DNA of 64,000 nt from Nitrosopumilus zosterae (GTDB lineage: Archaea; Thermoproteota; Nitrososphaeria; Nitrososphaerales; Nitrosopumilaceae): the NCBI RefSeq assembly GCF_025998175.1, contig NZ_AP026695.1:1304760-1368759 (forward strand). Direction: 5' to 3'. Both the position numbers and the translations under genes were made by a program. Under the pieces are notes generated by a model, which did no database searches, was not told where the DNA came from, and saw only the letters and a program-made list of their open reading frames with translations. Numbering within the stretch: position 1 is the stretch's first letter; every line of letters begins with the position of its first letter. Positions 1 through 64,000 of the stretch are shown piece after piece.

Positions 1-1021
1 TTTCAAGTTGTGATATATCCATCAAGGCGCCAACTGAAATAAAGAAAATTGCTACAAACATGTCTTTTATTGGACTTGACAGTAGTTTTGCAACTTCGGA
101 TGATTTTGATTCTGCAATAAGAACCCCTGCTAAAAAGGCGCCAATTGCAACTGACAATCCAACTACATTAGCAAGTAATGCATATCCAAAGCAAACACCT
201 AGAATACTCAGTAATAGAATTTCACGGTGCTCAGCTTCTGCAACTCTATCAATTAGTGGTGGAATGATTCGAGTTCCAATGGTAAATGTTCCAACAATAA
301 GACCAACAGCAACTAGAACCACAACAATTACAGATTCAATAGATACTGTTCCAACTAAAGCAATGGACTGCAATGAAGAAATCAAAATAACTGCAATCAC
401 GTCTTCTACAATCAAAATTCCCAAAACAAGGATAGAAGATTCCTTTTTGATTCGTCCCATCTCCTCTAAAATTTTGACAATTATTGCAGTACTAGAAATA
501 GACAATGCTGCTGCAATGAAGAGCGCGTCTAAAAATTCCATTCCAAGTGCGGTTGCGGTATAAAACACAACACCCAATGTTGAAAATAAACCCATAGTCC
601 CAACCCCAACTGCTACACGTCCAATGCTTTTGATTTTTGCATATGGAAATTCTATCCCAATTACAAAAAGAAGTAAAATTACGCCAATTTCAGAAAAAAG
701 ATTCAACGCAGAAATATCAGAGAGAATCCCGACACCTCCAGATGAATCAGAAGATGGGCCACCTTCAGGCAAAACCCACGACCAAAAAGGAGATAACGGA
801 CCAATCAGCATTCCTGCAAAAAGATAACCAATGATTAGGGGTTGCCTGATTTTGAAAAAAGCAAGAGTGACTACTGCGCCAATTATCATAATAAATGCCA
901 AATCAGTTACAAAAGTTGTGTGAGGAAGATCAGGAGTTATCTGTTCAATTAAACTGGTAACTGTTGTGTTAAGTGAGCTATGAATTTCACTTGTATCTAT
1001 CTGAAGTGAAATGTTTTGCAT
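1..1021 (-). CDS. Cation/proton antiporter (CPA2/Kef type), C-terminus cut by window edge
   Basis: An integral membrane protein expected to exchange Na+ or K+ for H+ across the cytoplasmic membrane. About 340 residues are visible from an ATG at 1021-1019; the rest lies beyond base 1. After a hydrophilic N-terminus of some 35 residues the sequence is a run of hydrophobic helices. It includes the family-typical stretch IIGYLFAGMLIGP, a LLLFVIGIEF segment and a helix with VVGLSVAIGAFLAGVLIAES. The order of helices matches the Na_H_Exchanger fold. Whether a cytosolic TrkA-N or RCK domain follows cannot be seen. The family is firm; the ion is unknown. Confidence 0.85.
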   Translation of the reverse strand, partial: MQNISLQIDTSEIHSSLNTTVTSLIEQITPDLPHTTFVTDLAFIMIIGAVVTLAFFKIRQPLIIGYLFAGMLIGPLSPFWSWVLPEGGPSSDSSGGVGILSDISALNLFSEIGVILLLFVIGIEFPYAKIKSIGRVAVGVGTMGLFSTLGVVFYTATALGMEFLDALFIAAALSISSTAIIVKILEEMGRIKKESSILVLGILIVEDVIAVILISSLQSIALVGTVSIESVIVVVLVAVGLIVGTFTIGTRIIPPLIDRVAEAEHREILLLSILGVCFGYALLANVVGLSVAIGAFLAGVLIAESKSSEVAKLLSSPIKDMFVAIFFISVGALMDISQLE

Positions 1022-1122
1022 ATTTTCACTTGACAAATTTCTTTAAAAATGATTTCCAGTTAAAAATTTTGGAGTCAAATTTATGAAATTCCAGTAATTG
1101 AAAATAGGCTCAAAGCACAATC

Positions 1123-1128
1123 TTTAAG
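1123..1128 (+). promoter_or_regulatory. Possible TATA box for the 1158-1219 sRNA
   Basis: TTTAAG lies about 25-30 nt before the 5' end of the predicted C/D box RNA, the usual archaeal TATA spacing. Similar TTTAAG elements precede NAD kinase and uL1 in this window at the same distance. The call rests only on motif and spacing. Confidence 0.35.
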
Positions 1129-1131
1129 CTC

Positions 1132-1150
1132 TTATGATGATTCATCATAA
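1132..1150. repeat. Perfect 9-bp inverted repeat between TATA and sRNA
   Basis: TTATGATGA, one T, then TCATCATAA. The arms are perfectly complementary. It lies just downstream of the possible TATA box and just upstream of the sRNA stem, so it could be an operator or part of the primary transcript. Its outer arms contain the box-C-like string TGATGA, which may be chance. Confidence 0.5.
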
Positions 1151-1157
1151 TCGTAAC

Positions 1158-1219
1158 GCAGAGTGATGATTAGGCCATCTGAATAACATGTAGAAATATG
1201 ACCTGGGGTATCTGACTGC
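1158..1219 (+). ncRNA. C/D box sRNA (predicted 2'-O-methylation guide)
   Basis: The elements occur in the right order: a terminal stem GCAG (1158-1161), box C GTGATGA (1163-1169), a 9-nt guide, box D' CTGA (1179-1182), a 13-nt spacer, a weak box C' ATATGA (1196-1201), a 10-nt guide CCTGGGGTAT, box D CTGA (1212-1215) and the closing CTGC (1216-1219). CGTAAC (1152-1157) and GTTACG (1227-1232) could extend the stem. Such RNAs bind L7Ae, Nop5 and fibrillarin and direct rRNA methylation. The D guide would pair with AUACCCC, which resembles the conserved GAUACCC of the 16S 790 loop (from memory). The guides are slightly short and C' is degenerate. Confidence 0.6.
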
Positions 1220-1252
1220 ATCTTTGGTTACGTCATAATCACCTGAGTATTA

Positions 1253-1277
1253 ATAGTACGGTACCATACCGTACTAT
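1253..1277. promoter_or_regulatory. Operator-like palindrome abutting a start codon
   Basis: ATAGTACGGTA, CCA, then TACCGTACTAT: perfect 11-bp arms around a 3-bp centre. The left edge overlaps a TATA-like TATTAATA (about 1248-1255), and the right edge ends one base before the ATG at 1278. It therefore covers the whole region between TATA box and start of a leaderless gene. A dimeric repressor bound here would block transcription; that role is inferred from position. Confidence 0.6.
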
Positions 1278-1385
1278 ATGATTCAATGTGAATATTGTAC
1301 AAGAGGGTTTATCGAGACGGCAAACGGGTTGGCCGAAAAGACCTTTCATGAGTTACTTCACGAACCAACTGTTGTAAACAAGTAA
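1278..1385 (+). CDS. 35-residue CxxC mini-protein
   Basis: ATG at 1278, TAA at 1383-1385. The product begins MIQCEYCTRGFIETANGLAE and continues to HELLHEPTVVNK. It carries one CxxC pair near the N-terminus and two His near residues 24 and 28, a layout that could hold a metal (C2H2-like), though this is inference. It would be translated from a leaderless transcript because the TATA-like element is only about 25 bp upstream. The tight palindrome at its start argues that this short frame is a real regulated gene. Function unknown. Confidence 0.55.
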   Translation: MIQCEYCTRGFIETANGLAEKTFHELLHEPTVVNK

Positions 1386-1445
1386 CTCTTTACATTTTTT
1401 ATTTTAGACCCAACTTTTTTATCATCATTTTTTAATTGATTGTAT

Positions 1446-2963
1446 ATGGCTACAAAGAAAAAGACATCTGCCCAACCAAAGAAAGTTGTGAAAAAAGTTT
1501 CAAAAGAACCAGCGCCATCAGCAGTACTAAAGAAAGTAGCATCAGTTTCAGATTCTAACAAAGCATTGCAAAAAGAGATCAAAGTAATGACAAAGATTTT
1601 TGGAGAAAATCAAAAAGTCCTTTTATCAATGAAAGGAATGATCGATACACTAACATCAACTTTGGAACATATCCAAAAACAATCAAAACAAATCAACATA
1701 ATAGAAGAAGACACTCAAAAATTATACGCAGGACTAAATCAAGTAAGAACTCAATCCAATTTAGTAAATAAAATAAATGATCAGACTGCAAAACTGCAAG
1801 ATGAGATAAATAAAATTTCTGAGATCCAAAAGACAACAAAACCTCAGGAATTATCTCAGCAAGTTCAAGACAGTATGAATTCAATTAAGAATAATTCTCA
1901 AATGATAATAAAAATTGCACAAAGAATTGACGAAGTCAGAGATGATCTCAGAAAAGTTTCTGGAAAAGCAGATTCATTTTTGGAGATCAGCTCGGAGATG
2001 AACAAACTAAAAAACAATCTAGATGAAATCTCAGATAAAACTGCAAAACTAGATACTGGAAATCAAATCATCCAGAGTCTCAAACAAGAATTTGAAAGAA
2101 TTGCAGATAGTGCAATATCAACAACAGATCTTAATTCAGAACTTGAAGCAATCAAAGTCACAATTGATTCTATTTCATCAAAAGCATCAAAGATTGATTC
2201 TCTTGGAGGAATAATTGATGGACTCAAGCAACAGTTTGAAACAATTTCATCAAACGCCAAATCAGCAGAGAATCTAAGCTTGCAGACAATCAGGGATTTA
2301 GGAGGTAAAATAGATAGGATCGAGACAGAAGTTGGAGGATTATCAAAAAGAGCAGATTCCACAGCGTTTGTAGGAGAGGGACTCAAATCAGTTCAGGAAG
2401 ATATTTCAAATTTCAAGCAGACAGTATTTGATAAAACAAACAGCATAGAGCAAAAAATATCCTCAGCGTCAGATATTCTAAAAAGACAAGACGCATCAAC
2501 TGTAGAATTTCATAAAAAATCAGATAAACTATTTGAAGAAATACAGTCAATTAAAAGCGCCACAAACAAATCAACAAGCGATTCATCAAAGGAGATGATG
2601 GCATTGCTAAAACTCTCAGAATACCAATCAAATGTCAGAATGAATACAGAATCAAAGTACGGTGAATTAAAGGACATTGAGAAGATGGCAGCGCAAACTG
2701 CAGATATTGTGAATTTATTTGATAGAATCTCAATTGAGTCAGGTGAGAAAATTCCATTGCCGCAAGAAGTAAGACAGTGGGCAGTAAGTAAGATCTTAGA
2801 TTGTGCTGACAAGTGGGAAGTTAGATTCAGCGATGTCTATTCAATTTTAACTAATTCAATAGGCAGAGACATGTTAAAAGAAACAATCAGAGTGCAACAA
2901 GTAAGAGACATTTATGGAATTAGAGCAGTAGATGAAATTAGAAAGGATCTAAATATTCCTTAG
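1446..2963 (+). CDS. Long coiled-coil protein of unknown function
   Basis: A 505-residue protein. The ATG at 1446 is preferred to an in-frame TTG at 1440. The N-terminal 30 residues are Lys/Ala/Pro-rich and possibly disordered. Residues about 40-380 are an almost unbroken heptad-rich coiled coil with recurrent motifs such as ISSKASKID and LGGKIDRIE. The last 120 residues look globular, with conserved-looking helices and a C-terminus ending DEIRKDLNIP. There is no signal peptide or membrane segment. The architecture resembles structural or SMC-hinge-less scaffolding proteins, but I recognise no family. Its stop overlaps the convergent glycosyltransferase gene by 4 bp. Confidence 0.75.
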   Translation: MATKKKTSAQPKKVVKKVSKEPAPSAVLKKVASVSDSNKALQKEIKVMTKIFGENQKVLLSMKGMIDTLTSTLEHIQKQSKQINIIEEDTQKLYAGLNQVRTQSNLVNKINDQTAKLQDEINKISEIQKTTKPQELSQQVQDSMNSIKNNSQMIIKIAQRIDEVRDDLRKVSGKADSFLEISSEMNKLKNNLDEISDKTAKLDTGNQIIQSLKQEFERIADSAISTTDLNSELEAIKVTIDSISSKASKIDSLGGIIDGLKQQFETISSNAKSAENLSLQTIRDLGGKIDRIETEVGGLSKRADSTAFVGEGLKSVQEDISNFKQTVFDKTNSIEQKISSASDILKRQDASTVEFHKKSDKLFEEIQSIKSATNKSTSDSSKEMMALLKLSEYQSNVRMNTESKYGELKDIEKMAAQTADIVNLFDRISIESGEKIPLPQEVRQWAVSKILDCADKWEVRFSDVYSILTNSIGRDMLKETIRVQQVRDIYGIRAVDEIRKDLNIP

Positions 2964-5026
2964 ACACCTGTTTCATCGATTTCTTTGAATTGCTGTTTCT
3001 TTTTCTTTAGTGCAGCAAAGATTCCCAATATTGCTGCAATCCAAATTGTACTAAACATGATGTTTGCAACACTGACATACATGTACGGAGTTGCGTCCAT
3101 AATGTTAGTTTTCAGAGATAGTGCTCTACCATTGAGGTCAATCATTCCTGTATGATATGCAGAACTGTCTTTTGGAACAGTCGAGATTTTTTCAATACTT
3201 TCAACCATTGTGTCTACATCGTTTTGTATTCTAAGCAAGTTTGTAGATTCTGTTGCAAATATCCAAACGGGGTTTTTAGAAATGACTTCACCATTAGCAT
3301 CAGTTGTTTCAGGAACATTAGCCATTACAAGTTCCAAATCTTCTTGAATTGCTACCAAGTGATTTTTAATTATTACAGGATCAGAGGAGCCCACAATTCC
3401 ATCAAGATGGCCTCGAATTCTATCCAGAGGGTAAATATCAGTATTATAACCATAAATTGCCATGAATCCTCCAAAAACAATAATTCCAACAATTCCAATC
3501 ATGGAAAGTTTGTAAACAGTATTTGCCATTTTTTCTTTCTTAGTTTTTGGTCGTAATTTACTTGATTTATTTCTTTTAAATCGTGTATGAGACAAGCTCA
3601 TGTAAGCAATATAGAAAAATCCTGTAGCCTGCAGCCCAATAATAGGAACAAAGATGGGATTATTCGAAAATACTGCAATGAAGATTCCCATTATGCCATA
3701 TACACCAAAAAAGATCTCAAGCAGTGTAACTTGGGAGAATGGTAAATTGTATGCATTATCTTTCCAATCATCTTTTGTTTTTAGAACACCATATTTTGGA
3801 GTTCTAAGGAATTCATTCTTCTTTCCAATAACTGCATCAAATACTGCAACTGTGTTATTCACAGACATCCCAGCATTGTAAATTAGTAATGCGGGAAGTA
3901 TCTTGGCTTTAGACTTCCAAGATTTTTGATACATACTTTGCATGATCATGATGTATGCACCTGGTCCCATTGCAAGGTATGTTGCAATGGTTATCGCAGG
4001 AAGAAAGCTGATCACATAGAGATTGACCTGACCTGCAAGTAAAATCGGTAATGCCAAAAACTGTATCAGCATTAATGGATAAACAACATGACGTGTAAGC
4101 TGGATGAATGCTTGAATTTTTGCTTCAACTGCAACTTTGCGTTTTAGTGCAATGTCAGTAAGTAGTTTTATTGCACATTGAATAGAGCCTTTTGCCCAAC
4201 GGAATTGTTGTCTCTTTGCGGCATTCATCTGTATTGGAAGTTCGGCATTAACTACAATGTCAGGCAAGAACAAACATTTCCATCCTTTCATTTGCGCTCT
4301 ATAGCTTAGATCAAGATCTTCAACCAGTGTTGCAGTATGCCAACCACCTGCATCCTCAATACAATCACGCCTCCAAATTCCTGCAGTGCCATTAAAATTC
4401 ATAAACAGATGAGAATTGCTTTTTGCTTTTTGTTCAATTAGAAAATGAAAGTCAAGACTCAATGCTTGTGCTTGAGTGATTGCAGAATAGTTTTCATTAA
4501 CATGGCCCCAGCGACATTGAACCAGACCAATTTTGGAGTTTGTAAAATGCGGGATTGCTCGTTTGAGAAACCATGTTGGCGGAATAAAGTCCGCATCAAA
4601 AATTGCAACAAGTTCGGTATCAGTGGATTTCATTGCATGTTTTAATGCACCTGCCTTGTATCCACTTCTCGTTCCTCGTCTGATATGCTCTATTAGAAAG
4701 CCTTGATTTTTGTAATCATCAACGGCATCGGATAGCAACTCAACTGTATCATCATCAGAATCATCCAACACCATAATCCTCATCTTATCTTTTGGATAAT
4801 CCAAGTTACATACTGCATCTACCAATCTTTTTGCAACATACTTTTCATTGTATATTGGAAGTTGGATTGTAATCGAGGGAGTTCCCCAATCAGTAGTTGA
4901 TAAAATCTCTTTTCTTTTTCTTGAAAGAAATGCAAGGTAGTAAAAATTGCAAGTGTATGCAGTAATAATTATGGCCGATAAAATGAACAGATCAAAAACA
5001 AATTGGGTGAAAGGGTTGATTGCCAT
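2960..5026 (-). CDS. Membrane glycosyltransferase, family GT2 (cellulose/hyaluronan synthase-like)
   Basis: A 688-residue processive-type glycosyltransferase. After one N-terminal membrane helix (residues 8-35) comes a GT-A domain with the hallmark D,D,D,QxxRW set: DDS at 88-90, DAD at 144-146, ED at 236-237 and QQFRW at 273-277. Four or more membrane helices follow at about 305-490. An extracytoplasmic segment of some 130 residues lies between the last two helices, ahead of a Lys-rich tail. It should polymerise or transfer a sugar from a nucleotide donor at the membrane, perhaps for extracellular polysaccharide or N-glycan synthesis. The long C-terminal outside loop is not typical of the family. 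Confidence 0.88.
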   Translation of the reverse strand: MAINPFTQFVFDLFILSAIIITAYTCNFYYLAFLSRKRKEILSTTDWGTPSITIQLPIYNEKYVAKRLVDAVCNLDYPKDKMRIMVLDDSDDDTVELLSDAVDDYKNQGFLIEHIRRGTRSGYKAGALKHAMKSTDTELVAIFDADFIPPTWFLKRAIPHFTNSKIGLVQCRWGHVNENYSAITQAQALSLDFHFLIEQKAKSNSHLFMNFNGTAGIWRRDCIEDAGGWHTATLVEDLDLSYRAQMKGWKCLFLPDIVVNAELPIQMNAAKRQQFRWAKGSIQCAIKLLTDIALKRKVAVEAKIQAFIQLTRHVVYPLMLIQFLALPILLAGQVNLYVISFLPAITIATYLAMGPGAYIMIMQSMYQKSWKSKAKILPALLIYNAGMSVNNTVAVFDAVIGKKNEFLRTPKYGVLKTKDDWKDNAYNLPFSQVTLLEIFFGVYGIMGIFIAVFSNNPIFVPIIGLQATGFFYIAYMSLSHTRFKRNKSSKLRPKTKKEKMANTVYKLSMIGIVGIIVFGGFMAIYGYNTDIYPLDRIRGHLDGIVGSSDPVIIKNHLVAIQEDLELVMANVPETTDANGEVISKNPVWIFATESTNLLRIQNDVDTMVESIEKISTVPKDSSAYHTGMIDLNGRALSLKTNIMDATPYMYVSVANIMFSTIWIAAILGIFAALKKKKQQFKEIDETGV

Positions 5027-5077
5027 ATCCCTAATCTCACAAAATTACTAATCGCTATTTATACTTGCAATAATGGA

Positions 5078-6025
5078 TTATTTTTGCTCAAAGATCTTGA
5101 TTGCCTGTGGTGGACATACGCCTTCACATGCAAGACAAAAGATACAATCAGGTTCTTTTGACATTAATGGTTTCTTGTCAGATGCAGGATTTCCCGGAGT
5201 GTCAAACCATTCATAGACACCCACTGGACATGCTTCAATACAGCCACCGTCTGCAATACAAATATCATAATCTACTGAAACAAATTCTCCCCAAACACCC
5301 ATGATTCCATTTGAGGTTCCCTTTCTCCCCCAAGTCTTGATTGTGTGCTCTGGTGCCTCATATACTGCAGATGGTTTCATTTTTGATTTGTAGTCCACAT
5401 CAATTGGACCAGGTTTTGCGCCATCGGGGATTTCGATATTTTCATCATCTTCTTCAGCATCATCTTCTTTGGCTTCAACAGGTTTTGGTTTTGCACCAAG
5501 AACAATTTTTGCCAATGGAGTTAATTCTTCTAGTTTTTGAATTGCTGCAACTTCAGAGATCTTTTCAGTTTTTGCCAAGTATGATATCATCTTGTCTGCC
5601 AAAATGGTGTTACGTAAAATAGTATCAATGACCATTTTTGCAAAATGATCTGCCTTCTTTCTGTAATCTTTGACCCAATTTGGATCACCGAATTTTTCAA
5701 TTGGGAATATTTGATAAATAATATCAACAACTTCGCCTGTAACAATTTCTACTGTAACAGATAGCTCAACCTCTTCGTACCCTTTGGCATCAACATCATC
5801 CATATTTTGTTCCTTCCAGCGATAGGTTGCATAGATTCTATCTGCATACATGTCCATCTCAAAAGCCTTTTTGAGGCCATCATGAACGGATTTGAGTTCT
5901 GCAGGTTCCTCTAGTTTAATTGGTAATCGGTATAGTCCAAGTTTGTAACCATGTAAAGGATAAACGCCACGCTTTGCAGTGGGAGCCTCCATGGAATAAA
6001 CTCGATCTTTTAAAAGTAAAGACAT
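5078..6025 (-). CDS. Long ferredoxin with Sulfolobus-type 4Fe-4S/3Fe-4S domain
   Basis: A 315-residue protein. Residues 1-170 form an unrecognised domain, about 170-235 is an acidic linker, and the C-terminal 80 residues are a dicluster ferredoxin. Cluster motifs are CIADGGCIEACP and, about 30 residues later, CIFCLACEGVCPP. The spacing and the intervening YEWFDTPGNPASDKK match the zinc-containing ferredoxins of Sulfolobales. The histidine expected just before the domain (GIHG in Sulfolobus, recalled) is Trp here, so the zinc site is probably lost. It likely carries electrons for 2-oxoacid oxidoreductases; the N-terminal domain's role is unknown. Confidence 0.85.
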   Translation of the reverse strand: MSLLLKDRVYSMEAPTAKRGVYPLHGYKLGLYRLPIKLEEPAELKSVHDGLKKAFEMDMYADRIYATYRWKEQNMDDVDAKGYEEVELSVTVEIVTGEVVDIIYQIFPIEKFGDPNWVKDYRKKADHFAKMVIDTILRNTILADKMISYLAKTEKISEVAAIQKLEELTPLAKIVLGAKPKPVEAKEDDAEEDDENIEIPDGAKPGPIDVDYKSKMKPSAVYEAPEHTIKTWGRKGTSNGIMGVWGEFVSVDYDICIADGGCIEACPVGVYEWFDTPGNPASDKKPLMSKEPDCIFCLACEGVCPPQAIKIFEQK

Positions 6026-6058
6026 CTGCTTTTGATGATTCTAATTTATTTAAAAAGG

Positions 6059-6370
6059 TTATCCGTCGTCATCTGGACAGGTTAACTCTCTAAGCTCCGT
6101 GTATTTTTTTTCCATGGCTTGCGCATGTTCTAATACTTGAGATAGATCGTAAGAGTCTTTTGAGAAATACCACCTAATTACTACCCAGTGTCCAATGCCA
6201 TCCATATCATGAATCATTCCCTTGTCAGCTGTGACATTTAATTTCTCATCAACAGATGTCTCCTTTATGGTAAGACCGCGTTTTGTTTTGTCCTCCAAGA
6301 TGAATTGGGAGTCACCGTCTTTGATAAAGTAGAAATTTCCTTTCTCAAGTACAGGAAGGTCTAGAAGCAA
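6059..6370 (-). CDS. Conserved hypothetical protein, 103 aa
   Basis: A small soluble protein that begins with MLLDLPVLEKGNFYFIKDGD and ends in an acidic CPDDDG. It has mixed alpha/beta character, no signal peptide and no clear metal motif. It lies 1 bp downstream of the sulfurtransferase gene on the same strand and 33 bp upstream of the long ferredoxin gene, so the three probably form one transcript. The neighbours suggest a link to sulfur or redox metabolism; the function is unrecognised. Confidence 0.7.
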   Translation of the reverse strand: MLLDLPVLEKGNFYFIKDGDSQFILEDKTKRGLTIKETSVDEKLNVTADKGMIHDMDGIGHWVVIRWYFSKDSYDLSQVLEHAQAMEKKYTELRELTCPDDDG

Positions 6371-6371
6371 T

Positions 6372-7217
6372 TTATTTTTCCACAGGATTTCCGATCATGT
6401 TGCCCCATTCAGTCCAAGAACCATCATAGTTTCGAACCTTGGGATATCCAAGTAGATATTTTAGAACAAACCAGCTGTGAGAAGATCTTTCTCCAATTCT
6501 GCAATAACAAATTACATCCTTGTCAGGAGTCACACCTTTTGGTTCATAGTTTTGTCTTAATTCTTCAACTGCTTTGAACGTGCCATCAGCATCATTAACT
6601 GCAGTAGCCCATGGAATATTATTTGCACCAGGAATGTGTCCACCTCTCTGTGCGTGTTCCATCGGATACTCTGGAGGAGCAGTGATTTGACCAGTAAATT
6701 CTGCAGGTGATCGGACATCAACCATTACAGTATCTTCTTTGTCCAGTGCTCTGCTCACATCAAATAGATATGCTCTGAGTCCTTCATCAGGTGGTTGTGC
6801 TATGTAAGTCGATGGTGACAATTGTGGCTCTTCAGTAGTATAAGATTTATTTTCTAATTCCCATTTCTTTCGTCCACCATTCATAATTTTGAGATTCTCA
6901 TGACCGTAAATTTTGAAAACCCAGAACACAAATGCTGCAAACCAATTGTTAAAGTCACCATAAAGAATTACTTCTGTATCAGCAGTGATTCCATTTTTTG
7001 CCATCAAGGCTTCAAATTGTTTTTTACCAATGATATCTCTAGTAACTGGATCATTAATGTCACGTTTCCACCAAATCAGTGTAGCGCCATTTATGTGACC
7101 TTTTTGATAGCCATTGACTGGATCATAATCAACTTCGACTAGTTTTCTATTTTCATTTGGAGGATTTTGAGACACCCACTCAGTATCAACTAAAACTTCA
7201 GGATGTGCGTAACTCAT
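6372..7217 (-). CDS. Two-domain sulfurtransferase (rhodanese / 3-mercaptopyruvate type)
   Basis: A 281-residue enzyme with tandem rhodanese domains. The C-terminal one holds the active-site loop ICYCRIGERSSHSWFV with its catalytic Cys. The N-terminal domain lacks a Cys in that loop (ILYGDFNNWFA), as expected of the inactive half. Signature CH2B-type sequence ends YDGSWTEWGN. The chosen start is the ATG at 7217 (MSYAHPEVLVDTEWV). A frame extending to 7322 adds 35 unconserved residues and would run into the divergent NAD kinase gene. It should move sulfane sulfur from thiosulfate or mercaptopyruvate to a thiol acceptor. Confidence 0.88.
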   Translation of the reverse strand: MSYAHPEVLVDTEWVSQNPPNENRKLVEVDYDPVNGYQKGHINGATLIWWKRDINDPVTRDIIGKKQFEALMAKNGITADTEVILYGDFNNWFAAFVFWVFKIYGHENLKIMNGGRKKWELENKSYTTEEPQLSPSTYIAQPPDEGLRAYLFDVSRALDKEDTVMVDVRSPAEFTGQITAPPEYPMEHAQRGGHIPGANNIPWATAVNDADGTFKAVEELRQNYEPKGVTPDKDVICYCRIGERSSHSWFVLKYLLGYPKVRNYDGSWTEWGNMIGNPVEK

Positions 7218-7278
7218 GATGTTTTTGCCATTGTTTTCACACTTATTTGTTTTTTTCCAAAACAGACTAAAAATATCA

Positions 7279-7286
7279 TTTTTAAG
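7279..7286 (+). promoter_or_regulatory. TATA box for NAD kinase
   Basis: TTTTTAAG lies 25-32 nt upstream of the TTG start at 7311. This is the distance expected for a leaderless archaeal transcript and supports that start codon. Confidence 0.45.
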
Positions 7287-7310
7287 TACAATGAAATTCA
7301 ATAGAACTGC

Positions 7311-8126
7311 TTGAAGCTTCAAAAAGTTGCAGTTGTGAGTAAAGTAGGTTCAAAAGATTCTGAAAAAGCTGCAAGGGAGGTAGCAAAAAAATTTTTAGCA
7401 AAAAAATCTACTGTTTATACGATTTCTCCAATTGAGGTAGAAGGGGCAGAGAAAATAGAAGATTTATCAGAATTAAAAAAAATAAAGCTGGATCTAGTAA
7501 TAACTTTAGGAGGAGACGGAACAACACTCAGAGTCTTCAGAAACCTCCAAAACGAGACTCCGATTTTAACCATCAATGTTGGAGGGAATAGAGGAATTTT
7601 AGCTGAAATTACGATTGAAGAAATTGATAATGCAATAAATGAGATTTTAAAAGACAATTTCTTTTTGGATAAAAGAATCAGAGTTGTTGCATCTTGCGGC
7701 GGAGTGGAATTTCCTCCAGCATTAAATGAGATATACATTAGCAGAGTGAACCTGACTAAAACGGCAGAGATTGAAATCAAATTTCAAAATGATACAGTAA
7801 AGCAAAAAATGGATGGAGTAATCATCGCGACTCCCAGCGGATCAACTGGTCATTCATTTTCATTGGGCGGTCCAATATTACATGAAAGTTTGAATGTGTT
7901 AATTATCACACCTGTTGCACCAGTATACAGATTAGCATCCATTGTAGTTCCAGATGAGAAAATTGAAATTATTTGCTCGCATGATTGCAATATTGCAATG
8001 GATGCTCAAGTAATCAAAACAGTAGGATATGAAGAGCCAATAATTATCAAAAAATACAATAAACCAGCAGTCTTCATAAGATTAAAAAAACGAGGACTGA
8101 GGCAAATGAGCAAACTTGGGTTTTAG
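7311..8126 (+). CDS. nadK: NAD kinase
   Basis: This 271-residue protein phosphorylates NAD to NADP in the cytoplasm. The diagnostic GGDGT motif sits at residues 67-71, and the second signature TPSGSTGHSFSLGGP is near 166-180. The length is typical of archaeal NadK. The start is TTG at 7311, supported by a TATA box 25-32 nt upstream. The gene overlaps the following NOB1 gene by 11 bp, which suggests translational coupling. Confidence 0.92.
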   Translation: MKLQKVAVVSKVGSKDSEKAAREVAKKFLAKKSTVYTISPIEVEGAEKIEDLSELKKIKLDLVITLGGDGTTLRVFRNLQNETPILTINVGGNRGILAEITIEEIDNAINEILKDNFFLDKRIRVVASCGGVEFPPALNEIYISRVNLTKTAEIEIKFQNDTVKQKMDGVIIATPSGSTGHSFSLGGPILHESLNVLIITPVAPVYRLASIVVPDEKIEIICSHDCNIAMDAQVIKTVGYEEPIIIKKYNKPAVFIRLKKRGLRQMSKLGF

Positions 8127-8595
8127 AATTTTAGATGCAAGTGCATTTTATGCAGGGGTCCCATTTGGATCAGCTGATGATTGTTATACAACATCTTTGG
8201 TTTTTGAAGAAATCAAGCACATAAAGAAGAATCAAGATGCACTTGGAACACTGCTTGAAACTAACAGACTAAAAATTAGAGAACCAGACAAAGAGTCAAC
8301 TGTTGCTGCAGTAAAGGCTGCAAGAGATACAGGAGATTATCAACAACTATCAAAGCAAGATGTCTCAATTATTGCATTATGTATTGAGATGAATGGAGAA
8401 ATAATTAGCGACGATTTTGCAATTTCAAATGTTGCAAGAAACCTAGGACTGAAAATATCACCAATTATGACTCAGGGAATCACAGATGTTGGCAAATGGG
8501 TTCATTATTGTCCAGGTTGTAGGACTAATCACACATCTGGGAATGAATGTCCAATGTGTGGAACGCCATTAAAAAGAAAATTACTCAAGGGGTAA
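8116..8595 (+). CDS. nob1: NOB1-type endoribonuclease (PIN domain plus zinc ribbon)
   Basis: A 159-residue protein. The N-terminal PIN domain opens with RILDASAFYAG, giving the first catalytic Asp (residue 7), and has later acidic residues at EIISDDFAISNVA. The C-terminal zinc ribbon is YCPGCRTNHTSGNECPMCG. NOB1 matures the 3' end of 16S rRNA. A TTG at 8116 is the apparent start, inside the 3' end of nadK. Its stop lies within the convergent sulfurtransferase gene, overlapping by 15 bp. Confidence 0.88.
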   Translation: MGFRILDASAFYAGVPFGSADDCYTTSLVFEEIKHIKKNQDALGTLLETNRLKIREPDKESTVAAVKAARDTGDYQQLSKQDVSIIALCIEMNGEIISDDFAISNVARNLGLKISPIMTQGITDVGKWVHYCPGCRTNHTSGNECPMCGTPLKRKLLKG

Positions 8596-9339
8596 CTTTT
8601 TGCCATTCCACTCTACAAAAGAGCCATCATAGAGCCTTACATTTTCAAACCCTGCAATCTTTAATTGTAAAAATAGATTTGATGCTCTATGACCATGCAT
8701 GCAATAGCAGACAATTGCTTCTTCCTTGGACACATTATTTTGCAAAAACAATTCATCAAGAAATTTTTTCTCTTGGTATAAGCTTCCATCATAACCAATC
8801 CCCTCAGTAAATGGAATCAATTTTGAGTTTGGAAGATGGCCTCCCATGAATTCTTGAGGACTGCGTGCATCTAAAATTTTAAAATCATCGAGATGTTCTT
8901 TTAGAAAATCAGATTCTATTCTAATTGCATTATTTATTTTTGGAATAAATTTTGCAGGTTTTGGGGCAAATAGTTTTTTTGTGAATTCGAATCCATATTT
9001 TTGCAAATCAGATACATTTGCGTCAAGTAGACAAGTTTTTTCATGTCCAAGATACAAAAATGTCCATGCAATTCTCGCAACAGATGGATCCATAGAGTCA
9101 CCGACTAGGACAACAGTTTTTGTTTCATCAATTCCCAAGTTGCCAAGTAATTCAGCAATTTTTTCTTGCTCTAATACAAGATTAGAGCCGAACTGATCAA
9201 AACGGATTACTTGTTCTACTGAAAGTGATTGTGCATTTGGAAGATGGCCATAAAGAAACATTGTTTTTGGACGCGAATCTAAAATAACAACATCAGGATC
9301 AGTTAGATGTTCTTTTAACCAGTCAACGGACACTAACAT
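8581..9339 (-). CDS. Two-domain sulfurtransferase (rhodanese), second copy
   Basis: A 252-residue tandem rhodanese. The C-terminal active-site loop is VCYCMHGHRAS, with Cys available for persulfide formation. The N-terminal domain's equivalent loop, VVLVGDSMDPSVARI, has no Cys. The closing motif is YDGSFVEWNGK. It is only distantly similar to the sulfurtransferase at 6372-7217, so this is not a recent duplication. It converges on nob1 with a short overlap. A role in thiosulfate or mercaptopyruvate sulfur transfer is likely; the substrate is not decided. Confidence 0.86.
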   Translation of the reverse strand: MLVSVDWLKEHLTDPDVVILDSRPKTMFLYGHLPNAQSLSVEQVIRFDQFGSNLVLEQEKIAELLGNLGIDETKTVVLVGDSMDPSVARIAWTFLYLGHEKTCLLDANVSDLQKYGFEFTKKLFAPKPAKFIPKINNAIRIESDFLKEHLDDFKILDARSPQEFMGGHLPNSKLIPFTEGIGYDGSLYQEKKFLDELFLQNNVSKEEAIVCYCMHGHRASNLFLQLKIAGFENVRLYDGSFVEWNGKKLPLE

Positions 9340-9363
9340 GAATGATATGATTTTTCTAAATTA

Positions 9364-10062
9364 TTAAATTATATCATGCAAAGTTTTTTGATCAGATTTT
9401 TTGAGATGCTTGCTTTTAGAGTCTAACATGTTTTTTATTTTCTTTGCTCTAGCTTCCCCCAAACCCTCAACTTTTGCCAAATCTGCAGTTGTTGCAGTTA
9501 ATACTTTTAATGGTGTTCCAAACTTTTCTAGCATTCTAACTGCAAACTTGTCACCAATTCCAGGTAGGCTGCAAAGAACGGAGAGTTGCTGTCGTTCAAT
9601 ATCAGATGATTTTTTTATTTTTTTAAGATAAGGTCCCTTGTAGGATTCTTTTCTGGAACACATTGAGACTAGTAATTTTGCAGTGTGAACTGCACTAGGA
9701 GTTGGAATTACTGGAATTTTAAAATCCAAAACTACAGTTGAGATTGCGCCATAAAATATCAAAGGATTTTCTGTTATTTCCTCAATCTCGTCTACATTTC
9801 CCTCCATGAGAACAATCGGATTCTCAAAGTGTTCCTTTAATCTTGAGCATTGATCAAAGAGCCTTCCATCAAAGACAGAGGCCATAAGATCACGAATGCT
9901 TTTTCTCTCAACGATTGTTTCGGGTCCTACAATGTAATCTCCAATAGGTAGTGTCTTCATCTCAAGATTCAGCCCTACGGATTTTAAGAGTTCAGGAATT
10001 CCACTTTTGCGCTCTCGCTCATCTACAATGATTCGAAGATTTTCTAATTTCACAAATAACAC
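9364..10062 (-). CDS. XPF/Mus81-family structure-specific nuclease (short, helicase-less)
   Basis: A 232-residue protein with an ERCC4 nuclease domain followed by tandem helix-hairpin-helix motifs. The nuclease core shows DERERKSGIPELL near the N-terminus, GDYIVG and the catalytic VERKSIRDLM (residues 51-60). The HhH region contains LPGIGDKFAVRMLEKFG and VEGLGEARAKKI. There is no helicase domain, as in crenarchaeal XPF. It should cut 3'-flap or fork structures as a homodimer, probably with PCNA, though no clear PIP box is seen. Start is GTG at 10062, or the in-frame GTG 9 nt downstream. Confidence 0.88.
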   Translation of the reverse strand: MLFVKLENLRIIVDERERKSGIPELLKSVGLNLEMKTLPIGDYIVGPETIVERKSIRDLMASVFDGRLFDQCSRLKEHFENPIVLMEGNVDEIEEITENPLIFYGAISTVVLDFKIPVIPTPSAVHTAKLLVSMCSRKESYKGPYLKKIKKSSDIERQQLSVLCSLPGIGDKFAVRMLEKFGTPLKVLTATTADLAKVEGLGEARAKKIKNMLDSKSKHLKKSDQKTLHDII

Positions 10063-10105
10063 TTGAAAGGAATTGTTAATATCTTATATGAAATTGAATT
10101 GAAGA

Positions 10106-10495
10106 TTATTTTCTAGGGTTATCTTCTGCTGGGGGCGTACTAGTAGAACCGCCCTTCATCATCTCAGTAATTTTTGTTTCTTGTTCTTTGAGTGATTCTT
10201 TTAGACGTATCTCTTGTTTGTCAAGAACAGTGACACGTGTTTTTGCCATCTCTGCTCTCTCTTCTAATTCATCAATGAGTTCTTGTTTTTTTGCTTTAAT
10301 CAAAACGGTTCCTGCTTGCTTGAAAACGGCATCGCCATCCGCAACTTTTTTTAGTTCATCTAATGCCTTTGCAGTTTCTGCTTTTTCCATTTCAAGATGT
10401 TGTTTTTGAGTCATCACTGACTGGAGGCTTTGTTGAGATTGTTGTAGTTTCATTATTTGTTCTTGAAGCCATGGAGGCATTTGCGGTGAAGACAT
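10106..10495 (-). CDS. pfdB: Prefoldin beta subunit
   Basis: A 129-residue helical protein, mostly two long coiled-coil helices around a short hydrophobic centre. It is the expected size for archaeal prefoldin beta, which joins the alpha subunit in a hexamer that holds unfolded proteins. The C-terminus GGSTSTPPAEDNPRK is unstructured. It is the last gene of the SBDS-exosome-eL37-Pcc1 operon, a known archaeal order. The alpha subunit is at 54549-54974. Confidence 0.88.
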   Translation of the reverse strand: MSSPQMPPWLQEQIMKLQQSQQSLQSVMTQKQHLEMEKAETAKALDELKKVADGDAVFKQAGTVLIKAKKQELIDELEERAEMAKTRVTVLDKQEIRLKESLKEQETKITEMMKGGSTSTPPAEDNPRK

Positions 10496-10518
10496 GATTA
10501 CTCAAAAAATTTATTTCA

Positions 10519-10764
10519 TTATATCTTTACCGATTCAATTGAATCGTAGCTTGCCTGAATGAGTCTAAGTGTTGAATTAAGATTTGCCCGGAGATGAGTT
10601 AATTGGTCAGATTCTGCAGTGATTGTAATTTTTTTATCAAACTTTATCTTGGTTTTAACAGGATTTTCAGGATAAAAGTCGTTGTCAACATTTACAGAAT
10701 CAAAAATTGCCTTTGTCTTGTCTTTTGCATCAACTGTAATTTTTGCACTAAAGTTTAATGTCAT
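10519..10764 (-). CDS. pcc1: KEOPS subunit Pcc1-like protein
   Basis: A protein of 81 residues, the usual Pcc1 size, with an alpha/beta pattern and a C-terminal helix rich in THLRANLNSTLRLIQASYD. Pcc1 is the dimerising subunit of the KEOPS complex that makes t6A in tRNA. It overlaps the eL37 gene by 17 bp and precedes prefoldin beta, as in many archaeal genomes. The identity rests on size, the helix pattern and operon position. Confidence 0.75.
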   Translation of the reverse strand: MTLNFSAKITVDAKDKTKAIFDSVNVDNDFYPENPVKTKIKFDKKITITAESDQLTHLRANLNSTLRLIQASYDSIESVKI

Positions 10765-10960
10765 ATGCAGTTCCAGCTACTTTATAGCTGCATTTTTTAC
10801 AAGACCAAATTCCCACAGCATCTCTACCAAACGTTTTTGAACCGCACTCAGGACATGTTCTTTTTTCTTTTAATTGGAGATGAATTTTCGTATACTGTTT
10901 TCTAAGTTTAATTCCGTAACGAGCGCCCAATCCTTTCAGAGATTTCTTGGTTTTTGCCAT
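10748..10960 (-). CDS. rpl37ae: Ribosomal protein eL37 (L37Ae family)
   Basis: A 70-residue basic protein with a zinc ribbon CPECGSKTFGRDAVGIWSCKKC. The N-terminus KKSLKGLGARYGIKLRKQY is typical of L37Ae. It lies in the exosome operon, 1 bp after rrp42. Confidence 0.93.
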   Translation of the reverse strand: MAKTKKSLKGLGARYGIKLRKQYTKIHLQLKEKRTCPECGSKTFGRDAVGIWSCKKCSYKVAGTAYDIKL

Positions 10961-10961
10961 T

Positions 10962-11780
10962 TTACTGACCTGCCATTTGGGCTTGTTTTAATTTTTCTCT
11001 TATTTTTGCGCCTACTCGTACTGAAATTTCTCCACATCGATTAATTTCGTCTTGTGTGAAACCATCAGAGCCTCCTTTTTGTAAAGCACAGATATTTCCA
11101 TCAGAATCAGAAGTAATTGTAATTCTCGCATCCATGCTAGCCCACTCATCCCCATTTGGATCAACTATGATATAGTTTCCAATCTTACCCATAGTTACTG
11201 AGACGGGAATAGTTGCAATTGGCACTGAAGTTTCTTCACCTTCAACTAGCGTTGGAGCATCATCAATCCAATTCCATTTTGGGGTTTTTGATGAAAGTAG
11301 TGCCGCAGCTGCAGCATAAGAACATGCATCAAAGAGATTACCATCATAATCAACAACAACATTATCTGCAAAGACACCAATTACTGATTTGTTTTTCTCA
11401 ATTACTAATTGAGAAACATCAATCATATGACTCTCTCTAATTCCTCTATCAACAACTCTTGCCAGTTCAATTACATCAGGTCCAGGCGGACCAGTTTCGA
11501 CAGTTGGATGAGACAAGGGTAAAAGCTCAGCAGTACAAATGAAAATTCCTTTGTCACCCATATCAGGGAAAGGTCTATCAGGCTGGATTTTAACGCCACA
11601 AATTACTTCAGTTTCACCAAGGCGAACTCTTGCAGAGCCATTTGCTTTTGGGATTGCACCAGTTTCAATGAAGATTTCTCTTGGTTCGTCTAGTGCGCGT
11701 CCATCTACTCTTTTTCCTTGTTCAAGCAATTCAAGAATTTGTGATTTCTTTAGATCATCAAGAACAGAAGTGGATGTCAT
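10962..11780 (-). CDS. rrp42: Exosome subunit Rrp42
   Basis: A 272-residue RNase PH-fold protein and the non-catalytic partner in the archaeal Rrp41-Rrp42 hexameric ring, which degrades RNA 3' to 5'. It has GKRVDGRALDEPREI near the start and the GPDVIELARVVDRGIRES helix. It lacks the phosphate-binding catalytic set of Rrp41, as expected. It follows rrp41 by 2 bp. Confidence 0.93.
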   Translation of the reverse strand: MTSTSVLDDLKKSQILELLEQGKRVDGRALDEPREIFIETGAIPKANGSARVRLGETEVICGVKIQPDRPFPDMGDKGIFICTAELLPLSHPTVETGPPGPDVIELARVVDRGIRESHMIDVSQLVIEKNKSVIGVFADNVVVDYDGNLFDACSYAAAAALLSSKTPKWNWIDDAPTLVEGEETSVPIATIPVSVTMGKIGNYIIVDPNGDEWASMDARITITSDSDGNICALQKGGSDGFTQDEINRCGEISVRVGAKIREKLKQAQMAGQ

Positions 11781-11782
11781 TT

Positions 11783-12517
11783 TTAACCTGCTCCGTTTCC
11801 AAAGTATTTGTCTTGTAATGCTTTCTTTTGAAGATCATAAACTAATTTACAACCTTCAACACCAACTTGAACACATTTCTTGTATTCTTCGGGTGTAAGA
11901 ACTCCATCTAATTGCAATAGTGTGATTTTTTCTAGATTTGGCATATAGCCAATTGGCATATCTGCCTGACCTGCTTGGTCTTCTTCATTGTTTACATCAA
12001 GGATTACAGTATCTGCAACTTTACCTGCTGCAATTGCTGCAACCATATCTCTCATAGGAATACCTGCATCTGCTAATGCGACAGAAGCTGCTGTAAGTGC
12101 AGCACATCTGGTTCCACCATCGGCTTGCAATACTTCAATGAATACATCAACTGCAGTTCTTGGAAATTTATCCAACATCACTGCAGGCTCTAAAGCTTCT
12201 TTGATTACTTTGGAAATTTCAATCTCTCTTCTTGAGGGAGCGGGATTTTTTCTTTCTCCAACTGAGAATGGCTCCATATGATACCTAACTCGTAAAATTC
12301 CTGTATCAGTGTTTGACATGTGTTTTGGATGAACGTCTCTCGGACCAAAAACACCAACTAAGATTTTGTTATCGCCAAATTCAATGTATGCTGAACCATC
12401 TGCGTTTTTGAGTCCGCCAGCTTTAATCATTATTCGTCTTGGTTCGTCTACTTTACGGCCATCACATCTAATACCATTCTCGTCCAATAGGACCATTGTT
12501 GCGTCTCGTCCGCCCAT
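11783..12517 (-). CDS. rrp41: Exosome subunit Rrp41 (catalytic)
   Basis: A 244-residue RNase PH-fold protein carrying the phosphorolytic site. Seen motifs are GIRCDGRKVDEPRRI, the basic RREIEISKVI segment, the GGTRCAALTAASVALADAG loop and MDKFPRT-like spacing. It makes the active ring with Rrp42. Its ATG overlaps the last base of rrp4, which implies coupling. Confidence 0.94.
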   Translation of the reverse strand: MGGRDATMVLLDENGIRCDGRKVDEPRRIMIKAGGLKNADGSAYIEFGDNKILVGVFGPRDVHPKHMSNTDTGILRVRYHMEPFSVGERKNPAPSRREIEISKVIKEALEPAVMLDKFPRTAVDVFIEVLQADGGTRCAALTAASVALADAGIPMRDMVAAIAAGKVADTVILDVNNEEDQAGQADMPIGYMPNLEKITLLQLDGVLTPEEYKKCVQVGVEGCKLVYDLQKKALQDKYFGNGAG

Positions 12518-13197
12518 TATGATTCACCTTTTGAGTCTAACATTTCTTTCACTTGATCAGTCAAATTAGCAACGTGTGCTTTTTCATTAACCATTTCGAT
12601 TGCCTTTTTAGCCTTTAATAATCCCTCGGGCGACTCGCATGAAACTACTACCCAGCCGTTTTGACCAATAGTAATTGCAGCATCAGTTGCCATCTCTATC
12701 ATTTGGATCATAGTACCTCTCTTTCCAATTAGGCGTGGGACTTTACTTGGTGATATTTGTAGTAGTATTCCGGTGTCAATTTTGCCTAAATCCCTATCAG
12801 AAATTGTAACTAGTGGATCACGTGTTCTATCAAAATTGGCAATTCGTGCAGCAACCAGATCACCTGACTTTAGCTTTGATGCAAGTTCATCTGCATGTGC
12901 AGAAAAGTCTCGTCCGAAGACATCTTGTGCTGGTAAAAATCCAACATAGCACGAATTAATGTCCAATTCCCACGACAGTGATGTATGAGATATCACTTTA
13001 CCAATAACGAGATCATTGATTTTTGGAATGTATTTTCCAGTAAGCGGAATTACCTTAACGGAGTCGTCATAAATTTCAGAAATTCCAATAGTAGTTGAAA
13101 TTATCTTATTTCCTTGAAGTTCTACATTTTGTTCAGGTCTGAAAGGCCCTGTGGTCACTACATCACCTGGAATAACGTATTTTCTTTTATTATCCAT
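12517..13197 (-). CDS. rrp4: Exosome RNA-binding subunit Rrp4
   Basis: A 226-residue cap subunit of the exosome: N-terminal domain, S1 domain (about 60-135) and a C-terminal KH domain with PRLIGKRGTMIQMIE near 150-165. It recruits substrate RNA to the ring. Its start shares a base with the SBDS stop. Confidence 0.93.
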   Translation of the reverse strand: MDNKRKYVIPGDVVTTGPFRPEQNVELQGNKIISTTIGISEIYDDSVKVIPLTGKYIPKINDLVIGKVISHTSLSWELDINSCYVGFLPAQDVFGRDFSAHADELASKLKSGDLVAARIANFDRTRDPLVTISDRDLGKIDTGILLQISPSKVPRLIGKRGTMIQMIEMATDAAITIGQNGWVVVSCESPEGLLKAKKAIEMVNEKAHVANLTDQVKEMLDSKGES

Positions 13198-13883
13198 TAT
13201 TTCATTACCTCAACTGTAGCAGAACCCTTGGTTATAGAGCCTAATCTGTCTATCACATTTGGCCTTGCTGCAGCGGGTATTTCAAGTATTGCTTTTAAAG
13301 ATCCATTATTTTGCCATTCTTCTTTGTTTAGAGAACCTACAGATTTTAGAACGGCATATGATTGAGATGCAAATTGTGCAGGTATTGTTATTTCTAATTT
13401 GAGATTCTCAGATTTTAGAGCAATTATTGAACGCAATTTTTCAACAATGTCTTTTACTTGCTCATCTATAGTTTTGTGAGGATCTATTGATACTCGTCCA
13501 TCTTTCATTGCTTGCTCAATTCTTAGTGGAGGATGGGGCAAGTGAGTTTTGGGATCCACGTATGTTTTTGCAATAAATGTTACAATCTGTTTTCTTTTCT
13601 CTTCAATCATTGTTCGTCTTTGTTCAGTTGTGAGATTAAGGTCACCTTTCTTGAGAATTATCTCTGCAATTTCTGCTGGGTCTTCAGTTTTGAAAGCATG
13701 AAGTAGTTTTTCAGCCGTGGGCCTTGTTCCCTTACTAGCATCAGTATAAATTTCATCAGAAACTAAAATTGACGAAATATCCTTTTTCTTACCTAATCTG
13801 TAATCTAAGGCAGGATCAGGCTTTACCATAATTTCAAATTTTTCTCCCTCGTAAGAATATCGGACCAATGTGTAATCTGCCAT
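13197..13883 (-). CDS. sdo1: Ribosome maturation protein SBDS/Sdo1
   Basis: A 228-residue protein with the FYSH domain at the N-terminus (MADYTLVRYSYEGEKFEIMVKPD), a central helical domain with NLTTEQRRTMIEEKRKQIV, and a C-terminal ferredoxin-like domain. In eukaryotes it works with EFL1 to release Tif6 from the large subunit. It is the first gene of the leftward exosome operon and diverges from rpoD. Confidence 0.94.
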   Translation of the reverse strand: MADYTLVRYSYEGEKFEIMVKPDPALDYRLGKKKDISSILVSDEIYTDASKGTRPTAEKLLHAFKTEDPAEIAEIILKKGDLNLTTEQRRTMIEEKRKQIVTFIAKTYVDPKTHLPHPPLRIEQAMKDGRVSIDPHKTIDEQVKDIVEKLRSIIALKSENLKLEITIPAQFASQSYAVLKSVGSLNKEEWQNNGSLKAILEIPAAARPNVIDRLGSITKGSATVEVMK

Positions 13884-13943
13884 GTCTAAAGCATCTATGA
13901 CAATTTGGTATTTATCTATACATAAAACTAGCTAGATTTTTAT

Positions 13944-14609
13944 GTGGACTTTGAAGATTTTGTTCAAGATTTGTCATCCTTAGAGGTAATTAGCAAAGAT
14001 AATCACAAAATAGCTATAAAGCTAAAAGGCATACCATTACAATATGCAAATGCATTAAGACGCGTGTGTCTTAACGGCGTTCCAGTCTTTGCAATTGATA
14101 CAGTAGACATTATTGAGAATTCCTCAGTATTGCCTGACGAAGGGCTAGCACACAGACTTGGACTAATTCCATTAAAAACAGACTTGAATAGATTTAATGA
14201 GCCATCAAAATGTGATTGTAAAAGTGAGACAGGGTGTTCAAACTGCAGGGTGATGTTAGTGTTAGATTCTGGAGATTCGGATGTTACAAGAACCATTCTT
14301 TCAAACGAATTGTCTTCTGAGGATGAAACAGTAAAGGCAGTTTCAGATAAAATCCCAATTGTTCAACTAGCACCAGGTCAGAGAATCAAAATAGAATGCT
14401 ATGCAAGACTTGGACGCGGAACAGAACACGCAAAATGGAATTCTGCAAACATTTCAACATTAATTGATACGGATAAAGAAAACGAGAAAGTGCTTACCGT
14501 AGAATCAACTGGTGCATTAGATCCAGAACAGATTGTTCTTGCAGGTGTGGAAGAAGTAAGCAACAAACTAGGCCAATTCAAAGAAACTATTGGTCAAATT
14601 GAAGAGTAA
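13944..14609 (+). CDS. rpoD: RNA polymerase subunit D (Rpo3)
   Basis: A 221-residue homologue of bacterial alpha and eukaryotic Rpb3. It has YANALRRVCLNGVPVFAID and DEGLAHRLGLIPLKTD, which are diagnostic. A four-Cys stretch CDCKSETGCSNC at about residue 90 is a reduced form of the Fe-S or zinc insertion of archaeal subunit D. Start is GTG at 13944. A TATA-like AT-rich element lies about 20-25 nt upstream in the short divergent region with sdo1. It heads the eL18-uL13-uS9 operon. Confidence 0.94.
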   Translation: MDFEDFVQDLSSLEVISKDNHKIAIKLKGIPLQYANALRRVCLNGVPVFAIDTVDIIENSSVLPDEGLAHRLGLIPLKTDLNRFNEPSKCDCKSETGCSNCRVMLVLDSGDSDVTRTILSNELSSEDETVKAVSDKIPIVQLAPGQRIKIECYARLGRGTEHAKWNSANISTLIDTDKENEKVLTVESTGALDPEQIVLAGVEEVSNKLGQFKETIGQIEE

Positions 14610-14654
14610 ATAAAGCATAGACATTATATTTGGGTTTCAAGGCGCATTATTCAC

Positions 14655-15002
14655 ATGACTAATCAAGTAGTTATCCAGATGGCAAAGGATCTGAAAAAGG
14701 CATCAACTAAAAATGACGCTCCAATTTGGGCAAAATTAGCAGAGTATGCACTAAAACCATCTATTGCAAGAAGAGATCTCAACTTGAATAGAATTGGACA
14801 ACTAACAAAAGAAAATGATATCGTAGTATTTCCAGGTAAGGTTCTAGGGACAGGCATCGTTCCTCATAAAATTACATTATTCTCATTTTCAATTTCAAAT
14901 ACTGCTGCAAGCAAAATCGTAGAGAAAGGTGGAAAGATAATTAGTTATTCAGATTTGATTGAACAAAATCCAACAGGAAAAGGAGTCGTATTACTTGGCT
15001 GA
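14655..15002 (+). CDS. rpl18e: Ribosomal protein eL18 (L18e)
   Basis: A 115-residue protein with the family segment IARRDLNLNRIGQLTKENDIVVFPGKVLGTG. It is the standard gene after rpoD in archaea. Its end overlaps uL13 by 8 bp. Confidence 0.94.
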   Translation: MTNQVVIQMAKDLKKASTKNDAPIWAKLAEYALKPSIARRDLNLNRIGQLTKENDIVVFPGKVLGTGIVPHKITLFSFSISNTAASKIVEKGGKIISYSDLIEQNPTGKGVVLLG

Positions 15003-15453
15003 GCAAGTCATAAGAACTGATAGGCCAATAGTAGTAGATGGAACAAATCACATCGCTGGAAGATTATCATCATATGTTGCAAAATTACTAATCAAAGGAA
15101 ATAGAGTTTCAATTGTAAATTGTGAAAAAATCATGATGAGTGGAACTAGAGTAAACCAAATCAAAGAATATAGAGAATTTTTAGAAATTAACAGTGTCAT
15201 TAATCCAAAACACGGACCAGTGCATTATAGAAGACCAGATACGCTAATTGCAAAAATGATTCGACAAATGTTACCATTTGATAGAAAACCATCTGGAAAA
15301 GAGTCATACCAAAGACTAAGAACATACATTGGGTCTCCAAAAGAAATCAAATCACTAGAGAAAATTCAATTTGAAAAAGCAAAAATTAAAAAAACTGCTG
15401 CAAACTATACAAGCGTAGGCGAATTATGCAGAATTATAGGGTGGACTGAATGA
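14995..15453 (+). CDS. rpl13: Ribosomal protein uL13
   Basis: A 152-residue protein with VVDGTNHIAGRLSSYVAKLL near the start and GPVHYRRPDTLIAKMIRQMLPF in the core. The TTG at 14995, overlapping the eL18 stop, gives the conserved N-terminus AEQVIRTDRPIVV. A TTG at 14959 would only add residues encoded inside eL18. It overlaps uS9 by 4 bp (ATGA). Confidence 0.94.
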   Translation: MAEQVIRTDRPIVVDGTNHIAGRLSSYVAKLLIKGNRVSIVNCEKIMMSGTRVNQIKEYREFLEINSVINPKHGPVHYRRPDTLIAKMIRQMLPFDRKPSGKESYQRLRTYIGSPKEIKSLEKIQFEKAKIKKTAANYTSVGELCRIIGWTE

Positions 15454-15899
15454 CAACTCCAAAAACAGAAATTTATTTTGCAACCAGAAAAAGAGCTAGT
15501 GCACATGTCTACATTACAAAGGGACAAGGTAAAGTAAGAATTAACAACATTCCGGTCGAAATGATTCCTCAAGAAACTGCTCGTGAAGTAATTCTAGGAC
15601 CACTAGAAATCACAGGTGACTTGAGAGACAAAATTGATATTTCTGTAAGAGTTAGAGGTGGAGGTTTTATGGGGCAAGCCAGTGCAGCAGCAACTGGAAT
15701 TACTAGAGCACTCATTGGATGGACAAAATCTAAAAAAGATCCAAAAGATCATCCTTTTCCAAAATCCACTAGAGAAGATCTTCGAAAACGAATCACGGAT
15801 TTTGATAAGTACCTAGTCAGCGGAGATGCCAGGCAGAAAGAACCAAAGAAATTTGGCGGACCTGGTGCTAGAAGAAGAAAGCAGAAATCATACCGTTAG
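15450..15899 (+). CDS. rps9: Ribosomal protein uS9
   Basis: A 149-residue protein with ATRKRASAHVYITKGQGKVRIN and a basic C-terminus ARRRKQKSYR that reaches the P-site tRNA. It completes the RpoD-eL18-uL13-uS9 order; RpoN and RpoK, which usually come next in archaea, are absent here. Confidence 0.95.
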   Translation: MTTPKTEIYFATRKRASAHVYITKGQGKVRINNIPVEMIPQETAREVILGPLEITGDLRDKIDISVRVRGGGFMGQASAAATGITRALIGWTKSKKDPKDHPFPKSTREDLRKRITDFDKYLVSGDARQKEPKKFGGPGARRRKQKSYR

Positions 15900-15902
15900 A
15901 CT

Positions 15903-16622
15903 GTGAAGGCCATAATTTTAGCTGGCGGCAAAGGTACTAGAGGCAAACCATACACAGAATATTTTCCAAAGGCAATGTCACCAATTAATGGAAAGCCACT
16001 AATTGACTATGTCGTAAAATATCTAAAATCATTTAGTTTCATAAAAGAGATAATCATAATTTCTGATTTCACAGGATTAGGCGGACAAATCAAAAATTAC
16101 TATGAAAATCAAGAGGGCGTCACCTTTGTTCAAGATTCTCAAAGTGGTACTGGAGGGGATCTGCTTCACATCGAGAACAGACTCAAAGGCGAATCAGAAT
16201 TTGTATTATGGTTTGTAGATAACTTGTGCGCAATAGACCTAAAAAAGATGAAAGAGCAGTTTGTAGATAAAAAAAGTACTGCATGTATTGCAACAAGATC
16301 AAAAAGAAAAGAAGAAACTGGATTCGCAGTAGTCAAAGATGGAATAATTCAAGAATTCAAAGAAAAACCAGTTATGAAATTGCAGCACTCCGAATGTTTG
16401 GGAATCTACATGTTAGGGATTGATGTCATCAAAAGAATAAAGGCCAAAGCAAAACAAAAGGAGATCAATTTGTCATATGATATTTTGCAGCAACTATCAA
16501 AGGAAGGAAAAATTAGTGCGTATGACATTGGAGATGTAGAATGGATTGATGCAGAATCTCCAATGGTTTTAGAGCGAAATGGGAAAACAGTAAAGAAGAT
16601 TATAAAACAGATGGGATTTTAG
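15903..16622 (+). CDS. Sugar nucleotidyltransferase (NDP-sugar pyrophosphorylase family)
   Basis: A 239-residue single-domain nucleotidyltransferase. It opens with AIILAGGKGTRGKPYTEYFP then KAMSPINGKPLIDY, the full pyrophosphorylase signature. It also has WFVDNLCAIDL and ETGFAVV, which match substrate-binding segments. There is no left-handed beta helix, so it is not GlmU. It should join a nucleotide to a hexose-1-phosphate for glycan synthesis. A GTG at 15903 begins 4 bp after the uS9 stop, so it sits in the ribosomal transcript. It overlaps leuD on the other strand by 23 bp. Confidence 0.85.
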   Translation: MKAIILAGGKGTRGKPYTEYFPKAMSPINGKPLIDYVVKYLKSFSFIKEIIIISDFTGLGGQIKNYYENQEGVTFVQDSQSGTGGDLLHIENRLKGESEFVLWFVDNLCAIDLKKMKEQFVDKKSTACIATRSKRKEETGFAVVKDGIIQEFKEKPVMKLQHSECLGIYMLGIDVIKRIKAKAKQKEINLSYDILQQLSKEGKISAYDIGDVEWIDAESPMVLERNGKTVKKIIKQMGF

Positions 16623-17184
16623 AGTTCTTTTCAAACTCTGTAATTTTATCTTCGTATTGAAAAGTCTGTGCAATATCATCTAATCCCTCTAAGAGAATCT
16701 TTTTCAAATGAGAGTCAATATCAAAATGAATTTCTTGAGAGGAAGTTTTGATGGTTTGGTTTTTCAAGTCTACGCTGATGGGATCTTTTTCGTTTTGAAG
16801 TGAATCAACTGTTTTTTCATCAAGGGAAATTGGCAGGATTCCATTTTTGAAGCAGTTGCTAAAGAAGATATCAGCAAAAGATGGTGCGATTATTACTGAA
16901 AAACCATAGTCTTTTAGAGCCCAAACGGCATGTTCACGACTAGAACCGCATCCAAAATTATCACCGGTAACTAAGATTTTAGATCCGTCATACTTTGACT
17001 CATTTAAGACAAAATCAGATTTTTTGTTTCCATTTTCGTCATATCTCCAATTAAAAAACAAGAACTTTCCAAATCCAGACTTTTGAACAAGTTTAAGGAA
17101 TTGCTTTGGAACAATTTGATCAGTATCAACATTTACTTTATCAAGTGGTGTGACAATGCCGGATATATTTTGAAACGGTTCCAT
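16600..17184 (-). CDS. leuD: 3-isopropylmalate dehydratase small subunit (bacterial type)
   Basis: A 194-residue swivel domain of the aconitase family. QFLKLVQKSGFGKFLFFNWRY and [18 protein letters not shown] match bacterial LeuD. With LeuC it interconverts 2- and 3-isopropylmalate in leucine synthesis. It is the fourth gene of a four-gene leftward leuCD-leuCD operon. Confidence 0.9.
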   Translation of the reverse strand: MEPFQNISGIVTPLDKVNVDTDQIVPKQFLKLVQKSGFGKFLFFNWRYDENGNKKSDFVLNESKYDGSKILVTGDNFGCGSSREHAVWALKDYGFSVIIAPSFADIFFSNCFKNGILPISLDEKTVDSLQNEKDPISVDLKNQTIKTSSQEIHFDIDSHLKKILLEGLDDIAQTFQYEDKITEFEKNSKIPSVL

Positions 17185-17185
17185 T

Positions 17186-18601
17186 CTAATTCAAATCCAA
17201 TTTCCTAACGTCAACGAAATGCCCGTGTATTGCAGCAGCAGCAGCCATTACTGGACTTACTAAGTGAGTTCTTCCACCAGTTCCCTGTCTTCCTTCAAAA
17301 TTTCTGTTTGAGGTACTTGCGCATCTCTCACCAGGGGATAGAATATCAGGATTCATTCCAAGACACATACTGCATCCGGCTTCTCTCCATTCAAAGTTGG
17401 CATCAATGAAGATTTTATCAAGACCCATTTCCTCTGCTTGTTTTTTTACCATTTGAGAACCTGGAACCACCATTGCTCTAACGTTTGGGGAAATTTTTTG
17501 CCCCCTTACAACTCTTGATGCTTCAATAAGATCTTCTAATCGTGCATTGGTGCATGAGCCAATGAACACTCGGTCGATTTTTATTTCTTCAATCGGAGTT
17601 CCGGGTTTAAGATCCATGTAATCAAGTGCTTTTTGTGCACCCTTCTTTTGATTGGGATCACCTTTTGAATAATCATCTGGAGATGGAATTGATTCAGTTA
17701 CATCACAAGTCATTCCAGGATTTGTTCCCCAACTAACTTGAGGTGCAATATCATCAATGTGTAAAGTGAATTGTTTTTCAAATTTTGCATCAGCATCAGT
17801 CTTCAGATATACTTTCCATGTGTCAACTAGAGACTCGTAATTTCTCGGAGTGTACTTTCGGCCCCTTAGGTAATCAAAGGTTTTCTCATCAGGCGCAATC
17901 AAACCTGCTCTTGCGCCTGCCTCGATGGACATATTGCATATCGTCATCCTCTGCTCCATTGATAGATCCTCTATTCCCTCTCCCCTGTACTCAATTACTG
18001 TGCCTGTTCCACCTCCAGTTCCAATATTTTTGATAATAGAAAGCACGATGTCTTTGGCAGTTACTGCATGAGGGTTCTTTCTTTTTCCCTCCACTCGGAT
18101 TTCAAAAGGTTTTGGTTTTTCTAGCCACATAGTTTGTGATGCCAATACGTGTTCCACATCACTAGTTCCAATTCCCAATGCCAATGCACCAAATGCTCCA
18201 TGAGTTGAGGTATGACTGTCGCCGCAGACAATTGTAGAGCCAGGTAAAGTAATCCCCAACTGAGGTCCAATCACATGTACTATTCCCTGATTTGGGCTGT
18301 TAATATCAAATAGGGTAATTCCAAAATCTTTGCAATTTTTTTCTAGTGTTTGAATTTGAACAGCAGATGTTTGATCCAATATTGGCAGAGATCTATCATT
18401 TGTTGGAACATTATGATCCATGGTAGCTATAGTAAGATCAGGTCGGCGAACCTTTCTGTTATTCATTCTTAATCCATCAAAAGCCTGAGGAGATGTTACT
18501 TCATGTACTAAGTGTCTGTCAATGTAAATTAGAGAAGGACTGTTTGGTTTTTCAACTATAACATGAGATTCCCAGATTTTTTCAAAAAGAGTTTTACCCA
18601 T
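17186..18601 (-). CDS. leuC: 3-isopropylmalate dehydratase large subunit (bacterial type)
   Basis: A 471-residue 4Fe-4S dehydratase. Motifs include [44 protein letters not shown] and [10 protein letters not shown], giving the three cluster Cys. Length and NRNFEGRQG fit bacterial LeuC. The ATG at 18601 is preferred; a longer frame to 18646 adds 15 residues that overlap the preceding small-subunit gene. It is directly followed by its small subunit. Confidence 0.9.
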
Positions 18602-18602
18602 T

Positions 18603-19094
18603 TTAATCCTGGTCAGGCTTGTACTTGAAGAGACCACCTGCAGCAATAATTTTCCCTATAATTTCTGAGAATGGTTTCATTGTGTAGGTCTGGTTTTTTG
18701 TAATATTTTTAATTTCATTTGCAGATAGATTAATTTCAACTTCGTCGCCTTCTGCAATTCCATCATATGCATCTTGTTCAATTTCAATTGGCAACAAAAA
18801 TGCACCATCTACTGCATTTCTGTAAAAAATTCTTGCAAAAGATAATGCAAGTACTGCCTTTATTCCTGAATGAGACAATGCAATTGGCGCATGTTCTCTA
18901 CTTGAGCCACATCCAAAATTCTTTCCAGATAAAATAAAATCGCCTTCTTTTACTTTTGAATGAAAGTCAGGATCGAGTCCCTCCATTGCATGAGTTGCAA
19001 GTTCTGCATAATCATGTACCTTGAGATACTGACCTGGGATAATTACATCAGTGTCGATGTTATCTTGAGCATATTTTATGATATTTCCTTTCAT
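18603..19094 (-). CDS. Aconitase-family small subunit (archaeal LeuD/LysU/homoaconitase type)
   Basis: A 163-residue swivel domain of archaeal size. [23 protein letters not shown] and [18 protein letters not shown] are the substrate-loop and hinge motifs. The loop residues after the first Tyr (YLKV) lie where archaeal enzymes differ between isopropylmalate and homoaconitate, so the substrate cannot be fixed by eye. It overlaps its large subunit by 4 bp. Confidence 0.85.
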
Positions 19095-20362
19095 TCTAAA
19101 TCCCTCGGATCAGTAATTTTGCCAGTAACTGCAGAAGCAGCTGCGACCAGTGGAGAAGCAAGATACGTCTGAGATTCAACATGCCCCATTCTGCCAGGAA
19201 AATTTCTGTTTGTAGTACTTATGCAGATTTCATCTTTTGCCAATACTCCCATATGTGCACCGCAGCAAGCACCACATGTAGGTGGACCTACTGTCGCTCC
19301 AGCATCAAGAAATATTTTCAATAATCCATTCTCCATTGCACGTTTGTAAATTGAAATTGCTGCAGGTAAAATTTCAGTTCTAATCTTCACTGTTCTTCCT
19401 TTGAGAATTCTTGCAGCTGCTTCCAAGTCTTCATATTTTGCTCCAGTACAAGAGCCAATGTATGATTTGTCCAATTCAACATTTGGAGATTCCCGTACAA
19501 TTGAAACATTTTCAGGAGAAAATGGTTTTGCAATAGTTGGCTCCATCTCTGATGCTTCATACTCAAAAATTTTGGAATACTCTGCATCATCATCTCCTTT
19601 AATTAAATTAAAATTCGTAGCGCCTCGGCTTGAAAGATAATCAACTACTTTTTGGTCTGGCTCCACAATTCCATTTTTTGCACCAGCCTCTGTAGTCATA
19701 TTACACATTGTCAATCTGCTCTCAACAGACATTGCATCGATTCCGCTTCCACCAAACTGCATTGTTCGGTATGCACCACCATCAGTTCCAATATCCCCGA
19801 TAATTTTTAGAATCAAATCTTTGGCCATAATATGATCTGGCAATTTTCCATTTAGCTTAAAATACATAGTTTCTGGAACCTTGAACCAAATCTTTCCGTT
19901 TAACAAAACATATGCAACATCAGTGTGTCCCAGTCCACATGCAAATGCACCTAATGCGCCAGTAGTATTTGTATGAGAATCTCCTCCCACATACACATCT
20001 CCAGGCATCACCATTGCCTCTTCATGAGAAATAGTATGACAAATTCCATATTGCCCCATTCCATACTTGAAGTGTTTTTCAATTCCATACTGTTTAGTAA
20101 AATTTGATAGTTTCGCAATATTTTCAGCTGATACTTTTTCAGCAGATGGCACAAAATGATCTTCGGCAACCCAAACCTTGGTAGGATCCCATAATTTGTC
20201 AACCGAGATTCCTTGCTTCTTTAGTTTATCAAATACCTTGATTACGCCTGGTCCAGACACATCATGTACCATTACCTTGTCAACATTGGCAAAAACCACA
20301 TCATCAGGGGCAACTGATGATTTTCCAGAAGCACGTGCAAGAATCTTCTCAGCAATATTCAT
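19091..20362 (-). CDS. Aconitase-family large subunit (archaeal LeuC/LysT/homoaconitase type)
   Basis: A 423-residue 4Fe-4S hydro-lyase, the length of archaeal LeuC and homoaconitase. It has GDSHTNTTGALGAFACGLG, SYIGSCTGAKYEDLE and PPTCGACCGAHMG with the cluster Cys, and STTNRNFPGRMG. It begins the four-gene operon whose second pair is of bacterial type. It is either a second isopropylmalate dehydratase or the homoaconitase of the LysW-dependent lysine route; the sequence does not decide. Confidence 0.87.
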   Translation of the reverse strand: MNIAEKILARASGKSSVAPDDVVFANVDKVMVHDVSGPGVIKVFDKLKKQGISVDKLWDPTKVWVAEDHFVPSAEKVSAENIAKLSNFTKQYGIEKHFKYGMGQYGICHTISHEEAMVMPGDVYVGGDSHTNTTGALGAFACGLGHTDVAYVLLNGKIWFKVPETMYFKLNGKLPDHIMAKDLILKIIGDIGTDGGAYRTMQFGGSGIDAMSVESRLTMCNMTTEAGAKNGIVEPDQKVVDYLSSRGATNFNLIKGDDDAEYSKIFEYEASEMEPTIAKPFSPENVSIVRESPNVELDKSYIGSCTGAKYEDLEAAARILKGRTVKIRTEILPAAISIYKRAMENGLLKIFLDAGATVGPPTCGACCGAHMGVLAKDEICISTTNRNFPGRMGHVESQTYLASPLVAAASAVTGKITDPRDLE

Positions 20363-20501
20363 AATCCAAAAAGCTTGCTCTACAGATTAAAAGCTTTACA
20401 GAGTTTGTAAGAATAGTTATTCCGCATCGCCTTAAAAGAAATAACTAGATTTTGAAAACCAAGATAATTTTCTAAATATCACAGTAATCGGTTTAGAAAA
20501 A

Positions 20502-20711
20502 TTACATATTCTGATTTTCTAAAACTTTCTTTACAGAATTCAGATATTGTTTTCTAGTCGTAGGTATTGATCTCCATTTTGATACCATTATTTCATCTAA
20601 AATTTCATAGACTTGAGTGATTTCGGTACCGGATTCCAGTTTGTCTCTTGCAATATTTGCCAATTCTTGTATTCGTAATTGTCTTCTCCAAGTTTGCACA
20701 CAGTCAGCCAT
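20502..20711 (-). CDS. Conserved hypothetical protein, 69 aa
   Basis: A small helical protein opening with MADCVQTWRRQLRIQELAN and containing EITQVYEILDEIMVSKWRSIPTTRK split across two helices. The C-terminus resembles a small helix-turn-helix, but no family is recognised. It stands alone between the leu operon and the GGQ protein. There is an ATG start and no membrane segment. Confidence 0.6.
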   Translation of the reverse strand: MADCVQTWRRQLRIQELANIARDKLESGTEITQVYEILDEIMVSKWRSIPTTRKQYLNSVKKVLENQNM

Positions 20712-20787
20712 GGAAGTTTTTTAATTTAATGATCTAAAAGGATCACTATCAAATCATAACGTAGGGGGTTTAGCCGTATTTTTGAAA

Positions 20788-21852
20788 TTACTTTATTTTG
20801 TATCTAAGAATGGCTATAACTGAATTATCAAGTTCTAGTTTTTGGATAATTTTTGGAGAAGATGCAAACTCTATTTTGCATGAGGTGTTTTTTGCAAGCT
20901 CCAACATTTTCATTATTTTTTTAAATTGGGAATCACTGTAATAATTTGCAGAGACAATTAGAGTATCAACTGCTCCAGTTTCCAAAGCTTTGAAGATAAC
21001 ATCATTTCTTTTTGCTGTGAGTCCTTTTTTGACTAGACTTTCATATTTTTTAATAATTTCTGCTACGTATTTTCTTCGATGCTGATAAAGATGATGAATT
21101 ATTTTCTTTTCAATGTCATTGATTGATGTTGAAAAAGACAAATTTTCTACAAACACACATTTTTTTGCCAACTCTGAATCAAGTTCATCATAGAATTCGG
21201 TTTTTGCTTGACCGTTCCCACCCAACAGAATCAAATCTGAATTCAAATCCACCTCACATAGTCTCTTTGCAATTTTCTTAAAGAAAACATGAATTTTTGT
21301 TTGCCTTGCCCTTAGGAACCTTCCCTGACTCTGTCCCCCTTTTCTATGTCTTCCTTGTAAGTCAATTCGAAGTTTTGATTCCAATACAATTTTACTTCCA
21401 TGGAATTTTTGTATTCGTGCAGATTTTTGATCTAGTGTTACTAACAAAACATCATAATTGGTTTTCAAAATATCTTTGAATGGTTTGATGAATGGTTTTT
21501 TGCTTGCCATGTATACATATGGGAGTTTTTTTGATGTCCCAATCACTTTGATGTTTACTTTGTTGTTTTTTATCCATCCAAAAATACACAGTGTTTTTGC
21601 AAACTTGCCTACAGAAATTGGGTTGTCTTTGAGATCTGCAATTTTTTGTTCAATTTTTGATTCAATTTTTTCAAAGAATTCATTTCGCTTTGTTTCTTCT
21701 AGCAAAGACATAGTTTCTTGTCCCTTGCCATACGGATAATACACAGATACGCACAAAGTATCAATCTGTTTAACTTCATACAGAAATCGGTTAATTGATA
21801 GCCACTCAGAAGGAGAAATGCCAGTATTGGAATTATTTTTCACACAATACAA
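20788..21852 (-). CDS. aRF1/Vms1-like release-factor homologue with GGQ motif
   Basis: A 354-residue protein with the three-domain order of archaeal release factor 1. An N-terminal domain spans about 1-125. The middle domain contains GRHRKGGQSQGRFLRAR with GGQ at residues 172-174. A C-terminal L7Ae-like domain contains LETGAVDTLIVSANY. GGQ is the loop that hydrolyses peptidyl-tRNA. The N-domain lacks the NIKS and YxCxxxF motifs that read stop codons. The layout therefore fits the Vms1-like (VLRF1) group, which acts on stalled large subunits or uncharged peptidyl-tRNA, rather than the canonical aRF1. The family placement is inference from motif context. Confidence 0.75.
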   Translation of the reverse strand: MYCVKNNSNTGISPSEWLSINRFLYEVKQIDTLCVSVYYPYGKGQETMSLLEETKRNEFFEKIESKIEQKIADLKDNPISVGKFAKTLCIFGWIKNNKVNIKVIGTSKKLPYVYMASKKPFIKPFKDILKTNYDVLLVTLDQKSARIQKFHGSKIVLESKLRIDLQGRHRKGGQSQGRFLRARQTKIHVFFKKIAKRLCEVDLNSDLILLGGNGQAKTEFYDELDSELAKKCVFVENLSFSTSINDIEKKIIHHLYQHRRKYVAEIIKKYESLVKKGLTAKRNDVIFKALETGAVDTLIVSANYYSDSQFKKIMKMLELAKNTSCKIEFASSPKIIQKLELDNSVIAILRYKIK

Positions 21853-21954
21853 TATTGTTTGTCTGTAAATAACTAATTCTTTTTAACCAATATTCATCAA
21901 GACATCAAAGAAAGGAGTCATAACAATAAAAAAGAAATACCCTATTGAGAAATT

Positions 21955-22725
21955 ATGCAGTTAACCGTTTTACCATTATTATCGGAAAGAAAGGAAGAGA
22001 GATTTGATGTTTTCGATGCGTTACTTGAAACTTTGGAAAAAAACAATGCAGAATTGCAAGAAGGCGATGTTTTAGTCATTTCAACAAAATACATTTCAAA
22101 CTCACAAGGAAGAATAGTTGATCTTTCAAAAATCAAAGCATCTCAAGAAGGTTTGAAGATTTCAAAAAAATATCAATTAAAGCCAGAGATTGCAGAAATC
22201 ATCATTAGAGAATCAGACAAAATTTTCGGGGGAATTGGAGGATTTGTAATTACATCATCAGACAACATAATGGCACCAAATGCTGGCATCGATAAATCTA
22301 ATGCAAAAAAAGGCAATGCAATTCTGTATCCTCAAAACCCATATCTAATTTCAGAGCAAATTCGAAGAAAAATTTTCTTAAAGATGTCAGTTCATGTAGG
22401 AATAATTCTTGCAGATAGCAGACTAATGCCTGCAAGAATTGGAACGTCGGGAGTTGCAGTAGCATGTGCAGGAATAGAGCCAGTTTTAGACATGAGAGCA
22501 AAAAAAGATCTTGATGGCAATCCATTAAAGGTCACATTTCAAGCAGTAGTTGACAACATTGCAACTATTGCAAATTACAAAATGGGTGAAGGTGGAGAAT
22601 CAAAACCATTTGCAATTGTTAGAAACTCAGAAGCTAAACTAACTGATAGAAAGATAAATCCTTCAGAAACGGCAATATCTCCAGATCAGTGCGTCTATGT
22701 CAGAGGATTATCAAATCATCCATAA
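21955..22725 (+). CDS. cofE: Coenzyme F420-0:L-glutamate ligase
   Basis: A 256-residue enzyme adding glutamates to F420-0 with GTP. It shows the family segments LQEGDVLVISTKYISNSQG, GFVITSSDNIMAPNAGID and the DSRLMPARIGTSGVAVAC signature. It is full length compared with archaeal CofE. It diverges from the GGQ gene. It implies that this organism makes F420. Confidence 0.92.
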   Translation: MQLTVLPLLSERKEERFDVFDALLETLEKNNAELQEGDVLVISTKYISNSQGRIVDLSKIKASQEGLKISKKYQLKPEIAEIIIRESDKIFGGIGGFVITSSDNIMAPNAGIDKSNAKKGNAILYPQNPYLISEQIRRKIFLKMSVHVGIILADSRLMPARIGTSGVAVACAGIEPVLDMRAKKDLDGNPLKVTFQAVVDNIATIANYKMGEGGESKPFAIVRNSEAKLTDRKINPSETAISPDQCVYVRGLSNHP

Positions 22726-22767
22726 TATTAGGTATTTTTTGGTTCTGCTTTAAATAGAGGTATTTTA

Positions 22768-23334
22768 GTGAAAAAATTAATGGAGTATCTCACCACATAC
22801 CCAAAGACAGTTTCATTTTTGGATGGACTAAAACACAAAATTCATGTCGATAACAAACAGGGAGTAGAACAACTTCATGTTGTCGTAAAGAAAAGTTTTG
22901 AAGAACTAATGAAAATTTTTACTGCAGAAGGGTTTACCAAAGTAAAATTTGAGCATAAACAACCAGGACAAATTGGGAACGGTTTGAATTTAAAACTAAA
23001 GAAACCATGGGAGATGCACATTAGAATGGTTGATCTAAAAAAAGGATTGATTGGAATTCATGCCGAAGTTGAAGTATCTAGAGATTATCTTCAGCACTTG
23101 TTCTCACAGAGAACGCCAGTAGTTTACGAAGTAGAAGAGATTCTAAAAAAATATTATATAGATTACAGTTTATGGCATGATAAAATTAAGAAAAATGTTC
23201 ATGTAATTGTTGATAACTATAAAGTAAAACTTGCAACTCCAAGCATTCCAGTATTTGCATGGAAACCAATGTTATTTGTAATTGGAACAATCGCAGCATT
23301 TTACGGTTGGAAATATTTCAACACTATCTTGTAA
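22768..23334 (+). CDS. Hypothetical protein with C-terminal membrane anchor
   Basis: A 188-residue protein. Residues 1-165 are soluble alpha/beta with many Lys; residues 168-188 are one hydrophobic helix (PMLFVIGTIAAFYGWKYF), so it is probably tail-anchored with the bulk in the cytoplasm. The GTG start at 22768 lies downstream of a TTTAAATAG-type TATA element (about 22748-22756). It ends 2 bp before the convergent next gene. No family recognised. Confidence 0.65.
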   Translation: MKKLMEYLTTYPKTVSFLDGLKHKIHVDNKQGVEQLHVVVKKSFEELMKIFTAEGFTKVKFEHKQPGQIGNGLNLKLKKPWEMHIRMVDLKKGLIGIHAEVEVSRDYLQHLFSQRTPVVYEVEEILKKYYIDYSLWHDKIKKNVHVIVDNYKVKLATPSIPVFAWKPMLFVIGTIAAFYGWKYFNTIL

Positions 23335-23336
23335 AT

Positions 23337-23705
23337 CTAAACGCCTAAAGATTCTTCTTTACTTAATTCCAAAAACACCTTATCTCCAACTGATAGACCC
23401 ATGTCTTTGTATTCATGCATCTCAAGTTTTAGCTGAGTAACACCTTGCATGCCCATTCCACCACCCATTCCAGACATCATTTTATTTAGATCCTTCATCA
23501 TATCGTTCATGTTTGTGAATCCCATAACTTTTGGTGCGCCAAAAGGTGATTGTTGATTTTGGGCTGATTCTTTAAGATCTTTAATGGATGATAGTGATAC
23601 TACAACATATGGTGCTCCATCTGGTGCTGAATCAATACTTTTTACTACAAATTCTTTCTTCATGAAAAGTGTAGCTTTTCCATGTAATTTTAATTTTAAG
23701 GTCAA
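23337..23705 (-). CDS. Hypothetical protein with Met/Gly-rich loop, 122 aa
   Basis: A small soluble protein with beta-rich ends and a middle segment DMMKDLNKMMSGMGGGMGMQ. The C-terminal half (LKLEMHEYKDMGLSVGDKVFLELS) looks like a small beta barrel. The Met-rich stretch is flexible and could bind a metal such as copper, but this is speculation. No signal peptide. Confidence 0.65.
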   Translation of the reverse strand: MTLKLKLHGKATLFMKKEFVVKSIDSAPDGAPYVVVSLSSIKDLKESAQNQQSPFGAPKVMGFTNMNDMMKDLNKMMSGMGGGMGMQGVTQLKLEMHEYKDMGLSVGDKVFLELSKEESLGV

Positions 23706-23759
23706 TTTCGACCAATTTACGTGGTTCGAAGCTTTAATTACGATTTTTGAGATTTCATA

Positions 23760-24296
23760 ATGATGACTGAGGGATTAAAAACAACACTTCGATACTATGG
23801 GATTTCACCATGGGAGATTGAAGTGCTATATGGTTTTCTAAACTCGCATTTTACGGTTATCCAAGACGAGATTGAGCAAGACGACAGTGATTTTGTCAGT
23901 TCCTTGGACGTAGAAATTCCACTTGCATTTAATGAGGAATTCTTCCAGTGGTTTGATTTTAAACGCTGGGAAAAAGTAAAAGCGGTTTTCAAAGAGATGA
24001 AAAGAAGAAGAGGAACCAACAACGCACTAAAAGTCAAAATTAATTTTTCTGGAAATCCTAAAATTGTTTTTAGTGTCGATGTAGAAGACAAACAATGGTT
24101 TGATAATGCAATTGAAAAGATTGATTTTGTTTTAGAATTATTACCACATCATCTTGATCCTCAAAAACTCCCATCAGAGATATCAGAGATAAATTACAAG
24201 TTTGATTCAGACTCAATTAGATGGCGACTAAATTCTGCATCATCGAAGAGTAAAAAATATTCTTTTACCGGAAATTCTTGGAAAGAGATTACTTGA
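23760..24296 (+). CDS. Conserved hypothetical protein, 178 aa
   Basis: A soluble alpha/beta protein with EEFFQWFDFKRWEKVKAVF in the middle and a basic, Ser-rich C-terminus. No metal motif or membrane helix. It overlaps the convergent gene at 24289 by 8 bp. Its ATG start is either of two adjacent ones (MMTEG). Function unrecognised. Confidence 0.65.
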   Translation: MMTEGLKTTLRYYGISPWEIEVLYGFLNSHFTVIQDEIEQDDSDFVSSLDVEIPLAFNEEFFQWFDFKRWEKVKAVFKEMKRRRGTNNALKVKINFSGNPKIVFSVDVEDKQWFDNAIEKIDFVLELLPHHLDPQKLPSEISEINYKFDSDSIRWRLNSASSKSKKYSFTGNSWKEIT

Positions 24297-24723
24297 GATC
24301 TTTTTGCAAGGGTTCTAATAATTCATGAAGTTCTTTGTATTTTGATTCTAAAAATTCTAAAGCATCATCTAGCTTTTTGGATTTGCCATACTTGAAACGA
24401 ATTAATTCACGATGATGCCAAAATGTTTTGCCTTCATCAACCGAGATAGTTGTAAAGTAATCAACTCCTTTTAAATTATCAGGGATTTTTACATCATGAG
24501 GAAATAGAAGCTCTACAATAAACCACTCATCACCATCGGGATAATCACAACCTGTATCTACATCAAAGAAGACATGGAGTAAATCAGACTGCATAAGACC
24601 GTCATCATTAATTGTAGGATGTTTTATCGCAGATTTTTTAAAATCTAGATTAACCAATTGGGGCTCAAAAAAACCCTTGATGATCGATTTTCGAAATATT
24701 TTGTTAGCTTCGTAGATATTCAA
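24289..24723 (-). CDS. Conserved hypothetical protein, 144 aa
   Basis: An acidic soluble protein with SDLLHVFFDVDTGCDYPDGD and a C-terminal helical tail rich in Glu/Leu (LEFLESKYKELHELLEPL). It could be a small enzyme subunit or regulator. It stands between the 178-aa protein and the 2-oxoacid oxidoreductase operon. No family recognised. Confidence 0.65.
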   Translation of the reverse strand: MNIYEANKIFRKSIIKGFFEPQLVNLDFKKSAIKHPTINDDGLMQSDLLHVFFDVDTGCDYPDGDEWFIVELLFPHDVKIPDNLKGVDYFTTISVDEGKTFWHHRELIRFKYGKSKKLDDALEFLESKYKELHELLEPLQKDLK

Positions 24724-24779
24724 AGACAGAATACACTACAATGAAACTTGCCTATAACTTGTTAGGTTTGTAGCAGAAA

Positions 24780-25742
24780 TTATACTTCCAGTGAATCCAA
24801 TATTGTAGAGATATCCGTCATAGGTTGGCCATTTTCAGATATGGTTTGTTTAGCAGGGGGATTTTCAAGATAGTTTGGAATCTTGTCTTGCAATCTTTGA
24901 GTGTAAGGAGAGATAGTCTCATTTTTGTAAAAAACACCAATTGGAATCTTGGTGTCCCATTCTAGAGATTTGATTAGTGATTGGGATAATTTTTCATTTG
25001 CTTCTGCTACTGAATCATAATGAACTACGGGATCATATCCTTGCTCTTCTAGTTTGTAAATTCTAGAATGCCTCTTTTGTGCCTCATCAACTAAATCAGC
25101 TCCCGCATACCAATCTCGAGTATTGATATCATTGTAAGTTGGACATGGCTGCAATACATCCAAAAAAGACAATCCTTTGTGTTTTACTGCCTGAATAATC
25201 AAGTCTTTGAGATGTCTAACATCATATGAATATCCTCTAGCAACAAAAGTGAATCCACTTGCAACAGCCAATCCGATTGGATTAACGTTGAAATTTGTAT
25301 TTGGGGAAGGCAATGATTTTGTCTTCTCTCCTAGTTTGAGTGTAGGGGATGCTTGACCTTTGGTTAAACCATAAACACCGTTATCAAAAATTATGTAAGT
25401 CATGTCCACATTTCTTCTTCCTGCTGCAACAAAATGCCCTGCGCCAATTCCCAACCCATCACCATCACCACCAACGGCAACAACAGTCATCTCAGGATTT
25501 GCAATCTTTGCACCTTGTGCAAATGTCAAAACACGTCCATGCAAGGTATGAATTCCATAAGTATTGATGTAGTGAGATGTCTTTCCGGAGCAGCCAATTC
25601 CAGAAAACATTGTTGCTTTATCTCTTTGAATGCCCATCTCAGCTAAAGCCATCTGAATTGCATTTACAATTCCAAAATCGCCACATCCAGGACACCAATC
25701 ATTGTGTACATCTGTTTTATAGTCTGCAAGTTTAAGCGCCAT
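24780..25742 (-). CDS. 2-oxoacid:ferredoxin oxidoreductase, beta subunit
   Basis: A 320-residue TPP-binding subunit. The N-terminal [18 protein letters not shown] gives two of the Fe-S cluster Cys, and [20 protein letters not shown] is the TPP-Mg motif. With the alpha subunit it interconverts a 2-oxoacid plus CoA and an acyl-CoA plus CO2 using ferredoxin. In thaumarchaea it feeds 2-oxoglutarate or pyruvate synthesis. The substrate is not assignable by eye. It overlaps the alpha gene by 11 bp. Confidence 0.92.
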
Positions 25743-27642
25743 GCATTAAAACCTCCCGTTTGTCAGCTTTATTTTCAACAATTTTCTTAAGTGAATCATA
25801 AACTTCAGTACAAGTCATGGCTCTTCCAGTGTATTTTAAGATAAAGTAATCAATATCACGACTCACATTTTGCTTGAATAGTTTTCCTAGTTGGCCTGAG
25901 TGATTTGCTTCAATATCGATAATTGTCTTGGCATCTTTGAGCAACGAAGTTACATAATCAGCTGGAAATGGATGCAGTAGTTTTAACTGGACATATCCAA
26001 TTGAGATTCCCTCTTTTTTTAGCATGTCAATTGCATCCAAAATTGGACCCTTTGCAGAACCCCAAGAAATTATTGTGTAATCTTCAACACCAAATGATAC
26101 TGCCTGTTGTGATTGCGGGATATCTTTGAGAATCAGATCTAGTTTGAACATTCTCTTATCCATCATTTTTACACGTAAAATTGGGTCTTCAGTGATATGA
26201 CCCCATTCATCAGATTCATCACCAGTATTCCAAAATATCCCATTATCTATTCCCAATCTAGAACGTGGTGATATCCCATCTTCTGTAAATTCAAATCGTC
26301 TATACCCATCCTCTACTTTTTCTAAGAGTTTACCACGGTTTATTGTGACTTTAGAAGGATCAAATCTCTTACAGGTAATCACAGAACTCGCATGGAATTT
26401 ATCCATCATGTGAATTACCGGAACTTGAAAAATATCAGCATAATTAAAACAGTTTCCAGTGTCATAGAAACTCTCTTCGATATCGCCAGATGCATAAACT
26501 ATTTTTGGAAAATCTCCATGTCCTGCATATATAGAAAATAACAAATCATCTTGGCCATGCCTTGTTGGAAGTCCAGTTGATGGTCCACTTCTCTGATAAT
26601 TTGTAATTACTATTGGGACCTCATTCATTCCTGCCCACCCCAGCATCTCAGTCATCAATGAAAATCCGGGACCAGATGTACATGTTGAAGCACGCGTTCC
26701 AGTCAATGCCGAACCAATGGTCATTCCTATAGAACAAATTTCATCTTCGCATTGAATTACGGCAGTAGAACCAGGTCTACCGCCAATAACTTCTACTATT
26801 TCATTTGATTCAAGAAATACTGATTCATCTGATGCAGGAGTGATTGGATAGTAAGGCTGCATTCTACAACCACACACCATCTTTCCCAATGCAGTTCCTT
26901 GGAATCCTTGGACTAGAATTGTGTGAGGTTCTTTTTCAGTACCACTCAACTCATAATTGAAAGATTCAAACTTTGCTGCTGCATAATTATATGAATAAAT
27001 CGCAGTTTCTTGATTAATTTTTGCAATCTCTTCTTTCTTTGCAAAAATATCCCCGATTGTTTTTTTCAGTGAATCAGGAGGCATCTTTACTAATCCCAAT
27101 GATAATGCGACACCAATTACATTAAACATTCTAACTAATCCTTTAAGACGAGGATTACCAGTTTCTTCAGCAAGAGTTGCAAGAATAGACTTGAAAGAAA
27201 CTGGATATAGTAAAACACCTTTTTCTTTTGCAATCTCTAAAACTCCGGCAATTGTAAAGGGTTTATTTTGTAACTCTAATTCTTTATGCAATCTTTCTTT
27301 GAATGGAGCATCAAGAGTGTGAACATCACTTGTTTTTGTTTCAAACAAATCAGAATCATAAATTATTCCACCACCAGAAATTACTTCATCATAGTGACGA
27401 AAAATTGTTTCAGCATCGAAAGATACCATTAGAGATACATCATTAACATTTGAGTTGATTTTCTCATCACAGATCCTTACTGTAAAGTAGCTATGTTCAC
27501 CTTTAATATTAGAATAAAATTCACGTTTTCCAAATACATGATACCCCATCTCTGCACAAACCTTTGAGAAAATATTTGCACCTGATTCTACACCACTTCC
27601 CTGTGGACCACCAATTAACCAAGTAAAATCTGATGTGCTCAC
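25732..27642 (-). CDS. 2-oxoacid:ferredoxin oxidoreductase, fused gamma-alpha subunit
   Basis: A 636-residue fusion. Residues 1-190 are the gamma domain ([19 protein letters not shown]), and the alpha part follows with [14 protein letters not shown], the motif that binds substrate CoA, and later [14 protein letters not shown]. The gamma-alpha fusion is usual for aerobic archaeal KorA-type enzymes. It is the first gene of a two-gene operon with beta. Confidence 0.92.
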
Positions 27643-27691
27643 AGTAAATTGCCTCTATTTTTAAGTATAATATTCTGTATTGTCAATATGA

Positions 27692-27838
27692 TTAACCTCC
27701 AGTAGCTGCATCAAATAATGCGCATTCGCATTTATCTCGTTCACCACAAAAAGGACAAACACATCCACACTTATCAATAGAATTACCACATTCTACACAA
27801 ATGGCAAATTCTTCCTCTTCTTCAGATTTAGAAGACAT
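27692..27838 (-). CDS. Small cysteine-rich zinc-ribbon protein, 48 aa
   Basis: ATG at 27838, TAA at 27692-27694. An acidic start (MSSKSEEEEEFAI) is followed by CVECGNSIDKCGCVCPFCG and CECALFDAATGG. There are eight Cys in CxxC and CxC pairs, enough for one or two zinc sites. It lies just before the oxidoreductase operon on the same strand and diverges from the 2-hydroxyacid dehydrogenase gene. The dense Cys pattern argues strongly for a real gene; function unknown. Confidence 0.75.
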   Translation of the reverse strand: MSSKSEEEEEFAICVECGNSIDKCGCVCPFCGERDKCECALFDAATGG

Positions 27839-27890
27839 ACGAGATTTAGAAAGAAATCGTATAAATGGTTTGAGTTGAATCTCAAGACTG

Positions 27891-28856
27891 ATGAAAAAAG
27901 TCTTTCTTACAAGAACCTTACATGATTTTGCATTAAATGAATTGAAAAAAAAGTATCAGATTGAAGTTCATTCGGGGAAAATTCCTATTTCTCAAACAAA
28001 ACTTAGATCAAAAATTAAAGATGTAGATGGAATCATTTGTTTTCCATATGACAAAATAAATAAAGAAACCATAGAGTTAGCAAAGAATCTAAAAGTAATC
28101 AGCACTTATAGCGTAGGATTTGATCACATTGATGTCAATTATGCCAAAGAAAGAAAAATTCGCGTAGGATATACTCCTGAAGTACTAACTGATGCAACTG
28201 CAGATTTAGCATTCTCATTGTTGCTTGATCTTCTAAGACGAGTGTCTGAGGGTGACAGAATTATTAGAAATGGTAAATGGAAAGTGATCTATGGCGCACA
28301 TGATTATGTTGGGGTTGATCTTCAGGGAAAAACTCTTGGTATTTTGGGTTTGGGAAGAATTGGTAAAACACTTGCAAAAAGAGCAAAAGCCTTTGAGATG
28401 AACATCATATATCACAACAGAAAACCACTCTCAAAATCGAAAGAAAATGCATTAGGCGTAAAATTTGCCTCATTTGAAAAGATAATCACACAAAGCGACA
28501 TCATATCAATACATGTTCCACACACTAAAGAGACAGACCAGTTATTTGACATGAAGGTATTTAATAAAATGAAAAAATCGGCATTTCTAATTAATACTGC
28601 ACGAGGAAAAATTGTAAATGAAAAAGAACTTGTAAAGGCACTAAAGAAAAAAATTATTTCAGGTGCAGGACTAGATGTATTTGAGCAAGAACCAATCGGA
28701 GTGAAAAATCCTTTGACAAGATTGGAAAATGTTGTTCTTGCACCACACATTGGCAGTTCAACAAAGGAGACCCGAGCCAAGATGGCAGAGATTACTGTTA
28801 AAAATCTGAATCTAGGAATGAATGGAAAAAAGCCGATCTATTCAGTAGGATATTGA
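27891..28856 (+). CDS. D-2-hydroxyacid dehydrogenase (glyoxylate/hydroxypyruvate reductase-like)
   Basis: A 321-residue NAD(P)-dependent dehydrogenase. The Rossmann motif is GILGLGRIGKTLAKRAKAF (about 145-163). The catalytic triad is Arg in NTARGKIVNE, Glu in DVFEQEP and His in APHIGSSTKE. It reduces a 2-oxoacid such as glyoxylate or hydroxypyruvate. The substrate is not assigned. Confidence 0.9.
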   Translation: MKKVFLTRTLHDFALNELKKKYQIEVHSGKIPISQTKLRSKIKDVDGIICFPYDKINKETIELAKNLKVISTYSVGFDHIDVNYAKERKIRVGYTPEVLTDATADLAFSLLLDLLRRVSEGDRIIRNGKWKVIYGAHDYVGVDLQGKTLGILGLGRIGKTLAKRAKAFEMNIIYHNRKPLSKSKENALGVKFASFEKIITQSDIISIHVPHTKETDQLFDMKVFNKMKKSAFLINTARGKIVNEKELVKALKKKIISGAGLDVFEQEPIGVKNPLTRLENVVLAPHIGSSTKETRAKMAEITVKNLNLGMNGKKPIYSVGY

Positions 28857-28925
28857 ATTTTACGCTTGAGTGATCAATTAAAACAATGTGCGGTTTTTAT
28901 ATTGAAATCGCAGTATAAAATCAGA

Positions 28926-29012
28926 TTGAAAAAATTCAAACATACTAATGAAGAATTAGAATTAGCTAAGTTACAATCTGAAAAAGAAAAGAAGAAAAAA
29001 GAATTAGAATAA
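28926..29012 (+). CDS. 28-residue charged micro-protein
   Basis: A TTG start at 28926 and TAA at 29010-29012 give MKKFKHTNEELELAKLQSEK followed by a Lys/Glu helix. A TATA-like TTTTTATAT lies about 30 nt upstream (28894-28902) and a strong terminator hairpin follows at 29023, so a short transcript here is likely. The frame could also start at 28866 (TTG), giving 48 residues. Coding is plausible, but the transcript might instead be a non-coding RNA. Confidence 0.45.
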   Translation: MKKFKHTNEELELAKLQSEKEKKKKELE

Positions 29013-29022
29013 CATTTTTTCT

Positions 29023-29051
29023 CCTTGTCTTTTTCAGACAAGGTTTTTTTT
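29023..29051 (+). terminator. Intrinsic-type terminator hairpin
   Basis: CCTTGTCT, loop TTTTC, AGACAAGG, then eight T (29044-29051). The stem is a perfect 8 bp. The T run is on the + strand only, so it ends the short rightward transcript. It abuts the stop of the leftward gene at 29050. Confidence 0.75.
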
Positions 29052-29427
29052 AAAAATTAATGATGGAAGAATATTTTTGGTTTAAATCCTCATAGAGTTT
29101 TTTTCGTGAAGGGATTATTGTTTTTGTTCCATCATACATTTTTGTAAAAAATGCAGCCAAAACACGATCCCCATATCCATCAAAGAATTGTACGCTAAAA
29201 CTAATCCGTTCAGGTTTTTCTTCTTGTAGAAATTTTGCAGATTTTATCAATTCAGAATCAATATGCATGTGTGCAGGATCGTCATTATCACCAATTGTAA
29301 TCCATTTTTCTTTTTGTTTGATATTAAGAGAGTCGCTTCTAACCTCACATGTTGCGGCGTTACTTTTTACGATGAATAAAACATCATCAGTTGCAACTAT
29401 ATCAGATAACAATTCGAAAAGCATCAC
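29050..29427 (-). CDS. Conserved hypothetical protein, 125 aa
   Basis: A soluble alpha/beta protein opening MMLFELLSDIVATDDVLFIV with the middle KWITIGDNDDPAHMHIDSEL. The composition suggests a small enzyme-like fold; no Cys pair, signal peptide or membrane helix. The DDPAHMHID stretch could bind a metal, by appearance only. It follows the 93-aa zinc-finger-like gene by 23 bp on the same strand. Function unrecognised. Confidence 0.65.
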   Translation of the reverse strand: MMLFELLSDIVATDDVLFIVKSNAATCEVRSDSLNIKQKEKWITIGDNDDPAHMHIDSELIKSAKFLQEEKPERISFSVQFFDGYGDRVLAAFFTKMYDGTKTIIPSRKKLYEDLNQKYSSIINF

Positions 29428-29450
29428 ATATACTTTAAATCAAAATTATT

Positions 29451-29732
29451 TCAATTTTTAGAAGATTTCATGTCAATTTGAACAAAATCGGATGAATCTC
29501 CATGAATACAGTCGGTTCCAACTGCTTTTACGGGTGAAAAGAGAATTTTACCTTCACGCATTTTTCCTTCATTTTGCAGTATTCCAATTTTACCGGATAC
29601 TATTTCTTTGTGTTTGTTGCATGTTACTCCAACCATATATTCATCTTCATCTGCAACAATAGATACAATAAATTCAGGAGGATTAACACATTGTTTTCCT
29701 TCTTCCATTACGGAGCATCTGTCAGGCAACAT
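29451..29732 (-). CDS. Small putative zinc-binding protein, 93 aa
   Basis: The N-terminus MLPDRCSVMEEGKQCVNPPE and the later VTCNKHKEIV offer three Cys and a His (C-x8-C, then C-x2-H), a possible zinc finger. The rest is beta-rich and ends in KSSKN. It leads a leftward pair with the 125-aa protein. Function not recognised. Confidence 0.65.
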   Translation of the reverse strand: MLPDRCSVMEEGKQCVNPPEFIVSIVADEDEYMVGVTCNKHKEIVSGKIGILQNEGKMREGKILFSPVKAVGTDCIHGDSSDFVQIDMKSSKN

Positions 29733-29805
29733 ACTTGATTTGAAATTTTATTGGATATTAATCTTAATTCTCAGTGACTGGATTTAATATTGACTAAGGC
29801 AAAAC

Positions 29806-31128
29806 ATGTGTGAGACAATGGTTCATGATTTTGACATAGTAATTATTGGTGGAGGCATACTTGGAACATCCATTTCATATTTTCTCTCTCAGCTTAACAA
29901 ATCAAAAAAAATAGCAGTCGTTGAGCAAGCACACAGTGTTGCATTTCATACAAGTGGAAGAAACACAGGAAAAGTTCACGCACCATACTTGTACAATCCC
30001 GAAAAGAAAAAACTGTTTGCAAAAGCTGCATTTCATGGATATGAGATGTGGGAAGAATATTCAAAATTACGAGACTTACCTTTCAAAAAAGACGGGGTAA
30101 TTGAAGTTGCTTTGGATAAAAAAGGCACTGCAGTTCTTGAAAAATATCTAAAGTGGGGAAAACAAAATGGCCTGGAAGACAAAGATATCAAACTGATGGA
30201 CAATGTAGAATTAAAAAAGATAGAACCTGAAATAAAATGTGAATCTGCTCTATATGTATACAAGGATGGGTCTGTGGATTATTCCGTATTTACAAATTCT
30301 GTAATGAAAGACAGTAAGGCAAATGGAACAAATTTCATTTTAGACACTAAGGTCACAAAAATAAAAAAAGAAAACAACAAGTGGGCAATTACATTAAATG
30401 GCGAACACGAGATATGTACTAAATTTTTAATTAATGCTGCAGGCGGAGAAGCAATCAACATTGCACATGACGTAGGAGTCGCAAAAAAATTCACAGATGT
30501 GCATTTCAGGGGAGAATATTGGAGAGCGCCAAAAGAATATCATGACTTGACTAAAACAAGTGTTTACTCTGTTCCAGAATTTCCAGACTATCCATTTTTA
30601 GATCCACATTGGATAATCAGAATAGATGGCAGTTGTGAGATTGGCCCCAACGCTGTTCCAGTTTTTAGCCCATATGGATACAACAAATCAGAAAACATCA
30701 AAGAATTCATCCCAAAAATTCTAGAGATGTTAGGTTCTGGTGCAAGAAAAGCAATTTTCGACAAACAGTTTCAGGAGCTTGCAATTAATGAGATACAGTC
30801 ATCAATGTCAAAAACAACAATGGTTAACAGAGTCAAAAGGTTCTTGCCAAAGATTGATCCAGATAAAATTACTGAAAAGGGGACTGCTGGAATTAGATCT
30901 TCTGTAATTGATGATGATGGAAAGTTTGTTTCAGATGTAATCTTAGTTGATGATGAGACATCATTTCATATTTTAAATTACAATTCACCAGGGGCTACTG
31001 GTGCATTGCCATTTGCAGTACACATCATTAACCATCTAAACAAAACAGGACTCTTTGAGAGTGAAACAGTGGATGCTCAATGCGGCCCATGGAATTTCTC
31101 TCAAATATTAGAAAAATTGGGCGAATAA
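29806..31128 (+). CDS. lhgO: FAD-dependent L-2-hydroxyglutarate oxidase-like protein
   Basis: A 440-residue member of the DAO/LhgO family. The FAD-binding motif DIVIIGGGILGTSISYFLSQ lies at residues 9-28 and VEQAHSVAFHTSGRNTGKVH just after it. The C-terminal half has INAAGGEAINIAHDVG and NSPGATGALPFAVHI. It probably oxidises L-2-hydroxyglutarate or a related 2-hydroxyacid. The ATG at 29806 is used; an ATG at 29818 (MVHDFD) is equally possible. Confidence 0.85.
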   Translation: MCETMVHDFDIVIIGGGILGTSISYFLSQLNKSKKIAVVEQAHSVAFHTSGRNTGKVHAPYLYNPEKKKLFAKAAFHGYEMWEEYSKLRDLPFKKDGVIEVALDKKGTAVLEKYLKWGKQNGLEDKDIKLMDNVELKKIEPEIKCESALYVYKDGSVDYSVFTNSVMKDSKANGTNFILDTKVTKIKKENNKWAITLNGEHEICTKFLINAAGGEAINIAHDVGVAKKFTDVHFRGEYWRAPKEYHDLTKTSVYSVPEFPDYPFLDPHWIIRIDGSCEIGPNAVPVFSPYGYNKSENIKEFIPKILEMLGSGARKAIFDKQFQELAINEIQSSMSKTTMVNRVKRFLPKIDPDKITEKGTAGIRSSVIDDDGKFVSDVILVDDETSFHILNYNSPGATGALPFAVHIINHLNKTGLFESETVDAQCGPWNFSQILEKLGE

Positions 31129-31168
31129 ACCAGAATCGTATTTTAAGATCTTCAAAATATCTAAACTT

Positions 31169-32773
31169 GTGAGTACAAAGTTAATTTTGATAGTTTGTTC
31201 AATATTGTTTGTAGTTTCGTTTTCTCCAGTTCATGCACAACATCATTCAGGTTCTCTTGCTCCACCTATTGATTTTGATGGGTTAAAAGTAGCATTAACT
31301 ACAATCCTTTTTCCAGAGGATTTCACTTCTGACGATTCAAATAATGCCAATTTATCAATTAGGTTTTTTGATAGTGAAACAAATGCAAACATCAAAAGTG
31401 TCACATATCGCGTTGAGATATTTCATGAAAACAACCTAGTTGCCAATGAGTATTTTTTTGATGAAGATGGAAAATTGGATTTAGAAATAAAGCCAAAAAC
31501 AGGATGTCAAGAAAAAGAACTTTGGAAATGTACAAAGTATTATGGTGAAAAACATGCGATAGCTGGTGCTTACTATGCAAGAGGAGATTCATTTCCAGTA
31601 ATTCAAGGCCCTGTTTTTGATAAAAGCGGACAATACAACATCAAAGTCTCCATAGTGGGTGCAACAAATCCAAAAACAATGACTACGAAAGACTTACTTT
31701 TTGAGACTTTTGTAAGCATTCCGCAAAAGGAAATATTTCTTATCAAAACAGCAAATGCTCAAGAATACCCAGTATCAATAAAATCATACAACAGCAAAAT
31801 TTCTAATTTTAATTATGATGAACTAGCAGATAAAATATCATATGAAATACACTTGGATAACGAACATGCAATGCAACATGATTTCATTAGCAGACATGCA
31901 GTAATACTTCAAAAAGATTTCTCGTCTTTCAAGCAAGGATATGATTTGAATGTATTTGTACAAGGAATAAAACTGGAAGACGATTCTATAGAGTTCGATA
32001 TTTCATCTCCGGATCAAAACATAATCAGAACAAACATCACTCATGACGAACTAATGCAGATTGAAGACAAAGCAGGTATTAGCAATCCACTAAAAGTTGA
32101 AATTTTATCAGGAGACAAAAAGGTATTCAGTGAACGTAATTTCATCTTTGAAAATGGATTTTCTGCTAATGTGTCATGGGATTCAAATTCAGACGTAGGT
32201 AAGAAAATCCCATTCACATTTTCTTTTTTTGATGCAATAAACAAGCCAGTAAACGAAGTATTGTTTGCATATAGCATTACAGACTCTGCTGGAAAAGAGA
32301 TTTGGTCCAATATTGGAACAGGGGGAAAATATCTTGGAGTTTTGGCACCACATGGAATTTCTCAAGAATCAATTTTAATTCCAACTCAAGGACAGTATAA
32401 AATTAAACTAATTCTAACGGGTCAAAACTCTAAAAACTTTGCAGAGTTTTTAACATCTACGGCAGATTTTAAGATAGGTCAACCATCAATGCAACAAAAG
32501 ACAGATGGAGTTCCTTCTTGGATAAAAAACAATGCAGGATGGTGGTCTAATGGGATTGTAGGGGATCAAGAATTTGTTCAATCAATTCAATTTCTAATGA
32601 AAGAAAAAATTCTCAACATTCCAGCAACTAAAACAAACCCATCAGAATCTCAAGAGATCCCCACATGGGTAAAAAACAATGCAGGATGGTGGTCTCAAGA
32701 TTTAATTTCTGAGAGAGATTTTGTCAAAGGAATTGAGTTTTTAGTCAATCAGGGAATCATCACAGTAAATTAA
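31169..32773 (+). CDS. Secreted protein with paired W-[IV]-K-N-N-A-G-W-W repeats
   Basis: A 534-residue protein with an N-terminal signal peptide ending at VSFSPVHAQ (about residue 24). The middle is beta-rich with Ig-like stretches (VSIVGATNPKTM, YKIKLILTGQN). Two C-terminal repeats of about 35 residues begin PSWIKNNAGWWSNG and PTWVKNNAGWWSQD. These repeats are frequent on thaumarchaeal exported proteins, from memory. The role is unknown; it is likely cell-surface or membrane-associated by the repeat. GTG start. Confidence 0.7.
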   Translation: MSTKLILIVCSILFVVSFSPVHAQHHSGSLAPPIDFDGLKVALTTILFPEDFTSDDSNNANLSIRFFDSETNANIKSVTYRVEIFHENNLVANEYFFDEDGKLDLEIKPKTGCQEKELWKCTKYYGEKHAIAGAYYARGDSFPVIQGPVFDKSGQYNIKVSIVGATNPKTMTTKDLLFETFVSIPQKEIFLIKTANAQEYPVSIKSYNSKISNFNYDELADKISYEIHLDNEHAMQHDFISRHAVILQKDFSSFKQGYDLNVFVQGIKLEDDSIEFDISSPDQNIIRTNITHDELMQIEDKAGISNPLKVEILSGDKKVFSERNFIFENGFSANVSWDSNSDVGKKIPFTFSFFDAINKPVNEVLFAYSITDSAGKEIWSNIGTGGKYLGVLAPHGISQESILIPTQGQYKIKLILTGQNSKNFAEFLTSTADFKIGQPSMQQKTDGVPSWIKNNAGWWSNGIVGDQEFVQSIQFLMKEKILNIPATKTNPSESQEIPTWVKNNAGWWSQDLISERDFVKGIEFLVNQGIITVN

Positions 32774-32830
32774 TTTCAAATTTTCCCAGCATACAGACAT
32801 AAAAAAACGATGACTATTTTTTGATGATCT

Positions 32831-32847
32831 AAAGCATTTGATGCTTT
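32831..32847. repeat. Hairpin downstream of secreted-repeat gene
   Basis: AAAGCAT, TTG, ATGCTTT: perfect 7-bp stem with a 3-nt loop, 57 bp after the stop at 32773 and before the convergent gene ending at 32903. It has no long T run, so termination is only a possibility. Confidence 0.4.
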
Positions 32848-32902
32848 GATAATAATTTGAATAAATTAATCGTACATTTTATGATGTTTTAAAAATAAAA
32901 AA

Positions 32903-33271
32903 TCATTGGGAGAAACCCGAACCATCAACATTTCTATCCCATATGTCTACCATGGGATTTTGTCTTCTTTCAAGTTCGTCCCAATATCCGTTCAATAGCC
33001 CCGAAGGAACATTAAATGTGGCAGATACCGTGTCACCTACTTGTGCACTGCAGTCAGACACAACAACACTCATTCCGTATTGGGATTCTCCAACACAACC
33101 ATGCTCCGTAACTGCTATTACAGTTACATTTTCAGTAACTTCAGTAGGAACATAGTTCCACGGGGTTACAGTGAAAACTACGGCAACTGCAATTCCTGCA
33201 ATCATTGCAGACAAAAGCACACGTCGCGATAGTCTTCCTTCTTGTTGTTTGATTTGAACCATGTTTCTCAA
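32903..33271 (-). CDS. Small membrane-anchored hypothetical protein, 122 aa
   Basis: An N-terminal hydrophobic helix (LLSAMIAGIAVAVVFTVTPW, residues about 20-40) precedes an extracytoplasmic domain of 80 residues with two Cys (GCVGESQYG, SDCSAQVGD) and TVSATFNVPSG. The domain resembles a short beta sandwich. Not matched to a known family. A TATA-like tract (TATATTATATC on this strand, about 33290-33300) lies 20-30 nt upstream, with a palindrome beyond it at 33305. Confidence 0.65.
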   Translation of the reverse strand: MRNMVQIKQQEGRLSRRVLLSAMIAGIAVAVVFTVTPWNYVPTEVTENVTVIAVTEHGCVGESQYGMSVVVSDCSAQVGDTVSATFNVPSGLLNGYWDELERRQNPMVDIWDRNVDGSGFSQ

Positions 33272-33304
33272 CCTGTATTGGTGAATATTAGATATAATAT
33301 AGAA

Positions 33305-33319
33305 GACTACAGTGTAGTC
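33305..33319. promoter_or_regulatory. Palindrome between RHH regulator and membrane protein gene
   Basis: GACTACA, G, TGTAGTC: perfect 7-bp arms and a 1-bp centre. It is just upstream of the TATA-like tract of the 122-aa gene and 16 bp past the RHH regulator's stop. It is a candidate binding site for that regulator, by position only. Confidence 0.45.
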
Positions 33320-33334
33320 AATTGCACTTGAATT

Positions 33335-33862
33335 CTAGGCCTGAAAACTAATTGTTATAGTGTCCTCAGTTATAGTAGTATCACAGTCTTTCTCCAAGGT
33401 AGTTTTAATTAACGACTCTAGGAATTGCTTCAAAAACAAAGAGCCTTTTTCTTTCAGATCATGATGTACACTAAAGACGATATTGCTTGCTGTTTTTTCT
33501 AGACTGCATCTCCCATATCCACAAAGATCAAAATAAATTTTAATAAAATCAGTCACAGAGTCTAAAGTAATCTTTTTCCATTTGAACAAAATGAATTCTT
33601 TTGCTTCTTGAGCACCGCCTCTAGTGGCTATATCAATTAGAGTTTTTTCGTCAATATTATTTAAAATTCTTCGAAGTGTATCAGTACTCATTCTCAAAGT
33701 ACCAAATTTTTTGGCATAAATCTCAAACTCCACATAATTGCCGAAGATTTGATTTGCCAGGGTATTCAGACTGATTTTATTTTCTTTGGCAATGGTTCTC
33801 AATACTTTTTCATATTCTTCATCAATTCTAAATGAAATACTGGATGTCTTTTTGCTACTCAT
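33335..33862 (-). CDS. Ribbon-helix-helix regulator, paralogue of the one at 42648
   Basis: A 175-residue protein. Residues 6-40 (SISFRIDEEYEKVLRTIA, then SLNTLANQIF) form a ribbon-helix-helix DNA-binding domain. The remaining 130 residues have a pattern with HHDLKEKGSLFLKQFLESL that matches HDLGYNWSLYHKTVLELIF of the 42648 protein, so both share an unnamed C-terminal domain, possibly a ligand sensor. RHH proteins bind DNA as dimers. It ends just before the 33305 palindrome. Confidence 0.75.
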   Translation of the reverse strand: MSSKKTSSISFRIDEEYEKVLRTIAKENKISLNTLANQIFGNYVEFEIYAKKFGTLRMSTDTLRRILNNIDEKTLIDIATRGGAQEAKEFILFKWKKITLDSVTDFIKIYFDLCGYGRCSLEKTASNIVFSVHHDLKEKGSLFLKQFLESLIKTTLEKDCDTTITEDTITISFQA

Positions 33863-34125
33863 ATAACAATGCCTTGAGTTTGTATAGATTTATCTATTTA
33901 GCTGCACTTAACCACAATGCAGTCTTGGATTTTAAATCATTCAGAGACATAACATGAGATGTGTGTTGATATGGCAAAACAAAATCTTTTTTCTTTCAAA
34001 AGATCCAATTGCCTATGCGGATAATGATTACCGCAACTGTATTGTTCGTCCTACTCTCAGTGTTGGATCTACGCCAATATCAGCACATACTTCAGTTAAT
34101 GTAGAGAATATCAAAAGTCTAGTTT

Positions 34126-34479
34126 TCATTTTGGTATTCCCAACTTTTCATTGATTCTTTTTGCAATTTCTTCACTGTTTGTAATCTCCAAGATTATCTT
34201 AGAGTAAAAATTGGACTTTAGAACCAAAACAAGAAAGTTATTTTTTCTTCTTTTAATATAACAGAACTGTTTTTGTGTGCCGTAAAGAAACGTGCCAAGC
34301 TCAATTAATTTTGGAAAATTCGTTCCTGCAAGCTTGAAGCATACAATTTGATGCGGAGGTTCAGAGAATGCAGACACAATGTTAGTATACGGAATGTAAA
34401 ATGATGTCTTGGCAGAGCCAAGCATCTCTAAAATATTAAGATTGATTCGCATATGATCATCAAAGAGAATTATTTTCAT
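34126..34479 (-). CDS. Hypothetical protein, 117 aa
   Basis: Soluble, alternating beta strands followed by a C-terminal helix (SEEIAKRINEKLGIPK), a layout seen in small PH-like domains. No signal peptide or metal motif. Its ATG lies within the 3' end of the CAP-domain fragment at 34460-34621 (20-bp overlap). Not recognised further. Confidence 0.55.
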   Translation of the reverse strand: MKIILFDDHMRINLNILEMLGSAKTSFYIPYTNIVSAFSEPPHQIVCFKLAGTNFPKLIELGTFLYGTQKQFCYIKRRKNNFLVLVLKSNFYSKIILEITNSEEIAKRINEKLGIPK

Positions 34480-34621
34480 CTTCTACCCCACATACATATT
34501 GCAACACATAGAATTTCTCTGCAGACATAGTAATACCAATTCCGATTTTAGAGGCATTAGGATGAAAGATTGTTTCATAGTTGTTCGGATCAGATATTGA
34601 GAAAATCACGTAATAGTTCAT
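34460..34621 (-). pseudogene. Remnant of a CAP/SCP-domain protein (C-terminal part)
   Basis: From ATG at 34621 to TGA at 34460-34462, 53 residues include DPNNYETIFHPNASKIGIGI and FYVLQYVCGVEDE. These match the end of CAP (SCP/PR1) domains, where a H-x-x-I-x-x-P-x-x-x-x-I-G-I-G stretch precedes Y-x-x-Q-x-x-G. The first two thirds of the domain are missing, and an in-frame stop lies 27 nt upstream of the ATG. I read it as a decayed gene, though a short functional peptide is not excluded. Confidence 0.4.
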
Positions 34622-34688
34622 ATTGTATGAAATTTTGATCGGTCATTGAAAAGTGCTTCTACTTCAACTCAAGTTACATCTAAAGCAG

Positions 34689-35636
34689 TTATTGCCGGCT
34701 GAACAAAAATATCACATAAACAACATAGCCTGCTACCAGAATTACGCCTTCTCTTCTGGATATGACAAACCCACTACGCATAATTGGAATCAATACAAGA
34801 CTAAACGCCAACATTATTCCAACATCCACTAATACTTGTTCAGTAACTGTGATGCCTGAAATCAATGATGAAATTCCCAATATTGCTAAAATGTTGAATA
34901 TGTTACTGCCAATTATATTTCCAACACTAAGATCGGCATGACCTTTTCTTGCAGCAACCACTGACGTTATTAGCTCTGGAAGTGAAGTTCCTATTGCAAC
35001 AACTGTCAATCCCATGAACAATTCGGATATTCCAAAACTTGCACCAATGATTACAACATTATCTACTGTAAGAAATGATCCTCCAGTTAGGAGCAATAAC
35101 CCAACTATTATGAAAATTATAGATTTGGAAAAAACATTTTTTTGTAATATTTGCGATGCAGGTATCACTTGTGTATCTGTGTCTTTTTTTGAGCTACGAT
35201 AACTATATCCTGTAAAAACAATAATTCCAATTACAAATAACGCTCCATCAACAAAATCAATTTTACCATCTATAATAATTCCAAGTAAAAGGAATGAAAT
35301 GCCTATCATTATTGGAACTTCTTTTCTTATGGCAGATTTTGATACAATAATTGGACTGATTATGGCAGACATTCCTAGAATTGCTCCAATATTGACAATA
35401 TTGCTTCCCACTACATTTCCTAAGGCAATATCAGACAATCCTTGCATTGCAGATGAAATACTTACTGCAAGTTCTGGTGCTGAAGTTCCAAAAGCAACGA
35501 CAGTTAGACCGATAACCAATTGACTAATTCCAAATTTGTTTGATAGGGCTATTGATCCTTTCACTAACCAGTCTCCTCCAAAATATAACATAGTTAATCC
35601 TGCACCTACAAGCAAAAAATTGAAAATTAATTCCAT
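34689..35636 (-). CDS. Calcium/sodium (or cation/proton) exchanger, CaCA family
   Basis: A 315-residue protein with about ten membrane helices and the two signature alpha repeats. The first is GTSAPELAVSISSAMQG with GNVVGSNIVNIGAILG; the second is GTSLPELITSVVAARKG with GNIIGSNIFNILAILG. It belongs to the YrbG/NCX-like group and moves Ca2+ or K+ against Na+ or H+. Complete length. Confidence 0.93.
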   Translation of the reverse strand: MELIFNFLLVGAGLTMLYFGGDWLVKGSIALSNKFGISQLVIGLTVVAFGTSAPELAVSISSAMQGLSDIALGNVVGSNIVNIGAILGMSAIISPIIVSKSAIRKEVPIMIGISFLLLGIIIDGKIDFVDGALFVIGIIVFTGYSYRSSKKDTDTQVIPASQILQKNVFSKSIIFIIVGLLLLTGGSFLTVDNVVIIGASFGISELFMGLTVVAIGTSLPELITSVVAARKGHADLSVGNIIGSNIFNILAILGISSLISGITVTEQVLVDVGIMLAFSLVLIPIMRSGFVISRREGVILVAGYVVYVIFLFSRQ

Positions 35637-35793
35637 AATGATTATGTAAAAAATGATTATTTGTCATTTTAAGATACTTTTTTACTTAAATTAATAATTG
35701 AAAAACTAAGAAGATAGACATACACAAGTTGTCTTCTAGCGGGTTTTAGTCAACTGATTCATAGTTAATAAATAGAATTGTGGTTAGTTAATC

Positions 35794-35901
35794 ATGTTAA
35801 AGAATCTATTTGCAAGACTGAAATTGAAACAAGGCAAGACCGCACATGACATTAATGCATCCAAAGAGGTTGCAAAAAAATCAGAGAACATAGAAAAATA
35901 A
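35794..35901 (+). CDS. 35-residue basic micro-protein
   Basis: ATG at 35794, TAA at 35899-35901; MLKNLFARLKLKQGKTAHDI then a Lys/Glu-rich helix. A TATA-like TTAATAAATA (about 35765-35774) is 20-30 nt upstream, so a leaderless mRNA is plausible. It precedes the membrane protein at 35920 by 18 bp and may be co-transcribed. Amphipathic N-terminus, unknown function. Confidence 0.45.
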   Translation: MLKNLFARLKLKQGKTAHDINASKEVAKKSENIEK

Positions 35902-35919
35902 TGAAATACAAGTTTAGAT

Positions 35920-36441
35920 ATGCCAAATTCTAATAAATGGAGAATGGCAGTTGATCTTTCCACATTACCAGTAATAATAAGTTCCATCACAGCTACAATA
36001 TTTGCAATTACTTTGATAATTACCTGGAAAAATATCAAAGAAAATACAAGAGCTACACATTCACAATTATTACGAAGCTTTCATGAAGATTTGCTTAACA
36101 GATTAAATAAAAATACTATTCTTAAAACAACTGAAGATTGTCAAAGATATGCAAATGATTATTTGAATACAGTGGACGAAATTGCTTATTTAGAATTAAA
36201 CAGGAAAATCCCATCACATATTGCCACTTATCTGAAGAGATTTTTTGCTTATGGCCTTATGATAGTAGATTGGTATAATGAAATGGTTGGAGAGGATTTT
36301 AGGGAGACAGCAAAGAAAAACTGGCCAAATTATATAGAATATTGTAAAAAATACGATATAGTCTCAAACCCTGACGACAAGTTACCAAAAGTAATGCTAG
36401 ACTATAACAAGTTAAGAGAAAACGAATCACAGTCAAAATAG
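35920..36441 (+). CDS. Membrane-anchored hypothetical protein, 173 aa
   Basis: One N-terminal membrane helix (residues 17-35, VIISSITATIFAITLIITW) and a cytosolic helical domain with SFHEDLLNRLNK and DEIAYLELNRKIP. The layout resembles the DUF4760 family of small membrane proteins with unknown role. ATG at 35920. Confidence 0.65.
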   Translation: MPNSNKWRMAVDLSTLPVIISSITATIFAITLIITWKNIKENTRATHSQLLRSFHEDLLNRLNKNTILKTTEDCQRYANDYLNTVDEIAYLELNRKIPSHIATYLKRFFAYGLMIVDWYNEMVGEDFRETAKKNWPNYIEYCKKYDIVSNPDDKLPKVMLDYNKLRENESQSK

Positions 36442-36890
36442 AATTTTTATTTTATAAAAGCAAGCCATGCAGGAGGGATTCATCTACCGTGTTGGGGATG
36501 AAAATGGACGTAAAATAAAAAAAATACTAGACTGTTTTTTCATTATTTTTTCTTTTTATCCAAGATGCTCACTTCCACAACTAATTAGATTGGTTTGATA
36601 AAACCTGTATTTTTTTTGAATTGGCTTGGATTATTCGTAACTAGTTGATAAAAAAAGTACAGGAAATCAATTGATTTGCAAAAGTATCTTCATTGCCAAT
36701 TTCCGTATTAGGCATTATACTACCACGAAAAGGATTCTTTATGGCTTAAGCGTATAAAAGCATCAGATAAAGATAATTTTGATGATTGTAAAACTGGTTC
36801 TGATGAAAACTAGGATCTAATCAATCTTTTTTATATCCATTTTTAATCTACAAGTTTTTATCTGAGAATTACAATGCACGTCTGTCCTCG
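36442..36890. other. Intergenic region, 449 bp, no firm gene
   Basis: AT-rich DNA between the 173-aa membrane protein and the winged-helix regulator. A short + frame (36467-36598, 43 codons) follows a TTTTATAAAAG element but looks unconserved in composition. TGATGA strings near 36779 and 36806 resemble C/D boxes but lack a proper box D. A TTTTTATC element near 36854 may be the promoter of the regulator. I support nothing firm. Confidence 0.4.
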
Positions 36891-38150
36891 ATGGCACTTT
36901 CGTCCTCTGTAATCTATGCTTTAAAACTGCTAAAACCAGATTCAATTAATTCAGTATTTTTGTCCTTTTTTGAATACTTCAAATATGATTCTGATGAAAT
37001 TCGCACTCAGCAAATTATTTTAAAAGAAGATATTCTTGAACAGTTTAAAAAATCAGATAGGCAGAAAGGCAAAACTCTTCCAAAATCGCTCTCAGAAGAT
37101 TTTGATGAATTAGTAAAGATCTTATCAAAACTTCGATTACTTGAAGAAGATGGTGATGTTTTACAAAATATAAAATGGGATAAAATTATAGATGTTTGTA
37201 ATATTCTTAGAAAAATTGAATCTAGCGATGAGAGAAAAGTCAGATGGGGATTGTTGCATTTACTTTCTCACGATAAAGATGAAATTAATATCAACGAACT
37301 AAAATTATTGTTAAAAAATTTCAAATTAACTAATATTGATAAAATTCTTCAAAAAATCATTAAAATTGAATCAAATTCGGGTTTGATGATTACGAATGAC
37401 AACAACAAAATCAAATTTGAAACTGAACATAAGATAACAGATCACTATATAGCTGATGCAATTGAAGAAAAATCCAGAAGATCTCCCGGTGAAATTGAGA
37501 AAGACATTCTGGAATTGTTAGATGAGGGTTCTTATTCAAATCAAGAAATATCGCGAATTTTAGAACTTGATGAAGCTGTTGTTTCTAGGACAATGACTAA
37601 ATTAAGAAATCAAAATAAATTAGTATTATCAAATTTTGGTACCAATGGGTTTAGATATTATATAACAAATTGTCAAAACTGTCCTTTTGGAAAAACGGTA
37701 TCATCGTGTAGAAAAGATGCTATTTCTTATATTGTTTCAGCATTCAAAGAAGCATATGATGTTGAACTGACATCTCAGCATTTTGATGATGTTGAATCTA
37801 ATCAGGCGTTATTAAGCATTAAACGAATTACTAAAATGTCTAAAAAATACTCAATGACGAAATTTGAATCCAATCTTTATGAAAATTATGAAAAACTATT
37901 ACAAATTGTAATTAAAAATTCGACCAAAAAAACTATGAACGCTGGAAATAATGACGAAATTGCTGTTTTGCCGAACTTGTCTAAATTACCAAAAATATTC
38001 CAAATTGGATTCAAATCTGGAATACAGTATGAAGTGCAATTGATGAAAAAAATTCTCAATGATCCTAAAAAGAAACAATCTGACTTTGCTTCATTTTTAT
38101 CCAAATTGATTCAAGATAGTAACAAAATGCTCCATCTATTTGGGCACTAA
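36891..38150 (+). CDS. Winged-helix transcriptional regulator with Cys cluster, 419 aa
   Basis: The N-terminal 200 residues are helical with many Lys/Asp. A winged-helix segment at about 200-255 (EIEKDILELLDEGSYSNQEI, then SRTMTKLRNQNKLVL) is followed by a Cys-rich stretch NCQNCPFGKTVSSCRKDA that could hold a metal or disulfide. The C-terminal 150 residues are helical. It is a likely regulator that senses a metal or redox state, by inference. ATG at 36891. No family recognised. Confidence 0.65.
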   Translation: MALSSSVIYALKLLKPDSINSVFLSFFEYFKYDSDEIRTQQIILKEDILEQFKKSDRQKGKTLPKSLSEDFDELVKILSKLRLLEEDGDVLQNIKWDKIIDVCNILRKIESSDERKVRWGLLHLLSHDKDEININELKLLLKNFKLTNIDKILQKIIKIESNSGLMITNDNNKIKFETEHKITDHYIADAIEEKSRRSPGEIEKDILELLDEGSYSNQEISRILELDEAVVSRTMTKLRNQNKLVLSNFGTNGFRYYITNCQNCPFGKTVSSCRKDAISYIVSAFKEAYDVELTSQHFDDVESNQALLSIKRITKMSKKYSMTKFESNLYENYEKLLQIVIKNSTKKTMNAGNNDEIAVLPNLSKLPKIFQIGFKSGIQYEVQLMKKILNDPKKKQSDFASFLSKLIQDSNKMLHLFGH

Positions 38151-38182
38151 TTATTCTAGTTGACTTTGCGAGTCAGAATAAT
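38150..38182 (+). terminator. Hairpin after winged-helix gene
   Basis: ATTATTC, TAGT bulge, TGACT, loop TTGCG, AGTCA, GAATAAT: two stacked stems of 7 and 5 bp beginning at the stop codon. No long T run follows, so it may terminate or stabilise the 3' end. The remaining 250 bp before 38437 hold only a 20-codon + frame at 38346-38408 behind a TTTTTTAAAAATATAT tract; I do not call it. Confidence 0.45.
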
Positions 38183-38436
38183 CAAAAATTGACATGTGAT
38201 TATTTCCAAGGTTAGTATTTATTCCATGTTGGCTTTTGGAAAAATTTTTGATAGGATTAATGATTGATTTTAGATGTAACGATAGAGGAATTGTTGTTTG
38301 ATTTAGAGATATGGTTGAGATCTTTTTTAAAAATATATCCTAACTATGAATCATTCCACAAAGTCATCTAAAGAAAAGGATGTTAGAAAAAGGAAAACAA
38401 GGGATTAGACATTATAACCTTATTTTGAATTTGGAA

Positions 38437-39078
38437 TTAGAGTTGATTTAACCTTGATTCCATCTGAGAATAAGTTGTTGCTGGAGAGGATGGGAATTTT
38501 TCTCCAACCCTATTTCCTGCAATTACTGCTGCTTCTTTTAAAATGGCATCTGTTTCTTCATTTGAAGTATCACTTAATTCAAAGTCTCCTCCAAACGAAT
38601 CACTAGTTATTTCACCCAATAAACCAGACATTGCTTCAAATTCTGCACCAGCTTGTGGCATGAATTTACTTAATGCTGGTCCCATCGAACGTAGAACTGC
38701 AATTGCCGGTCCAATTGAAACCATAGCATCACCAAGTTCATTCATAGTTGATAGTCTGATCTGAATTTGCTCAAGTGCTAGTTTGATATTTGTTAATACA
38801 TGTTCATTTTTTCTAATTTCAATTAATTCGTTTGCTAAAACTTTACTTGTGTACTTATCATGTCTCTGTTGAGATTCAACAATTCTCTTGAAAATCTTTT
38901 TGTCCTTTTCTTGTAATTTTTTAAACATAAAATCCATTTTTGAAATTGTTTGATTTAGTTTTCCTACTGATTGTTGTATACGAGGTTTGAGTGGCGGTTC
39001 TTTTTTAACTGTGTTAAGAATATGTTGATTTAACCCAACAGTTGGAGGTTTATTCCAATTATCTTGAAATGTTGGCAT
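38437..39078 (-). CDS. ESCRT-III-like protein (CdvB paralogue)
   Basis: A 213-residue helical protein with the Snf7-type core: a basic first helix (SKMDFMFKKLQEKDKKIFKR), a second helix (NELIEIRKNEHVLTNIKLAL) and then LSTMNELGDAMVSIGPAI, followed by an acidic loop (DSFGGDFELSDTSNEE) and a C-terminal helix. CdvB proteins assemble at the membrane and constrict during division. There is no neighbouring CdvA or Vps4 (CdvC), so it is a stand-alone paralogue. I see no clear MIM2-type Vps4-binding motif. Confidence 0.82.
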   Translation of the reverse strand: MPTFQDNWNKPPTVGLNQHILNTVKKEPPLKPRIQQSVGKLNQTISKMDFMFKKLQEKDKKIFKRIVESQQRHDKYTSKVLANELIEIRKNEHVLTNIKLALEQIQIRLSTMNELGDAMVSIGPAIAVLRSMGPALSKFMPQAGAEFEAMSGLLGEITSDSFGGDFELSDTSNEETDAILKEAAVIAGNRVGEKFPSSPATTYSQMESRLNQL

Positions 39079-39273
39079 AGTTGTATTTCAGAAATCTTTC
39101 TCAAATGATCCACAGTATACAAAATTATACTAACAGAATAAACATTTTCGTATGGGTTTTTTTATTTATATTTAGAATTGATCTGTATTGCACATCTGAT
39201 CAACTAGTTATTGTAACGTGAATTATATTCAAAAAAATTCTAGTTAATTAGTAAACTTGACATTTTACAGTTT

Positions 39274-39903
39274 ATGATAAATAAAAAAACTATTACATCG
39301 CATCTTGCAATTATTACATCTTTAATTCTTTTATCATCAGTATTATTTGGAAATAATGTATCTTTTGGTGATACAGCACAAGAAACAACAAAGGCACAGA
39401 TTACAAAACAACAGGCACAATTAAAAGCAGAATCAGAATTTTCAAACTCTGTTGCGGTGGCAAAATCCCAATACGTAGATGCAAAAATTGCTGCAAAAGA
39501 TAATCCTGAAAAATTAAGACAAGCCAAGATTTCTTATAATAAAGCAATTCAAATTGCTAAAGAAATATTGTATCAAAAACTTACTTTAGCTAATGAACAA
39601 TACAAACAATCAATTACTAAAAACAGCCCAGTTAAATCAACACCCACATCACCAGAAACTAAATCAGGAACATCTCAAGCAAAATTAGCATATGCCAAGA
39701 CAATAAAAGATGCAAAAAACTCTCTAGATAAGAATTTGACTGCGATAAAATCAAATTACAAAAAAGCATTAGATTCTGCTAAAAATGAATTCGATGAAAA
39801 TAAAGCTGAAAATAATTACAAACTTGCAACAAAGAAAGCAATGGACGAATACAATATGGCCATATCAAAAGCAAAAATTGCTTTAGATAAAAGTACGAAA
39901 TAG
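39274..39903 (+). CDS. Exported Lys/Ala-rich helical protein, 209 aa
   Basis: A signal peptide (HLAIITSLILLSSVLFGNNV, cleaved near SFGDT) precedes a long helical protein dominated by Lys, Ala, Gln and Asn. It has three short repeats of the type AKISYNKAIQIAKE, AKLAYAKTIKDAKNS and ATKKAMDEYNMAISKAK, consistent with an extended coiled coil outside the membrane. Not recognised. It lies about 195 bp from the divergent ESCRT-III-like gene. Confidence 0.65.
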   Translation: MINKKTITSHLAIITSLILLSSVLFGNNVSFGDTAQETTKAQITKQQAQLKAESEFSNSVAVAKSQYVDAKIAAKDNPEKLRQAKISYNKAIQIAKEILYQKLTLANEQYKQSITKNSPVKSTPTSPETKSGTSQAKLAYAKTIKDAKNSLDKNLTAIKSNYKKALDSAKNEFDENKAENNYKLATKKAMDEYNMAISKAKIALDKSTK

Positions 39904-40088
39904 CCTATTTTTAATCTAAATTCAATAGTCAAGGCAGTATGGAGTTGGAATCAGTATATGCAAATATTCTATTTTTTAACAAAGGCACGTTGTAGAAGAT
40001 ATAAACTATGAATGAAATTGGTTCTATCATAAACTCAAACATAGAATTCTTTATGAAGAATTACACTAGCTTCTTAACGTGAAAAAGT

Positions 40089-40262
40089 ATGATAACTGAA
40101 GATGCAGGTTTAGTATTGGCGATCTTCATTTTGGCAGTGGGTTTTATTGCTACTCTTATCGGCGTTGCAAATTTGTTTGATTCTGAACCCAATCCTCTGA
40201 TCTTCGTTGGTGGAATTAGTGCGTTAATCATTGGCGGAATTCTTGTAAAGTTTTCCACTTGA
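40089..40262 (+). CDS. Small two-helix membrane protein, 57 aa
   Basis: ATG at 40089, TGA at 40260-40262. Residues 7-28 (GLVLAIFILAVGFIATLIGV) and 38-54 (FVGGISALIIGGILVKF) are hydrophobic helices joined by NLFDSEPNP. The pattern is that of a real small membrane protein. Role unknown. It converges on the gene ending at 40275. Confidence 0.65.
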   Translation: MITEDAGLVLAIFILAVGFIATLIGVANLFDSEPNPLIFVGGISALIIGGILVKFST

Positions 40263-40274
40263 TTTTACAAATTT

Positions 40275-40853
40275 TCATTTTACAATTTCCCCAAATACAG
40301 GAGTGTCAAAGTCATCAGGGGATTTCACCCAATGTGTTTTTCCAAATATTCCCTTAAACTCACAAAATTTTTCTTCTCGCGTGTTAAACTTGCCAGAAAA
40401 TATACAGTTATCAACACATTCAGACTCGGTTGTTATTCCCTGCGAAGACGAACCGCTAAAATTATCATCACCGTTATAGCTTCCAGATTTTGTAATACAC
40501 CCGCCTTGTTCCAGCTGAGGAATAACATACCCACTTGGCAACGCAACGGTAAGAGTGACAATTATCAAGATTGAAATCAAGACAAGTTTTCTGTATTTTT
40601 CTTGTTGTGGAACAAGGGATGGCTTGACATAAACTAGTGCAAGATACAAAAACAACACCATGATTCCAATTCTCACACTGTTAAAGAAAAAGTATGACGA
40701 TACAGGGTCTGGCAATGGAGCATAGGATAGTTTATGATAAAGCAAACCTAACGGGATTATACCAAAATAAGATGCAAAGATTCCCAGAATTACAATGATT
40801 ATTCTTTTTCGTAGATTCGCAGTGTTCAATCTTTTCTCAAAAGTTTTTCTCAT
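40275..40853 (-). CDS. Membrane protein with Cys-rich outer domain, 192 aa
   Basis: Three hydrophobic helices (about 18-38, 55-78, 88-108) are followed by an extracytoplasmic stretch with Cys-rich segments GGCITKSGSYNG, ESECVDNCIFSG and EKFCEFKGIFG. The five Cys could form disulfides. It is likely co-transcribed with the exported 485-aa protein ending 6 bp upstream. No family recognised. Confidence 0.65.
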   Translation of the reverse strand: MRKTFEKRLNTANLRKRIIIVILGIFASYFGIIPLGLLYHKLSYAPLPDPVSSYFFFNSVRIGIMVLFLYLALVYVKPSLVPQQEKYRKLVLISILIIVTLTVALPSGYVIPQLEQGGCITKSGSYNGDDNFSGSSSQGITTESECVDNCIFSGKFNTREEKFCEFKGIFGKTHWVKSPDDFDTPVFGEIVK

Positions 40854-40859
40854 TAGAAT

Positions 40860-42317
40860 TTACTGACATGATGCAGGTTCACCTTGTATTGTTCCAAACT
40901 TTCCAAGATCTTCTGCAATCATTTGGTATTGAATAGAATCATGATCCCACAGACCGGATATTGAAACGGTGTATCCAACAGAATTTTCAAAAACATCTAT
41001 GATGCGTTCTTCAAGAAAATAAGTTTCTCCAAACTGTGCAATTGTGCTTTGAACTGAATTTTTAACATACACCGTGTCTAGAACCTCAGTTGTTTCTATA
41101 TTCCAACTAGTCTGACACCACATATCATTTTCACTTATTGCGTCAGGAACATTCACTGGAGATCGTTTTCCCTCAATCTCATGTGGTGTTTCTAGGACAT
41201 CATCAATTTCTTCAACAAAATTTTTCCCATCAGTTGTTCTGCATTGTCTTGGGTATGACTCCATAACAGAATTACCAGCTAAAACACATTCCTCAAAGCT
41301 TGCAATAGGTTCTGCTCTGTTTTGAATTTCTCGAAGGACAACTATAAGTTCAGAGAGTTCTGGAATTTCATCCCCATTTTCAAATTCAATTCTTTTTGTT
41401 TTATCATCGTATGAAATTTCAATCCATTCAACTGGAGCATCAGCACAGCCAGGACATCCGATTTTGTCAGGAAGAGATCTAAATTGATCAAAATTAATCA
41501 AATCTACCAATCCACTCCATTCTGCTTGAGATAGTGTGAATTCTTTGGTTTTCTCAGGAAGATCGGACCATTCATCAGAAACAAAATCACGACCATTTTG
41601 TGAAAAGATGATTTTATCAGGAGTTATCAAGAACTCTTTTGCACAATATCCAATACAATGTCCCGCATAGGTTCCAGTTTTAATTATTGGATTAACGTAG
41701 AGGGTATTTTCATCTGCCCATCCACGTAAAGACAATTTTTCTGCAGTATTTGGTGTCACACACGCAGGACTGAAATTACTTGACTTGATGACAAGTACAA
41801 GATCTGCCTTACAGTGAATATTGTTAATTGAAATTCCAGTATTGAATTGTTTTAATGGGGCATCTATTTTCATTTCGTTTATCTTAGAAACAAGAAATGT
41901 CAGTACATAGTCAGAGGATTTGATTGGAACAGTACTTGATGGATAAGGTTCCACGGTAATTAATTTAATAAAATAGCCGGCAAAGATTTGTTTATCATCC
42001 TCACTTTCCCCTAACAGAATTGTATGATTGCCAAGATCTAGATCATCTCTGATCAGATTGACTTGTACGGATACGGCACCTTCCCACACACAAGTAACAT
42101 CAGAAGGACACCTAGAATCCTCAACAGCATCAAGTACAGTAAGTCGTAACTCTGAATCTATTTTTGCAGTATCTTCAATCTTTAGAGTAAAAGGTGAATC
42201 CAATGCAACGTCTTTTGAAGAAGAAGCAAAAACTGTTGGTTGAAAAGCCAAACAAAATAGTGTAAGTCCTACAAGGAATGTAATTTTGCTTTGGGTAAAC
42301 TCAAACATCATTATCAA
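40860..42317 (-). CDS. Exported multidomain protein, 485 aa
   Basis: A signal peptide (ITFLVGLTLFCLAFQPTVFA) precedes several small domains. One has SRCPSDVTCVWEGAVSVQVN (two Cys). A second, CKADLVLVIKSSNFSPACV, resembles a domain common in thaumarchaeal exported proteins (from memory). A third is YAGHCIGYCAKEFLITPDK, and a fourth is CVLAGNSVMESYPRQCRTTD. The 14 or so Cys suggest disulfides. Function unknown; extracellular binding is plausible. Likely the first gene of a pair with the 192-aa membrane protein. ATG is ambiguous (MIMMFEF). Confidence 0.7.
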   Translation of the reverse strand: MIMMFEFTQSKITFLVGLTLFCLAFQPTVFASSSKDVALDSPFTLKIEDTAKIDSELRLTVLDAVEDSRCPSDVTCVWEGAVSVQVNLIRDDLDLGNHTILLGESEDDKQIFAGYFIKLITVEPYPSSTVPIKSSDYVLTFLVSKINEMKIDAPLKQFNTGISINNIHCKADLVLVIKSSNFSPACVTPNTAEKLSLRGWADENTLYVNPIIKTGTYAGHCIGYCAKEFLITPDKIIFSQNGRDFVSDEWSDLPEKTKEFTLSQAEWSGLVDLINFDQFRSLPDKIGCPGCADAPVEWIEISYDDKTKRIEFENGDEIPELSELIVVLREIQNRAEPIASFEECVLAGNSVMESYPRQCRTTDGKNFVEEIDDVLETPHEIEGKRSPVNVPDAISENDMWCQTSWNIETTEVLDTVYVKNSVQSTIAQFGETYFLEERIIDVFENSVGYTVSISGLWDHDSIQYQMIAEDLGKFGTIQGEPASCQ

Positions 42318-42647
42318 TCATGTGATAAAATATGAGATTATAATCTTTGATGAAAATCAAATTTTACCAAAAAGAATCAAGGATACTCTTTTTACTGTCA
42401 TAATGGGTGATTTCAGATTAAATTACAAAAAATCTACCAAAGATTGTGATTTAGTTGAGGCTTGAGTCGTTATTGGGAAAAAGTTGATTTGACATTACGT
42501 GAATTAAGATACTTTTTGGACATATTTTCGTCATCTTAATTATCATACAACGACATAGATAGCAAACAATGCGTTGCTCAGTCATAAGACAATCTTACAA
42601 ATTGGATAAAGATTCTTCAAAATAGAACACATAATTAACTATCAATT
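42318..42647. other. Intergenic region, 330 bp, no gene seen
   Basis: Upstream of both the exported 485-aa gene (leftward) and the RHH regulator (rightward). It is AT-rich with no convincing frame, hairpin or boxed RNA. It must hold the two promoters; a TTAATTATC tract near 42536-42545 and an ACATAATTAACT tract near 42630 are AT-rich candidates. Confidence 0.35.
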
Positions 42648-43196
42648 ATGGTAAAAAAGCAATTGAGTACTGAACAAAAAAAGAAAACAGAGACAATGTC
42701 ATTTAGACTAGACAGTCAAATATTAGACAAATTACGAGCAGAATCAGAATCTCAAGGCGTTAGTTTGAACATATTGGCGAACAAAATTTTTGCAAGATAT
42801 GTTGATTGGGGCATGTTTGAGCCCAAAGTAGGGATGGTTCCAATAGCTAAGCCCATTGTAACGGCATTATTTCAGAAACTTTCAGAACAAGAGACTGTTG
42901 ACCTGGCAAAACAAATTGGCAAAAGCATTGTATCAGACATAGCCACATTCATGAAAGGTTCACTTGACCTAGACTCGTTTGTATCATGGTTCATCACAAG
43001 AATGAAAATATCGGATTTTGAGTTGAACCACACAATACAGAACTCAACGCATAGTTACATCATAAAACATGATTTAGGATACAACTGGTCATTATATCAC
43101 AAAACAGTGCTGGAATTAATTTTCAATGATGCATTTGAGAAAAGGATTGACTTTAAGATAAAAGACAGAATGATGGAATTAACTTTTGAAAAATAA
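42648..43196 (+). CDS. Ribbon-helix-helix regulator, paralogue of the one at 33335
   Basis: A 182-residue protein with a basic N-terminus, then TMSFRLDSQILDKLRAES and SLNILANKIFARYVDW forming an RHH domain at about 15-55. The C-terminal 120 residues (TRMKISDFELNHTIQNSTHS, IIKHDLGYNWSLYHKTV) pair with the equivalent part of the 33335 protein. It ends one base before the convergent multicopper oxidase gene, so a regulatory link to copper enzymes is possible but unproven. Confidence 0.75.
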   Translation: MVKKQLSTEQKKKTETMSFRLDSQILDKLRAESESQGVSLNILANKIFARYVDWGMFEPKVGMVPIAKPIVTALFQKLSEQETVDLAKQIGKSIVSDIATFMKGSLDLDSFVSWFITRMKISDFELNHTIQNSTHSYIIKHDLGYNWSLYHKTVLELIFNDAFEKRIDFKIKDRMMELTFEK

Positions 43197-44552
43197 TCAA
43201 ACAGTTTTGATTGTTCCAGTCATCCATGGATGAAGCATGCAATAATACTCATACAATCCTACACTTTCAAATGTCTGCTCAAATGTATCTCCAGGCATCA
43301 TCATTCCAGAATCAAACAATTCATCATTGCTTGTCACAGTGTGAACTGAAACATCCTTGTTGGTCCACGTTACGGTGTCACCTACTTGAATCTGCGTTAG
43401 TTTAGGATAGTATGACTTGTTGGAAGATTTTATCGCAGAACCTTCTTCCACTTCACAAAGAGTGGTTTCAACTATATGTGACTCATCAGTGTTTTGTGCA
43501 AATGTGAGATGTTCCTCATGAGAAGATGTGCTTGCAATAGTTTTTGTAATTTCTGCATCATCATCAGGCATTTCCAAGTCTGTCAAGATTTGTTTTTGCC
43601 AATCCCACATGTCAATGGATTTAGTCTTTGCAATATCTACACCATCAATTGCATCAGAGTCAGCATCTCGAACATCAAAGTATGCCATAGTACCCTTTTC
43701 TTCTGGGATACCATGCAAGTGGAAGAGATACCTTCCAGGATCTTTCCATTTTGCTTCAAATATTGCAGCATTGCCAGGACCTACCTCCCAGGTCTGAGTC
43801 TTGATGGGGGCATTCTCCCATATTCCTGAGACGATGGTCTCAAATATAGTACCATGAATATGGAATCCAAATGCAGGGATAGCACCCATGTCAACATAGT
43901 ATAGCCTTACCAACTCATTTGTTTTTGCGGGTAATGGGTTTGTCCAATATTGATCAGCATACCCGTTAAAGAAAACATAATCAGGAGTCCACGTCTCTTG
44001 GTCTTCCAAGTCGTATTCACCTTTGACAAGCACATATTCACGTGCAGGTTCTAATCCTTCTTTAGGATCTACGATAAACGCACCATACAAGCCATTTCGG
44101 ATATGTTCAGAGACGGGCATAACATGGCAGTGATACATGAACAATCCAGCGGGTTCTGCTGTAAAGTCATATGTGTAAGATTCACCTGGAAGAACTTCTT
44201 GGAATACACCATCATTTTTCTCATCATGGTCTCCATGAAAATGCATCGTATGTGGAAGTTGTCCATTATTGATAAAATTGATAATTACTCTATCGCCTTC
44301 AGTTGCACGCAATGTTGGACCAGGAATTGTACCATTATACGTCCAGGCTTCAACCCTGAGACCAGGTGAAATCTCCAAGGTTGTATCTTCTGCAACCACA
44401 GTGTATGTACGAGTGACGGGGGAATTGTGGACAGAATTATCTTCAGCAAAAGACTGTAAAGGTATCTCTGTATTTAAGAAAAAAATACCAAGCGCCACTC
44501 CAAGAGAAACAACACCTATAAGCATAACAGTAGTTCTGTCCACGAAAAGCAA
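43197..44552 (-). CDS. Two-domain multicopper oxidase with C-terminal plastocyanin domain
   Basis: A 451-residue exported protein (N-terminal hydrophobic segment near residues 8-27). Domain 1 holds HTMHFHGDH and MYHCHVMPVSEHIRNGLYG, giving a type 1 Cu site plus two HxH motifs. Domain 2 has FGFHIHGT and YLFHLHGIP, two further HxH motifs without the Cys. All four HxH motifs for a trinuclear centre are therefore present, with the type 1 site in domain 1 only (type C 2dMCO). The axial Met position is Leu. The tail (about 360-451) is a separate cupredoxin with VHTV and EYYCMLHPWMTG. It probably oxidises a periplasmic substrate; nitrite reductase-like names are common for these but not supported here. 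Confidence 0.85.
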   Translation of the reverse strand: MLFVDRTTVMLIGVVSLGVALGIFFLNTEIPLQSFAEDNSVHNSPVTRTYTVVAEDTTLEISPGLRVEAWTYNGTIPGPTLRATEGDRVIINFINNGQLPHTMHFHGDHDEKNDGVFQEVLPGESYTYDFTAEPAGLFMYHCHVMPVSEHIRNGLYGAFIVDPKEGLEPAREYVLVKGEYDLEDQETWTPDYVFFNGYADQYWTNPLPAKTNELVRLYYVDMGAIPAFGFHIHGTIFETIVSGIWENAPIKTQTWEVGPGNAAIFEAKWKDPGRYLFHLHGIPEEKGTMAYFDVRDADSDAIDGVDIAKTKSIDMWDWQKQILTDLEMPDDDAEITKTIASTSSHEEHLTFAQNTDESHIVETTLCEVEEGSAIKSSNKSYYPKLTQIQVGDTVTWTNKDVSVHTVTSNDELFDSGMMMPGDTFEQTFESVGLYEYYCMLHPWMTGTIKTV

Positions 44553-44649
44553 TACCAGATATTGTTTTTAATTAAGAGGTTTATTTTGCAAACAATTGCA
44601 AACATAACCATACATTGTTCTTATGTACTTTGATTTTCTTTAATTTATC

Positions 44650-44871
44650 TTGGCCCCAAGATGTAAAGGACATTGTGTCGATTTTGTAACAAAAAGATTT
44701 GAGAATGGATTAAAGTATAAAAATGGATTAAAATGGTGTGCGATATGTTCAAGATTCATTAAAACAGAATTGATCAGATGCTCTTGTTGCAACACAAAAC
44801 TACGAATTAGAGCAAAAAACAGAATATATCACAAAAAGTTAAACAATCAAGAAAATAATTTTGTTGTTTGA
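44650..44871 (+). CDS. Small zinc-finger-like basic protein, 73 aa
   Basis: A TTG at 44650 gives MAPRCKGHCVDFVTKRFENG then LKWCAICSRFIKTELIRC and SCCNTKLRIRAKNR. Seven Cys in C-x3-C, CxxC and CxCC groupings suggest one or two zinc sites; the Lys/Arg excess suggests nucleic acid binding. Upstream AT-rich DNA (44620-44648) may hold its promoter. Role unknown. Confidence 0.65.
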   Translation: MAPRCKGHCVDFVTKRFENGLKYKNGLKWCAICSRFIKTELIRCSCCNTKLRIRAKNRIYHKKLNNQENNFVV

Positions 44872-44888
44872 GTGTTTGTATTGTGTTT

Positions 44889-44942
44889 CATCACACATGA
44901 TGATAAGATAGAGTAAGCTAAGTAGCTTACCGCACTCTATCT
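44889..44942. repeat. Nested inverted repeats (operator or small RNA)
   Basis: First, TCATCA-CACA-TGATGA (44889-44904). Then AGATAGA (44906-44912), the perfect inner pair GTAAGCTA-AG-TAGCTTAC (44913-44930), CGCAC and TCTATCT (44936-44942). The outer 7-bp and inner 8-bp stems would fold as one hairpin. It lies 23 nt before the 44965 ATG, where a leaderless promoter would sit. Confidence 0.55.
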
Positions 44943-44964
44943 GCAACTAGTTCTAAATAGAATT

Positions 44965-45114
44965 ATGAAAACACCACAAAACTCAAACTGGGATAGTATG
45001 GTTCACGCCCCTTTCAAAAAAGTAGTAAAATATGATCTCATCTGCATGGGAATCGGCGTAGTGATTGGAATGGGTGCTGGAGCATATCTTGTTGCTAGTG
45101 GTTTGTTAGGCTAG
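44965..45114 (+). CDS. Small single-helix membrane protein, 49 aa
   Basis: ATG at 44965, TAG at 45112-45114. A soluble N-terminus (MKTPQNSNWDSMVHAPFKKV) leads into a Gly-rich hydrophobic helix CMGIGVVIGMGAGAYLVASG. The size and design resemble the small subunits or anchors of membrane complexes. Not recognised. It is preceded by a hairpin-rich region that may control it. Confidence 0.6.
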   Translation: MKTPQNSNWDSMVHAPFKKVVKYDLICMGIGVVIGMGAGAYLVASGLLG

Positions 45115-45331
45115 CAACAAAATTCCTTTTTTATGATTAACATGAATCACACCTCAGAAAATGAAGAGTCATAATTGTCACGAAATTCAAACCATACACA
45201 AGACATCATGCATAGCTCTGGCAATTCTTGTACAATAGTCATGAATTGATGATTTTGTAGGCGAATTAGCCTTTGTTTGTTGTATTGTAGCCAAGGACAT
45301 ACAGTACGGATGTCGGAGATTTATAATTGAG

Positions 45332-45433
45332 TGGCGCCGGGAGGGAGATTTGAACTCCCGTTCCCTTGCGAGAACGCGCTTTATGGTTAAACAATTTCCA
45401 GGCGCGCGCCCTACCAGGCTAGGCGACCCCGGC
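45332..45433 (-). tRNA. tRNA-Ser(GGA) with intron
   Basis: The 102-nt gene reads on the minus strand from 45433. Acceptor GCCGGGG pairs with TCCCGGC (one G-T), the D stem GCCT pairs with GGGC, the anticodon stem CGCGC with GCGCG, and the T stem GGGAG with CTCCC. The discriminator is G and CCA is encoded. The variable arm TTCTC-GCAA-GGGAA makes it class II. The loop reads CTGGAA before a 15-nt intron (about 45381-45395), placed at the usual 37/38 site, then A. That gives anticodon GGA for Ser, and G73 fits Ser rather than Leu. The mature RNA is 87 nt. Confidence 0.93.
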
Positions 45434-45481
45434 ACAAGTCTTACGACAAAAGTCTTCGGTAAAATGTGATTATAAATTATG

Positions 45482-45928
45482 TTACTTCCAAATTGTAACT
45501 GTAGTTGATTTTTCTACTGAATTTCCTTTCTCATCTGTCCCTTTTGCAGATATTTTGTACAGACCCTCCAATGCAACATTGCCATCATTTCTTATCTGAT
45601 CCCAATACAATACAATTTCATCACCAGGTTCAAGATTAGAAATTACTGGTACGCCAACAGGTGTGTACATCAATATTCCAGATAGTCCAGTAATTCTAAG
45701 GCCATAAGATGTATCAGAGAAAGTCAAAGGAGTTGTGCCAGAATTCACTACTCGAATTTTAATTGATTCACCTTTTTTAAAATCAAATTTTTCAGTAACT
45801 AATGAGATTGATGGACCATCAACAAATACTAGTTGACTGGTGTTTTTCACATCCATCAAGTAAACACCGTATGCAAACCCAGAAACTACTCCAATCACAA
45901 TAAAAATTACCAGGCTTTTTGCTAACAT
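45482..45928 (-). CDS. Membrane-anchored beta-rich protein, 148 aa
   Basis: An N-terminal helix (SLVIFIVIGVVSGFAYGVYL) anchors a beta sandwich of some 110 residues with FKKGESIKIRVVNSGTTPLT and GLYKISAKGTDEKGNSVEKS. The pattern resembles BsuPI/Ig-like extracellular domains. It lies 20 bp downstream of cbf5 on the same strand. Role unknown. Confidence 0.65.
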   Translation of the reverse strand: MLAKSLVIFIVIGVVSGFAYGVYLMDVKNTSQLVFVDGPSISLVTEKFDFKKGESIKIRVVNSGTTPLTFSDTSYGLRITGLSGILMYTPVGVPVISNLEPGDEIVLYWDQIRNDGNVALEGLYKISAKGTDEKGNSVEKSTTVTIWK

Positions 45929-45948
45929 GTCTTCAGAATGATTTTAAG

Positions 45949-46950
45949 TTAATCCTTTGAATGAGTTGGTTTTGTTCTCCATTTTTTAGGATATGTATTT
46001 GGAGCCATGATGATTCTCTTTGTTTCAAATGCATATCCCTTTGTTGCATCACGAATCTCTTCTTCAGACATTGTAGATTCAGCCAAAGCAACCGCCTCAC
46101 CTTTTTGCGTGTAAATCCCAACAAGATCTCCCTTTTTTAGATTAGGAGAAATTTTCAAAACACCAGGAATTGCAAGTTGTGCACCATGGCACATTGCATC
46201 TACTGCAGAATCACGAATTACTACTGATTTTAGTTCACTTAGTGCATATTCTACTGGCTTTATCATTTGCATTAATCTTGTTTCATCTTTGTTTTCTTCC
46301 CATAGTGCAAATGCATTTGCTAGTTCATGAAGGGTTACTAGGCCATCAGTTTCATAAAATTGGTCGACTCTGGTTCTTCGAAGCTCAATCATTGTAGCTC
46401 CAGGTCCAAGAATTTCTCCTATATCATAATATAATTTTCTAATATAGGTTCCAGCTTCGCACAAGACTCGAGTCAAGAGCAGTCTTTCTTTTTGCTCGAT
46501 TAATTCAAATTCATAGATAGTTCTTGTTCTTGTTTGTCTCACAACTGCAGAACGTTGTGGGGGTTTTTGAAAAATTTCTCCTTTAAACAAATTAATAATT
46601 TCTGAAAGTTTTTCCTTTGAAGGAAGAGAATGCACTCGTCCTAATGCAACATATTCTTTAGGACCCAAAAGTAAAACTCCTAGTGCTTTTGTTGCCTCAC
46701 CTAATCCTAATGGCAATACTCCCGATACTTGAGGATCAAGTGTTCCACTGTGACCAATCTTGGGAAGTTTCAAAATTCGTTTTGCCCAAGCCACAGTCTC
46801 ATGACTTGTAGGACCAGGAGGTTTGTCTAGTAAAATAACACCATAGTTTAGTAATTGTTCAAGTGTTCTTTTGTCATATGGTGTTCCATATGCATCATCA
46901 GTTATATCCTGATCAATTTCAATTAGATTTTCAAGTTGTTTGAGTGTCAT
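45949..46950 (-). CDS. cbf5: tRNA/rRNA pseudouridine synthase Cbf5 (TruB family)
   Basis: A 333-residue enzyme. The catalytic Asp lies in GHSGTLDPQVSGVLPLGLG (about residue 80) and an Arg-rich segment follows. The C-terminal PUA domain (GDLVGIYTQKGEAVALAEST) marks archaeal Cbf5, which acts alone on tRNA U55 or in H/ACA RNPs with Nop10, Gar1 and L7Ae. It overlaps cmk by 4 bp. Confidence 0.93.
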   Translation of the reverse strand: MTLKQLENLIEIDQDITDDAYGTPYDKRTLEQLLNYGVILLDKPPGPTSHETVAWAKRILKLPKIGHSGTLDPQVSGVLPLGLGEATKALGVLLLGPKEYVALGRVHSLPSKEKLSEIINLFKGEIFQKPPQRSAVVRQTRTRTIYEFELIEQKERLLLTRVLCEAGTYIRKLYYDIGEILGPGATMIELRRTRVDQFYETDGLVTLHELANAFALWEENKDETRLMQMIKPVEYALSELKSVVIRDSAVDAMCHGAQLAIPGVLKISPNLKKGDLVGIYTQKGEAVALAESTMSEEEIRDATKGYAFETKRIIMAPNTYPKKWRTKPTHSKD

Positions 46951-47507
46951 AGTAATTTTCTCACAGTTTCTTTTGCAACATCAATTACTTGCTGAGCTGT
47001 TAGATGATCGGTGTTTATTATTAAATCAAAGACAGATTTATCTTCACCAAAATCAAAATCATAAAGTTTTTTGTATAATGCTTTATTCTTGTCAAATCTT
47101 TCTTTTGTGATTTCATATGCCTCTTGCGGACTCATGTTATCCCTTGTTTGCATTCTTTTTGTGCTGCTTTCATGGGAACCTTCTAACCAAATTTTAATTC
47201 CATCTGTAACTAACCATGGCAAAGTGTAACTAGTAATTACCACTCCACCCTTCTTGAAGAGCAGAGTTAATTTTTCATCTAACGCTCTGTCATACTTTGA
47301 ATCTTGTTCTCGTTTATTTAGAAATCTCATTCCTTCTTCAGTGTCCCACCAATCATCACCATCAGAATCAAACCCTTCATCCATTGCCATCTCTTTTAAC
47401 ACATCACCGCCACTAAGATATTCTAGTTGAAACTCTTCAGCCAATCCTTTAGCAACAGTTGTTTTACCTACTGCGGGAGGACCAGAAATTACTATAGATT
47501 TGGTCAA
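46947..47507 (-). CDS. cmk: Cytidylate kinase (archaeal)
   Basis: A 186-residue kinase with a P-loop ISGPPAVGKTTVAKGLAEEF at the N-terminus and the LSGGDVLKEMA nucleotide-binding segment. It is the size of archaeal Cmk and phosphorylates CMP. It sits within the SecY-AdkA-EMC3-Cmk-Cbf5 order typical of archaea and overlaps both neighbours by 4 bp. Confidence 0.9.
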   Translation of the reverse strand: MTKSIVISGPPAVGKTTVAKGLAEEFQLEYLSGGDVLKEMAMDEGFDSDGDDWWDTEEGMRFLNKREQDSKYDRALDEKLTLLFKKGGVVITSYTLPWLVTDGIKIWLEGSHESSTKRMQTRDNMSPQEAYEITKERFDKNKALYKKLYDFDFGEDKSVFDLIINTDHLTAQQVIDVAKETVRKLL

Positions 47508-48133
47508 CTGAGATCCATTGAGGTTTTAGTCAGTTTCATAACAATGCCACTAAATGCAATAGATGAAAGGAAGTACCATGCCCAGAGATACAATGAATTT
47601 TCATGCCCATAGCAAGGATCACCTTCTATTGCCGCATGTTCTGCAGTACAGGTTAGTTGGAAGAAATCTCCTGGGATTACATTTAGAGGAATTGGAGATA
47701 ATGCTACAGTGTAAGAGAACAATTGAGGCAATACAAAATAAAATATCAAAATTAAAGGTACAAAAGTAATCATCATTGGTCGCATGTTCATCTGCATCAT
47801 CTCCATTGACATTTTGTTCATGTATGCAGACTTTTTCCCAAGTTCGGCAATTTTGGCTTGGTCTTTTGCTCTCATTGCAGCCATTCTTTCTTTTTGCCAT
47901 CCACGTGTTTCCTTCATTATTCGTTTGAGTTTTGTTTGATCAACCATCTTCTTTCTAACAGCAGAATTGAAGAGATTCAGTAAAATTCCAAATCCAGATA
48001 CTGCAAACATTGAAAGAATCAATCCTTTGATAATTGGATCAGCACTACCTAAGGCTTGTCTGCTTTGACCGCCAAAGATATCAAATTGCAAATGTATCGA
48101 ATCAAGAAATAGTAGAATAAAGTTAAAGTCCAT
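47504..48133 (-). CDS. EMC3/DUF106 membrane insertase-like protein (YidC/Oxa1 superfamily)
   Basis: A 209-residue membrane protein. An N-terminal helix precedes a basic cytosolic coiled segment (KMVDQTKLKRIMKETRGWQK, then MAAMRAKDQAKIAELGKKS) followed by MRPMMITFVPLILIFYFVLP and a C-terminal helix. This is the EMC3/TMCO1/Ylp1 layout: a three-helix insertase with a ribosome-facing coil. It lies next to SecY, consistent with membrane protein insertion. Confidence 0.87.
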   Translation of the reverse strand: MDFNFILLFLDSIHLQFDIFGGQSRQALGSADPIIKGLILSMFAVSGFGILLNLFNSAVRKKMVDQTKLKRIMKETRGWQKERMAAMRAKDQAKIAELGKKSAYMNKMSMEMMQMNMRPMMITFVPLILIFYFVLPQLFSYTVALSPIPLNVIPGDFFQLTCTAEHAAIEGDPCYGHENSLYLWAWYFLSSIAFSGIVMKLTKTSMDLS

Positions 48134-48136
48134 TTT

Positions 48137-48724
48137 TTACAGTCCTATCGCATTAATTATTTTGTCTATAGCTTCATCAATCTTTCCTTCTCTATTAAGA
48201 ATATGTTTCACAGGCGAGCCTGTAAGCACAGTGCAGGCAGATATCATTGCTGATTGGATGTCAAGTTCTTTATTTATATTTGGCAAAGTAATTTTGTCTC
48301 GATTTCGTGTTTCATCTTTCATTCGCCTATTGTAGATCTCTTCAGGTTTTGCTGAAACTGAAACAAAGTTAGTTGGTTTGATAATTTTTAAGACATGTTC
48401 TGGTAATCCAGGATAGTAGCCTTCTGGCGAGTTGATAAATGCATGAGTGTCTACAATAACTACTTGTTCATTATATGCAGCAATTTTTTCAGCGGCAATT
48501 TTTTGAAGTTGTTGTTGTTTCTCTACAGGCAAATGTCTAAGCTCATCTCTATCTTTAAGACCATTTTCTTTGGCAACTTCAAACATCAAAGTTCCAAAAC
48601 TTACTACATGTACAGTTTTATCATGATCTTTTAGAATTTGAACCATTTTAGAAAGAATTGTCGTTTTTCCTACACCGGGAATTCCTACTAGAATTATTCT
48701 TCTATTTCCTTCCAAGTAAAGCAC
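48137..48724 (-). CDS. adkA: Adenylate kinase (archaeal AdkA)
   Basis: A 195-residue kinase with P-loop VGIPGVGKTTILSKMVQILK near the start and VDTHAFINSPEGYYPGLPE in the core, both of the archaeal AdkA type. It converts ATP + AMP to 2 ADP. It overlaps the secY stop by 23 bp. Confidence 0.93.
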   Translation of the reverse strand: MLYLEGNRRIILVGIPGVGKTTILSKMVQILKDHDKTVHVVSFGTLMFEVAKENGLKDRDELRHLPVEKQQQLQKIAAEKIAAYNEQVVIVDTHAFINSPEGYYPGLPEHVLKIIKPTNFVSVSAKPEEIYNRRMKDETRNRDKITLPNINKELDIQSAMISACTVLTGSPVKHILNREGKIDEAIDKIINAIGL

Positions 48725-50132
48725 CCAAACGCGGCATAACGACTTCTACTTGTTCTTTTACTAATTGTGTGTAATAGTTGATGAGAATATCCACCATAAG
48801 CAAAATTCCAATACCAGATCCAAATACACCAAGAACATCAGATACGCCGGCTAGCAGACCTAAAATCATTGAGCCAATAATAGTAACCGATGGAATGTAC
48901 TTGTTTAGTAATGCTTCAACGGGTGCATTCGATCTTCTAAATCCGGGAATTTGTACATCAGCATCAAGTAAGTTCTTAGCTGCACTCTTTGGAGATAATC
49001 CTCCAAGCTCTACCCACAATCTACCAAATACAACTACAATTCCAACCATAAACAAAATGTAACCGACCGCACGCATTGGATCCAATGCTGCCACATCCAA
49101 TCCTCTTGGAGGAGTAATGTAGTAGATAATTCCACCAACGGGTGTAGATGGACTTGTAGGATCAAACTGTGCAATAAAATTCATGAAGAAATTATTATTT
49201 CGCGGGTTCATGTGCGCCCACAGCATTTGGAAAATGAAAACAGCGTTTGCAGTAAGGGCAGATGCCAAAATTACTGGAATGTTAGAAACATACATCAATT
49301 TGATAGGATATACTGCAGAGAAACCTCTGTATTTGGTAGAGACGATTGGAATTTCAATTTTCATTCCCTGTGTGAATACCAGAATTAACAATATTCCTGC
49401 AGTAAGAAATACACCAAAGATGCTAGGAAGCTGATTTTGACGGAAGAATACATTAGACAGATCCCCATTAAGTATTGACTGACTGAGATACGGAATAATA
49501 CCAATCGTTCCTCCATCTCCTGCAGGTAGCGGGCTAAACATACTCCATAGAATTTGTTGAGCAACACCTGCCATAATGAAAAGACTGATTCCACTGCCAA
49601 GCCCCCACCCTTTCTGAATTAATTCGTCTAAGAACATAATGATAATTGATGCTGCCATCAGCTGTCCAATCATGACATACAAAAAGTAAGGCTCTGTAAC
49701 GCCAGGCCCATAGACAGCAGTAGCGTATACAATCGATTCTGCCACAATTACAATGTATGTAACAAGTTTAGTTGCAGTCTGAAATATTCCTCTCTCTTCA
49801 GGTTTTTTGAAATCAAATTTGAGAATATCTGAACCTCTCAGCAACTGCATTAAGAGTCCAGCAGTTACAATCGGCCCAATTCCTAATTCAACAAGAGTTC
49901 CTTGTTGTGATGCAAAAATTACTCTAGCAAATGCTAAAAAGTCAAACTGAGGTGCTGTTGCTCCAAATAACGGAGTTTGACCCATGATCATGTAAATTAG
50001 TAATGCTACTCCACACCATAACAATCGAGTTGGAAGTGGAATTTTCTTTTTTGGTTTTGGTACTTGAGGAAGATAAGGTTCTGCTTTGAAAACAACCTTT
50101 CGAATAATTGTGGTAATACTACCCTCAGCCAT
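48702..50132 (-). CDS. secY: Protein translocase subunit SecY (Sec61 alpha)
   Basis: A 476-residue membrane protein with ten helices. Family features include GIGPIVTAGLLMQLLRGSDI and WGLGSGISLFIMAG, and the second-half KYIPSVTIIGSMILGLLAG. It forms the Sec channel with SecE (61537). The ATG at 50132 (MAEGSITTIIRK) is preferred to one at 50156, because the latter would run deep into uL15. It overlaps uL15 by 8 bp. Confidence 0.95.
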   Translation of the reverse strand: MAEGSITTIIRKVVFKAEPYLPQVPKPKKKIPLPTRLLWCGVALLIYMIMGQTPLFGATAPQFDFLAFARVIFASQQGTLVELGIGPIVTAGLLMQLLRGSDILKFDFKKPEERGIFQTATKLVTYIVIVAESIVYATAVYGPGVTEPYFLYVMIGQLMAASIIIMFLDELIQKGWGLGSGISLFIMAGVAQQILWSMFSPLPAGDGGTIGIIPYLSQSILNGDLSNVFFRQNQLPSIFGVFLTAGILLILVFTQGMKIEIPIVSTKYRGFSAVYPIKLMYVSNIPVILASALTANAVFIFQMLWAHMNPRNNNFFMNFIAQFDPTSPSTPVGGIIYYITPPRGLDVAALDPMRAVGYILFMVGIVVVFGRLWVELGGLSPKSAAKNLLDADVQIPGFRRSNAPVEALLNKYIPSVTIIGSMILGLLAGVSDVLGVFGSGIGILLMVDILINYYTQLVKEQVEVVMPRLGALLGRK

Positions 50133-50550
50133 TATTAGATAGCACCTCTCCCCCAACAGCTTTTAACTTTTCTTCTGCAGTTGCAGTGAATTGTTTTACT
50201 TTGACGGAATATGCATTAGTTAATTTTCCGCCACCAAGGAGTTTTTCGTATCCTGCGCTTTCAAGGTCTACGATTTTCTTTCCTCCTTCTTCTTTACCGA
50301 ACTTTAGGAACAAGTCATCAAGGTCTCTGACGCTAGTCCATGTTTTGGCAATATTTGGGTGAGGTGTTTTAGGGGAATCATGACCATAGTGATCTGGATC
50401 ATATTTTAAAGTAGAACTCCAATGATGTTTCATCATACCAGTAACTCCAAGACCGCCTTTGTGACCACTTGCTCGATGTTGGCCTACTTGTCCCCATCCC
50501 ATGTGTCGTCCACCTCTAAGTCGTCTTGTTTTTCTTAGCCTAGTTGCCAT
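50125..50550 (-). CDS. rpl15: Ribosomal protein uL15
   Basis: A 141-residue protein with the signature TRRLRGGRHMGWGQVGQHRA and HKGGLGVTGMMKHHWS. It is followed by secY as in other archaeal spc operons. Confidence 0.94.
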   Translation of the reverse strand: MATRLRKTRRLRGGRHMGWGQVGQHRASGHKGGLGVTGMMKHHWSSTLKYDPDHYGHDSPKTPHPNIAKTWTSVRDLDDLFLKFGKEEGGKKIVDLESAGYEKLLGGGKLTNAYSVKVKQFTATAEEKLKAVGGEVLSNNG

Positions 50551-50551
50551 A

Positions 50552-51019
50552 TCAAATCATTCTCCTTACAATAGCATCAAGTTCTTTGTTTTGTCCAAGA
50601 ATACCTTTATTTCCATAAAGTCTCTTTGTACTTCTTTTGAATCCAAGTCTAGGAGGCGCTAAAGCAAACCAAGGTTTTAGAGGTTTTAGTTTAGACAGAG
50701 TAGCTTTTCCTTCTGCTAGTGCAGTTCCTAATTCATCAGAATTTGCAAATCCTAGTTCTTTAAGATCTTCAGCAGTAATTTTTTGATAACCGCCTTTTCT
50801 TGCTTTTTTATCAATCAATTCTTTTGCCAATGATGCATCAAGTTCAACCCAAGAAACATAGTGCTGAACTTTTCTTAGCATTCCCAAAGTATTTTCTTTG
50901 GCAGGAAGAATTGTGGCACGGTATTTTTTATCTAATTTTAACAAAGTCATAGTATGAGTTGCCCAATAAGGACAGTCAGCTTGACCTTTAATTCTAACAA
51001 CAAGATAAGCGTTTGCCAT
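50552..51019 (-). CDS. rpl30: Ribosomal protein uL30
   Basis: A 155-residue archaeal L30 with an N-terminal fold AYLVVRIKGQADCPYWATHT and MLRKVQHYVSWVELD, plus an archaeal/eukaryotic C-terminal extension (PPRLGFKRSTKRLYGNKGIL). Confidence 0.94.
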   Translation of the reverse strand: MANAYLVVRIKGQADCPYWATHTMTLLKLDKKYRATILPAKENTLGMLRKVQHYVSWVELDASLAKELIDKKARKGGYQKITAEDLKELGFANSDELGTALAEGKATLSKLKPLKPWFALAPPRLGFKRSTKRLYGNKGILGQNKELDAIVRRMI

Positions 51020-51025
51020 TTTCTA

Positions 51026-51748
51026 TCAACCTTGACTAAACGTCTGTCTCAGACAGTCCAAAATTGCTTTAGAAGTTGAATTCATTGTAGGAGTAGAACC
51101 CTTTGCAGTAGTCCATGCGTCTTTGAGACCTGCCAATTCCAACAATCGTTTAATTTTACCACCTGCAACAAGACCTAATCCACGAGGTGCAGGAATAATT
51201 TCAATTGTGACACTTCCACCTTTTCCTTTTACTTTGAATGGAACAGAATGCTTTTGTTCACATTTACATTCCCAACTACCACATCCCATTTTAATTGGAC
51301 TAACATTAAGGAAAGCCTGGCTAGTTGCTTTTTCAATTGCAATTCTCATCTGTTTTGATTTTCCTTGACCTATTCCCAAGTAACCGTTTTCATTTCCAGT
51401 TGCGACTATTGCTTTGAATCTAGTTGACTGTCCGTTTGAAGTCATCTTTTGAATAATACCAACATCTACAACTTCACTTTTCAAGTCAGGTAATAGTTTC
51501 TTAATAATTCCAGATTCTTGAATTCTTAACCCGGATTCAATAATTTCTTCTAGGGAAGTAATTTCTCCAGATGCTACTTTTTGACCTAAGATAGTTTTTG
51601 GAACCCAAACCTCTTCTTCTGGTTCTCTTCTTGGTCTTCTAGGACGATCACTACCTGTTTTAGATCCATTTGATGGACCTCTTCCATAAACTGGTGCGCC
51701 TCGTCCTCTTTGGCCTTGTCCACCTTTTGATTGTGCAGTTTGGCTCAT
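51026..51748 (-). CDS. rps5: Ribosomal protein uS5
   Basis: A 240-residue protein. The N-terminal 45 residues are an RG-, Ser- and Gln-rich low-complexity tail, longer than usual. The core has VVDVGIIQKMTSNGQSTRFK and GYLGIGQGKSKQMRIAIEKA, both diagnostic. Confidence 0.93.
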   Translation of the reverse strand: MSQTAQSKGGQGQRGRGAPVYGRGPSNGSKTGSDRPRRPRREPEEEVWVPKTILGQKVASGEITSLEEIIESGLRIQESGIIKKLLPDLKSEVVDVGIIQKMTSNGQSTRFKAIVATGNENGYLGIGQGKSKQMRIAIEKATSQAFLNVSPIKMGCGSWECKCEQKHSVPFKVKGKGGSVTIEIIPAPRGLGLVAGGKIKRLLELAGLKDAWTTAKGSTPTMNSTSKAILDCLRQTFSQG

Positions 51749-51750
51749 GT

Positions 51751-52233
51751 CTATTTGACCTCACTGTCAATGGCAGACTTTATTTTTGAAACTTCATTTT
51801 TTACTGTAAGATGTTCACCGTTGATTCTCTCATCTGGTGGAAATGTTTCAGCATCAGCTGGTACTGCAACTCCGGCGTCAATCACTCCTTTGAGAGCTGC
51901 TGCCATTCGTTGTGTGTATTTTCTAGTTCCAGTGTAAAGAATTGCATCTTTTGCGCCTTCACTTAGCGCTTTCTTGCCTGCAATATATCCAGTAAGATAT
52001 GCTGCAGGTACACTTTTTCTAGATCCCTTCCATCCTTTTTCAAGAAGATATCTAGAGTGGGCAGAAGCAAGAACTTTGTCTCCCGTCATTCCAGGCTTCA
52101 TAATTTGAACTTGAGTATTTTCATTAGTAATATTTACAGTGATAAAATCGCGTTTACCCATCAACATGGTACCACGTTTTTTATAATTGGTCTTTTGTTC
52201 CCTTAATCTTCGCAATATTGTCGAATAGGCCAT
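51751..52233 (-). CDS. rpl18: Ribosomal protein uL18
   Basis: A 160-residue protein with YKKRGTMLMGKRDFITVNIT and SKSVPAAYLTGYIAGKKAL-type core. It is the first gene of the leftward uL18-uS5-uL30-uL15-SecY run; eL32 and eL19, which normally precede it, are 7 kb away on the other strand. Confidence 0.92.
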   Translation of the reverse strand: MAYSTILRRLREQKTNYKKRGTMLMGKRDFITVNITNENTQVQIMKPGMTGDKVLASAHSRYLLEKGWKGSRKSVPAAYLTGYIAGKKALSEGAKDAILYTGTRKYTQRMAAALKGVIDAGVAVPADAETFPPDERINGEHLTVKNEVSKIKSAIDSEVK

Positions 52234-52269
52234 CTATAGAAACCGAGTTTGAATCTGCTCTTATATACG

Positions 52270-53184
52270 TTAAGCGCGAATTAGTGCAGCTAACAAAGCC
52301 TTCTGAGTATGAAGACGATTTTCTGCCTCATCCCAAACAACAGATTGAGTACCATCAATTACTGATGACGTAACTTCTTGTTCTCGTTTTGCTGGAAGAC
52401 AATGCAGAAAGATCGCATCATTCTTAGCAGTTTTCATCAGTTTGGAATTGACTTGGTATTTTGGAAGAAATTTTTTGATTCGTTTAGGATCATTGTTATG
52501 AATTGATGAATGTGTATCAGTAACTACCACATCGGAATTTTTTGTTGCAACGAATGGATCAGAAGTTAATTCAATGTTTGTGGATTTTTTGGATTTTTTT
52601 ACAACATCCTTGTCAGGTGCAAATTCTTTCGGAGTTGCAATTGACATTTCTATTCCAGATAATGCAGCACCATAAATCATAGAGTTGCACACATTATTTC
52701 CATCCCCAATCCATGCAATCTTTAATCCTTCGAGTTTTTTCTTTTTTTCTTTAATCGTCATAAAGTCTGCCAAAATTTGACAAGGATGAAAAGAGTCAGA
52801 CAGTCCATTAATTACAGGTACGCTAGAATGCTCAGATAAATTTTCTATCAAATCATGAGAATAAACACGTGCCATTATACAATCAACATACCTTGAAAGA
52901 GTTTTTGCAGTGTCCTCAACTGATTCACCGCGAGATAATTGCATGTCATTTGACGACAAATTAATTGCATGTCCGCCTAGCTGAAACATTCCTGTTTCAA
53001 AACTTACTCGTGTTCGAGTAGATGGTTTTTGGAAGATCATTGCCAAAGTTTTATTTTTCAAAATAGGTTTGTTTGATCCCTTTTTGAGTTCCTTTTTTAG
53101 TTTGATAGAATCATCAATTAATCCTAAAAATTCCTTTGGTGTTAATTCCGCTAAAGTGAGTAAATTTTTTGTTTTGAGTTTCAT
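52270..53184 (-). CDS. argF: Ornithine carbamoyltransferase
   Basis: A 304-residue enzyme making citrulline from ornithine and carbamoyl phosphate. The carbamoyl-phosphate loop is KPSTRTRVSFETGMFQLGG, and the ornithine-binding HCLPAKREQEV occurs near the C-terminus. Full length. It overlaps ftsY by 4 bp, an unusual place for an arginine gene. Confidence 0.95.
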   Translation of the reverse strand: MKLKTKNLLTLAELTPKEFLGLIDDSIKLKKELKKGSNKPILKNKTLAMIFQKPSTRTRVSFETGMFQLGGHAINLSSNDMQLSRGESVEDTAKTLSRYVDCIMARVYSHDLIENLSEHSSVPVINGLSDSFHPCQILADFMTIKEKKKKLEGLKIAWIGDGNNVCNSMIYGAALSGIEMSIATPKEFAPDKDVVKKSKKSTNIELTSDPFVATKNSDVVVTDTHSSIHNNDPKRIKKFLPKYQVNSKLMKTAKNDAIFLHCLPAKREQEVTSSVIDGTQSVVWDEAENRLHTQKALLAALIRA

Positions 53185-54545
53185 TTCTTAAAGAATCCAA
53201 ACATACCTCGTTTCTTTTTAGGTTTTTCTTCTTTATCATGTTTTTGTGCATCTTCTGTTTCATTTTGTTCTTCATCTTGTTCAGTTTTAGAGTCACTAGG
53301 TGTAGGCTTGCCATTTTTAATCCACTGACGAATTTTATTTCCTAGTTTGAAAGCTTCATCATCGGTTTCAGGTGGGGCAACATCAAACAGATCTGAATAA
53401 GTTGCAATATCATCATCTTCAATTCCGTCAAAAGGATCATCAGAGGAAATTTTCTTTTCTGGTGTTGGTTCTGGTGTTGGTTCTGGTGTTGGTTCTGGTG
53501 TTGGTTCTGGTGTTGGTTCTGGTGTTGGTTCTGGTGTTGGTTCTGGTGTTGGTTCTGGTGTTGGTTCTGGTGTTGGTTCTGGTGTTGGTTCTGGTGTTGG
53601 TTCTGGTGTTGGTTCTGGTTTCTTTATTTCAACATCACCTAATGAACCAAAAATAGTTTCCAAGAAAGTTTTCTTGTCAAAAGATTTTAGATCAGGATAC
53701 TCTTGACCAACTCCTACAAAGAGAATTGGGGTAGAAGTAATCTTCACAATGGATAATGCTGCACCACCCTTTGCATCTGCATCACCTTTAGTCAAAATGG
53801 AAGCATCAAATTTTACATGCTCATAAAATTCTCGTGCTTGATTTACAGTATCATTACCGGCCAATGAATCACCGACAAAAATTTTCATGTCAGGATTCAC
53901 CACTTTGGTAATTTTGGCAATCTGCTCCATCAAGTTTTTACTTGTTTGCATTCTTCCTGCAGTATCTATCAAAACACAATCTGTTCTGTGGGAGTTTGCA
54001 TAGAGAACAGCATCCCTTGCAACTGCAGCAGGATCTGATTCATAATTCTGAGCAACAAGTTTCAGATTAAGTCGGTTTGTATGTTCACGTAATTGTTCAA
54101 TTGCACCTGCCCGAAAAGTATCAGCTGCCGCAACTACAACAGAGTATTTTGCCTGTTGCAGTAGATGTGCAACTTTTGCCAAAGAAGTAGTTTTGCCAGT
54201 TCCGTTAATGCCAACAAACAAAATCAAAAAGGGTTTTCCTTGTTTCTTTTTTTCATTAATGCTTGCAAACAAATCATACGTTCCAGCTGAATCAAACAAC
54301 GTAGATATGCTTGAAATAAGACTATCCTTAACAAATTTTTCAATTTCTTTTTTATCAACTTTAGAACCAATCAATTTCTCTTTAAGATCAGATTTGATGG
54401 ATTCAATTACTTCAGTAGCAACATCAGATTCTAAGAGAGATATTTCTAATTCAAAAAGAACATCTTCAATGTCTTTTTCATTAAGTTCTTTCTCACCAAG
54501 ACTTTTCGCTGCATTAGAAAACGCATTACGAAGTTTATCAAACAT
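53181..54545 (-). CDS. ftsY: SRP receptor FtsY with a PEPT-repeat linker and C-terminal tail
   Basis: A 454-residue GTPase that docks the signal recognition particle at the membrane. N domain (about 1-85) is followed by the G domain with GINGTGKTTSLAKVAHLL, AADTFRAGAIEQLREH, DTAGRMQTSKNLM, TKGDADAKGG and FVGVGQEYPDL. Unusually, the NG domain is at the N-terminus and followed by a (TPEP)n linker, an acidic segment and a basic tail KKKRGMFGFFKK. The tail resembles the membrane-binding amphipathic helix that lies at the N-terminus of many FtsY proteins. The linker is encoded by 13 perfect 12-bp repeats. Confidence 0.93.
   Translation of the reverse strand: MFDKLRNAFSNAAKSLGEKELNEKDIEDVLFELEISLLESDVATEVIESIKSDLKEKLIGSKVDKKEIEKFVKDSLISSISTLFDSAGTYDLFASINEKKKQGKPFLILFVGINGTGKTTSLAKVAHLLQQAKYSVVVAAADTFRAGAIEQLREHTNRLNLKLVAQNYESDPAAVARDAVLYANSHRTDCVLIDTAGRMQTSKNLMEQIAKITKVVNPDMKIFVGDSLAGNDTVNQAREFYEHVKFDASILTKGDADAKGGAALSIVKITSTPILFVGVGQEYPDLKSFDKKTFLETIFGSLGDVEIKKPEPTPEPTPEPTPEPTPEPTPEPTPEPTPEPTPEPTPEPTPEPTPEPTPEPTPEKKISSDDPFDGIEDDDIATYSDLFDVAPPETDDEAFKLGNKIRQWIKNGKPTPSDSKTEQDEEQNETEDAQKHDKEEKPKKKRGMFGFFKK
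53461..53616 (-). repeat. 13 perfect tandem copies of a 12-bp repeat in ftsY
   Basis: The + strand unit is GGTGTTGGTTCT. On the coding strand it encodes EPTP units, so each copy adds four residues. Thirteen exact copies plus a partial suggest replication slippage, and the copy number probably varies between strains. Confidence 0.95.
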
Positions 54546-54548
54546 GTT

Positions 54549-54974
54549 TTATCCCGGTTTTTGTTGTTGCATTGCCTGCATCATTTGATTCATTTGTGCC
54601 CTTCCTTGCTCTAATCGATTTGCCGCATCTTGTTTTTTTGCAGCAGTATCTTGTAAAGCAATCTCAATTTCTTTAATTCTTGCTTCAAGATAGTTTATTG
54701 CTGAAGGAAAATCTTTTTCAACTGCAACTCCTGCACCGATATTCAAAACAATTTTGCTATTTGATGAAATTTTTGTTGGAATATATGTTCCCATTCCAAT
54801 TGGAACTAGAGTTTCTGATTCAGGATTTTTACCAAGTGATTGAATGGATTCAATTGCAGCAGTTGCCTCTCTCAAAATACTAAAGAAAGTTGCTTCTCTT
54901 TGAGATAAATCTGAAAAATATGTTTCAAGCATTTGCATTTGCTGCATTAATTGCTCTGCCTGTTCTTCACTCAT
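54549..54974 (-). CDS. pfdA: Prefoldin alpha subunit
   Basis: A 141-residue coiled-coil protein with GNPESETLVPIGMGTYI-type beta hairpin (PESETLVPIGMGTYIPTKIS) between two long helices, the alpha subunit layout. The terminal GRAQMNQMMQAMQQQKPG is flexible. It is followed by ftsY as in many archaea, although the eL31 and eL39 genes usual upstream are absent here. Confidence 0.9.
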   Translation of the reverse strand: MSEEQAEQLMQQMQMLETYFSDLSQREATFFSILREATAAIESIQSLGKNPESETLVPIGMGTYIPTKISSNSKIVLNIGAGVAVEKDFPSAINYLEARIKEIEIALQDTAAKKQDAANRLEQGRAQMNQMMQAMQQQKPG

Positions 54975-55070
54975 TTACAACCAACCTTCCTCAGATGGTT
55001 ATAAATTCATTCATGGATTAGTAATTGAAAATCAAAATATGTAGTGAATAAAAAAATAAAGATTAGAACT

Positions 55071-55691
55071 TTATTTTACTTTAGAGAATCTATCTTCTAC
55101 TTCATCCCAATTAACTACATTCCACCATGCGGCAATATAGTCCGGTCTTTTGTTTTGGTAGTTGAGATAGTATGCATGTTCCCAAACATCACAGCCCAAC
55201 AATGGTACTAATCCCTCAGTTCTTGGACTAGTTTGGTTTGGCATTGATTTGTATTCAACCTTTCCGGAAGAAGGGTTGTAAACTAACCATCCCCAACCGC
55301 TACCTTGTATTACTGCTGTAGTGGATGAAAATTTCTCTTTAAAGTCAGAGAAGCTTCCAAAAGAATTCTTAATTGCATCAGCAACAGATCCTCCAGGTTC
55401 TCCGCCTCCATTTGCTTTCATGTTGTTCCAAAATAGCCTGTGGTTATCATATCCACCACCGTTGAAATTAACTGCGCTTCTTTGAGCTTCCGGTACTGAA
55501 TTAATATCAGACAGAATGTCGATGATATCTTTTGATTGGATATCAGCAGGACATGCTTCAAGAGCTGCATTTAGTTTGTCAGTGTATGCTTGATGATGTT
55601 TTGTATGATGAATCTCCATTGTTCTTGCGTCAATGTGAGGTTCCAATGCATCATAAGCATATGGCATTTCAGGAAGAGTGTATTTTCCCAT
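55071..55691 (-). CDS. sod: Superoxide dismutase (Fe/Mn family)
   Basis: A 206-residue enzyme. The metal ligands are His in EIHHTKHHQAYTDK (His 26-31 region), a second His in NHRLFWNNM, and Asp and His in DVWEHAYYLNYQNKRPDYI. It dismutates superoxide to peroxide and oxygen in the cytoplasm. The ATG at 55691 (MGKYTLPEMPYAYD) is the family start; a frame from 55715 adds eight residues. It diverges from the subtilase gene. Confidence 0.93.
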   Translation of the reverse strand: MGKYTLPEMPYAYDALEPHIDARTMEIHHTKHHQAYTDKLNAALEACPADIQSKDIIDILSDINSVPEAQRSAVNFNGGGYDNHRLFWNNMKANGGGEPGGSVADAIKNSFGSFSDFKEKFSSTTAVIQGSGWGWLVYNPSSGKVEYKSMPNQTSPRTEGLVPLLGCDVWEHAYYLNYQNKRPDYIAAWWNVVNWDEVEDRFSKVK

Positions 55692-55739
55692 GAATACCTG
55701 AGAGGATTTATTCAATTTATTGCTTTAGTAAGCAATTCA

Positions 55740-55745
55740 TTTTTA
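55740..55745 (+). promoter_or_regulatory. TATA-like element for subtilase
   Basis: TTTTTA lies 25-30 nt upstream of the GTG at 55770, supporting that start and a leaderless mRNA. Confidence 0.35.
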
Positions 55746-55769
55746 CTTGCAAAAATCATTAAAAAACTT

Positions 55770-57791
55770 GTGAAATTCCTAGTTTTTTCATTAATCGTAG
55801 TTATTGTAAGTGGATTTATTTTGTTTCAAACAGTTCAAACAGAAAACGAATTTCGAGCATATTTGGATAAAAGTGTTCCATATATTGGAACTGACATTCC
55901 CAGAATGGAAGGAATTGATGGAACAGGAATTAAAATAGCAGTGATCGATACTGGTGTTGATTTTAATCATCCAGATTTGTTTGGATGGGGACCAAACGGC
56001 AAAGTCATAGGAGGATACAATTTCATTGATGAAAATCAGCCACCTCTAGATACAAATGGTCATGGTACTCAAGTAGCAGGGGTAATTGCAGCGGATGGAC
56101 AAGCAGTCGGAGTTGCACCCAAAGCAAAAATTCTTGCTTACAAAGTTTCAGAGAACGGAGAAGGAGTTGCATCAGATTTGATTATCAGAGCTATTGAAAA
56201 AGCCATTGAAGATGAGGCAGATATTATCAATATTAGTTTAGGTGTTAATAGAACAAATGCAAAGATTGAACGTGCAGTTAATCTTGCATTAGAAAAAGAA
56301 ATTTTTGTAGTGACTGCAGCTGGAAATGACGGTCCTGAATTGCATACAATTGGAAGTCCGGGTAGAAATCACGGTTCCGTAACTGTAGGTGCAACATATA
56401 ATAACCTCACATCAAGCTTGGTTGCAACATTAGAAGTGGATGGAAAACCATTCACAGTAATTCCAATGATTGGTTCAACAAAATTAGATGTACCAATAAC
56501 AGGAAAAATAATTTCAGCAGGATATGGAAAAATGGAAGACTTTGAAAAACTCAATGTAAAAGATGCAATTGTAATAGTTGAGAGAGGAAGCGATGTTGAA
56601 GGGGAACTGTTGTTTTTTTCAATCAAAGAAAGTAATGCGGCTTATGCAGGAGCCAAAGCCATGATAGTCTATAACAATGTGCCAGGAATTTTTTTGGGTG
56701 AACTAATTCATGAATTTATAGAACCAGATTATGCACCACAAATTCCAGTCGTGTCAATTGACAGAGAAGAAGGGTTAAAAATAATAGAATCAATCAAAGA
56801 AGAAAAGACTGCATCTTTGCATCTGTTTTACAATCCAGACTTTGTAGCACATTTTAGCTCAAGAGGTCCAGTATCACCATTTTACATAAAACCCGAACTT
56901 GTGGCACCTGGGGCATATATCAACACCACACAAAACAATGCAGGATATAATTTCACAAGTGGAACAAGTTATGCTGCCCCTCATGTAAGCGGAGCTGCTG
57001 CTTTGTTGCTTCAGAAAAATCCACAACTTCACCACCATGAGATAAAATCATTACTTTTAACTACAGTTGAGCCTGTTTCAGATGCCTACGGTAAGGAATT
57101 CTCCCTAAATGATGCAGGTGCAGGAAGATTGGATATAGGAAAAGCGTTTGGGGCCAAATTAATTATCATGCCACCAAATTTTGTATCAACAGCATCAACA
57201 GACAATCGAGTGGTTGAAAGACAACTAGAATTAAAATTGATTGAAGGGACATTAGATAATTTGGACATAAAATTTGAAGGGCCTGAATTCATTAAATTTG
57301 CGCATATTCTTGAAGGAAATATTTTAAAAATCAAAATGAATATGACTGAAGAAAATTTTGGAGAACATGAAGGAAAAATCATAATCAATCATGACGGAAC
57401 TAGATACACCATTCCATTTTTGATACACTATACACAAGGTTCAATTTCTGTGAGTCAACAAAATCAAAAACTTTCATTTGATATTTCTTATCCAGGTGAA
57501 TGGAGTTTTGCAAAGATTTCAGTCATAAACAGCAAAGACGGTAAAGTTGACACTACAACTATGTTACCAAATAAAAAAACAACAATGGAAGTCTATGAGA
57601 ATGCAGAGTATTGGATTGAGGCAAAAATAAGAACCAATGAAAATACAACAAGTGCATATAATACAATTGAGATAACTACACTACCAGAAAACGTTCAAAG
57701 ATTAGACATAGACATTCCAACAAAACAAATTGGAATAATTGCAGTAATAGTAGCTGCTGTTGGAATTTTTGGAATTATTAAAAGAAGATAA
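55770..57791 (+). CDS. Membrane-anchored subtilisin-like serine protease with PA domain
   Basis: A 673-residue exported protease. A signal anchor (FLVFSLIVVIVSGFILF) leads to the catalytic Asp in AVIDTGVDFNHPD, His in TNGHGTQVAGVIAADGQ, and Ser in TSGTSYAAPHVSGAAALLL. A PA-type insertion (ESNAAYAGAKAMIVYNNVPG) lies between the His and Ser segments. The C-terminal 200 residues are beta-rich and end in a membrane helix IGIIAVIVAAVGIFGII then KRR. A GTG start at 55770 gives the signal sequence; an upstream frame from 55590 would overlap sod. It likely processes surface proteins outside the cell. Confidence 0.88.
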   Translation: MKFLVFSLIVVIVSGFILFQTVQTENEFRAYLDKSVPYIGTDIPRMEGIDGTGIKIAVIDTGVDFNHPDLFGWGPNGKVIGGYNFIDENQPPLDTNGHGTQVAGVIAADGQAVGVAPKAKILAYKVSENGEGVASDLIIRAIEKAIEDEADIINISLGVNRTNAKIERAVNLALEKEIFVVTAAGNDGPELHTIGSPGRNHGSVTVGATYNNLTSSLVATLEVDGKPFTVIPMIGSTKLDVPITGKIISAGYGKMEDFEKLNVKDAIVIVERGSDVEGELLFFSIKESNAAYAGAKAMIVYNNVPGIFLGELIHEFIEPDYAPQIPVVSIDREEGLKIIESIKEEKTASLHLFYNPDFVAHFSSRGPVSPFYIKPELVAPGAYINTTQNNAGYNFTSGTSYAAPHVSGAAALLLQKNPQLHHHEIKSLLLTTVEPVSDAYGKEFSLNDAGAGRLDIGKAFGAKLIIMPPNFVSTASTDNRVVERQLELKLIEGTLDNLDIKFEGPEFIKFAHILEGNILKIKMNMTEENFGEHEGKIIINHDGTRYTIPFLIHYTQGSISVSQQNQKLSFDISYPGEWSFAKISVINSKDGKVDTTTMLPNKKTTMEVYENAEYWIEAKIRTNENTTSAYNTIEITTLPENVQRLDIDIPTKQIGIIAVIVAAVGIFGIIKRR

Positions 57792-57792
57792 T

Positions 57793-59444
57793 CTATTGCG
57801 TAGCTTTTGGTCCTGCAGCAATTATGTCAGGTGAGACATTTTCAAACCGCTTAAAATTCTCAATGAACATCTCTGCTAATTTTTTGGCAGATGATTCATA
57901 CAAGTCTTTGTCATCCCATGTGTTTTTAGAATCCAATATTTCTGGAGGAACTCCATCTACTTCAGTTGGAATATCCAAATTAAACAAATCATCATGACGA
58001 TACTCTACAGTATCCAATGCGCCTGATAGTGCAGCAGTGACCATAGCACGGCTGTACTTGATCTTTATTCTTTTTCCGATTCCATATGGACCACCAGACC
58101 AACCGGTGTTTACAAGATAGACTACAGTGTTGTGTTTGTCGATTTTTTCTCCAAGTAATTTAGCGTAAACTGAAGCAGGTCTAGGCATGAATGGGGCGCC
58201 AAAACACTCTGAAAATACAGATTTTGGTTCCTTGATACCACGTTCGGTTCCTGCCAATTTACTTGTATAACCAGATATAAAATGAAACATTGCTCCTTCT
58301 CTTGTCAATCGAGAAACAGGTGGTAAAACACCTAATGCATCAGCAGTCAAAAATACAATGACTTTAGGATTTCCACCAACACTTGGAATTACTGCACCAG
58401 GAATGAAATCTAATGGATATGCAACTCGAGTGTTTTCAGTTAAGGTGTTATCATCGTAATCAGGAACATTATCTTTAAGCACAACATTTTCTAAAACTGC
58501 ACCAGGTTTGATTGCATTCCAAATTTCTGGTTCTGCTTCTTTACTAAGATTGATACATTTTGCATAACATCCACCTTCAAAGTTGAATGTTCCATTATCA
58601 GACCACCCGTGTTCATCATCACCAATCAAACTTCTATTTGGATCTGCAGAAAGGGTAGTTTTTCCAGTACCAGATAATCCAAAGAACAATGCAGTATCTC
58701 CCTTTTTGCCAATGTTTGCAGAGCAGTGCATTGGGAATATTCCTCGTTCCGGTAGAAGAAAGTTCATTACACCAAACATAGATTTTTTCATTTCACCTGC
58801 ATATTCTGTTCCTCCAATCAATACAATTTTTCTTGTCAAATCAATTAGAATAAAGACATCCGTTCTAGTTCCATCAACTTCTGGAACTGCAACAAAGTCG
58901 TTAATACATAGAATGGTAAATTCTGGTTCATGGTTTTCCAACTCTTCTTTTGTTGGCCTAATGAACAAGTTTCTTGAAAACATACTTTGCCAAACATGAT
59001 CATTTATCACTCTAATTGGCAAACGATTAGCGGGATCAGCTCCTACAAAACCATCAAAAACATAAAGCTCCTTGTCATCAACAAACTTTTTCATTTTTTC
59101 TAAAAGTTTTTCAAATTTGTCAGATGGGAATTGGTGGTTGATTTTTCCCCAATCAATTGTATCTCGGGTTTTATCATCAAAGACGATAAATCGGTCATCA
59201 GGAGATCTTCCAGTATATTTTCCAGTATTTACTGAGAGAGAGCCTGTTGAATTTACCACACCCTCCTCTCTTTCAACTGCAATGCGCACCATTTCTTCAA
59301 CACTTAGGTTTCTGTGAACTTTGGATGGGTTTATTCCAAATTTAGATAGTTGTGAGGAAAATTTGTCGGTTACTGCAGTACCTACTACTTGAGTCAGAGG
59401 ATTTTGCCTCCAATAGTGATTTTGTCAATCCCAGGCTGATTCAT
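57793..59444 (-). CDS. pckA: ATP-dependent PEP carboxykinase, apparent frameshift near its N-terminus
   Basis: The main frame (to 57793) has P-loop FFGLSGTGKTTLSADPNR, TGKYTGRSPDDRF and NTGWSGGPYGIGKR, the ATP-type PEPCK set. It converts oxaloacetate + ATP to PEP + CO2. From the ATG at 59292 it gives 499 residues, but the upstream DNA in the same frame encodes LSKFGINPSKVHRNLSVEE, matching the family, without any ATG, GTG or TTG. An ATG at 59444 starts the shifted frame MNQPGIDKITIGGK, which meets the main frame if one A is added to the A run at 59402-59405. The full protein would then be 550 residues. A TATA box precedes the 59444 ATG. Confidence 0.88.
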
Positions 59445-59470
59445 GAGATATCGATCCGCCCAAAGTTTCC

Positions 59471-59478
59471 TTATTATC
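59471..59478 (-). promoter_or_regulatory. TATA box for pckA
   Basis: GATAATAA on the minus strand, 27-34 nt upstream of the ATG at 59444. It supports the longer start and hence the frameshift reading of pckA. Confidence 0.45.
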
Positions 59479-59545
59479 TTTTTCTTATGAGAAACGTATT
59501 TTGTATCTAGGAACGTATTTATTCCAAAATTCAAAAGTCAAATTG

Positions 59546-59950
59546 ATGCCTATCAACAAGGACAAGATTGCAAAGAGACAGGAAGTAAAAGAACACAATC
59601 CAGACTTTGTTAGACCAGAAAGCTGGCGTTATGTTAGATTACAGACTAATTGGAGAAAACCAAAAGGTATCGATCATCACCAAAGAAAACAAAAGAGTAG
59701 AGGTCGTCCAGGACTTGTCAAAGTAGGATATGGAGGACCAAAAGAAGCAAGAGGATTACATCCGTCAGGATATACAGATAATTTAGTTTTCAATTTATCA
59801 GATTTAGAAAAACTTGATCCAAAAAAAGATGGAGTGAGATTCGGACACAGTGTTGGTACTAGAAAAAGAAAAGAGATTATTGTGAAAGCAATTGAAAATA
59901 AATTCAAAATTTTTAATGCGAGAGTGAGTGCAAGTGGTAGTAAATCTTAA
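59546..59950 (+). CDS. rpl32e: Ribosomal protein eL32
   Basis: A 134-residue protein with VRPESWRYVRLQTNWRKPKG and GYGGPKEARGLHPSGY, diagnostic of eL32. The ATG at 59546 (MPINKDKIAKR) is chosen over a start at 59501 that adds 15 residues and lies within the promoter region (TATTTATT at about 59514). It is followed by eL19. Confidence 0.94.
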   Translation: MPINKDKIAKRQEVKEHNPDFVRPESWRYVRLQTNWRKPKGIDHHQRKQKSRGRPGLVKVGYGGPKEARGLHPSGYTDNLVFNLSDLEKLDPKKDGVRFGHSVGTRKRKEIIVKAIENKFKIFNARVSASGSKS

Positions 59951-60389
59951 CGCAAAGAAAAGACTCGCATCCAGAGTCACAGGTGTTGGGATTCACAGAA
60001 TTAAGTTCGATACTGATCATCTAGATGATATTGCAGATGCAATTACAAGAGAAAACATTAGAAGTCTCATCACTGCGAATACAATCAAAATTAAACCATT
60101 TGTAGGCACATCAAGAGGTAGAGCACAACACAAGAAAGATCAGAAAAACAAGAGAGGTATAACTCAAGGTTCAAAACAAGGTAGAAAAGGTGCAAGGGTT
60201 GGAAAAAAAGAAGTTTATGTTGCCAAGGTTCGCTCATTGAGAAGATTGCTAAAGATTGCAAAAGACAGAAAAGACTTGACCAATCCAGAATTCTGGGCAC
60301 TATACAAGAAAGTGGGAGGCAATACTGTGAGAAACAAAGCACATCTCAGACTCTTAATGGATGAAATCAAAGAGAAGAGAAAAGACTAG
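59928..60389 (+). CDS. rpl19e: Ribosomal protein eL19
   Basis: A 153-residue basic protein with NLNAKKRLASRVTGVGIHRI and the long basic helix of eL19. The GTG at 59928 overlaps the eL32 stop by 23 bp; a GTG at 59934 is also possible. It converges on the MGMT gene by 4 bp. The usual following gene, uL18, is 7 kb away on the other strand. Confidence 0.94.
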   Translation: MQVVVNLNAKKRLASRVTGVGIHRIKFDTDHLDDIADAITRENIRSLITANTIKIKPFVGTSRGRAQHKKDQKNKRGITQGSKQGRKGARVGKKEVYVAKVRSLRRLLKIAKDRKDLTNPEFWALYKKVGGNTVRNKAHLRLLMDEIKEKRKD

Positions 60390-60685
60390 AACCTGTAAAC
60401 CGTATTTTCTAAATTCAAAATTTTACCATTCTTAATTTCAACACCTTCATCAATGAGCATTTTTGTTTTAATGTGCTCCCCATATGCATAGCCACCAATT
60501 TTCCCAGTCGACATTACTACTCTATGACAGGGAATAATTACAGGATATGGATTTTTGTTCATGATTTTTCCAACTACGCGTTGTCCGTTTTTTAGTCCAA
60601 CTGCCTTTGCTAATTCACCATAAGTTGTGATCTGACCTTTTGGCACTTCAAGTAATTTTTTGTAAATCTTTTGTTCAAGATTCAA
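60386..60685 (-). CDS. ogt: Methylated-DNA-protein cysteine methyltransferase (short MGMT)
   Basis: A 99-residue protein, the DNA-binding and catalytic half of MGMT. The active site PCHRVV, the helix-turn-helix (TTYGELAKAVG, QRVVGKIMNKNP) and GGYAYG are present. The N-terminal ribonuclease-like domain of bacterial Ogt is absent, as in many archaea. It removes O6-alkylguanine by self-alkylation of Cys. It overlaps the DTD2 gene by 4 bp. Confidence 0.92.
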   Translation of the reverse strand: MNLEQKIYKKLLEVPKGQITTYGELAKAVGLKNGQRVVGKIMNKNPYPVIIPCHRVVMSTGKIGGYAYGEHIKTKMLIDEGVEIKNGKILNLENTVYRF

Positions 60686-61458
60686 AGCTTGATTACCTCA
60701 AGATTTGTAGTTTTAAGAAGGTCAAGAATTTTTTGTTTGTCAGAACCTAGACCTCTCCAATCTAAAAGTGCAGCAGTTGCCATCTTGTTTTGCGAAATAA
60801 TGTGGGAAAATAATTCTGTATCAAGATTTTCCAATGCATGTTTTGGAATGACTGTACCTAATGCATATTTTCCATCAAGTAATTCATCAGTAAACTTTGA
60901 AGGATAATGAGTTCCACCAAAACAAACTGCAACTGGGTTTTCTGGGATTGGTTCAGACATTACTTGATGAACTAGGGAAGCTACTGAATTACATAAAGAT
61001 TCATCAGTCCATTGTTTTTCAGTGGTTCCTATCTCAATGAATATTGATGGTTTTGTTAATGCAGAAGGACCATGATGCGTTGCCTCTATGGTAATTTGAA
61101 ATTCTGGGAATTTGGGTTGGTTTTTCTTCAATGTTTGCAGATATTTCTTTTGAAGATTAGGGTGAGGAATTGCAATTTCTCGATCACGTCCCCCAAACTT
61201 TGCTTCAGAAAAATTTCCTGTGCTATGGCATGTCAAAGCCAATTGTCCAGACTCTGCAGCATGTTTTGATAAAAATACAAATCCGTCATAATCATATTTT
61301 TCTTCTAACCAATCAGCAGATATGGCAGGGGTTGGAATAATCATCAAGTCATAATATTTTCCGTGGAAAATATCACCATCTTTGGTCATTTCCTTTGAAA
61401 GAAATTTGGCCATGTTGTGACCTGCCGGGTCATCTTGATACGCAACTAACAGTTCCAT
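60682..61458 (-). CDS. dtdA: D-aminoacyl-tRNA deacylase, archaeal type (DTD2)
   Basis: A 258-residue enzyme with FLSKHAAESGQLALTCHSTG, EATHHGPSALTKPSIFIEIG and AVCFGGTHYPSKFTDELL, the DTD2/GEK1 signatures including catalytic His residues. It removes D-amino acids from tRNA. The ATG at 61458 (MELLVAYQDDPAG) is the family start; a longer frame to 61581 would cross the promoter region and secE. It diverges from secE. Confidence 0.93.
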   Translation of the reverse strand: MELLVAYQDDPAGHNMAKFLSKEMTKDGDIFHGKYYDLMIIPTPAISADWLEEKYDYDGFVFLSKHAAESGQLALTCHSTGNFSEAKFGGRDREIAIPHPNLQKKYLQTLKKNQPKFPEFQITIEATHHGPSALTKPSIFIEIGTTEKQWTDESLCNSVASLVHQVMSEPIPENPVAVCFGGTHYPSKFTDELLDGKYALGTVIPKHALENLDTELFSHIISQNKMATAALLDWRGLGSDKQKILDLLKTTNLEVIKL

Positions 61459-61536
61459 GAGATAAGAGATATAAAGACACCTTATTAATTTCCAGCAATG
61501 AACCCTAGGCAGACTTTGAAAAATATGGTAAATACC

Positions 61537-61671
61537 ATGAAAATGGCTAAAAAACCAGACAAAGATGAGTATCAACAGCATCTCAGATTAGTTTTGATGG
61601 GAATTGCAGGTGTTGGAGCTATTGGATTTACTATTCAGTTTGTCTTTTCGGTAATTACATTTGGAAGGTAA
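61537..61671 (+). CDS. secE: Protein translocase subunit SecE (Sec61 gamma)
   Basis: A 44-residue protein with an N-terminal basic amphipathic segment (MAKKPDKDEYQQHLRLVL) and one membrane helix MGIAGVGAIGFTIQFVFSVI. It is the single-helix partner of SecY, which lies at 48702. It precedes spt5 as in most archaea. The ATG could be 61537, 61543 or 61525; 61537 is used. Confidence 0.82.
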   Translation: MKMAKKPDKDEYQQHLRLVLMGIAGVGAIGFTIQFVFSVITFGR

Positions 61672-61673
61672 AA

Positions 61674-62132
61674 TTGTCTGAAGAAATAAAATCACATTTG
61701 TTTGCAATCAGAACCACTGGTGGACAAGAAAAAGTGGTAATGCGATTATTAGAAGCAAAGGCTAACGCTAATCAAATTAATATTCAATCAGTGCTGCTAG
61801 TTGACAATCTAAAGGGATATGTCGTAATTGAGGCAATCAATCCAAGTGATGCATATATGGCAGTTGAAGGAGTTAGACACATTCGGGGCCAATTAAGAGG
61901 AGAATTAGAGTTTAAAGATATAGAAGGATATCTAATTAAGAAATCAACAGTTTCACAATTAGCAGTAGACAACATAGTAGAGATTACAGGCGGTCCATTC
62001 AAGGGAATGAAAGCGACAATCACAAGAATTGATGTTGACAAAGAAGAGGCAACCGTAGTTTTGCTTGATGCGTCATACCAATTACCAGTAACAGTAGATG
62101 CAAACTACCTAAAGATCTCAAGTGAGGCTTAG
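61674..62132 (+). CDS. spt5: Transcription elongation factor Spt5 (NusG family)
   Basis: A 152-residue protein with an NGN domain (LFAIRTTGGQEKVVMRLLEA) and a C-terminal KOW domain (DNIVEITGGPFKGMKATITR). It pairs with Spt4 and clamps RNA polymerase. TTG start 2 bp after the secE stop. Confidence 0.94.
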   Translation: MSEEIKSHLFAIRTTGGQEKVVMRLLEAKANANQINIQSVLLVDNLKGYVVIEAINPSDAYMAVEGVRHIRGQLRGELEFKDIEGYLIKKSTVSQLAVDNIVEITGGPFKGMKATITRIDVDKEEATVVLLDASYQLPVTVDANYLKISSEA

Positions 62133-62167
62133 GAAGGATTAAATTTTCAATTTGAGTTGACAAGATA

Positions 62168-62647
62168 ATGGGAGAACAAAAAGTATCATCATTAGTAACA
62201 GGTGGAGGAGCATCAGCAGGTCCACCATTGGGTCCAGCACTTGGACCATTAGGGGTGAACATCATGGAGGTCATTCAAGCAATTAATGATAAAACAAAAG
62301 ACTTTGAGGGAATGAAAGTTCCAGTCACAGTGATTGTTAATACAGATACAAAAAAGTACGATATCGAGATTGGCATCCCATCAGCTGCTGCACTGATCAT
62401 GAAAGAAGCAGGAATTCAAAAAGGTTCAGGTGCTTCAGGTTCTACTTGGGTAGGAGATGTAACATTAGACTCAGTAATCAAAGTAGCAAACACAAAGCTA
62501 GAGAAATCTTATGCATCATCACTAAAGTCAGTTGCAAAAACAATCATTGGAACGTGTCTTGCATTAGGAGTCAAAGTAGAAGGAAAGACTCCAAAAGAAA
62601 TTACAGCTGAAATTAATGAAGGCAAATGGGACGCAAAATTCCAATAA
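62168..62647 (+). CDS. rpl11: Ribosomal protein uL11
   Basis: A 159-residue protein with GPPLGPALGPLGVNIMEVIQ and the C-terminal rRNA-binding GVKVEGKTPKEI. It is the third gene of the secE-spt5-uL11 run. Confidence 0.95.
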   Translation: MGEQKVSSLVTGGGASAGPPLGPALGPLGVNIMEVIQAINDKTKDFEGMKVPVTVIVNTDTKKYDIEIGIPSAAALIMKEAGIQKGSGASGSTWVGDVTLDSVIKVANTKLEKSYASSLKSVAKTIIGTCLALGVKVEGKTPKEITAEINEGKWDAKFQ

Positions 62648-62702
62648 TAATTCAGCTCTCAAAATACAAGTTCTTTAAATTTTAAAAAAATTGCAACTAA
62701 AC

Positions 62703-62878
62703 ATGTCAATTCCCACATACAATGACAAACGCATACAAATCTTTGAAGTAAAATCAGATTCAAATCTCGATGTTTGATCTGTGGAAAAAAACACAATGTT
62801 ATCACATATCAAAAAAGTTCAGAGAAAAAGTTTCCCACAGACATACTAAGTATTTCAGATTCCTACTTCCATGATTAG
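62703..62878 (+). pseudogene. Small CxxC gene, apparently frameshifted
   Basis: ATG at 62703 follows a TTTAAATTTT TATA element at 62674-62683 by about 25 nt. The first frame gives MSIPTYNDKRIQIFEVKSDS then NLDV and stops at 62775. The next frame continues RCLICGKKHNVITYQKSS and reaches a stop at 62876-62878. Joining them with one added base near 62765-62768 yields a protein of about 58 residues with a CLIC motif. I read this as a broken or mis-sequenced small zinc-finger gene. The same DNA as two separate short frames is the alternative. Confidence 0.4.
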
Positions 62879-62950
62879 TTTCCCAAAGGATAGCAACTAG
62901 AGAAACATGGAATCAAAATAAACAGCAGATAATTTATTTCAGATTCAAAG

Positions 62951-63406
62951 TTATTGGATAAGATAAACTGGGTCTTTGTCTGTTTTTTGTAACTCTACAA
63001 AGGTTTCAGAATTTTGAATTCCTGGCACCTTTCCTATTTTTTCAATGACTATAGTATGAAGAGCTTCAAGATCTTTTGCATAGACCTTGATAATAATATC
63101 AAATCTGCCAGTAACCTCAGAAATTGATACTACTTCCGGTATTTCCATAAATAATTTGTGAATGGCATCCTTTTGTTTTGGATCTCGATTAATTCCAACT
63201 GATGCCTTGACCCCAATTCCTAACAATGAATCATCTATTACAACTGTGAATTTTTTGATCAATTTTTTCTTCATCAATCTCTTGATTCTGCTATATAGTA
63301 CAGATGCGTTTATTCCAAGTTTTTTAGATAATGTAGGAACAGAAATAGATCCATCACGAGTCAATTCAAAAAGTAATTTCATATCAAGTTCATCAAAACG
63401 GTGCAA
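62951..63406 (-). CDS. Lrp/AsnC-family transcriptional regulator
   Basis: A 151-residue protein with a winged HTH (MKLLFELTRDGSISVPTLSK, then SVLYSRIKRLMKK) and a RAM ligand domain (SEVTGRFDIIIKVYAKDLEA). It forms dimers or octamers and usually senses amino acids. It lies between the uL11 and uL1 genes on the opposite strand. Confidence 0.9.
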   Translation of the reverse strand: MHRFDELDMKLLFELTRDGSISVPTLSKKLGINASVLYSRIKRLMKKKLIKKFTVVIDDSLLGIGVKASVGINRDPKQKDAIHKLFMEIPEVVSISEVTGRFDIIIKVYAKDLEALHTIVIEKIGKVPGIQNSETFVELQKTDKDPVYLIQ

Positions 63407-63572
63407 CTTAATCGAAAACAGATTTTATGATTTAATATATGTAGGTTTTGAGAAATAATTCCTCCAGATTTACAAGATTTAATTGAAAAATTGTAATTTT
63501 TCTAAAATTGTGGGCAACTAAAAACCTCATTCTCTAAACGATTTTAAGTAGGCTTTTTTGAAAATGTTCGTA

Positions 63573-64000
63573 ATGATCACAGAGACTCAGTTGGCAGACA
63601 TGATAAAACAAGCAAAGGCTGCTACAAAACCAAAAAAGTTTACGCAGTCAATTGAGTTAATTGCCAATTTCAAAGATATCGATGTAAAGAAAGGATTTGC
63701 CCTAAACGAAGTAGTTCAACTTCCAAAGACTACTTCTCCAGCAACTGTTTGCATAATGGCAACAGGAGAGATGGGTCAGAAAGCAAAACAAGCAAATGCA
63801 GATTCTGTGATCGGAACTGAAGAATTAGATAAATTTGCATCGAACAAAAGAGAATCTCGAAAATTCATTAACAAATATGATTTCTTTTTAGCAGATACCA
63901 AAGTAATGCCAACAGTCGGTAAGACTTTGGGTCAACTTTTAGGCCCTAGAGGAAAAATGCCAACGCCGGTTCCTTTTGATGCACCAATTGACGCATTCTT
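63573..64000 (+). CDS. rpl1: Ribosomal protein uL1, cut by window edge
   Basis: The first 142 residues are visible, with MPTVGKTLGQLLGPRGKMPT, the L1 signature. An ATG at 63573 fits a TTTTAAG TATA box at 63542-63548; another ATG at 63564 is too near it. The rest lies beyond base 64000. Confidence 0.92.
   Translation, partial: MITETQLADMIKQAKAATKPKKFTQSIELIANFKDIDVKKGFALNEVVQLPKTTSPATVCIMATGEMGQKAKQANADSVIGTEELDKFASNKRESRKFINKYDFFLADTKVMPTVGKTLGQLLGPRGKMPTPVPFDAPIDAF

Follow-up and report, generated by a model that had tools for sequence, protein, structure and literature searches.

Within the aeRF1 superfamily, domains that bear a GGQ loop hydrolyze peptidyl-tRNA. Stop codons are read by the NIKS and YxCxxxF motifs, and NIK is universal in decoding aRF1 and eRF1 proteins (PMC2613156). 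Vms1 catalyzes codon-independent release on the 60S subunit (PMC5989216). What defines the VLRF-1 clade is that its members have lost the Pelota domain at the C terminus and have a longer catalytic loop; an N-terminal coiled coil is the hallmark of aVLRF-1, and GGxSQ is the motif of aVLRF-1 and acVLRF-1 (PMC6514570). In the open-access literature, we found no description of a dedicated factor that acts after Pelota in archaea to release the nascent chain from a stalled ribosome, and no named thaumarchaeal aRF1 paralog.

The gene described here lies on the minus strand of a 64,000-nt stretch of DNA (the window; coordinates are positions within it, and features are those of the minus-strand gene unless stated otherwise). 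Its product appears, with a probability that we put at about 0.58, to be an aeRF1-superfamily protein that hydrolyzes peptidyl-tRNA independently of the codon and acts on stalled ribosomes or 50S subunits. What we observed is a conserved catalytic loop, the disappearance of the decoding elements, an N-M-C fold, separate aRF1 and Pelota proteins in the same genome, and purifying selection, and codon-blind peptidyl-tRNA hydrolysis in ribosome rescue would be the most economical reading of this combination. A rescue role is suggested because the peptide-cutting part has been kept and every known stop-codon-reading element has been lost; ribosome binding, hydrolysis, and a stalled state as the substrate are what we infer from the sequence. 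Many ammonia-oxidizing archaea possess such a second, release-factor-like protein beside their normal stop-codon release factor, and it may free proteins stuck on stalled ribosomes.

The open reading frame at 20788 to 21852 in the original prediction was confirmed; it is on the minus strand, where it runs from a TTG at 21852 to 20788 and encodes 354 aa. Since two relatives (L006 and L011) show an ATG at the codon aligned with the GTG at 21843, this GTG is the likely start, giving a codon-blind aRF1-like gene at 20788..21843 that encodes 351 aa. The host genome is a single contig of 1.775 Mb, 99.95% complete, and Nitrosopumilus-type archaea are the source of the protein's named relatives. Directly downstream lies a 69-aa open reading frame (20502 to 20711, minus strand) that stays with the gene and cofE in several close relatives. 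The pairing with cofE and this small frame is common to close relatives only; no conserved operon with translation genes was found, the gene standing alone in several different neighborhoods. Elsewhere in the window, at 16600 to 20362 (minus strand), are two adjoining aconitase-family large/small subunit pairs, leuC/leuD-like, of 486 plus 194 aa and 423 plus 163 aa.

We aligned 31 members of the window-protein family with 17 canonical aRF1s. In this alignment and in the structural model, the N-terminal domain (21490..21819) shows the scaffold of aRF1 domain 1 minus its decoding elements. At the D31/T32 junction (21757..21762), a 3-residue gap in the alignment marks the missing GTS element ("GxGTELIS"). 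The stop-codon-reading loop GTAxNIK is absent from both alignment and model at the T54/K55 junction (21688..21693), leaving a 7-residue gap in every family row shown. YMASKKPF (21490..21513) stands where the canonical YxC/TxxxF aligns, and the family reads Y-M-A-S-K-K-P-F/Y at this site. In the AlphaFold model (48 rows, pLDDT 82.8, pTM 0.57), a short turn between helices 41 to 50 and 55 to 73 (351-aa numbering) replaces the tip of the NIKS hairpin. Among the canonical aRF1s examined, NIK was present in 40/40 and YxC/TxxxF in nearly all. The absence of NIKS and YxCxxxF, as originally claimed, is thus borne out. A string "NIK" at NNKVNIKVIGTS was rejected as a decoding loop, being out of place and not conserved; "YHTNSQF" in some relatives, the sole match to the YxC/TxxxF pattern, lies in the C domain and was dismissed as a coincidence. 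The N domain also has invariants peculiar to the family, namely, E16, W17, N21, and CxFGW at 89 to 93.

Apart from the decoding elements, the family can be aligned with canonical aRF1 along the whole of its N, M, and C domains. The GGQ loop is intact, as predicted: GRHRKGGQSQGRF (21316..21354, residues 167 to 179 of the 354-aa frame) was found as an exact match, and the family loop has canonical length, with no insertion relative to canonical aRF1 in the alignment. The C-terminal Pelota/eRF1_3-type domain (20791..21027), recognized by profile, alignment, and model, lacks the zinc minidomain. With Pfam, the window protein scores 51.6 bits for eRF1_2 and 22.8 bits for eRF1_3, under the cutoff of 25.8 (19.4 to 32.3 bits across the family); eRF1_1 was undetected in it and scores 73.5 in the canonical aRF1 of the same genome. 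The full aRF1 domain order of the original prediction is nevertheless upheld by the alignment, by a full-length profile match to 3agk (A. pernix aRF1), and by the best PDB fold match of the model, aRF1 4af1 (E 6.5e-17, 408 columns). Next among the fold matches come Balon (8v9j, E 6.1e-16) and also eRF1. The first domain helix of the model starts at residue 11, with no long coiled coil at the N terminus.

The possibility that this is the only RF1 in the genome proved false because a separate canonical aRF1 sits in the same complete genome (425 aa, C1:881252-882475), with NIKS, YRCDDHF, GGQ, and the C-domain cysteine pairs. On TIGR03676 (cutoff, 234.7 bits), this protein scores 415.5 and the window protein 80.7; exactly one protein in the genome lies above this aRF1 equivalog cutoff. 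A canonical aRF1 above the cutoff was found in 11/11 genomes checked (as a fragment in G619), among them that of the window and eight more in which the family gene is intact or broken. The same genome encodes Pelota (TIGR00111, 180.7 bits against a cutoff of 177.65; the window protein gave no match to this model) and an NFACT/RqcH homolog, NFACT being found in genomes both with and without the codon-blind gene. An intact canonical aRF1 is elsewhere accompanied by a second aRF1-like fragment (G633:C124:5415-6134), which is degenerate and contains three stops.

In two trees, the window-protein family forms one clade (support, 100/100 and 100/99) that lies outside the decoding aRF1s and human eRF1 (70/69 and 63/95; 86/92 for the M domain alone). 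The references for human eRF1 and for the Vms1 fragment were checked against PDB chains. Nesting of the family with Nitrosopumilaceae aRF1 was rejected (p-AU 0.029). The anticipated position outside decoding aRF1 was therefore recovered in all trees, with moderate support, and a joint clade of the family with all Nitrososphaeria aRF1s was not rejected (p-AU 0.37 and 0.135), the branch to aRF1 being long.

The window protein reached no NCBIfam cutoff. On the eRF1_2 and acVLRF1 profiles, respectively, the genome's canonical aRF1 scores 104 and 21 bits, the window protein 52 and 37, and family members with a GGWSQ loop 35 to 38 and 50. The corresponding values are 22 and 73 for L191 (817-1959, minus strand, in its own sequence), an aVLRF-1-type protein from another Thermoproteota class that has a coiled coil and GGSSQ and lacks the C domain. 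The profile scores of the family are intermediate between those of canonical aRF1 and L191. No other aVLRF-1-type protein was found in 11 other genomes of the class of L191, and L191, the sole VLRF-1 row in the tree, could not be placed because it is too divergent (branch of 4.9; joint clade with the family, p-AU 0.187). The family M domain lies above the Pfam acVLRF1 cutoff, at 37 to 50 bits, and the window protein scores 45.6 on PF18854 (baeRF-1 family 10), over the cutoff of 27.1. We rejected either match as proof of family, because canonical aRF1s pass these profiles too (up to 58 bits for acVLRF1; 30.9 on PF18854 for a crenarchaeal canonical aRF1). The window protein scores 23.2 bits on acVLRF1_NCBI, for which the cutoff is 125. 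Searches for bacterial baeRF10 and acVLRF-1 returned only haloarchaeal aRF1 from plasmids (tblastn) and only weak short matches from Pseudomonadota genomes.

We collected 93 distinct family sequences, and many of these relatives come from metagenome-assembled genomes. The loop GRH[RK]KGGQSQxRF is near-invariant across them. Nitrosopumilaceae members carry GGQSQ, L186 and L187 carry GGQSA, and the sisters of the latter two, L020 and L188, carry GGWSQ; these four are closely related, yet their sole loop glutamine stands at different sites (GGQ versus GGxSQ). No member with a readable loop has lost both glutamine positions. The occurrence of GGQSA, GGQSQ, and GGWSQ in one family therefore places the glutamine at either the aRF1 or the aVLRF-1/acVLRF-1 position. 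The GGQSQ of the window protein fits GGxSQ, but this motif is not diagnostic of VLRF-1, because the canonical aRF1s of A. pernix and other Thermoproteia also carry GGQSQ, and the second glutamine was rejected as proof of VLRF-1 on these grounds. In eVLRF-1 and bVLRF-1, the corresponding motif is GxuQ.

The gene is present in 53/300 genomes of the order, mostly in Nitrosopumilaceae and in a few genomes of three other family-level groups. A scan of 398 genomes of the phylum gave no match near the family's scores outside the window's family-level group, the matches listed beyond it being aRF1-sized frames with E ≥ 3e-27. The codon-blind factor is dispensable, because the gene is absent from 7/28 sampled genomes of the genus and is frameshifted or interrupted in others, including G018, G268, and G291; such a scattered occurrence speaks against an essential role. 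Where the gene is intact, it is under purifying selection (median dN/dS, 0.08 over 73 pairs; values of 0.05 to 0.14), and these values together with the 93 distinct relatives show that the gene is not a chance reading frame. No family member was found in the viral contigs searched, and a viral origin was rejected. Two different copies, L080 and L081, lie on one metagenome-derived contig (JAJCXK010000088.1), reflecting either duplication or chimeric assembly. Family genes also occur on contigs labeled Candidatus Rhodobacter lobularis (L117) and Woeseiaceae bacterium (L121), which are probably archaeal contamination.

In the mechanism that we propose, the tRNA-shaped three-domain protein would enter the empty A site when a ribosome has stalled and no stop codon can be read or, alternatively, would target the 50S-peptidyl-tRNA remaining after splitting by Pelota/ABCE1. 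Its GGQ(SQ) loop would then reach the peptidyl-transferase center, where the peptidyl-tRNA would be hydrolyzed and the unfinished chain freed. Because the C domain is retained, action on the whole 70S ribosome, with delivery or recycling by EF1A/ABCE1, would be no less likely than a Vms1-like reaction on the bare 50S subunit; the NFACT homolog in the genome keeps a 50S-only role in play.

The assignment to a Vms1-like family is a part of the original prediction that found no support: the C domain is kept, the loop is not longer, and a coiled coil is lacking. Neither the profile matches with E ≤ 10 nor the 50 fold matches listed for the model include a Vms1 chain, and the aVLRF-1-type protein L191 is built quite differently. 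The PDB does hold Vms1 entries, as a fragment search showed. Membership in the VLRF-1/Vms1 clade is thus not supported; what the original prediction retains is the separate aRF1, the position outside decoding aRF1s (with moderate support), and codon-blind rescue as the most economical reading. The protein might nevertheless be a functional counterpart of Vms1, with the archaeal NEMF/RqcH homolog as its partner and the 50S-peptidyl-tRNA left by splitting as its sole substrate; it would then be the step of an archaeal RQC pathway that releases the nascent chain. This is possible but unlikely: the loss of the decoding elements, a loop that satisfies GGxSQ, an M domain above the acVLRF1 cutoff (acVLRF1 even beating eRF1_2 in GGWSQ members), and the NFACT homolog in the genome are to be weighed against the retained C domain, the unlengthened loop, the failure of both searches to return Vms1, the 58 bits that acVLRF1 reaches on canonical aRF1, and the presence of NFACT with or without the codon-blind gene. 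Similarly doubtful is the evolutionary reading in which the family preserves a transition from aRF1 to VLRF-1, with codon reading lost, the C domain kept, and the glutamine moving from GGQ (GGQSA) through GGQSQ to GGxSQ (GGWSQ).

An improbable alternative is a hibernation or protection factor, a Balon-like plug of the A site that leaves mRNA unread and keeps GGQ for contact with the peptidyl-transferase center. Balon is the next-best fold match, and both Balon models of NCBIfam (NF052289 and NF052287) match the window protein, at 36 and 31.5 bits, but these scores are far under the cutoffs of 320 and 330; Balon itself has no GGQ (PMC10901736), and the almost invariant loop of the family makes a hibernation role less likely. 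Such a role is still worth examining: no hibernation factor is known from Nitrosopumilaceae, and the survey for archaeal Balon required candidates to lack GGQ and would therefore have discarded this protein (PMC13324472). The family's own N-domain invariants could point to a specialized termination factor that recognizes some codon or context via a rebuilt N domain; with all three known decoding elements gone and a canonical aRF1 in 11/11 genomes checked, we consider this very improbable. Least credible of all is a decaying recent duplicate of thaumarchaeal aRF1. Its patchy distribution and the broken copies would fit, but identity to canonical aRF1 is only 22 to 26% in the alignment, and a recent pseudogene or duplicate is rejected by the dN/dS values of the intact copies and by the p-AU of 0.029 for nesting with Nitrosopumilaceae aRF1.

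For the preferred reading, a codon-blind rescue hydrolase, a conserved GGQ protein without a decoding loop in widespread marine archaea would make the question of release after Pelota testable with one protein. The catalytic glutamine occurs at the aRF1 position and at the VLRF-1 position within a single family; if the transition outlined above were true, this family would both release chains from stalled ribosomes in archaea and serve as a model for the origin of Vms1-type enzymes. The family also shows what is missed by surveys in which the absence of GGQ is the criterion for special aeRF1 proteins, such as the archaeal Balon search.

Compared with known systems, the window protein shares with the VLRF-1 clade (Vms1/ANKZF1, bVLRF-1, acVLRF-1, and aVLRF-1; PF18859, NF041024) the lack of stop-codon motifs, a loop readable as GGxSQ, and an M domain above the Pfam acVLRF1 cutoff, but it differs in its C domain, its unlengthened loop, and the absence of a coiled coil or ZnF. 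Pelota/Dom34 is likewise a codon-independent aeRF1 relative without NIKS or YxCxxxF, but it differs in its N domain, lacks GGQ, and is separately encoded in the genome. Balon/Rv2629 has the three-domain aeRF1 fold without NIKS and is a close fold match, the difference being the GGQ that is present and conserved in the window protein. In the baeRF-1 clade, the N-M-C order is for the most part preserved, and family 10 is notable for retaining the glutamine (PMC6514570). Thermoproteia aRF1s similarly have a C domain without the zinc minidomain, but unlike the window-protein family, they have kept NIK and YxTxxxF. From canonical aRF1, the window protein is set apart by an identity of 21 to 26% and by the absence of the NIK loop, the GTS element, and YxC/TxxxF. 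With its N-M-C architecture and the length of its GGQ loop, it nevertheless finds its best match in both sequence and fold among the aRF1/eRF1 proteins (TIGR03676; 3agk/3vmf; 4af1).
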